Assembly (NCBI GenBank): GCA_938015255.1
Contig: CALLQC010000127.1
Location: 1-34,935 of the forward strand
Length of the DNA: 34,935 nucleotides
Direction: 5' to 3'
DNA from: an uncultured Erythrobacter sp.
GTDB lineage: Bacteria > Pseudomonadota > Alphaproteobacteria > Sphingomonadales > Sphingomonadaceae
Shown here in pieces: positions 1 through 34,935 of the stretch. Numbering within the stretch: the stretch's first letter is position 1; each line of letters opens with the position of its first letter. Position numbers and translations under genes: made by a program. Below the pieces are notes generated by a model. The model did not search any database. It was not told where the DNA came from and saw only the letters and a program-made list of their open reading frames with translations.

Positions 1-512
1 CCCGCCCCGAAAACCGACCAGCCATAGCCTCTGGTCATCTCCCAGCTATCGCCAAATGCGTCCATGGCCGGAACATCGCCTTTGATCACCACCGGCATGA
101 CAGCGATCCAGCGCACCATCAGAATAATTCCCGGAACGAGCAGCAGAACTAAGCCGAACATGATCCCGAGCCACGAAAGAATATAAATTCCCAGCCATGG
201 CAAGAACCTGTCGAAGCCCGGCACAGCCGATTGCCTGACCAAAGCGCCCGTCAGCCAATAGGTTATCACGATGTCGACGATAAAGGCGGCAAACATCAGA
301 ATGCCAGCCAGAATGCCCAGCCCGACCGTATCATCCAGCGAAAAGCTGAAGCCGAATCCGAACAGGCTGGATGAGCTTTCATTCCCGAAAAATGCCGAAA
401 CGAACGCGGCCGGAACGGCGATTGCGAGATAGACGAAGACAATCTGCCGGTGCTTGGACAATTCCGCGAATGTCTGGTTCAGCAGGCTGGAAAGCGTAGC
501 CCCGTTCTTCAT
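1..512 (-). CDS. Integral membrane protein, multi-TM, unknown function (partial, runs off left edge)
   Basis: Frame open on the minus strand from CAT at 510-512 (MKNGATLSSLLNQTFAELSKHRQIVFVYLAIAVPAAFVSAFFG...) to the window edge; several hydrophobic stretches (IYILSWLGIMFGLVLLLVPGIIL). Confidence 0.7.
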   Translation of the reverse strand, partial: MKNGATLSSLLNQTFAELSKHRQIVFVYLAIAVPAAFVSAFFGNESSSSLFGFGFSFSLDDTVGLGILAGILMFAAFIVDIVITYWLTGALVRQSAVPGFDRFLPWLGIYILSWLGIMFGLVLLLVPGIILMVRWIAVMPVVIKGDVPAMDAFGDSWEMTRGYGWSVFGA

Positions 513-528
513 GTTGAAATCTGACCCC

Positions 529-1668
529 TTATAGTCCGTACTCGCGGCCTGCCCCATTCAGACTGACCAGTCCACCCGGATGCCGCTCCAATTGTCCGGC
601 TATCTCCATTTCCAGCAGTGCCATATGGACATCGGCCGGGTTCTCCCCGGACTGCCGGATAAGCTCGTCCACCGCGACCGGCGCTTTGGTCAGCAGGCGC
701 TGGACACCTTCCCCGCCATCGCCTGCCTTCGCCTCGCCCCATTCCAGCCCGCGCAGCTCGGAATAGTCGAACACCGACCCGCCCTCCTCTACTCGAAATG
801 TGGAGCGCGGCGCACCCGTGAACCCTTCGAGTAGCTCGATCACATCCTCTGCCGATTGGACCAGCACCGCGCCATCGCGGATCAATTGGTTGCAGCCGAG
901 CGAACGGGTATCGAGCGGCGAGCCGGGGATCGCCATCACCTCCCTACCCGCTTCACCCGCCAGCCGTGCAGTGATCAGCGAGCCGGATTTGGGCGCAGCC
1001 TCCACCACCAGAGTGCCGCTGGCCAGACCTGCGATTATGCGGTTCCGGCTGGGGAAATGGCGCCCGCGCGGCTCTGTTCCCGGTGGCTGCTCCGCAATCA
1101 GCAAACCTTCATTGGCGATGCGTTCCTGAAGCTTTGTGTGCTGCGGCGGATAGGCAATATCGATCCCGCTGGCGATCACGGCGATGGTGCGCGGAAAGGC
1201 GCCCTCGTGACACGCTCCGTCGATCCCGCGCGCTAGCCCTGAAACCACGGTGAAACCCGCCTGAGAGAGCTCGCTCGCGAAATCGCGCGCCAGCTTTACT
1301 GCGGCAGCGCTGGCATTGCGCGCGCCGACCATTGCGACGCATGGCTGCGATGCAAGCGCAAGATTTCCCCGGCAGGTGATAATCGGCGGCGCGCTGTCCA
1401 GCTGCGCGAGCAGCGCCGGGTAATCAGGCTGATCGTGGAACAGATACCGCGCGCCCGCCTTTCGCACGCCAAGGATTTCCCGCTCGATCCGGTCAACCGG
1501 CGCGGGACGATAGGGTGTTTTGCCGCGCGAGCCGAGGTCTGGCAGCGCCTCAATCGCCGCCTCAGCCGTGCCGAAGCGGGCGAGCAATTGGCGATAACTG
1601 ACAGGCCCGATATTGGGGGAGCGCAGCAGGCGAATTCGGGCAAATGCCTCTGGCTGCGAAAGCGTCAC
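529..1668 (-). CDS. dprA: DNA-processing protein DprA (Smf family)
   Basis: 379 aa; motifs VAMVGARNAS, VVSGLARGIDGACHEGA, TIAVIASGIDIAYPPQH, FPSRNRIIAGLA, LVVEAAPKSGSLITARLA, VMAIPGSPLDTRSLGCNQLIRDGA; overlaps the plsY start by 4 nt. Confidence 0.96.
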   Translation of the reverse strand: MTLSQPEAFARIRLLRSPNIGPVSYRQLLARFGTAEAAIEALPDLGSRGKTPYRPAPVDRIEREILGVRKAGARYLFHDQPDYPALLAQLDSAPPIITCRGNLALASQPCVAMVGARNASAAAVKLARDFASELSQAGFTVVSGLARGIDGACHEGAFPRTIAVIASGIDIAYPPQHTKLQERIANEGLLIAEQPPGTEPRGRHFPSRNRIIAGLASGTLVVEAAPKSGSLITARLAGEAGREVMAIPGSPLDTRSLGCNQLIRDGAVLVQSAEDVIELLEGFTGAPRSTFRVEEGGSVFDYSELRGLEWGEAKAGDGGEGVQRLLTKAPVAVDELIRQSGENPADVHMALLEMEIAGQLERHPGGLVSLNGAGREYGL

Positions 1669-2267
1669 TTTGAGCTGCCGACCTTGGGTTCTTCACCGCG
1701 CATCAGCCGCCCGATATTGGCGCGGTGCTGGACGATCACGATTGCGGCGATTGCGATCAGCGCAGCGGTCAGACCGATATGCCCGAAAATCGCGGCGGCG
1801 ATGGGAGCGGCGACCACCGTCATCATCGAGGACACTGACGAAATCCGGCTGACAGCAAGCGTCGCGGCCCAGATCCCGGCACACAGCAACATAAGCGGCC
1901 AGTTGAGAGCGCCCAGCACTCCGGCTGCGGTTGCGAATCCCTTCCCGCCTTTGAACTTAAGCCACGGAGTGAAACAGTGCCCCGCGACCGCGCCCACCGC
2001 GGCGATAGCCGCAGCGCCGCCAAGCATGGTGGGCGAAAATGAGAACAGCATTGGCGCAATCACAACCGGGACGACACCTTTCAGCGCATCGAGCAGCACA
2101 GTCGCCGCCGCCAGCCCTTTATTCCCCGTGCGCAATACGTTGGTCGCACCGATTGACCCGCTGCCGATATCGCGCACATCGCCCAATCCCGCCGCGCGCG
2201 TCAGGATCAAACCGAAAGGTATCGATCCGCACAAAAAGCCCAGTAATGCTGCGTAGATAGGTTCCAT
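1665..2267 (-). CDS. plsY: Glycerol-3-phosphate acyltransferase PlsY
   Basis: MEPIYAALLGFLCGSIPFGLILTR..., GSGSIGATNVLRTGNK, FKGGKGFATAAGV, typical PlsY motifs; start chosen at ATG 2267 rather than the longer track ORF. Confidence 0.95.
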   Translation of the reverse strand: MEPIYAALLGFLCGSIPFGLILTRAAGLGDVRDIGSGSIGATNVLRTGNKGLAAATVLLDALKGVVPVVIAPMLFSFSPTMLGGAAAIAAVGAVAGHCFTPWLKFKGGKGFATAAGVLGALNWPLMLLCAGIWAATLAVSRISSVSSMMTVVAAPIAAAIFGHIGLTAALIAIAAIVIVQHRANIGRLMRGEEPKVGSSK

Positions 2268-2359
2268 TTTCTCCCTTCCGCCGATCCCGTGGCTTCCCTT
2301 TTCACCGTGCCTAAGTATTAGACCGGGCTTCGACAAGCCAACATCGGACAAATACGACC

Positions 2360-3157
2360 ATTACCGACGCATCCTCTCCTATTCTGATCTTCGATTCCGG
2401 CGTCGGCGGGCTGTCGGTGCTGGGCGAAGTGCGCAAAGCCTTGCCAGATGCGCCGGTGATATTCGCCGCTGATCAAGCAGGCCTGCCATACGGTGCGAAG
2501 AGCGAAGCCGAAGTCGCGGCCCGCGTCTGCGGCCTGTTGGGCCGCATGTCAGAGCGGTATCGCCCGCGCCTCATATGCATTGCCTGCAACACCGCCTCAA
2601 CCATAGCGCTGGGCATGGTGCGCGATGTGCTGGCAATCCCGATTGTCGGTACTGTCCCCGCGATCAAGCCCGCGGCGGCATTGACCACGACGGGAGTGAT
2701 CGGTCTGCTCGGTACAGAGGCGACGATCCGCCAGAGCTATGTCGACAATCTTGAGGCGGAATTTGCCGTGGGTAAAACCCTGCTCCGCCACGCTGCCCCC
2801 GGCCTGGTCAATCCGGCGGAGGCGAAATTGCGCGGGCGTGCAATCGATCCGGCGGAAATTCGCGCTGCCGTGGCCGGTCTGCTGGCACTGCCTGCGGCTG
2901 ACCGGATCGACACGATTGTGCTGGCCTGCACCCACTTCCCGCTGCTGCGCGATGAGCTGCGCGCGATATTTGGCGATGAAGTCGCGCTGATTGACGGGGC
3001 TGCTGGCATCGCTCGGCGCATCGCCGTGCTGACCGCAGGACAGGAATTTGAACGCGCGCAGCCTGACTTCGCGGTGACGACCGGTCCGCTTGATCAATTC
3101 ACCCCTCTTGCCCCGGCACTGCGCGCGCTTGGCATCGGCGATCTTGCTGCGTTTTAG
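2360..3157 (+). CDS. murI: Glutamate racemase MurI; true start probably non-canonical (ATT at 2360)
   Basis: ILIFDSGVGGLSVLGEVRKALP, IACNTASTIAL, GVIGLLGTEATIRQSY, IVLACTHFPLL. The track ORF starts at GTG 2417, which removes the catalytic FDSGVGG motif; the frame is open back to TAA 2312-2314. Confidence 0.9.
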   Translation: MTDASSPILIFDSGVGGLSVLGEVRKALPDAPVIFAADQAGLPYGAKSEAEVAARVCGLLGRMSERYRPRLICIACNTASTIALGMVRDVLAIPIVGTVPAIKPAAALTTTGVIGLLGTEATIRQSYVDNLEAEFAVGKTLLRHAAPGLVNPAEAKLRGRAIDPAEIRAAVAGLLALPAADRIDTIVLACTHFPLLRDELRAIFGDEVALIDGAAGIARRIAVLTAGQEFERAQPDFAVTTGPLDQFTPLAPALRALGIGDLAAF

Positions 3158-3286
3158 CTGCGAACCACTCGCAAAGATCGCGGTGGCCAAATCGATCACT
3201 CTTTCCTAAATAATCGCCACACAAGGGTGCGTTTCGGGGCTACGATCCCTGCAATTACTGGATTTGAGTAACCACGAGTTCGTCAC

Positions 3287-4507
3287 GTGAATTACGAGCA
3301 TATTTTTGATCAGGCGATTGATCGCCTCCACGAAGAAGGGCGCTACCGCGTCTTCATCGATATCATGCGCAACAAGGGTGCATACCCCAATGCACGCTGT
3401 TTTCACGGACATAACGGGCCCAAGCCGATCACCGTGTGGTGCTCGAACGATTACCTGTGCATGGGCCAGCACGAAAAAGTGATCGGCGCGATGGAAGAGG
3501 CGCTGCATGATGTCGGCGCAGGTTCCGGCGGCACGCGCAATATCGGCGGCAACACCCACCTGCATGTGGAGCTGGAGCGTGAACTGGCCGAGCTGCACGG
3601 CAAGGAAGGCGCGCTGACCTTTACCAGCGGCTACGTTTCCAACGATGCGACGCTTTCCACACTCGGCAAGCTGCTGCCGGGCTGTGTGATCTTTTCCGAC
3701 GCGCTGAACCACGCCAGCATGATCGCAGGGATCCGCAATTCCGGCTGCGAAAAGCGCGTGTTCCGTCACAACGACATGGCGCATCTCGAAGAATTGCTCG
3801 CTGCGGAAGACGCCGACACACCAAAACTTATCGCGTTTGAAAGCGTCTATTCGATGGACGGCGATGTCGCCCCGATCCACGCAATCTGCGACCTTGCCGA
3901 GAAATACAACGCGCTGACCTATATCGACGAGGTCCACGCCGTCGGCATGTATGGCGAAAGCGGCGGCGGCATTTCGCAGCGGGACAATGCGGCGCACCGG
4001 ATCGACATTATCGAAGGTACACTGGGCAAGGCGTTCGGCGTGATGGGCGGCTATATCGCGGCCGATACCCGCGTGATCGATTGCATCCGTTCTTACGCAC
4101 CGGGCTTTATCTTCACCACGTCGCTCTCACCGGTTCTGGTCGCGGGCGTGCTTGCCTCGGTCAAGCATCTGAAATCCAGCAGCGTGGAGCGCCATGCGCA
4201 GCAGCACGCCGCCGCGACGCTCAAACTGAAATTTGCCGAAGCCGGACTGCCGGTGATGGACAGCGTCACTCATATCGTGCCGCTGATGGTAGGCGATCCG
4301 GTGCGCGCCAAGAAGATCAGCGATATCCTGCTTGCCGAATACGGCGTGTATGTGCAGCCGATCAATTTCCCGACTGTCCCGCGCGGGACGGAGCGCCTGC
4401 GCTTCACACCTGGCCCCATGCACTCAGAAGAGATGATGGAAGAGCTGACAGAAGCGCTGGTCGAAATCTGGGACCGGCTCGACATGCAGCTCGCCGAGGC
4501 GGCTTAG
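3287..4507 (+). CDS. hemA: 5-aminolevulinate synthase (C4 pathway)
   Basis: 406 aa; GTG start; [88 protein letters not shown]. Confidence 0.97.
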
Positions 4508-4589
4508 ACACGCCACCATACCGTAACGTCCTTTGCGCACGAGCCGGGCTGCGCTAGCTCTCTGACCGAACAGAATCGGAGAGAGATCA

Positions 4590-5282
4590 GTGGGCGGTAA
4601 CGAAAATCAGACATTTGCGGAGGTCGTCAACGGGCGCAGGTCCATCCGCGGCTATCTCGATAAGCCGGTCCCGCGCGCGCTTATCGAGGAAGTGCTGGCG
4701 CTCGCCATGCGTTCGCCCTCCTCGATGAACACCCAGCCTTACAACTTCCACGTGATCACTGGCGAGCCATTGGACCGCATCCGCAAGGGCAACACCGAGC
4801 GCATCCTTGCAGGCGAGCCTGACAGCCGCGAATTCCGCCGGGGCGAGCCGTTTGCAGGCGTCCACCGAGAGCGCCAGATCGGCTGCGCGGTGCAGCTGTT
4901 CGAGGCAATGGGGATAGAGCGCGACGATAAGGAGAAACGGCAGGACTGGGTGCTGCGCGGCTTCCGCCAGTTCGATGCGCCGGTCTGCGTCATCATCACC
5001 TATGACCAAGAGCTGTCGGGCAGCGACGACACGCCCTTCGATTGCGGCGCAGCCACAACCGCGCTGGTCAACGCCGCGTGGTCAAAGGGACTAGGCTGCG
5101 TGATCAACTCGCAAGGGATCATGCAAAGCCCCGTCGTCCGCGAACATGCGAACATCCCTGACGATCAGGTAATCATGAAGGCGGTCGCAATGGGCTGGCC
5201 CGACCCGGACTTCCCGGCGAACCCCGTGAAGATCTCGCGGCGAAGTGTTGATGAGGCTGCGACATTTGTGGGGTTTGATTAG
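4590..5282 (+). CDS. Nitroreductase family protein
   Basis: FAEVVNGRRSIRGYLDKPVPRALIEEVLALAMRSPSSMNTQPYNFHVITGE; DCGAATTALVNAAWSKGLG; GTG start. Confidence 0.92.
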   Translation: MGGNENQTFAEVVNGRRSIRGYLDKPVPRALIEEVLALAMRSPSSMNTQPYNFHVITGEPLDRIRKGNTERILAGEPDSREFRRGEPFAGVHRERQIGCAVQLFEAMGIERDDKEKRQDWVLRGFRQFDAPVCVIITYDQELSGSDDTPFDCGAATTALVNAAWSKGLGCVINSQGIMQSPVVREHANIPDDQVIMKAVAMGWPDPDFPANPVKISRRSVDEAATFVGFD

Positions 5283-6164
5283 GTGGCAAGTTTAACCCGA
5301 CATGTCTTTTTGCGCTGCGCTCTTGCTGCGGCAATGCTTTCCTCCTCTGCAGCGACTTTCAGTCATGACTCGGTCGATGCTTCGCCGATAACAATCGGAG
5401 AAGCGATCAGTGTGACGACTCACGACGCTGATCGCAGGATCAATGTTATCGTGCCCGTGGACTATGCAAAAAGCGACAAGGAGTATCCGCTTTTCGTGAT
5501 GATCGATGGCGGTTTGGAACAGGATCTGTTTCTGAGCCTCGGTGCATTAGGATGGAACCAGCTTTGGGGCCGCAGTCAGCCAGCGATTCTAGTCGGGATC
5601 GAAACGGTCGACCGTCAACGCGAACTGCTGCCCCCGACTCGCTCTTCGGAAGAGCAAAAACGCTATCCAAGCGCAGGCGAAAGCGCCGTTTTCAGAAGAT
5701 GGCTTGCCGAAAAGGTACTGCCCATGATCCGCGAGCGATATCGAGATGACGGACGCGCATTCCTGATCGGAGAGAGTGCGGCGGGACATTTCGTTGCTGA
5801 GACTTGGGTTGTGCAGCCGGATTTGTTCGATGGCTACGCGGCTATCTCGCCAAGCCTTCAATGGGATAAAGGATCGCTAGTTGATCGTCTTCGCGCGGAC
5901 CCTTCAACCATGCGTCCCCCGATCTTCATCTCTCTCGCAAACGAAGGCGGAGCAACCGAAACCGGGGTGGAAAAATTTGTCCAATATACAAACAGCGATC
6001 TGTGCTTTGCAGATCGGCGCGATGACTTGTTCCACGCTAACGCGCTCTACTACCTGCTGCCGGAGGCCTTGCAATACATCATGCCGACCCCCGCCGACTG
6101 GCTTGATGAATACGGGCTAGGCCAGAACTGCACACTGAGCAAATCCGCAAAGCCAAGCGACTAA
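5283..6164 (+). CDS. Exported alpha/beta hydrolase, esterase (EstD/IroE-like)
   Basis: N-terminal signal-like segment (FLRCALAAAMLSSSAATFS), YPLFVMIDGG, FLIGESAAGHFVAETW (G-x-S-x-x-G nucleophile elbow). Confidence 0.82.
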   Translation: MASLTRHVFLRCALAAAMLSSSAATFSHDSVDASPITIGEAISVTTHDADRRINVIVPVDYAKSDKEYPLFVMIDGGLEQDLFLSLGALGWNQLWGRSQPAILVGIETVDRQRELLPPTRSSEEQKRYPSAGESAVFRRWLAEKVLPMIRERYRDDGRAFLIGESAAGHFVAETWVVQPDLFDGYAAISPSLQWDKGSLVDRLRADPSTMRPPIFISLANEGGATETGVEKFVQYTNSDLCFADRRDDLFHANALYYLLPEALQYIMPTPADWLDEYGLGQNCTLSKSAKPSD

Positions 6165-6168
6165 GACC

Positions 6169-7389
6169 CTACCTTAGCGACACCACATTATCGCTCGCCT
6201 CGCGCACGCGGGTTCCGTTGAACAGGCTCAGCATCGGTTCGTCGGTTACGATCACGCATTGCGCATCGCCAAAGCCATTGAAGCCAGTCTTCATCGCCGC
6301 GCCGTATGCGCCCAGCATCCCTATCTCGATGTAGTCGCCCGCCTGAATATCACCCGGCAGCGGGAATGGCCCGGCCATGTAATCGGCATCGTCACAGGTC
6401 GGGCCGTAGAATGCGAAGTCCTCCAGACCGTCGCGCAGATTGTCTTCAAGCGCGTTGACCGGGAAGCGCCACGATACGTGCGCGGCATCGTAGAGCGCGC
6501 CATACGCGCCATCATTGATGTAAAGCTCGTTCCCGCGGCGTTTTTCCACCTTCACGATCATGCTTGAATATTCGGCGCACAGCGCGCGGCCCGGCTCGCA
6601 CCACAGCTCTGCGTTGTAGGCTATCGGCAGCGCGTAGAAGTGCTGGTGGATGATCTGGAAGTAATCTTCGAGCGGGGGCGGTTCCATGCCGGGATAGATG
6701 CTCGGGAAACCGCCGCCAACGTCGATCATGTCGATCACGACCGATGCTTCCGCAATCGCGGCGCGGGTCCGGTCAAGCGCCTGTACGAAGGCAAACGGCG
6801 TCATCGCCTGACTGCCAACGTGGAAACACACGCCGAGCCAGTCGCAATGCTGGCGGCTTTGCTGGAGCAATTCGGGCGCCTCCAGCAGGTCGCAGCCGAA
6901 TTTGGATGCGAGCGAAAGCTCGGAATATTCGGAGGAAACGCGCAGGCGGACGCAGAGGCGCAGGTCGCTCGCCGCCTCACCCGTTTCGGGATCACGGCAC
7001 GCCTCGACGATTTTTTCCAGTTCCTCGATGCTGTCGAGGCTGAAGGTTTTCACGCCGTGCTTGAAGTAGGCCTCGCGGATGGCGCTGGGTGTCTTGATCG
7101 GGTGCATGAAGCACAAAGTCGCCTCCGGCAAAACGGCGCGCACCAGACGGACCTCTGCGATTGAGGCGACATCGTAATGGGTTACGCCCGCATTCCACAG
7201 CACCTCAATCAGATCGGGCGCAGGATTGGCCTTGACCGCGTAAAGCACCTTGCCGGGAAATTTCTCGACAAAGAACTTCGCCGCGCGCGTTGCTGCGTGC
7301 GGACGGTTCAGGATTACCGGCTCGTCCGGCTGGAGAGCCCGCGCTACAGTGCGCGCGTCGGGGAAATTGTCGGCAGGATAGTTGTGCAA
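6169..7389 (-). CDS. Type III (alanine racemase-fold) PLP-dependent ornithine/lysine decarboxylase
   Basis: 406 aa; VLYAVKANPAPDLIEVLWNAGVTHYDVASIAEV, CFHVGSQ, IDVGGGFPSIYPG, WCEPGRALCAEYSS, GPTCDDADYMAGPFPLP. Starts at TTG 7389. Confidence 0.92.
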   Translation of the reverse strand: MHNYPADNFPDARTVARALQPDEPVILNRPHAATRAAKFFVEKFPGKVLYAVKANPAPDLIEVLWNAGVTHYDVASIAEVRLVRAVLPEATLCFMHPIKTPSAIREAYFKHGVKTFSLDSIEELEKIVEACRDPETGEAASDLRLCVRLRVSSEYSELSLASKFGCDLLEAPELLQQSRQHCDWLGVCFHVGSQAMTPFAFVQALDRTRAAIAEASVVIDMIDVGGGFPSIYPGMEPPPLEDYFQIIHQHFYALPIAYNAELWCEPGRALCAEYSSMIVKVEKRRGNELYINDGAYGALYDAAHVSWRFPVNALEDNLRDGLEDFAFYGPTCDDADYMAGPFPLPGDIQAGDYIEIGMLGAYGAAMKTGFNGFGDAQCVIVTDEPMLSLFNGTRVREASDNVVSLR

Positions 7390-7391
7390 TT

Positions 7392-7461
7392 CAAGGGACC
7401 CCCAAGGGTTCAGTGGTTAGACCAAACGGTGTTGAGGCTGCCTTGCGGTAGTCCCTTGGGG
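7392..7461 (-). promoter_or_regulatory. Candidate structured 5' leader of the ornithine decarboxylase gene
   Basis: mRNA-strand segment CCCCAAGGGAC (complement of 7451-7461) is complementary to both CCCTTGGGG (complement of 7400-7408, containing the G-run used as RBS) and GTCCCTTG (complement of 7392-7399) just before the TTG start. Confidence 0.5.
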
Positions 7462-7573
7462 CAGCGGAGCGGCGCATATAATCGCTCGGAAGAAAATCGC
7501 AAATCAAAATCGTGCCGCAGTCGCCAAGAAACGGACCGGAGAACCGCCGGATAGTCGGCCTTAGAAACGGCAA

Positions 7574-7611
7574 ACGGCGCGATTGTTCCCCGTCGGGAGC
7601 AACCGCGCCGT
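7574..7611 (-). terminator. Candidate terminator hairpin downstream of lemA
   Basis: acggcgcgattgttcccc-gtc-gggagcaaccgcgccgt: long near-perfect inverted repeat just after the lemA stop, followed on the minus strand by TTTGCCGTTTCT. Confidence 0.5.
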
Positions 7612-7630
7612 CAAATGCGCTGGAACGGTG

Positions 7631-8203
7631 TTAGAATGCGACGGCAGGCCGCTGATCCACAACACCTTTTTCGCTGTCGTCAAGCCTGTCGAAATCGGCT
7701 TCCTTGAAACCGAGCAGACCGGCAAACAGCACGGCGGGGAATGCCTCGCGCGCGCCGTTGAAGCGGGCCACTGCGGCGTTGAGCGCGCGGCGCGATGCGG
7801 CGAGTTTGTCTTCAACCTCGGCAAGCTCGTTCTGAAGCTCCTGAAAGTTGGTGTTCGCTTTAAGCTCGGGATAGTCCTCGCTGAGCGCAAGCAGGTTATC
7901 GAGCGCGATTTTCAGTCCTTGTTCGCTGCTGGAGGATGGCTGGCCAGATGCAGCAGCCGCGCGGGCGGCGGTTACCGCGGTCAGCGTTTGTGCTTCGTGT
8001 CCGGCATAGCCCTTTACGGTTTCCACCAGATTGGGGATGAGATCGTGACGCTGTTTCAGCTGGGCATCAATGTCGGCAACGCCCTGACGGACATTCTGCC
8101 GAAGACGGACCAGAGTGTTGTAGATCCCGATAATCAGCGCGATTGTGCCGACCACAATCACCAGAATCGCCGATGTCCAGAACCATCCAAGAATATCGAT
8201 CAT
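7631..8203 (-). CDS. LemA family protein
   Basis: MIDILGWFWTSAILVIVVGTIALIIGIYNTLVRLRQNVRQGVADIDAQLKQRHDLIPNLVETVKGYAGHEAQTL: canonical LemA N-terminus. Confidence 0.95.
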   Translation of the reverse strand: MIDILGWFWTSAILVIVVGTIALIIGIYNTLVRLRQNVRQGVADIDAQLKQRHDLIPNLVETVKGYAGHEAQTLTAVTAARAAAASGQPSSSSEQGLKIALDNLLALSEDYPELKANTNFQELQNELAEVEDKLAASRRALNAAVARFNGAREAFPAVLFAGLLGFKEADFDRLDDSEKGVVDQRPAVAF

Positions 8204-8286
8204 TTTCCCGCACCTCCTTTGCGTGCAAGAATTTCCTAACCTCAATTGGTTAAGCAATCGCATCCACAGGGGAAAAACGGACGAAA

Positions 8287-9372
8287 ATGATGCGAGCAGA
8301 CGTGCAGGGATTGTTGGGGGGCCAGCTCGGCAGCTGGCTCGACGGCCAGACGCATATGCGCGAACAGGCGCGCGAAAAGGCGCAGAGCCGCTGGTTCTAC
8401 GGCGCGCTTGGCCTCATCCCGGTGCTCGCGTTTCTGTGGATCGCGCTCGATTTCTCATTCATGTCCAATGTTGTGCTCAGCGCGATGGCGTGCGGCGGGG
8501 TCTATTCCTGGGGGCAAAAGCCGATCTCCGATGCAAAAACGACGGTCAAAGTCGGGATCAATTCAGCCATCGCCGAAAATCTCGGCGTGCATTACGAGCA
8601 CGAAGTGGTGCCGGGCGAGGAATTCGAAGCCTGCCGCACCTATGGTCTGGTGCCAAAGTACGACCGAGAGGAATTTGAAGACCATTGGTATGGCGAGCTC
8701 GAAGGGCACGGTTTCCAGCTATACGAAGCGCATCTTGAAGAGAAAAAGGGATCGGGAAACCACCATCGCTGGGTCACGGTGTTCCAGGGCGCGATCATCT
8801 GCATGCAGTTCGGCCGGCAGTTCCGGTCAACCACGCTGCTCCAGCGCGCGGGCAAACACAAAAAGTTCTTCGGCCTTGGCGGCAAGAAAGATCACGTGAA
8901 ATTCGCTGGTCACAGGCTTGATTTTGTCGACCAGGTTCACCCCGCATTCGAGGATGTGTTCGACCTCTACAGTGATGATCAGGTCGAAGCGCGCGTGATC
9001 GCGCATCCGTCTTATGTCGAGCATCTTATCGCGATTGAGAAAGCGTTCGACGGGGATGATGTGCGTGTGCTGTTCACCCGCGAATCCATCGTGATCGCGG
9101 TCGAAAGCGGCGACCTGTTTGAAAGCGGCTCTATCGACGCAATCGAAGATGAAGAGCGCGTGGCCGAGGCATCCGAGCAATTCGCGGCGCTGGCGCGGCT
9201 GGCTCTCGCGATCAATCAGTCGGAGCGCGGGCGGATCATCGCCAGCCCGACCGAGGGCGGCGCAGCAGATATCGCCCCGCCCCTGCCGGGCAACAGCGTG
9301 GCCGAAATCAGCGCAGGTGACCGCCGCCGGGTGCGCCGCCAGGCAGGCGGGTTCGGTCGCAAGGGCCTTTGA
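8287..9372 (+). CDS. DUF3137 domain-containing membrane protein
   Basis: TM segments near the N-terminus (WFYGALGLIPVLAFLWIALDF), FQGAIICMQFGRQFRSTTLL, VHPAFEDVFDLYSDDQVEARVI; divergent neighbour of lemA, a common association. Confidence 0.85.
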   Translation: MMRADVQGLLGGQLGSWLDGQTHMREQAREKAQSRWFYGALGLIPVLAFLWIALDFSFMSNVVLSAMACGGVYSWGQKPISDAKTTVKVGINSAIAENLGVHYEHEVVPGEEFEACRTYGLVPKYDREEFEDHWYGELEGHGFQLYEAHLEEKKGSGNHHRWVTVFQGAIICMQFGRQFRSTTLLQRAGKHKKFFGLGGKKDHVKFAGHRLDFVDQVHPAFEDVFDLYSDDQVEARVIAHPSYVEHLIAIEKAFDGDDVRVLFTRESIVIAVESGDLFESGSIDAIEDEERVAEASEQFAALARLALAINQSERGRIIASPTEGGAADIAPPLPGNSVAEISAGDRRRVRRQAGGFGRKGL

Positions 9373-9381
9373 CCCGCACGC

Positions 9382-10572
9382 TCAACTCAGCCGATCGCGG
9401 AAATCCTCGTACTCAAAGCGTTTGACACATTCGAGCGCATCCGTTTCGCTGTCCCACAACCAGATCGAGGGAAGCTGCACACCGTTGAACGTGTTCGTCT
9501 TCACCATCGAATAATGCGCCTGATCGAGGAACGCGAAGCGCGCGCCCGGTTCTGCCGGAACGGGCAGGCGATAATCGCCGATCACGTCTCCGGCGAGGCA
9601 TGACGGACCGCCCAACCGGATCGGAATGCTGTCATCCTGCAATTCGCCTAGCATTGCGGGGCGATAGGGAGCCTCCAGCACATCGGGCATGTGGCATGTC
9701 GCGGAGATATCAGTGATGCCGATCGGCACTTCGTTGAAACCTGTATCAAGCAAAGTGCCGATGAGTATGCCTGCATCAAGAGCAATCGCTTCGCCCGGTT
9801 CGATGATGATCTCTGCCCCGGTGTCTGCGGCAGCGTCTTTCAGGAATTCAACCAGTGCATCGCGCTCATAATCGGCGCGGGTGATGTGATGCCCTCCGCC
9901 CATATTGATCCATTTGAGCTGCCCGAACCAAGGCTCAATTGCATCGAACACGCGGTCCCACGTCTGGCGCAGGGGCTCAAAGGTCTGCTCGCACAGATTG
10001 TGGAAATGGATACCTTCGACGCCGTCCATATGCTCTTCGGTTAGCTGGTCGAGCGGAAAACCGAGGCGTGAACCGGGCGCGCTGGGATCGTATTTGGGCA
10101 CTTCGCCGGTCGCGACCATGGGATTGATGCGCAGGCCGACGGACACGTCACCACCGGTCACCGAAGCCTGATCAAGGATCAGCGCCGCGCGCCGCATCTG
10201 GCCGGGCGAGTTGAAGATCACATGGTCGGAAAGGCGGCAAATCTCGTCCAGCTCCTCCGGCTTGAAGGCTGCGGAATAGGTCGCGATTTCTCCGTCATAG
10301 AATTCGGACGCCAGCCGCGCTTCCCACAGGCCGCTGTTGGAGACACCGTCGAGATACTCACCGATGATATGCGCGGTCGACCACATCGAGAACGCCTTGA
10401 GCGCGGCAAAAACCTTGATGCTCGCACCGTCGCTGGCCGCACGGTCGCGAATATCGGCAAGGATCTGGCAATTCGCGCGCAGCTTCGCCGCGTCCACCAC
10501 GAATGCGGGGCTTTCCACGCGGGAAAGATCAAAGTGGGCGAACGCGCCCGGATCACCGGCTTTTGTTTCCAT
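9382..10572 (-). CDS. nspC: Carboxynorspermidine/carboxyspermidine decarboxylase
   Basis: SPAFVVDAAKLRANCQILADIRDRA, KVFAALKAFSMWS, HFHNLCEQTFEPL, INMGGGHHITRADY, IEPGEAIALDAG, GPSCLAGDVIGDY. Confidence 0.94.
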   Translation of the reverse strand: METKAGDPGAFAHFDLSRVESPAFVVDAAKLRANCQILADIRDRAASDGASIKVFAALKAFSMWSTAHIIGEYLDGVSNSGLWEARLASEFYDGEIATYSAAFKPEELDEICRLSDHVIFNSPGQMRRAALILDQASVTGGDVSVGLRINPMVATGEVPKYDPSAPGSRLGFPLDQLTEEHMDGVEGIHFHNLCEQTFEPLRQTWDRVFDAIEPWFGQLKWINMGGGHHITRADYERDALVEFLKDAAADTGAEIIIEPGEAIALDAGILIGTLLDTGFNEVPIGITDISATCHMPDVLEAPYRPAMLGELQDDSIPIRLGGPSCLAGDVIGDYRLPVPAEPGARFAFLDQAHYSMVKTNTFNGVQLPSIWLWDSETDALECVKRFEYEDFRDRLS

Positions 10573-10575
10573 CTC

Positions 10576-11091
10576 TTACAGCTTTCTATGCATGACCAAT
10601 GCGTCGACATGCCCCGCTTTAGGGTGATCGAAGGCATCGGGCAGGCGTCCGACGATTGCAAAGCCTAAGCTCTCCCACAATCGGACTGCGCCAATATTGA
10701 TCGACACCACGAAATTGAACTGCATCGCGGCAAAGCCCAGTTCGCGCGCTTTTTGCATCGAATGCTCGCACATCGCGCGTGCAATGCCTTTGCCGCGCGC
10801 CGCTTCGCCGACCACATAGCCGCAATTGGCGACATGACTTCCGCCACCCGCCTGATTGCGTTTGAGATAGTCGGTCCCCAGAACTACACCAGCCTCTTCG
10901 GCGACGAAGCAATGTCCGCCACCGTCCATCCAATATGCGAGCGCAGACTCTCGAGAGATGTCGCGGTCAATCGTGTAGGTCTCACCTGCCCGGATGACCG
11001 GACCTATGATGCCCCAAATTGCGCTGGCGTCAGAGGGTTGGGCCTCGCGGATCAGAAGCCCACCGGCCCGTCCAGCTCTTTCACCTGCCAT
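10576..11091 (-). CDS. GNAT family N-acetyltransferase
   Basis: LLIREAQPSDASAIWGIIGPVI..., CGYVVGEAARGKGIARAMCEHSMQKARELGF (acetyl-CoA binding motif A), AVRLWESLGF. Start placed at ATG 11091; the longer track ORF reads back into the upstream gene. Confidence 0.88.
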   Translation of the reverse strand: MAGERAGRAGGLLIREAQPSDASAIWGIIGPVIRAGETYTIDRDISRESALAYWMDGGGHCFVAEEAGVVLGTDYLKRNQAGGGSHVANCGYVVGEAARGKGIARAMCEHSMQKARELGFAAMQFNFVVSINIGAVRLWESLGFAIVGRLPDAFDHPKAGHVDALVMHRKL

Positions 11092-12269
11092 GGCAGGCCG
11101 TGCGCGTTGAGCATCTCCATAAATGGATCGGGGTCCATCTCTTCCATGTTGAAGACGCCCGTACCCGACCATGTGCCGGTGACCATCATGGCGCTGCCGA
11201 TCATTGCTGGCACACCGGTCGTGTATGAAACCGCCTGATTGCCGGTTTCCTCGTAAGCTGCCTCGTGCGAGCAGATGTTGTTGATGTAAAACGTCTTTTC
11301 GCCTGACCCATCCAGCGCCTCTCCGGTCGCGATGCAGCCGATATTGGTGTTACCCTTGGTCGTCTCGCCCAGAGTCTCGGGCTTGGGCAGCACGGCGGCG
11401 AGGAATTGCAGCGGGATGATTTCCTTGCCCTGATAGCGGATCGGCTCGATGCCGGTCATGCCGACATTCTGCAGCACGGTCAGGTGTTTGATATATTCAT
11501 CGCCAAAGGTCATCCAGAAGCGCGCGCGCTCCATTTCGGGGTTGAACTTGGCGAGGCTTTCCAGCTCCTCGTGATACATCAGATAGGCGTTTTTCGGCCC
11601 GACCGCTTCGAAATCGAATTCGGTCTTCACCTGCATTGCGGGTGTTTCGACCCACTCACCGTTTTCCCAATGGCGCGCGGGCGCGGTCACTTCGCGGATA
11701 TTGATTTCCGGATTGAAGTTGGTCGCAAATGCCTGACCATGATCGCCGCCATTGCAATCGAGGATGTCGAGCGTGCGGATGGTCTTCAGCTTGTGTTTCT
11801 TCAGCCACATGGTGAAGACGCTGGTGACGCCGGGATCGAAACCTGAACCCAGCAACGCCATAAGGCCCGCTTCCTTGAAACGGTCGTGATAGGCCCACTG
11901 CCATTTGTATTCGAACTTCGCTTCGTCTTTGGGCTCATAATTTGCAGTGTCGAGATAGTGCACGCCCGCCTCCAGACAGGCATCCATGATCGGCAGATCC
12001 TGATATGGCAGCGCGAGGTTTACGACGAGGCCGGGCTGAACCTTTTTGATCAGGTTCACCATCGCGGGCACTTCCTCGGCGTCGATCTCGTATGTCGCAA
12101 CATCCACGCCGGTGCGCGTTTTGACGCTTGCCGCAATCGCATCGCACTTTGACTTGGTCCGGCTGGCAAGGTGGATATCGGAGAAGATATCCTTGTTCAT
12201 CGCCATCTTGTGGACACAGACGCTGCTGACGCCCCCTGCCCCGATCACCAGAACTGTCGACATATTCAT
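11052..12269 (-). CDS. Carboxynorspermidine/carboxyspermidine synthase (saccharopine dehydrogenase family)
   Basis: STVLVIGAGGVSSVCVHKMAMN, VNLALPYQDLPIMDACLEAGVHYLDTANYEP, GSGFDPGVTSVF; operonic with nspC. Confidence 0.93.
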   Translation of the reverse strand: MNMSTVLVIGAGGVSSVCVHKMAMNKDIFSDIHLASRTKSKCDAIAASVKTRTGVDVATYEIDAEEVPAMVNLIKKVQPGLVVNLALPYQDLPIMDACLEAGVHYLDTANYEPKDEAKFEYKWQWAYHDRFKEAGLMALLGSGFDPGVTSVFTMWLKKHKLKTIRTLDILDCNGGDHGQAFATNFNPEINIREVTAPARHWENGEWVETPAMQVKTEFDFEAVGPKNAYLMYHEELESLAKFNPEMERARFWMTFGDEYIKHLTVLQNVGMTGIEPIRYQGKEIIPLQFLAAVLPKPETLGETTKGNTNIGCIATGEALDGSGEKTFYINNICSHEAAYEETGNQAVSYTTGVPAMIGSAMMVTGTWSGTGVFNMEEMDPDPFMEMLNAHGLPWQVKELDGPVGF

Positions 12270-12490
12270 GACCTTTCAAATTCGATTCTTGCGCGGCTCA
12301 TTAGTCCAATGCGCGGACCGCGACAATTGATCCGGTGTTTCCTACCGATGGTGCTTGAGGCATAGCGGAATGATGGAAAGGGCAACTCGCAAATGGCAGG
12401 AAACGAGCGCTTGGAAAAGTTCAATGAAAACAGTGAATTTTACTTACACTGGACCCTGTTCCATGTGTTCCATCCTGTAGGAATTGAGGC

Positions 12491-13435
12491 ATGACTGATC
12501 GCACTCGAAAACCCACGTCTGAAGGCGTCGCCAAGGCTCTAGCCAGCCTGGAAGCGATCCCGCTGCCTCCGACGCCATTGCTGCCGGTCGAACTGAACGG
12601 CGTGCGGGTGCATGTGAAGGCCGAGAACCTGCAACCCATTGGTGCCTTCAAGATCAGGGGCGCGTGGTGGCGGCTGTCGAACCTTGAAAGCGACCACGCC
12701 GTCGCCGTGTCCAGCGGCAACCATGCACAAGGTGTCGCGTGGGCGGCAAGGCGGCTTGGACTGAAGGCGACGATCGTGATGCCGCGCGATGCGCCGCGCG
12801 TAAAGCTGGAGAACACGCGGGCATTGGGGGCCGAGGTGGTGTTGTATGAGCGGCCCGGAGAGGACCGCGACGCGGTTGCCGCAAAGCTGATCGCGGAACG
12901 CGGCGGCACGCTCGTCCATGCGTTTGGAGATCCGTGGGTCATGGAGGGGCAAGGCACCGCCGGACTGGAAGTGACAGAGCAATTGGGGCGCGAGCCATCC
13001 CGCCTTGTCGTATGCTGCGGCGGCGGCGGTTTGGCGGTCGGCCTCTCGCTCGCCTGCCCCGATGCGGCGATCCACATCGTCGAGCCCGATGGCTGGGACA
13101 TGGTCGGGCAAGCGCTTGCCAAGGGAGCAATCGTGCGGGCCGGCACCGATGCGCCAAAGACGATCTGCGATGCGCTCCAGCCGGAAAGCACCAAGCAGCT
13201 CAATCTGGACATGCTTGCGGGGCGCGCCGAACCGGGCTTGACCGTCACCGATGACGAGATCCGCACCGCGCAGAGATGGGCTTTCGCAAACCTTCGCATG
13301 GTGGTGGAGCCCGGCGGTGCTGCGGCGCTGGCAGCCGCGCTCGCGGGCAAGGTTGCCGTGGATGAGGCCACCGTCATCATGGTCACTGGCGGCAATGCGG
13401 ACCCTGTGCGCTTCGCCGAAACCATAGCGGGATGA
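12491..13435 (+). CDS. Threonine/serine dehydratase (fold-type II PLP enzyme)
   Basis: HVKAENLQPIGAFKIRGA (PLP lysine), AVSSGNHAQGVAWAA, CCGGGGLAVGL, IVEPDG. Confidence 0.92.
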   Translation: MTDRTRKPTSEGVAKALASLEAIPLPPTPLLPVELNGVRVHVKAENLQPIGAFKIRGAWWRLSNLESDHAVAVSSGNHAQGVAWAARRLGLKATIVMPRDAPRVKLENTRALGAEVVLYERPGEDRDAVAAKLIAERGGTLVHAFGDPWVMEGQGTAGLEVTEQLGREPSRLVVCCGGGGLAVGLSLACPDAAIHIVEPDGWDMVGQALAKGAIVRAGTDAPKTICDALQPESTKQLNLDMLAGRAEPGLTVTDDEIRTAQRWAFANLRMVVEPGGAAALAAALAGKVAVDEATVIMVTGGNADPVRFAETIAG

Positions 13436-13508
13436 ACCCGCGCGCAATTGACAATCGGCCTGCGCTCTCGCAGGACTCTGCGCGATAAGAGAAGAGGGGA
13501 TCGTCTCA

Positions 13509-13964
13509 ATGCAAGCGCAAATGCTCGCGCCCGCTGCGGTGTTGGTGGTGTGGACCCTGGTGGTCCTGTTCTGGATCGTGCCCGTGCGTTTCGGCGCCAT
13601 AGCCAAGGTGGAGGACAAGTCGGTCTTCACCGGAAAGCAGGGCGGCCGCGGGCAGGATCTGGAAGGCAAGATTCCTGACAAGGCGAACTGGCCTGCGCAT
13701 AATCACAGCCATCTCCATGAACAGCCGACGCTGTTCTACGCTGTGGTGGTGATGCTGGCGATAGTGGGGCCGACCGGCTTCGATGTGATGCTGGCATGGG
13801 TCTATGTCGGGCTGAGGATCATACATTCGCTATGGCAGATACTGGTCAATAGGCTGCCGGTCCGCTTTGCCCTGTTCCTGCTCAGCACATTTGCACTCGT
13901 CGCCCTCGCGATCCGCGCGGTCATGGCGACCGTTTTCGCGGACGCAAGCACGCTTCCCGCATAA
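13509..13964 (+). CDS. MAPEG family membrane protein (copy 1)
   Basis: NWPAHNHSHLHEQPTLFYAVVVMLAI, LAWVYVGLRIIHSLWQ: MAPEG signature. Confidence 0.9.
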   Translation: MQAQMLAPAAVLVVWTLVVLFWIVPVRFGAIAKVEDKSVFTGKQGGRGQDLEGKIPDKANWPAHNHSHLHEQPTLFYAVVVMLAIVGPTGFDVMLAWVYVGLRIIHSLWQILVNRLPVRFALFLLSTFALVALAIRAVMATVFADASTLPA

Positions 13965-13975
13965 GGATAACGACA

Positions 13976-14422
13976 ATGAACGGAATGGAAATCCTGCAAC
14001 CCACAGTGGCACTGATGATCTGGACCATGGTCATGTGGGCCTGGATGTATGCCACGCGGATACCCGCAATGAGCAAGTCGCCCGATATCGAAGCGCCTGC
14101 CAAGCTGGTTGGGACAACCGGCGCGGAACTGCGCGGCAAGCTGCCGGAAAAGGTCAACTGGAAAGCCGACAATTACAATCACCTGCATGAACAGCCCACG
14201 GTGTTCTACGCTGTTGCGATCACACTGGCCGTGCTAGATCAGGGCGGCGGGATGAACGCGTTTCTGGCGTGGATCTATGTGGGCCTGCGCGTTGCCCACT
14301 CGCTGGTTCAGGCGACCGCCAACAAGGTCATGGTGCGGTTCGTGCTGTTTGCGCTATCAAGCCTGGTGCTGATTGCGTTGATCTTCCACGCGTCAATCGT
14401 GGTGTTCGACATTCACATCTGA
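13976..14422 (+). CDS. MAPEG family membrane protein (copy 2)
   Basis: NWKADNYNHLHEQPTVFYAVAITLAV, LAWIYVGLRVAHSLVQ; clear paralogue of the preceding gene. Confidence 0.9.
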   Translation: MNGMEILQPTVALMIWTMVMWAWMYATRIPAMSKSPDIEAPAKLVGTTGAELRGKLPEKVNWKADNYNHLHEQPTVFYAVAITLAVLDQGGGMNAFLAWIYVGLRVAHSLVQATANKVMVRFVLFALSSLVLIALIFHASIVVFDIHI

Positions 14423-14445
14423 AACTGTCCGAAGACGGCGGGGGC

Positions 14446-15420
14446 TTACTCCGCCGCTTCGGTCGCGGTTTCAGCCAGGTCTTCCTGCACGGCCAGATAC
14501 CGTTCGCCATCGAGCGCTGCCATGCAGCCCATCCCCGCGGCGGTGACCGCCTGACGATAGACATGATCCGTCACATCGCCAGCGGCAAACACGCCGGGCA
14601 ACTCGGTCTTGGGCGTCCCGGGCTCAACCAGCAGGTATCCGCCGTCATCCATCGGCAGTTTACCCTTGAACAGCTCCGTCGCAGGTGCGTGGCCAATGGC
14701 AACGAAAGCGCCATCGACCTGCAAAGTTGAGGTCTCGCCCGTCTGCGTATCCTCAAGCACGAGATGGTCCAGCGCACCGCTCTCGCCCGCCTGGAAGCTC
14801 TTGACTGTCTTGGTCCACAAGGTCGAAATCTTGGGATGCTTCAGCAAGCGCTCCTGCAGGATCTTCTCCGCCCGCAGCTCATCGCGCCGGTGGATCAAAG
14901 TCACATCGTCGGAATGGTTGGTGAGATAGAGCGCTTCTTCAACTGCGGTGTTGCCGCCGCCGATCACGGCGACCTTTTTACCGCGGTAGAAGAACCCGTC
15001 ACAGGTCGCGCAGGCGGACACACCTTTGCCGCCCAGTTCCTGTTCGCCGGGCGCGCCGAGCCACTTTGCCTGCGCGCCGGTGCAAATGACCAGCGTATCC
15101 CCGATATACTCATCCCCGCTGTCTCCGATGGCGGTGTAAGGGGGCCCGTTCTCCAGATCGACAGAGACAATGGTGTCCCACATCATGCGGGTGCCGACAT
15201 GTTCAGCCTGCGCCTTCATCTCTTCCATAAGCCACGGGCCCTGCACCACTTCGCGGTAGCCGGGATAGTTTTCGACATCGGTGGTAATGGTCAGCTGCCC
15301 GCCAGGTTGCAGACCCTGCACAACAATCGGTTCAAGCATGGCGCGCGCAGCATAGATTGCAGCCGAATAGCCTGCGGGGCCTGAGCCGATGATCAGCATC
15401 TTGGTGCGGTGGGTCGCCAT
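14446..15420 (-). CDS. trxB: Thioredoxin-disulfide reductase
   Basis: LIIGSGPAGYSAAIYAARA, GGQLTITTDVENYPGY, CATCDGFFYRGKKVAVIGGGNTAVEEAL, GVFAAGDVTDHVYRQAVTAAGMGCMAALD. Confidence 0.98.
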   Translation of the reverse strand: MATHRTKMLIIGSGPAGYSAAIYAARAMLEPIVVQGLQPGGQLTITTDVENYPGYREVVQGPWLMEEMKAQAEHVGTRMMWDTIVSVDLENGPPYTAIGDSGDEYIGDTLVICTGAQAKWLGAPGEQELGGKGVSACATCDGFFYRGKKVAVIGGGNTAVEEALYLTNHSDDVTLIHRRDELRAEKILQERLLKHPKISTLWTKTVKSFQAGESGALDHLVLEDTQTGETSTLQVDGAFVAIGHAPATELFKGKLPMDDGGYLLVEPGTPKTELPGVFAAGDVTDHVYRQAVTAAGMGCMAALDGERYLAVQEDLAETATEAAE

Positions 15421-15500
15421 TGTGAATTCCTGTTTGATAATGCAGACCGCGATTTAGGCGTTAACGCCGCGCGCTTCAATCGACGGCGCGAAGGATTGTC

Positions 15501-16292
15501 TTACGCATCCACAAGCTGGGCTATAATCGCATCGCGTTTGCCAGGATCGACGCCCAGCCCTTCCTCCAGATACGCATCGATCGAGCCGAAGCGAGCGACA
15601 GCGGACGCCCTTGATGCTTGCAGAAATTCCGCCTCGACCCCCATGAGCACGCGCATGGTCGCCTCGTCCCTTGCTCCGTATTTTCCGCCCATCAGCGCCA
15701 TTCCGTGCGCAATGCGCTCTTCATTTCGAGGCGAGTGATTGGTCAGGAGATAATCGTGCATCGCATCGTCAGGATGCACGCCGAGCAGGTGAAGAAGCAG
15801 ATCTGCTGCAATGCCCGTGCGGTCCTTGCCCGCGGCGCAGTGAACAAGGCTCGCGCCCTTACCGCTCGCCAGCGCATCGAAATAGCGCTGGAGAACCCAG
15901 TTGAGGCCGGCACGGTCAGGTAGCGCGCCATACAAGCTTACCATTGCCGAATGGGCACTTGCGGCGTCGATGCTTCCCTCCGCAGCCTCAAGATGGGGCG
16001 CGAGGCCAGCGGTTTCGCCTTCGAAATAGATCACTTCGGCTGCGAAACCATCCGGACGTTTGCAGCTGTGTCGCGCGCGCTCGCTGTCTCCGCGCAGATC
16101 GATCACATGCGCTAGTGAAAGCGCGGAAACCGTGGCCAAATCGCCGCCGCTCGCATCGGCATGGTGCCCGGACCTAAACAGCAAACCCGTCTTTACCCGG
16201 CCGCCGGATGCGGTCCGATACCCACCGTAGTCACGAAAATTGTGGATGCTGTCTGTGGTCAGGAAGCGGCTCGTATCGGGCTCTCGAATCAT
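15501..16292 (-). CDS. Tyrosine-protein phosphatase (tyrosine/serine phosphatase, LipA/PtpB-like)
   Basis: NFRDYGGYRTASGGRVKTGLLFRSG, HCAAGKDRTGIAADLLLHLLGV (C-x5-R P-loop). Start placed at ATG 16292. Confidence 0.9.
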   Translation of the reverse strand: MIREPDTSRFLTTDSIHNFRDYGGYRTASGGRVKTGLLFRSGHHADASGGDLATVSALSLAHVIDLRGDSERARHSCKRPDGFAAEVIYFEGETAGLAPHLEAAEGSIDAASAHSAMVSLYGALPDRAGLNWVLQRYFDALASGKGASLVHCAAGKDRTGIAADLLLHLLGVHPDDAMHDYLLTNHSPRNEERIAHGMALMGGKYGARDEATMRVLMGVEAEFLQASRASAVARFGSIDAYLEEGLGVDPGKRDAIIAQLVDA

Positions 16293-16352
16293 CGTGAGAC
16301 ACTGACAGTGCCGGGCCCTGCGCACAACCGCCGCCGTTAGGTGCCAATGCGT

Positions 16353-16374
16353 ATCACCGTACAAAACCGGTGAT
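16353..16374. promoter_or_regulatory. Dyad in the divergent promoter region between phosphatase and response regulator
   Basis: ATCACCG-tacaaaac-CGGTGAT: perfect 7-bp arms. Confidence 0.4.
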
Positions 16375-16429
16375 GGTAAAACCTATGTAAGCAAGAGGCC
16401 GAGAAATCGACGCAGCGTGAGGGAACACA

Positions 16430-16888
16430 ATGGCAAATATTCTGATTGCAGATGATGACGAGCTTGTGGCCGAAATGGTCAGCGACATCCTGATTGATGC
16501 GGGACACGCAAGTGGATGGGTGACTTCTGGTGAACAGGCGTGGAAGGTGCTTGAGCAACGCCGGCCTGACGTCCTGTTGCTCGATCAGGACATGCCCGGC
16601 ATTTCCGGTGTGAGCCTGTTGCGAAGGATCAGAGGATCATCACGATTCTACGATCTGCCAGTGATCATGTTCACCGCGATGAAGGGCGAAGCTGACGAAA
16701 ATCGCGCCATATATGCCGGCGCACAGGATTATATCCGCAAACCTTTCAATCCGCTTGCAATACCGCGCAGGATCGAAAAGATTTTGGAAGCGCGCGGACG
16801 ACAAGGCCATCTGGACCTGAAAACGCGCATGGCGCGCGATGCCGGCTATCTGGCGGAGCCAATGCAATTACAACGGCGCTCGGTGTAA
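16430..16888 (+). CDS. Stand-alone response regulator (REC domain)
   Basis: ILIADDDELVAEMVSDILIDAG, VLLLDQDMPGISGVSLL, VIMFTAMKG, YIRKPFNPLAI; no output domain. Confidence 0.93.
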   Translation: MANILIADDDELVAEMVSDILIDAGHASGWVTSGEQAWKVLEQRRPDVLLLDQDMPGISGVSLLRRIRGSSRFYDLPVIMFTAMKGEADENRAIYAGAQDYIRKPFNPLAIPRRIEKILEARGRQGHLDLKTRMARDAGYLAEPMQLQRRSV

Positions 16889-16891
16889 TTC

Positions 16892-18283
16892 TCAGACCGA
16901 AGCTAGATCGTCGCAGAAATTCTTTGTCCAGACCTGCACATTGTCATCGCGGATTGTGCCAATCATTGCCTCGTACCGGCTTTTGCGTTCATCAAGAGGC
17001 ATATCAAGCGCAGTCTTGATCGCGCGAGCGAGCGCATCGGGGCTGTGAGGATTGACGATCACTGCGCCGTCTCCTTCGCAAGCAAGCTGCTGGGCAGCGC
17101 CCGCAAAATCGGACAGGATCAACACGCCCGGGTCAGCCGGATCCTGGGCCGCCACATATTCTTTCGCGACCAGGTTCATTCCATCACGAAGCGGCGTGAC
17201 AAGACCGATTTTCGAAGCGCGGAAGAAGCCGTACAGCTCCGCATGGCTATAGCCTTGGTTCACGTAGCGGATAGGAACGATATCCACCTCGCTGCGCGCC
17301 CCGTTGATCTGACCCGTCTTCTGCTCAAGGGTGTTGCGGATATTCTGGTAGCTTTCGACATCCTCACGGCTGGGCGGAGCGATCTGGATAAAAACCAGGT
17401 CGCGTGTGCGTTCGGGAAACTGATCGAAAAAGCGCCCTATGCCGTCAATACGTTCCGGCAGACCTTTGGAATAATCGAGACGGTCGACACCGATCATGCC
17501 TGTACGGTTGCGGGTTGACGCAAGCAGGCGCTCCTCTGCCACCTTCGCTTCATCACTTTCGCCCTGCTTTGCAAAATGGTCCCAGTCGATACCATTGGGA
17601 TAAGCGCGTGCGGTGGTCGTGCGCCCTTCGAAAGTGATTTTACCGCTTTCCTGATCTACCGCAGCACCCAGCTCCGTTTCGCAATAATGGAAAAAGCTTC
17701 CAAGCCATTCTTCCGTCTGGAAGCCGACCAGATCATAGGCGAGCAATGTCGTAACCAACCGCTCGTGAAACGGCAGCGATGTCAGAAGCCGCGTCGGTGG
17801 CCACGGTATGTGAAGGAAGAAGCCGATCTTGTTCTTCGCACCGCGCGCGCGCAACCGGTCGCCCAGCGGTATCAGATGATAATCGTGCACCCACACCAGA
17901 TCATCTTCTTCTATCAGCGGAAGCGCGCTCTCGGCGAACCGCTCATTCACACGTTCGTAGCCCTTGCCGGTCTCATTCTCGTATTCGGCCAGATCAATGC
18001 GGTAATGGAACAGCGGCCACAGCGTTGAGTTTGCATAACCGTTGTAATATTCGTCGATGTCCCGCGTGCTCAGATCGATGGTCGCGGTGGTGACACCATC
18101 ATTGCGCTGAAGATTCATATTGCCCGTGCGGTCTTCGCTTTCCTGACCGGACCAGCCAAACCACAGGCCGCCATAATCCTTCAGCGCCGCGTTCAGAGCA
18201 CCGGCCAGCCCTCCCTGAGCGCCAGCAACGCCGCGTGCTTTGGGCACGGCGACACGGTTCGAGATAACGACAAGACGGCTCAT
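16892..18283 (-). CDS. otsA: Alpha,alpha-trehalose-phosphate synthase (GT20)
   Basis: MSRLVVISNRVAVP, GGLAGALNAALKDYGGLWFGWSG, VWVHDYHLIPLG, IGFFLHIPWP, RLDYSKGLPERI, TPLRDGMNLVAKEYVAAQ. Confidence 0.97.
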   Translation of the reverse strand: MSRLVVISNRVAVPKARGVAGAQGGLAGALNAALKDYGGLWFGWSGQESEDRTGNMNLQRNDGVTTATIDLSTRDIDEYYNGYANSTLWPLFHYRIDLAEYENETGKGYERVNERFAESALPLIEEDDLVWVHDYHLIPLGDRLRARGAKNKIGFFLHIPWPPTRLLTSLPFHERLVTTLLAYDLVGFQTEEWLGSFFHYCETELGAAVDQESGKITFEGRTTTARAYPNGIDWDHFAKQGESDEAKVAEERLLASTRNRTGMIGVDRLDYSKGLPERIDGIGRFFDQFPERTRDLVFIQIAPPSREDVESYQNIRNTLEQKTGQINGARSEVDIVPIRYVNQGYSHAELYGFFRASKIGLVTPLRDGMNLVAKEYVAAQDPADPGVLILSDFAGAAQQLACEGDGAVIVNPHSPDALARAIKTALDMPLDERKSRYEAMIGTIRDDNVQVWTKNFCDDLASV

Positions 18284-18290
18284 AAGGCTC

Positions 18291-20105
18291 CTAACGCACA
18301 TCGCTCCACATTTTGGAGAGCAAACCGGCGCAATTGATTACTCCTACCAGCGAGTAGGTCTGCGGGAAGTTCCCCCAAAGTTCTCCGGTTTCATAATCCA
18401 GGTCCTCTGAAAGCAGACCAGAGGCTGTCGTGTGACTCAACATTGTCTTGAACAATGTCCGCGCCTCATCATCGCGACCAGCCAGATGCAGAGCCTCGAT
18501 CAGCCAGAATGTGCAGACGTTGAAAGCCGTCTCTGGTGCGCCGAAATCATCTTCAGCCGCATAGCGCAGCATATGATCACCGCGCCGCAGATGTTTTTCA
18601 ACGGCTGCAAAAGTCTGCTGGAAACGTTCATTATCGGGCGAAAGAAATCTCAGTTCGACCATCTGGAGCAGGCTTGCATCCAGATAGTCGCTCTCGAAAC
18701 TTGCGCCGTAATGACCGCCCTCGCCATTCTCCTTCCACGCCTCCGCCTCGATCTTGGCACGGATGCTGTCAGCACGCTCGCGCCAAATCTTTGCGCGATC
18801 AGCCTTTCCCAGATGGTCGGCCGTCCTGGCGAGCCGATCGCACGCTGCCCAGCTCATTACGGCGGAATATGTGTGCACCTCTTCGCGCGTGCGGAACTCC
18901 CAAAGCCCTGCATCGGGTTGATCGTGCATTGCCCACGCCATCTTGCCGACCTGTTCGAGATTTTCGAAATCATGGTCGTCGGCCTGCCGCAGCAGCCTGC
19001 GGTCAAAAAAGCTTTGGACACTGGGCAGGACAATCTGGCCATAGCAATCATGCTGGATCTGCTTGTAGGCCGCATTTCCGCGCCGCACCGGACCCATGCC
19101 CCGATAACCGGCAAGATAGCTGGCCGTCGTTTCATCGAGCTCGCTTTGTCCCATGACCGAATAAAGCGGCTGGATCTGACCGCCGCGAGCGCTGTCCACT
19201 ATGTTGCGCAGGTATGTGAGATATTTCTCCATGACATCGAGCGCGCCAAGCCGGTTCAGCGCCTGGATCGTGTAATAGGAATCGCGGATCCAGCAGTATC
19301 GGTAATCCCAGTTCCGCTCCGAATGCGCTGCCTCGGGGATTGAGGTCGTGAGCGCCGCGACAATCGCACCTGTTTCTTCATGCTGGCACAGTTTCAGCGT
19401 GATCGCGCAGCGGATAACCTCTTCCTGCCATTCAAACGGAATATGCAGACCGCGCACCCATTGCTGCCAATATTTGCGCGTGCGCTGTTCCATGCCGCGT
19501 ACCTCATCCTGAAGGTTGCCGACAAAAGGTTCGTCAGGGCCCAGGAAAAAATGCGTGTCGCCTTCGATCCTGAAGCTGCGTCCTTCAAGCACGTATCCCA
19601 CCGGCGCGTCTGTTGAGAGGCGCAGCGCCTGCGGGCCGACCAGATAACGAATGTGGTTCGTGCCATTTGTCGTCTCAGCCAGACCCGCTCCGTAATTCTT
19701 GGTCGGTTTGAGCACCACTCGCACGCGCGGGTTCCCAGCAATAGGACGCACGATCCGCACGTAGGCCACCGGGCGGTACATCCGGCCAGAGCGCTCGTAG
19801 CGCGGGCAGAAGTCCAGTATCTCGACCGCGCTGCCATCGCTTGCTTCCAATGTGGTCACAAGGTTCGGCGTGTTGCGAATATATTCCTGCCGCGCGCTTA
19901 CCTGCCCTTCAAGCTCGAACCGCCAGATCCCTGCGTCGCGCTGTTCGCCATTGAGGAGCGCCGAAAACACCGGATCGCCGTCAACGCGCGGAACGCAGCC
20001 CCACACCAGCGCGCCAGACTGATCGATAAGGCCGGAGACCTGGCAATTGCCGATCGGCCAGAGTTCGAGGTTGGGAAGTTTGGTTTCGCTCATATTTCCA
20101 GCCAT
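18291..20105 (-). CDS. Glycoside hydrolase family 15 protein (glucoamylase/trehalase-like)
   Basis: LELWPIGNCQVSGLIDQSGALVWGCVPRVDGDPVFSALL, AALTTSIPEAAHSERNWDYRYCWIRDSYYTIQALN, FNVCTFWLIEALHLAGRDDEARTLF. Start placed at ATG 20105, overlapping otsB. Confidence 0.93.
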   Translation of the reverse strand: MAGNMSETKLPNLELWPIGNCQVSGLIDQSGALVWGCVPRVDGDPVFSALLNGEQRDAGIWRFELEGQVSARQEYIRNTPNLVTTLEASDGSAVEILDFCPRYERSGRMYRPVAYVRIVRPIAGNPRVRVVLKPTKNYGAGLAETTNGTNHIRYLVGPQALRLSTDAPVGYVLEGRSFRIEGDTHFFLGPDEPFVGNLQDEVRGMEQRTRKYWQQWVRGLHIPFEWQEEVIRCAITLKLCQHEETGAIVAALTTSIPEAAHSERNWDYRYCWIRDSYYTIQALNRLGALDVMEKYLTYLRNIVDSARGGQIQPLYSVMGQSELDETTASYLAGYRGMGPVRRGNAAYKQIQHDCYGQIVLPSVQSFFDRRLLRQADDHDFENLEQVGKMAWAMHDQPDAGLWEFRTREEVHTYSAVMSWAACDRLARTADHLGKADRAKIWRERADSIRAKIEAEAWKENGEGGHYGASFESDYLDASLLQMVELRFLSPDNERFQQTFAAVEKHLRRGDHMLRYAAEDDFGAPETAFNVCTFWLIEALHLAGRDDEARTLFKTMLSHTTASGLLSEDLDYETGELWGNFPQTYSLVGVINCAGLLSKMWSDVR

Positions 20106-20833
20106 GTGTGAACCGCGCTGACATCGTCCAAGCGATAGCGCGCCGTTGTTTGTTCCCGCGAGCCTACAAGTATGCCCGCCCCGCCGAGCGCCTCGCACGC
20201 TTCAAAGCCAGCTTCGTCTGTCAGATCATCACCGATAAAAAACGGCGTCGCGCCTTTGAAAGGGGGCTCTTTCATAAAGGCTTTAACTGCTGCGCCCTTG
20301 TTTGCTGTCTTTGCGACCACTTCAACCACGCATTTGCCGCTTTGTGCGGCCCAGCCATGCGCCGTGGCCAGCTCTTGCGCAAATGTTTCCGCGTCGGGCC
20401 CTGCATCGGGATTTTGGCGGTAATGGAGGGCGCCACCATGAGGCTTCTCTTCATAGTTGAGACCGTGCTGCGCTGCATAGGCGCGCAATTCCGCCTCGAT
20501 CTCACTTGGCAATCCTTGCGCACCGTGCCCCAACAGACTGCCATCAGCGCGCCGCATGTCGCTTCCGTGTGAGCCTGCACCCGCGATCTTGAGCGGGCCA
20601 ATATGCCCTTCAATATCGCTCAGGCCGCGTCCGCTCACCACCGCACAGCGACGGCCCATGCGTATGTCCAGCGTGGCCAGACTGTCAGCCAGGCCCGCCT
20701 GCGGCTCAATGTCGTCAGGACCAGGAGCAAGTTCGACCAGCGTTCCGTCAAAATCCAGAAACAACGCAACCGGCCCGCTCGCGAGCAGCGTGGTCAATGG
20801 TGGCGGGTGGCCCGGTGCATGGTCTGATCCCAT
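20090..20833 (-). CDS. otsB: Trehalose-6-phosphate phosphatase (HAD)
   Basis: ALFLDFDGTLVELAPGPDDI, CAVVSGRGLSDIEGHIG, GSHGSDMR, FFIGDDLTDEAGFEA. Confidence 0.95.
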   Translation of the reverse strand: MGSDHAPGHPPPLTTLLASGPVALFLDFDGTLVELAPGPDDIEPQAGLADSLATLDIRMGRRCAVVSGRGLSDIEGHIGPLKIAGAGSHGSDMRRADGSLLGHGAQGLPSEIEAELRAYAAQHGLNYEEKPHGGALHYRQNPDAGPDAETFAQELATAHGWAAQSGKCVVEVVAKTANKGAAVKAFMKEPPFKGATPFFIGDDLTDEAGFEACEALGGAGILVGSREQTTARYRLDDVSAVHTWLEI

Positions 20834-20902
20834 AGGAGTGGCATAGAGGCTCAGGCCAAAGCGTCAACAATCGCGCTGCAATGCAGCATACCTATTCGCA
20901 AA

Positions 20903-22549
20903 TCAGCTTTGCGTATTCGCAAGCAGTCCCCGCCCGATGACCTGTGCCTGGATTTCCGCCGCACCTTCGAAAATATTGAGGATACGCGCATCGCACAGCA
21001 CCCGGCTGATTGGATACTCCAGCGCATAACCGTTCCCGCCGTGGATCTGCACCGCATTATCCGCTGCGCTCCATGCGGTGCGCGCCGCCAGAAGTTTTGC
21101 CATGCCTGCTTCAATATCGCAGCGATCACCGCGATCTTTCTGGCGCGCAGCAAAATAGGTGAGTTCCCGGCTCATCACGGTTTCAGCTGCCATCAATGCC
21201 AGCTTGTCCGATACGCGCGGATACCGGGTTAGCGGTTCGCCGAATTGCTTCCGGCCTTGCGCATAACTAAGGGCAAGATCGAACGCATTCCATGCGACAC
21301 CGATCGCGCGCGCAGCCGTCTGAATTCGCGCACCCTCAAATGTGCGCATCAGTTGCTTGAAACCCTGACCCTCCGCTCCGCCGAGCAACGCATCCCCCGC
21401 GACGTGAAAACCATCAAAACCCAGCGCATACTCTTTCATCCCGCGATAGCCGAGCACCTCGATTTCGCTCCCATCGATACCGTTGTCAGGAAAAGGATTG
21501 GCATCTGTGCTGCGCGTCTTTTCAGCAAGGAACATCGACAATCCGCGATAGCCGGGCTCATCAGGGTTCGTGCGGGCCATCAGCGTCATCAGATCCGTGC
21601 GCGCCGCGTGGGTAATCCAGGTTTTCGCACCGTCAATTCGCCAACGCCCATCGCCGATCTTGCGAGCCCGCGTTTTTACACTCGCCAGATCGCTGCCGGT
21701 ATCCGGCTCTGTGAAAACAGCTGTCGGCAAGATTGACCCATTGGCGATTCCGGGAAGAAACTTCGCCTTCTGCTCATCGGTTCCATTTGCGCCGATAAGC
21801 TCGCCTGCAATCTCGGACCGGGTGCCAAGCGAGCCTGCGCATATCCAGCCGCGCGAAAGCTCTTCCGATACCAGCGCCATCGCAAGCTTTCCGAGGCCAA
21901 GCCCGCCATAAGCCTCATCAATACACACGCCGAACACGCCGAGTTCAGCCATCTCCGAAATCACCCCGTCCGGGATCAGTGCGTCGTCAAGATGCCACTG
22001 ATGCGCGTGCGGCGTGATCCTGTCTTGTGTGAATGCGCGAAACTGGGCCCGGATCAGGTCGAGTGTTTCATCGCCCAGACCTTCATCGGGCAACGCGCCT
22101 TCACTAAGCAAAGCCGAATATTCCAGACGAGTTTCGGCCGTATTCCCATCAGCAAGAAAACGCTCCACGGCAGGATTGGCGGCGAATATTTCTGCAGCCT
22201 GTCCCAGGCCGAGTGTGGAGACACGGACGAACTCCCCCTGGCTCATCGCCACACCGTGTATGAGCTGCGCACAGTATTCGCCAAAACCGATGCGCAGAGT
22301 CAGTTCCTCAGCCGTTCCGAACTGATCTGAGCGATGCGCGCACGCGGCCCAATCGGCAGTCGCCTGCAGAGCTGCCACTGTAGAGGCGATCCACGCGAAG
22401 CCGTGCACAGCGTGCTGTTCACGCGTGATGAGCAACGCATCAGGTTTGCCATCAGACACCACCCGAGTGCGGACAGCATCCCGGACCTGATCTGAAAGGG
22501 CTTGCGCAGCCGATACGGCATCGCGGGCGAGAGAAATCCAGTCATTCAT
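20903..22549 (-). CDS. Acyl-CoA dehydrogenase family protein
   Basis: [98 protein letters not shown]. Confidence 0.94.
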
Positions 22550-22605
22550 CGGATTATTGCTACCAGAGCTTGTGTCGGGAGTTGCCGGTCCAAAATGCGA
22601 GGATA

Positions 22606-23328
22606 TCAGATTGCATGCTTTTTCAGCGTTTCATAATCATCGCGGCATGCTTCGGCGACTTCGGCGTAGGCACCCGTCAGCTCTGGCAAACCCGCGGGAG
22701 CAGCGCCGAAACCCGTCGAGGCGTTCACCTTGTCGTACCAGTGTGCGCCCCAAACTCCGTCTTCGGCGTGCGGACCTTTTTCCCAAGCCAGCATGGCCGG
22801 ATCCCATGGCATACCGAGTGCTGCGCACAACTTTTCAAGCGTGCCAACCGGATTGCGCAGGATATCGTCTGAATCGACAACCGGCGGCGCGCGGCCAAGC
22901 CTTTCGCTTTCGATTTCGAAGTATTCGCGCAGCTGCGCGAAGCCCAACATTTGCGGGGTGCGCAATTCATTCTTGTTGCGATAACTTGCAACCACACGAT
23001 CAGGGGCGCGGATCAAAAAGGCGTGGGCGTGATCGGGAAAATCACGAATGTCGATTGGCCCGACCATATGGTGAGGCATATGCTTTTGATACCAGATCGG
23101 CTTGCCATCCGGTGCCTCGCCAGATTGCGTCTGCGTCACACTGCGCCAGTCGCAGTCCATATCGGCAATGGTTTCAGCCGCCATCGGGTGCGGCTCTCCG
23201 CTCGCCTTCAGAAAGGCTCCATAAAACGGCTCGTCCGACACTGCGCAATCTTCACGCGCGCCAAAGCTGCGCATCATGGCCGTGGAGATGTTACGCGGAC
23301 CTGACCACATGGCGATGCGGAGCGTCAC
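22606..23328 (-). CDS. Sulfotransferase-like protein
   Basis: [40 protein letters not shown] (P-loop/PAPS-loop-like), [37 protein letters not shown]. Confidence 0.8.
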
Positions 23329-24242
23329 GTGGTCACATCCCGGTTCATCAGCTCCTTGTACAGGCCCTGCAAGCGTTCAACCATCGGTCCCCGCGCGTCG
23401 GTCAGCTTGCGGCCATCAACCTCCGTTACAGGAACGACACCGGCAAAAGTGCCAGTGACAAAAGCCTCTTCCGCGCCGTAGACATCGGTGAGAGAGAAGT
23501 TCTTCTCGAAAACAGGAATCCCGGCCTCCCGGCATACTTCGATCACATTCGAACGGGTTATTCCGCCGAGGCAATAATCGCCGCTCGACGTCCACACCTC
23601 GCCTTTGCGCACGATAAAGAAATGGGTTGAATTGCACGTCGCCACAAAGCCGTGCGGGTCCAGCATCAATGCCTCGTCAGCGCCCGCCTGTGCCGCCTGT
23701 ATGCATGCTGTGATGCAGTTGAGTTTAGAGTGGGAGTTAAGCTTCTGATCCTGCACCGCCGGATCACCGCGGCGCACATGCACGGTAAACAGGCGGATGC
23801 CGGTTTCAACCGTCGAGGGCAGCGGCGCTTTATATTCAGGAATAATCACGACTGTGGCCGGCGAAATGACCACGCGCGGGTCCTGATACGGTGTCGAGCG
23901 AATGCCGCGCGTTACCATCAGGCGGATGTGGACGCCTTCGGCATCGCGCATCTTATTGCCATCGATCGTCTCATCAATTCGTCTGGACATGTCTTCGCGA
24001 GACAGACCGACATCCATCGCAATAGCTTTAGAGCCTTCGTAAAGCCGGTCCATATGCGCATCGAGAAAGGCGATGCGCCCCTTGTGCAGCCGCAAGCCCT
24101 CCCACACGCCATCACCCAGCATAAACCCGCTGTCGAAGACCGATACCGTTGCTTGCGCGCGCGGTACAAGCGTGCCGTTTACGTTGATCAGAATGCTGTC
24201 ATTGCGCGGATCCGGCGCAAAATCATGTGTCCCTTTTGCCAT
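23325..24242 (-). CDS. PLP-dependent aminotransferase class IV (D-amino-acid/branched-chain type)
   Basis: MLGDGVWEGLRLHKGRIAFLDAHMDRLYEGSKAI, KLNSHSKLNCITACIQAAQAGADEALMLDPHGFVATCNSTHFFIV, GGITRSNVIEVCREAGIPV; ATGA overlap with the next gene. Confidence 0.93.
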   Translation of the reverse strand: MAKGTHDFAPDPRNDSILINVNGTLVPRAQATVSVFDSGFMLGDGVWEGLRLHKGRIAFLDAHMDRLYEGSKAIAMDVGLSREDMSRRIDETIDGNKMRDAEGVHIRLMVTRGIRSTPYQDPRVVISPATVVIIPEYKAPLPSTVETGIRLFTVHVRRGDPAVQDQKLNSHSKLNCITACIQAAQAGADEALMLDPHGFVATCNSTHFFIVRKGEVWTSSGDYCLGGITRSNVIEVCREAGIPVFEKNFSLTDVYGAEEAFVTGTFAGVVPVTEVDGRKLTDARGPMVERLQGLYKELMNRDVTT

Positions 24243-24275
24243 TGCGCCTGTTTAGGCTTTGAGCTGCGGCTGACA

Positions 24276-24308
24276 ATAAAAAAGGGCGCGCTATTGATTA
24301 GCGCGCCC
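24276..24308 (-). terminator. Rho-independent terminator downstream of the TPR gene
   Basis: Plus strand ataaaaaa-gggcgcgcta-ttgat-tagcgcgccc: perfect 10-bp stem followed by a T-run on the minus strand. Confidence 0.9.
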
Positions 24309-24341
24309 CCTTGATCTTGCGTTCATGCCTGATGATCAGGC

Positions 24342-25406
24342 TTAGACGTTGAGCCTGACTTCCGACGCCTCCCGATTGAGGCGGTCGAGTGCGCTGGTGT
24401 GCAATCCGGCCAGCTCAACATTGCCGCTGAGTTCGAATATCTCCGACGCCGTCTCATGAAAATCGCGGAACAGGGCGTTGGTTGTGTTGAGCGGGACATC
24501 GGCGAAAGTGCGGTTAATGTGCTCTTCGGCAGTGGCCAGATTTCCGCGATCAAGCTCGATCTGCGCCAGCACACCGTAGATGAAAGGCGTCCAATCTGCG
24601 GCGAACTTTTCTGCCAGCCCGAGCGCCCGGTTCGCAGTTTCCTCAGCCTGGTCAACGGCGCCGCCGAGTTGCTGGGCTGAGGCAAGGTTTGTGAGAATTC
24701 GCGCCTGAAGGATTGGGCTCGACATCTTTTCGGCGATCACCAGAGCCTTGCCGAATTCGGCTTCTGCTTCGTCAAAGCGCTTCATGCCACGCAGCGCATT
24801 TCCGATGTTGTTGTGCGCCGAAAGCGAAAGGATGGCGTCATCGGAAAAAACAGTGGCAGCCTTGCTGTAATAGCGCAGTGTCTCTTCATATTCCTTGGCC
24901 CGCGAGTAGAGAGACCCGATATTCTGCAGGACAATCGCCTGGCTCCGTGCGTCACCAAGCTGCTCATACCGCTGTTCCGCCATCATGAAGAAGGCGAGAG
25001 CCTGGCTTGAATTTCCAGTCCGGCCTTCAAGCGATGCAGCGGAACGCAGAAGGTCAGCATAGATCTTTTCCTCAGCGAAAGACCTCGATGCGGCAGCAAG
25101 TGCGGGGCGGATGATTGTTGCAGCTTCCTCGCTCCGGTTAAGGCGCAGCAGCGCCTCCCCTTCGAGCCAGTTGGCTGTCAGGCGATCCCGCGTGGCTTCG
25201 CCAGTCTTTCCTTCGATCAGGTGCTTTGCACCGCGCGCCAGATCAAGCGCCACTCCCGGATTCTTGACCATCATGGACTTGGCTTTCGCGATGCTGGTGT
25301 GGTGCACACCGGCTTCTACCTCCGTCCCGGCATATGCCGGCGCGGCCGAGGCGATAAGCAGCGCCGCAGCAGCTGAACCGATTCCTTTGATCCCTGTTTT
25401 GAGCAT
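24342..25406 (-). CDS. Exported tetratricopeptide repeat protein
   Basis: Signal peptide MLKTGIKGIGSAAAALLIASAAPAYAG; TPR-like helical repeats (SQALAFFMMAEQRYEQLGDARSQAIVLQNIGSLYSRAKEYEETLRYYSKAATVF, FDEAEAEFGKALVIAEK). Start placed at ATG 25406. Confidence 0.88.
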   Translation of the reverse strand: MLKTGIKGIGSAAAALLIASAAPAYAGTEVEAGVHHTSIAKAKSMMVKNPGVALDLARGAKHLIEGKTGEATRDRLTANWLEGEALLRLNRSEEAATIIRPALAAASRSFAEEKIYADLLRSAASLEGRTGNSSQALAFFMMAEQRYEQLGDARSQAIVLQNIGSLYSRAKEYEETLRYYSKAATVFSDDAILSLSAHNNIGNALRGMKRFDEAEAEFGKALVIAEKMSSPILQARILTNLASAQQLGGAVDQAEETANRALGLAEKFAADWTPFIYGVLAQIELDRGNLATAEEHINRTFADVPLNTTNALFRDFHETASEIFELSGNVELAGLHTSALDRLNREASEVRLNV

Positions 25407-25480
25407 TCTTAGTCCCTTGCTCGTGTTCTCGATTGGAAGGTCGATGTGGTTGATTTTACCGCTGATCATCATAGCCTCCC

Positions 25481-28400
25481 TTAAAACCGCAGTCCGAAGT
25501 TGGCGCCGATCATAAGCGCTTCCTCCTGATCCTGCCCCCCAGCGCTGACATAGCGACCGAACAGACCAAACTCGGAGCCTTCGGTAACCGGCGTCGCGTA
25601 GACGATCTCGCCTGCGATACGCCGCTTCGTCTCAATGCCAATCGTCTGATCGACGCGGCCCAGCTCGCCGGTTGCACGGTCGACGACCTGAAGGCTTCCG
25701 AACTCAAGCTCGCCATCCTCGACATTCAATGGCTGACCCACAGAAACGCGCAGTCTGTCCCGATCACCAACCAAGCCTTGCTTGCTAAGCGCGACCTGTC
25801 CCGCCGTGGTCCAAACTGTTCCGCGGTTCGAAAGGAACTGCGCATCGTTGGTTTCACTGGCGGCGCCGGTTGCGGAAAGGTCGAATGCAAAGCCATCGCC
25901 AAAATCGATCGAAGCAGAAACGGTAACAGCATCTGTCGCCGTCCCGTTATCAAGCAGCGTAGCCTGTGCACCGAACATCGCATCCTGTTCATCAAGCCGG
26001 GTCCACTGCGCATTGACGGTGAAGCCATCAGCAACCTTTTGCTCTAGCGACAGCGAGAGAGCCGAAGCCTCGCGCGCTCCCAGACGCTGGCGGCTGGCCA
26101 CTTCGAGCGCATCGTCCGTGTTTAGCTCGCTCCAGTCTTCGCGGTTCGCACTGAAACCAACGCTGACTGTGGTTGTCGACGCGATCTTGTAGCTCGCCTG
26201 TCCAAACAGCTCACCGGAGGCAAGACCAAGGATAGGGTTCACCCCGCCCGAGTATGGATCGTAATCGCTGACAACTCCAAATCCTTCGCCGGAAAGCGCC
26301 ATAGCGCCCTGGCCGTGGCCGAATGTCATCGCAAACTTGCCAGATGGATCTGTCAGCGTTGCCGCATTGTGAACCGGCACAAACTGGCCCTGCTGAGAAA
26401 CGCGTGGCTGGATCGCCTCGACAGCAATCTTCCACTGGCCGCCCGTTTCCACGGCTCCAGACCGGATCTGTGAAATGCCAGCCGTGCCGTCACCGTCACG
26501 GTCCGCGCCGCTGCTTACCAGCCAGTTGGCGAAACGGTCTGCGACGAAGTCCTGCATCCGCTGATAACCATTGCCAAGGGCATTGGTCGACTTGCCGTAT
26601 TGGAATGACGATGCCGGGATCGCGAAGTCACGGTGCGTATCGCCGATGTCTTCGATCCCGGTCAGATACACGTCATCCGTTTCCCACCAGCTCGGGATGC
26701 CGCCTTCGGCCAGCAGCTGTCCGGCGGTCTGCTCGTACGAGCGGAAGCTTTTCCCTTTCCGCTGGAACAGCGTGAAAGACATGCTGCCAAAATCAAGCGG
26801 CGATTGCGAGGCTGCCACGTCCAGCAGGCCATGCCCGTAAACAGCGTCGACACCCGGAGCACCAAGATCGCGTGCAGATGTCAGAATAATGTCGGCCGTT
26901 TCGTCTGCATGGTCCTGCAGCCACGGCCACCTGTCATGCAAGAGTGCGATCGCGCCTGAAACTAGCGGTGCCGCGAACGAAGTGCCGGACCGGCGTACAA
27001 CGCCGCCATTGCCATCGCTTACAAGCAGCAATTCTCCCGGCGCCACAATAAACCGGTTCATCAATTCATTACCGGAACGGCAAACGCCATTGTCCAGCAG
27101 GCATGATGTGCCTGGGCGGTTGGAGAAATTCGAAATGGTTCCATTTGGACGAACGGAACCCACGAAGATCGCAGTAGAATCGCTTTCTCTGCCCAAGGCA
27201 CCGTTTACGTAGCCCCAGTTGATATCTGCGGTCTGGGTAATACCATCATTGCCCGCAGCGATCACAAAAACCGTGTTGTCAGTGTTTGTCGTAATCGTGG
27301 GGTCAGCCAGCACGTCTGCGAGACCTTGAGATGCGACCCAACCAGACTCGCCGAGCGAGAGGTTTACGACACTTACAGCCTGATCGCGGCCCAGCAGCGT
27401 GTTGAAGCGATTGTATTCGCCAGCAAAGCGCAGTGCGGTTGAGACACGCGACCAGGTCGTTTGCCCGTCAGCATCAAAGGGGTTAAATGCAAAGATATTG
27501 GCATTTGGCGCGATACCCATCACTCCCTGCCCATCATGCGCAGCAGCGATAAGGCTCACGACGCCGGAGCCGTGACCGTTAAGATCCGTATTTGCGCCGT
27601 CAGCGAAGTAATATCGCCGGACGATATTGTCACTCAGATCGCCGGAATTGAAATTGCTGTCGATCACGGCGATCAGCGTATCCGCTCCATCGCCCTGGAT
27701 TTGTGTCAGCGCTGGGGTCCAGTTGATCGTTCCCATCCAGTGGTCGACCGCATCAATACCCGAAAAGGTGTTTACGGTATCATGCCAGTCGAGGAAAAAC
27801 GCAGCGCGTTGGGCGGTGGTCAAACTCAGCGTTGAAAGATCGTTGAGCGATATACCGTGGCGAGCATAGACTTCATTAGCGCGCTCTTGGGTAAAGCCGT
27901 TCGCGCCAAACCGACCAATCGCGTTGCCGTTCAAAACGTTCAGCCGATAATTCACACTCGACAGTTGGCCGTTATCCCAAGACGCATTCGCTGCCGAAAT
28001 CAGCTCACCGTTGGTCTGCCAAAAATTTCCAATGGAGGCGAGATTGACCGCATCGAAGGCAACAATGTCACCCCAAAACGCATCAATATCACCCCAGAAA
28101 GCGGTAATGTCCCCATAGAACGGGCTAATGTCGCCCCAGAATGCATCGATGTCGCCATAAAAGGCGTCAATGTCGCCATAAAATGGGCTGATATCATCCC
28201 AGAAGGCATCAATGTCACCGTAGAACGCGACGATATCGCCGTAGAATGCGTCGATATCGCCGTAGCGCGCGTCCAAGTGGAAGCCGCTCAGGCTGCGTGC
28301 GGTTACAACTCCGTCGGCCAGCACTGGTCCTATCGTCAGGTCCGCAGTCGGCGCTGGAACGGCTACGAAGCCTCCGCTTGATTGCGCCCCGATAGCACCA

Positions 28401-28654
28401 GGCGCGAAGGTTCCCTGATCAATCACACCAAGAGGTACAGATAGCTCGCCCTTTACCTCCGGCGACTGCATCGGAGCTTGACTGCTGACAGTTAGATCAG
28501 TGCCCGGCATCTCCAATACGTTTTCGAAGCCAATGACCGGTTCGCTCTTTATCGTTTCAGAAGGGACAGCCATCGCGCCTGTGTTCGCTTGCGCCGAGGT
28601 GGCGAGCGACATGGCGACGGCAAAAGTCGCGCTGCTGATAGACAATGACTTCAT
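25481..28654 (-). CDS. S8 (subtilisin-like) serine peptidase with heptapeptide repeats and beta-rich C-terminus (autotransporter-like)
   Basis: Signal peptide MKSLSISSATFAVAMSLATSAQA; triad motifs DTLIAVIDSNF, DLNGHGSGVVSLIAA, SGTSFAAPLVSGAIALLHD; oxyanion region VFVIAAGNDG; C-terminus ends in aromatic (MIGANFGLRF). Start placed at ATG 28654. Confidence 0.92.
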   Translation of the reverse strand: MKSLSISSATFAVAMSLATSAQANTGAMAVPSETIKSEPVIGFENVLEMPGTDLTVSSQAPMQSPEVKGELSVPLGVIDQGTFAPGAIGAQSSGGFVAVPAPTADLTIGPVLADGVVTARSLSGFHLDARYGDIDAFYGDIVAFYGDIDAFWDDISPFYGDIDAFYGDIDAFWGDISPFYGDITAFWGDIDAFWGDIVAFDAVNLASIGNFWQTNGELISAANASWDNGQLSSVNYRLNVLNGNAIGRFGANGFTQERANEVYARHGISLNDLSTLSLTTAQRAAFFLDWHDTVNTFSGIDAVDHWMGTINWTPALTQIQGDGADTLIAVIDSNFNSGDLSDNIVRRYYFADGANTDLNGHGSGVVSLIAAAHDGQGVMGIAPNANIFAFNPFDADGQTTWSRVSTALRFAGEYNRFNTLLGRDQAVSVVNLSLGESGWVASQGLADVLADPTITTNTDNTVFVIAAGNDGITQTADINWGYVNGALGRESDSTAIFVGSVRPNGTISNFSNRPGTSCLLDNGVCRSGNELMNRFIVAPGELLLVSDGNGGVVRRSGTSFAAPLVSGAIALLHDRWPWLQDHADETADIILTSARDLGAPGVDAVYGHGLLDVAASQSPLDFGSMSFTLFQRKGKSFRSYEQTAGQLLAEGGIPSWWETDDVYLTGIEDIGDTHRDFAIPASSFQYGKSTNALGNGYQRMQDFVADRFANWLVSSGADRDGDGTAGISQIRSGAVETGGQWKIAVEAIQPRVSQQGQFVPVHNAATLTDPSGKFAMTFGHGQGAMALSGEGFGVVSDYDPYSGGVNPILGLASGELFGQASYKIASTTTVSVGFSANREDWSELNTDDALEVASRQRLGAREASALSLSLEQKVADGFTVNAQWTRLDEQDAMFGAQATLLDNGTATDAVTVSASIDFGDGFAFDLSATGAASETNDAQFLSNRGTVWTTAGQVALSKQGLVGDRDRLRVSVGQPLNVEDGELEFGSLQVVDRATGELGRVDQTIGIETKRRIAGEIVYATPVTEGSEFGLFGRYVSAGGQDQEEALMIGANFGLRF
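28055..28264 (-). repeat. Ten tandem 21-bp units encoding (Y/W)(G/D)DI(D/V/S/T)(A/P)F
   Basis: YGDIDAF YGDIVAF YGDIDAF WDDISPF YGDIDAF YGDIDAF WGDISPF YGDITAF WGDIDAF WGDIVAF, exactly 10 x 7 residues. Confidence 0.97.
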
Positions 28655-29005
28655 GGCATTATTTCCATTGGTTTTGGGCACTTTGATGCGCCGGACGTCG
28701 GAAATCTTATAGCCGATGAGGTTCTGTGGTTTCGTTTGGAGAGTACGTTAATATTGTAAGAATATCAGTGAGCTTGCCGTGATCGCTGCGTTGGTTAACA
28801 TCAAATTTAGATCTCCGCTGACCGCTCATCGTGACGTTTAATTATTGCTTAAAGCCCGATGGGCGGCACCAATCAGAAACCCTTACTTGGTTGGAAATTG
28901 TTAAAGTGTGAGGAGCGGCTCAGAACGACCACACAGGCGATTCGCAGTTCGGCCTGATCATGCATGGCCAGCGAACGGCGTGTCAGCCGAATAACTTAAT
29001 AAAGC

Positions 29006-29028
29006 AGATTATACTTTAAGTCTAATCT
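29006..29028. repeat. Imperfect dyad AGATTATAC-TTTAA-GTCTAATCT
   Basis: 8 of 9 arm positions complementary, in an AT-rich intergenic region. Confidence 0.5.
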
Positions 29029-29103
29029 ACTGATTTACATGATCTTTATATCTCTTGCGATGAAGGTCCATCACAATATCGCTCTGAAGCGACTTGAGGC
29101 GTG

Positions 29104-29164
29104 CTGCCTTACTTGAAAACACATTTCAAATCGGCAGGCAGTCCCAAAGGTTTGATCAACCTTT
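29104..29164. repeat. Two adjacent dyads: TTGAAA-ACACA-TTTCAA flanked by CTGCC/GGCAG, and AAAGGTT-TGATC-AACCTTT
   Basis: 29113-29129 with outer arms 29104-29108 and 29133-29137; 29146-29164 perfect 7-bp arms. Confidence 0.55.
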
Positions 29165-29576
29165 GTAAAAAGACAATTACACTCTTTTTTATCAGTATTT
29201 ATTTGTGATACTTAATCTATATTCTGAATTGGGGCGCCTTGATGGGCGCAAGATTGGGAGCCGCAAGCGAAATCGGAGACGCCTCCCATTTTGAGGGATC
29301 ATGTGCTGCATGCCACTGGTCGCGGATGACTTCATAAGCTGAGAAATGGGAGCAGCTTGGCGCTCAGCTGGACCAAGCGATGCAATCACTGGCGTTGGCC
29401 GAACGGAATGAACTCGCCGCACATCCAAGGATGGACCGACCGTCCAACGGGCCGTCTTAGGTACTCCTCACGCCGATGAAGCAGTTACGGACAAATCGGT
29501 GTGACAATCTGCGACAACTGGATGCTTGAATTCGTCAAACATGCGTGATCTTCTGTCTACAAGCGAAGGAGGTCGT

Positions 29577-30947
29577 ATGGCTGACCATTCATGGACGATT
29601 GCCGCGACGCGGTTTGGCTATGGGCTGAAGCCATCGGCCGCGCGAAACGGTTCACCGCAGGCATGGCTGAAACGGCAGATTGAAGACTATCACCCCCGGC
29701 CCAGGGCATTGGTGGGCCTGCCAAGTTCGGGCCTGATTGCGCGGGAGTTTGGGGCGTTCCGCAGACTGCGTAATGACGATCAAGATACCAAACGTGCAGC
29801 ACGGCGTGCATTGCGCAGTCATTTGCGCGACGCGATTGGCGCGCGCATCGAATTGGCGGTGCACACCTCATCCCCCTTTACCGAACGGCTGGTGCATTTC
29901 TGGGCCAATCACTTCGCCATTTCGACTGAGAAGCCCGGTGCTGGCCCGCTTGCCGGGAGCTTTGAAGCAGAAGTTATCCGCCCGCATCTTTTTGGCCGGT
30001 TTTCCGATATGCTGCGTACGGCGGAAACGCATCCGGCGATGCTGATCTATCTCGATCAGGCGCAATCAATCGGCCCCAACAGCCGGCGCGGGCAAGCCGC
30101 TGCACAGCGCGGCAGGCGGCGCGCGGGTTTGAACGAAAATCTTGCGCGTGAGATTCTTGAATTGCACACTTTGGGTGTTCGTTCGGGATATACGCAAAGC
30201 GATGTGACTGAATTCGCCAAGGCGTTGACAGGGCACACCGTTCCTGTGCTGCGGCGGGGCCGCTATGCCGCTGGTCGCGATGACGGAAATCGGACCTATG
30301 CGTTCACGCCGCCCCTCCACGAACCCGGCCCCAAAACCGTGCTGGGCACGACATATCGCGAAGATGGCGCGCGTGAAGCGATGCGGATATTTGATGATCT
30401 GGCCGCCCATCCGGCAACAGCGAAGCATATCGCGACCAAGCTGGCGCGGCATTTTTCGTCTGATGATCCGCCGCCTGCACTCGTCAACCGGCTGGAGCGC
30501 AGTTTCTTGGAAAACGGGGGCGACCTTGGCGCAGTGACGCTGTCTTTGATCGAAGCCCCGGAGGTTTGGCAGACCCAGCGTCAAAAGTTCCTCAGCCCAT
30601 GGGAGTGGAGCATCGCATCGCTCCGAGCGATTGAAATGGACCGTTTCGAGCCAATGCAGGTCCGCCGTATGATGATCAATCTGGGGCAGGATCTGTGGAA
30701 GCCGGGTTCACCTGCTGGTTTTGATGACAAGGCATCCACATGGGCCGCCCCCGAAGCGTTGCACCGGCGTGTCGAAGCAGCTCAGACCATCGGCAGGCGC
30801 GGATCGCGGCGTGACGCGCGGGCCCTTGCCCCGCTGATATATGCAGGTGTCTGGAGTGAAACTAGCGCGACAGCAGTAGCGCGTGCAGAAAGTCCGGCAC
30901 AGGCAATGGCGCTGATGCTGGCAAGCCCGGAGGCAATGTGGCGATGA
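29577..30947 (+). CDS. DUF1800 domain-containing protein
   Basis: TIAATRFGYGLKP, RLVHFWANHFAIS, NLAREILELHTLGVRSGYTQSDVTEFAKALTGHTV, IATKLARHF. Start ATG 29577 has AAGGAGGT upstream. Confidence 0.93.
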   Translation: MADHSWTIAATRFGYGLKPSAARNGSPQAWLKRQIEDYHPRPRALVGLPSSGLIAREFGAFRRLRNDDQDTKRAARRALRSHLRDAIGARIELAVHTSSPFTERLVHFWANHFAISTEKPGAGPLAGSFEAEVIRPHLFGRFSDMLRTAETHPAMLIYLDQAQSIGPNSRRGQAAAQRGRRRAGLNENLAREILELHTLGVRSGYTQSDVTEFAKALTGHTVPVLRRGRYAAGRDDGNRTYAFTPPLHEPGPKTVLGTTYREDGAREAMRIFDDLAAHPATAKHIATKLARHFSSDDPPPALVNRLERSFLENGGDLGAVTLSLIEAPEVWQTQRQKFLSPWEWSIASLRAIEMDRFEPMQVRRMMINLGQDLWKPGSPAGFDDKASTWAAPEALHRRVEAAQTIGRRGSRRDARALAPLIYAGVWSETSATAVARAESPAQAMALMLASPEAMWR

Positions 30948-32068
30948 TTATCAACCGGCGAAATATGCTTGGCGGATCGGCCGCAGTTATTGGCGCGTCC
31001 ATGCTACCCAGAGTGGCCTTTGCCGCTGGCGGCATCGGGTCAAAGCGAATGGTCTTTGTCTTGCAGCGCGGGGCCGCAGATGGCCTTGGCATAATCGCAC
31101 CCGTCGGCGATCCCAACTATGCGGGCCTGCGCGGAACACTGGCGGAAGATTATGCGGATGCTCCGCTCATCGGAGGCCTTTTTGCCCTTCACCCCGCTCT
31201 TGAACGCTCAGCTGCAATGTTTGCTAGCGGCGAGATGATGGCGGTCCATGCCGTAGCCTCCACTTACCGCGACCGATCGCATTTCGACGGACAAAACGTA
31301 CTCGAAAGCGGCGGAACACGCCCTTACGAACGCAAGGATGGCTGGCTCAATCGCCTCGTCGGGATGCTGCCCGATGTGCGGGCTTCGGGCATTGCCATCG
31401 CTCAAAACATCCCTTTGGCTCTTCAGGGGGCGCACAAAGCGGGCTCATACGCGCCTTCGCGGTTGCCCGATGCGGATGACGATTACATGCGGCGAGTTGG
31501 TCAGCTTTATATGGGTGATGAGCGGCTGCACATGCTTTGGGAAGAAAGCCTTGCAACCCGCGCCATGGCCGAAGGGATGGATGGCAGTGGCAATATGCGG
31601 CAGGCCGCCGATGTCGGCGCCTTGGCGGCAAGGATGCTTACGGGAGAAGACGGCGCACGCGTCGCCATGATCGAGACGACCGGATGGGACACGCATAACG
31701 GTCAGCGCCAGCGCCTTGGCCGCGAGCTGCGCAATCTCGATACGCTGATCGACGCTCTGAAAGCAGGTATGGGCGATCTTTGGTCAGACACATTGGTGAT
31801 TGTCGCCACAGAATTCGGGCGCACAGCATCCATCAACGGAACCAATGGGACCGATCACGGCACAGGTTCAGCAACCCTGCTTTACGGCGGATCGCTGGCC
31901 GGCGGCAAAGTTCTGGGCGATTGGCCCGGCCTGCGCCAGAGCGATCTTTATCAGGCGCGCGATCTCAAACCGACAAGCGCGCTGGAAGATGTGATCACCT
32001 CCACATGTGCCGGCCATTTTGCGCTAGATCCGGAGCTTACGCGGGAGACGCTGTTCCCCGGACGTTGA
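30938..32068 (+). CDS. DUF1501 domain-containing protein (Tat-type signal)
   Basis: INRRNMLGGSAAVIGASMLPRVAFA twin-arginine-like signal; MVFVLQRGAADGLGIIAPVGDPNY, DTLVIVATEFGRTASINGTNGTDHGTGSATLLYGG; overlaps the DUF1800 gene. Confidence 0.93.
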   Translation: MAMIINRRNMLGGSAAVIGASMLPRVAFAAGGIGSKRMVFVLQRGAADGLGIIAPVGDPNYAGLRGTLAEDYADAPLIGGLFALHPALERSAAMFASGEMMAVHAVASTYRDRSHFDGQNVLESGGTRPYERKDGWLNRLVGMLPDVRASGIAIAQNIPLALQGAHKAGSYAPSRLPDADDDYMRRVGQLYMGDERLHMLWEESLATRAMAEGMDGSGNMRQAADVGALAARMLTGEDGARVAMIETTGWDTHNGQRQRLGRELRNLDTLIDALKAGMGDLWSDTLVIVATEFGRTASINGTNGTDHGTGSATLLYGGSLAGGKVLGDWPGLRQSDLYQARDLKPTSALEDVITSTCAGHFALDPELTRETLFPGR

Positions 32069-32096
32069 AGCACAGTTTGCAATTCTGCACGCCCGC

Positions 32097-33167
32097 TCAT
32101 TCTGCGCTGTCGTAAGCAAGCCTGAAACCGACATTTGATGCGCCCAGCCCGGCGTCACGGCCTTGCCGGCTTTCAGGGCGATAACGCTGGCAATAGTTGG
32201 GCGCGCAAAGGTAACTGCCCCCTTTCATCACGCGGCTGGTAAAACCGGGATTGAGCGGGTCATAGGCGGCGTTTTCACTGGGGCCGCGGGGATTGACCCG
32301 GTCGGCCGGATCATGGCCCGGCCGGAAAAAATCGGCGGTCACTTCCCACACATTGCCAACCATATCATACAGCCCATAGCCGTTGGCCTCGAAACACCCG
32401 ACCGGGGCAATCCCTTTGAACCCGTCACTGCTTTCATTGACGACCGGGAACACCCCCTGCCAGCTGTTTGCGAGGCGCGGATCGGGTTGCTCTGTGTATT
32501 TCTGCGCGCCTGCACTCGCCGCATATTCCCACTCGGCTTCGGTAGGAATGCGCCCGCCCTTCCACTCGGCATAAGTACGCATATCGTCCCATGCCAGATG
32601 GACCACCGGCTGGTCAGGCCGCGCACTTGGCCCTTGCGGGCCATAGGGCTTGCGCCAATTCGCACCAGGCACATATTTCCACCAGTCGCCATAGCTGCGC
32701 GATGGGTGTTCTGGCGGGGTAAAGACGGCAGAGCCCGGCTCCAGCATGAATGGCGGAATCTGCTCGACCGGCACGCCGAACTGCGCCGGATCTACGGGTT
32801 TTTCGGCAACGGTTTGGTATCCTGTCGCTTCGGCAAATTCTGCGAACTGGCCATTGGTCACTTCATGCGGATCGATCCAAAAGCCATCGACCCTTGTTTC
32901 TCGCTCCAGGCCCTCTTCCGCGTAAACAGCGTTGCTGCCCATGATGAAGGTTCCGCCTTCGATCCGCACACGCGCGCTGGCGGGAGTTTTGCAGCTAAGC
33001 GCCGAGGCAAAGTCGCTTGCCTTGGTTGGCAGGGGTTCACCGTTTGCTCCGCCTTGCTCGCTTTGCGACGCGCTGCACGCCGCCAGGCCGAGCGCGACGC
33101 TTGCCGCTATCGCACAGCGCTTTGAGAAAAATGGTGGACTAAAGCTCCGGATCGCAAGTCGTCTCAT
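32097..33167 (-). CDS. Formylglycine-generating enzyme (sulfatase-modifying factor) family protein, exported, probable lipoprotein
   Basis: IEGGTFIMGS, VDGFWIDPHEVTNGQFAEFAEATGYQTVAEKP, GRIPTEAEWEYAA, MVGNVWEV, GGSYLCAPNYCQRYRPESRQG...ASNVGFRLA; N-terminus ALGLAACSAS (lipobox). Confidence 0.93.
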   Translation of the reverse strand: MRRLAIRSFSPPFFSKRCAIAASVALGLAACSASQSEQGGANGEPLPTKASDFASALSCKTPASARVRIEGGTFIMGSNAVYAEEGLERETRVDGFWIDPHEVTNGQFAEFAEATGYQTVAEKPVDPAQFGVPVEQIPPFMLEPGSAVFTPPEHPSRSYGDWWKYVPGANWRKPYGPQGPSARPDQPVVHLAWDDMRTYAEWKGGRIPTEAEWEYAASAGAQKYTEQPDPRLANSWQGVFPVVNESSDGFKGIAPVGCFEANGYGLYDMVGNVWEVTADFFRPGHDPADRVNPRGPSENAAYDPLNPGFTSRVMKGGSYLCAPNYCQRYRPESRQGRDAGLGASNVGFRLAYDSAE

Positions 33168-33175
33168 AAGCCGAT

Positions 33176-34582
33176 TTAGCGCTGGTTGACAGGCCGTGTC
33201 ACGGGTCCATTATCCCCCAGCAAATACATGCGCCGCTCATCTGTACCTCGCGCTCTTTCGGCGACCACCACACGCGCATCGGGGTGCGCATTGCGGATAA
33301 AGCTACTGATCGCGAAACTCGCGTTATCCCGCACCAGAAGCTCGCTTGTGCGCTTGAAACTGGCCCCGGCGTCATCGCTTTCCCACCAGGCAACCATACC
33401 ATCGCCAACGTTGTTCTGGGATGCCAGCAGAAAGCGGACATCGTCGCGGTTGTCGACCACCAGATCGCCATTGCCCACCGGGAGTTTCGTCGATTGTCCG
33501 CCAACCCACTCACTGCCGCTCCAGCGGTAATGGCGCATCTGTTTGGGGCCGCCGACTTTGGACACGCCCAGATCCTCACCCATGGTGATACCTATGTGGG
33601 GATGCCCATGGTCATCGAGTGTCACCGATGCGTTGAAAGACCAAAGATCACCTGATTTGGCGACCAGCGCCTTGTCTTCGGCAACTTCGCGCGTCAGCGG
33701 CATGGGCAATTCTTCACCTTCGACGTTGCGCCAGCTGCCATCGCCCGTGTCAAAGACCATATAGAACAGATCCTGACGGTTGGCGGTGTGGCCGCGCGCG
33801 TCAGGCGCCCCTGCCCCGTCCCAGCAGAGATGGTAGTCAAAGCTGACAATAATCTCATCACCCTGCCCCTTGGTCACATAGGGATACCAGCTATCGACTG
33901 CCTGCAAATCGGTGCGGCGCTTGTGCTTAAGGAAAGAAACAGGCTCACCAAATGTGCGGCCATTGTCGGTCGATTTGTGATAGACCCAGTCGCTGCGATG
34001 CGCGCCATGGCGATAGAACAGATAGATGTCGCCATTATCCATCTTCACCACCTGATTATACGTGCCAAAAGGCGGGATCGTGTCCAGCTCCTCCCACTCG
34101 GAGATGTCATAAGGCCGTTTCGACACGACATGCTTGTTTTCACCGTAATGGTGATTGCCAAGCGAATTCTCACCCAGTTCAGGCGTGCCGCCATGACCGC
34201 CAAAGAAGATATGAATATAGCCCGCATCATCAATGATCAGGGTCGGCTTGCCATGATTATCAATCTTGCGCGTGGGATCTTTGCCCATCGCGCTGACACC
34301 GGCTTTGAACGGCCCGTTCCATTCGCCAGTTTCGTGATTGTACGATGCGACATAGGGGTCTTCGAGCGGCCCCTGATAGCTCACATAAGTGATGCCATCC
34401 TTATGCTCACCGGCCGGGTGCTGGACCACGGCAACCGCATTGCCCAGACCGTTATCGGCAAAGTGTTCAGTTTGGATCGATGCGGCCGCAGAGCCACTTG
34501 GCGAACCATAGGCAGTGCTGCATCCCGTAAGACCGCCTAAGCCAAGCGTGAATGCCGCCGCCAGGAGAAGAGAATTTTTCAT
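33176..34582 (-). CDS. BNR-repeat propeller lipoprotein, possible polysaccharide (ulvan-type) lyase
   Basis: MKNSLLLAAAFTLGLGGLTGCSTAYG (lipobox LTGC); HGKPTLIIDDAGYIHIFFGGHGGTPELG, YNQVVKMDNGDIYLFYRHGAHRSDWVYHKSTDNGRTF; next to GH105. Start placed at ATG 34582. Confidence 0.72.
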   Translation of the reverse strand: MKNSLLLAAAFTLGLGGLTGCSTAYGSPSGSAAASIQTEHFADNGLGNAVAVVQHPAGEHKDGITYVSYQGPLEDPYVASYNHETGEWNGPFKAGVSAMGKDPTRKIDNHGKPTLIIDDAGYIHIFFGGHGGTPELGENSLGNHHYGENKHVVSKRPYDISEWEELDTIPPFGTYNQVVKMDNGDIYLFYRHGAHRSDWVYHKSTDNGRTFGEPVSFLKHKRRTDLQAVDSWYPYVTKGQGDEIIVSFDYHLCWDGAGAPDARGHTANRQDLFYMVFDTGDGSWRNVEGEELPMPLTREVAEDKALVAKSGDLWSFNASVTLDDHGHPHIGITMGEDLGVSKVGGPKQMRHYRWSGSEWVGGQSTKLPVGNGDLVVDNRDDVRFLLASQNNVGDGMVAWWESDDAGASFKRTSELLVRDNASFAISSFIRNAHPDARVVVAERARGTDERRMYLLGDNGPVTRPVNQR

Positions 34583-34605
34583 GTATTTGGACCCTGCTTG
34601 GTGGT

Positions 34606-34935
34606 TCAAAGCATTTCGGATGCGAACAGCAACATGCCACCGGTTGCGTAAAGCTGGCTGGTGTCGGCATCGGTGGTTTGCGGATCCTTGCCGATTTGCT
34701 GAACCCAGCCGACTTTGCCGCTGTCTGTGGTCGCTTTGCGCATCGCATCCCACGCCTTGTCGCGAGCCGCCTCGTATTGCGCGCCCTCGATCATGCCGTT
34801 GTTCAGGCCCCACGCCAGACCAAAGCCGAAAAAGGCCGTGCCGCTGGTTTCGGGATTGGTCAGATATTCCGCATCCATCAGCGACGTTGGCCAATAGCCA
34901 TCCTCTCTCTGGATTTCGACCAGTTTGGCGGCGAG
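34606..34935 (-). CDS. Glycoside hydrolase family 105 (unsaturated uronyl/rhamnogalacturonyl hydrolase), C-terminal part, runs off right edge
   Basis: Open to the edge: LAAKLVEIQREDGYWPTSLMDAEYLTNPETSGTAFFGFGLAWGLNNGMIEG...KVGWVQQIGKDPQTTDADTSQLYATGGMLLFASEML. Confidence 0.85.
   Translation of the reverse strand, partial: LAAKLVEIQREDGYWPTSLMDAEYLTNPETSGTAFFGFGLAWGLNNGMIEGAQYEAARDKAWDAMRKATTDSGKVGWVQQIGKDPQTTDADTSQLYATGGMLLFASEML

Follow-up and report, generated by a model that had tools for sequence, protein, structure and literature searches.

A conserved protease-TPR receptor operon in Alphaproteobacteria, with a tandem heptapeptide array as candidate receptor ligand

Secreted subtilisin-like (S8) proteases from many alphaproteobacterial orders carry a conserved array of tandem seven-residue units at the N-terminus, and the genes for these proteases form a conserved operon with a gene for a TPR protein. 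The case described here comes from an uncultured Erythrobacter sp., in a stretch of 34,935 nucleotides (contig CALLQC010000127.1, forward strand) that is referred to below as the window. The functional pairing of the protease with the TPR receptor is well supported, and suggests an undescribed protease-receptor signaling pair. Tentatively, and at a little short of an even chance, we favor a reading of the array as a multivalent, linear N-terminal peptide tract of an autotransporter-like protease that acts as a ligand of the periplasmic TPR domain encoded downstream, a binding that we infer.

The S8 protease and its heptad array

The protease, its parts and its partner gene are laid out in the window as follows.

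25481..28654, minus strand: coding sequence of the heptad-repeat S8 protease, 1057 amino acids (open reading frame; Pfam PF00082, 2e-32; 31-member alignment A1)
28586..28654, minus strand: signal peptide MKSLSISSATFAVAMSLATSAQA, read from the sequence, its position conserved in homologues
28265..28585, minus strand: variable low-complexity linker, residues 24-130, unalignable among homologues (pLDDT 22-28)
28055..28264, minus strand: array of ten 7-residue units in tandem (residues 131-200), conserved in every homologue readable there
27725..28054, minus strand: all-helical conserved domain, residues 201-310, between array and protease (AlphaFold pLDDT ~98)
26828..27685, minus strand: S8 subtilase domain, residues 324-609 (Pfam; Foldseek against subtilisins, E ~1e-12)
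25484..26209, minus strand: C-terminal region of ~12 antiparallel strands ending in Phe (AlphaFold/DSSP)
25475..25480, minus strand: GGGAGG, resembling a Shine-Dalgarno sequence, in the gap from the S8 stop codon to the start ATG of the TPR gene
24342..25472, minus strand: TPR-only partner gene, 376 amino acids, predicted to be secreted (Pfam TPR_12, 7e-22; aligned with full-length receptors)
24357..25304, minus strand: predicted periplasmic TPR domain of the partner, 316 residues (alignment A5)

The ATG at 28654 is the likely start of the protease, with a GTG also in frame at 28681. The window protein scores 113 bits against PF00082 (gathering score 21.8), a domain that is likewise found in all 31 aligned members, and the catalytic triad of D332, H361 and S559 is invariant in these homologues, with N469 as the candidate for the oxyanion hole. 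The C-terminal region is predicted to be an autotransporter-like outer-membrane barrel; the full-length AlphaFold model that holds the barrel strands is of modest quality (mean pLDDT 62), and a terminal Phe is present in most homologues. No Pfam autotransporter or barrel family matched the 31 aligned members at E 0.01, the predicted barrel had no sequence match of weight among solved barrels in the PDB, and the fold of the helical domain had no PDB match with E < 0.9.

The array itself (28055-28264, minus strand) reads YGDIDAF YGDIVAF YGDIDAF WDDISPF YGDIDAF YGDIDAF WGDISPF YGDITAF WGDIDAF WGDIVAF. The ten uninterrupted 7-mers that an earlier note had described were confirmed from the sequence, in one open frame, and nine of the ten fit the (Y/W)GDIxxF pattern that it had given to all of them, the fourth (WDDISPF) being the one that deviates. 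The array comes after the signal peptide and the variable linker, with the helical domain interposed before the S8 domain. A 21-residue superperiod of three units, also proposed there, did not hold up: unit identity at lag 3 is 0.80, as against 0.70-0.74 at other lags, which is not significant under unit shuffling (P=0.14), and lag 3 is significant in just 3 of 76 homologues, a number that chance would give.

With 31 full-length homologues, AlphaFold2 gave the array a pLDDT of 22-29 and no secondary structure, and with 61 diverse N-terminal segments a pLDDT of 33-41, again with no secondary structure, next to 98 for the adjacent helical domain; the array is accordingly predicted to be unstructured, a low pLDDT being no proof of disorder.

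Elsewhere in the window, adjoining DUF1800 and DUF1501 genes (29577-32068; E 4e-116 and 1e-33) are divergent from the protease, a pair that does not recur beside the protease in other genomes, and an FGE-sulfatase-type gene adjoins a BNR_4 repeat protein (32100-34894).

Distribution of the array among homologues

Full-length relatives of the protease occur in 27 of 114 genomes of the same genus. A single-protein query of a genome collection gave no match, and a profile query, built from the alignment, of the same collection confirmed at least 318 relatives, the best 80 of which (79 distinct loci) come from Erythrobacter, Sphingomicrobium, Sphingomonas, Novosphingobium, Maricaulis, Phenylobacterium/Caulobacter, Parvularcula and others. 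Recognizable units are present in 83 of 85 distinct proteins, at 3-29 per protein and 933 in total, the diverged ones being undercounted since units were found with a motif pattern. One of the two proteins lacking them is an open reading frame that starts past the repeats at a contig edge, and the other has a disrupted frame. That orthologues carry it shows the array to be no product of chance.

The consensus over the 933 units is [YW]G[DN]I[DNS][PA]F. Position 1 is Y/W or H, G, S, A or R; position 2 is G (903 of 933); position 3 is D/N, position 4 I/L/V, position 5 D/N/S/R/G and position 6 P/A; and position 7 is F (875 of 933). The GDI core, whose conservation in relatives the earlier note had chosen as a test of its proposal, is kept in all readable orthologues. 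Species-specific flavors of the unit include WGNLDSF, WGNLDTF, GGDINPF and YGNIGAF, and some, such as YGIIRPF and TGFIRAF, do not keep the Asp positions. The same note had recognized no named repeat family, and indeed none of four repeat flavors compared with Pfam rose above a gathering cut-off.

Every repeat match that was read through in the order sample lies inside an S8 protease. The phylum sample added one more S8 protein, which belongs to a different family within the class, and a phylum-wide search for the repeat outside the class yielded only one unrelated repeat.

Several apparent relatives of the repeat were set aside. Matches in phages are unrelated low-complexity proteins, and those in plasmids are translated, iteron-like DNA repeats beside or overlapping replication-initiator genes. 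In two of the latter, from Chryseobacterium and Nitratiruptor plasmids (L164 601-762 and L165 601-801), the DNA repeats by the initiator genes translate as FYGDIIQ and FYGITQT, and are probably iterons rather than protein repeats. A match of the repeat profile to the RNA polymerase II CTD reflects periodicity only, with single stretches scoring 3-5 bits. The N-terminus of one homologue (L090) matches the NCBIfam model of the RiPP precursor TigB at 39.8 bits against a cut-off of 70, a match that likely stems from repeat composition. The array was rejected as a RiPP precursor because no maturation enzyme recurs beside the protease-TPR pair.

Codon divergence and selection on the units

The units of one protein resemble each other (identity 0.70) more than they do those of other proteins (0.53), a difference found mainly at unit positions 1, 3, 5 and 6, so each protein has its own flavor on a fixed G-x-I-x-x-F frame. 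The argument of the earlier note from synonymous divergence between the units is borne out and can be sharpened, as codon pairs for the same residue differ in 57% of cases in the window array; the control, same-residue codons elsewhere in the protease gene, likewise differs in 57%. Selection at the protein level, rather than recent slippage, is thereby supported for the array on the evidence of its codons.

The extremes are 27 copies of WGNLDSF, in a Hyphomonadaceae MAG (L120), and 29 copies of WGNLDTF, in Ponticaulis (L123). In both, the counted units are 100% identical in amino acids, ~50% of codon pairs differ (controls, 55-56%), and Ser is encoded by AGY as well as TCN codons. When the two loci are compared, the spacers align, position 6 differs in all units at once and the synonymous codons are near-saturated. 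A codon test on orthologous units of the WGNLDSF and WGNLDTF proteins, which sets a parallel in-place S/T change against an old homogenization, gave P=0.18. Codon divergence is below the control in several other proteins, so that older or partial homogenization has occurred as well.

The TPR partner and its linkage to the protease

Clustering of the open reading frames that flank the protease loci gave one recurrent neighbor, the TPR gene; a third gene recurring beside the pair in most loci was not found. The partner is built of an N-terminal signal sequence and a TPR domain, to which a membrane helix and an output in the cytoplasm are usually added, and the TPR domain, whose location is predicted to be periplasmic, measures 316-319 residues in the 28 members of alignment A5. 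While this length stays constant, the outputs are swapped by lineage: GGDEF-EAL in the Erythrobacter types, EAL with an unrecognized GGDEF in the Maricaulis types, HisKA-HATPase in the Hyphomonadaceae and Caulobacter types, and a kinase plus receiver in the Parvularcula types. A separate EAL protein lies upstream at several kinase-type loci. TPR motifs were matched in all ten flanking relatives scanned, and the TPR profile matches the TPRs of Rap phosphatase (RapF) and LGN/Pins in the PDB. A modifying enzyme as partner, such as a sulfotransferase or an Asp/Asn hydroxylase, was considered and discarded, the domains being GGDEF, EAL, HisKA or receiver.

Within the genus (114 genomes), the TPR domain is found in 27 of 27 genomes with the protease and in 1 of 87 without it, the exception being a partial match in a 77%-complete genome; Fisher's test gives 2.5e-25 for this co-occurrence when the kinship of the genomes is ignored. 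For all 31 protease copies, the TPR domain starts on the same strand 127-282 bp downstream of where the S8 match stops. All 15 protease genomes of the order sample have the receptor adjacent by coordinates (divergently in G345), and among the named genomes a TPR gene flanks the protease at 76 of 84 loci, mostly directly downstream, with several of the remaining eight stopping at a contig edge.

Another genus of the same family (g23) has a more divergent TPR-kinase, preceded by a gene whose sequence is of EAL/GGDEF type, but not the protease. The receptor is therefore not exclusive to the protease, which was apparently either recruited to a pre-existing signaling module or lost from it. The loci examined in this genus and its relatives (L196-L206) encode divergent TPR-histidine kinases, several with an EAL/GGDEF-like gene upstream, and have no S8 repeat protease nearby.

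The partner encoded in the window begins with an ATG 8 bases past the S8 stop codon and ends just past the TPR domain, without a membrane helix or output. In the genus, TPR-only genes of this kind fall into a single clade (support 94/98), and at least five genomes retain one. In one genome (G071:C3:604518-609671) the protease, a TPR-only gene and a full TPR receptor stand in a row, which is a receptor duplication and truncation within one operon. The genome of the window has a second protease copy, on contig C96, that is cut by the contig end before its N-terminus and is followed by a full TPR-GGDEF-EAL gene.

Possible roles of the array

An autotransporter passenger is expected to leave the periplasm with its N-terminus last, so a periplasmic TPR domain could read the state of secretion. 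TPR domains are known peptide binders whose grooves take short extended peptides, which, together with the predicted extended state of the array, favors the array as the ligand, as does the conserved TPR gene downstream, the most telling feature of the locus and one that the earlier note had overlooked. Uniformity of the units within a protein, combined with change between species, fits a single partner: were every unit obliged to fit that partner, identity within proteins, difference between species and near-saturated synonymous sites would all be expected. In the mechanism that we propose, the TPR domain would bind the 7-mers while the array is in the periplasm, and occupancy of the receptor would couple the state of the surface protease, in its secretion or processing, to c-di-GMP or phosphorelay signaling. 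The window partner, having lost its output, might be a soluble periplasmic binder, holdase or decoy, and may work beside the full receptor that is paired with the second protease copy of the same genome.

Ranked next, and rather unlikely in our estimate, is that the array is an extracellular tract (a spacer, a stalk or a sticky low-complexity segment at the distal tip of the passenger), and that what the TPR domain senses is secretion stress or a different region of the protease, for example the helical domain. The predicted disorder of the array agrees with this, a copy number ranging from 3 to 29 is tolerable for a spacer, and the helical domain shows stronger conservation and is predicted to fold. 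Covariation does not single out the TPR domain: in partial Mantel tests, repeat flavor is correlated with TPR distance when the protease domain is controlled for (0.315) and no longer so when the barrel is (0.024, P=0.40), and it tracks the barrel and helical domain no worse than the TPR domain. A spacer, however, has no need of G2, I4 and F7, which are kept in nearly all 933 units, nor of 27 or 29 units that are all identical despite near-saturated synonymous sites. Such uniformity would also suit a precursor of released heptapeptides, cut after F7 by the S8 protease to give a species-specific pheromone for the TPR receptor. Subtilisins often accept large hydrophobic P1 residues, and fungal alpha-pheromone tandem precursors and Gram-positive RNPP receptors share the precursor-receptor logic that tandem identical peptides, species-specific flavors, a linked subtilisin and a linked TPR receptor would add up to. 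But many arrays, that of the window included, mix several unit types, and peptides of ~800 Da would have to re-enter the periplasm. We rate this account as improbable.

A slightly smaller chance still is given to the array and helical domain as a pseudosubstrate or propeptide by which the protease would be held inactive before it is secreted; an inhibitor-like propeptide was also among the proposals of the earlier note. Both lie directly N-terminal of the protease, and the hydrophobic residues of the units would be acceptable to subtilisin pockets; the helical domain, though, differs from the ferredoxin-like fold of known subtilase propeptides, and inhibition does not require 10-29 copies. The folded solenoid or metal-binding module that the earlier note had entertained is very improbable: the period is regular and Asp/Asn are common at positions 3 and 5, but AlphaFold2 found no fold for the array with either 31 or 61 sequences, and the Asp positions are lost in some flavors.

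The reading of the array as the TPR ligand would account for units that are uniform in each protein and differ among species despite randomized codons, and would imply a peptide-to-c-di-GMP (or kinase) route in marine and freshwater Alphaproteobacteria. Put more broadly, and held with somewhat more reserve, this could be a form of Gram-negative peptide signaling in which a dedicated TPR receptor in the periplasm, its c-di-GMP or histidine-kinase output interchangeable, reads the tandem species-specific heptapeptide of a self-displayed subtilisin, whether tethered during secretion or released.

Comparison with known systems

Full-text searches of open-licence papers returned no paper with the repeat words, and none in that literature that describes this type of operon; the protease-receptor operons are apparently unnamed, despite the at least 318 protease relatives in one genome collection. 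Among the closest known systems are the subtilase autotransporters (Ssp of Serratia marcescens, PMC9977779; EprS, fusolisin and the NalP/SphB1 types), which likewise combine a secreted S8 domain with a predicted C-terminal barrel. In the present proteins, by contrast, a heptad array and a helical domain precede the protease, the barrel is unrecognized by Pfam and a conserved TPR receptor gene follows downstream. Ssp has a 248-residue beta-helix associated with its subtilase, and a heptad array is not described there (PMC9977779).

In the Lap and Dvh systems (LapD/LapG/LapA; DvhD/DvhG, PMC13090378), too, a protease is encoded together with a surface protein and with a c-di-GMP protein of the membrane that has a domain in the periplasm. 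Here, however, protease and secreted surface protein are one and the same, the domain in the periplasm is of TPR type, the outputs include histidine kinases and the operon has no LapG-type protease or RTX adhesin. In place of the LapD-type HAMP-GGDEF-EAL receptor, LapG and retained RTX adhesin that define a Lap-type system, the partner found is a TPR-GGDEF-EAL or TPR-kinase protein. Periplasmic TPR sensor kinases such as FimS of Porphyromonas share a TPR sensor domain ahead of a histidine kinase, the NCBIfam match to FimS being weak (E 4e-8, score 32 against a cut-off of 600); in the present family, kinases and c-di-GMP enzymes replace each other as outputs, and the receptor gene shares its operon with an S8 protease.

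For the repeat itself, the RNA polymerase II CTD offers a likeness, with no homology implied, in its disordered tandem repeats of seven residues, which begin with an aromatic residue and contain a proline turn. The RNPP/Rap receptors bind short peptides in a TPR superhelix, and RapF is matched by the TPR profile of the partner; those receptors are cytoplasmic and Gram-positive, whereas here the TPR domain is exported and the candidate ligand lies in tandem within a protease. Autotransporters of the S8 type, sensors with TPR domains and protease/c-di-GMP operons (Lap, Dvh) are all known, and it is their combination with a heptad-array protease that, to the extent our tools reveal, is new.
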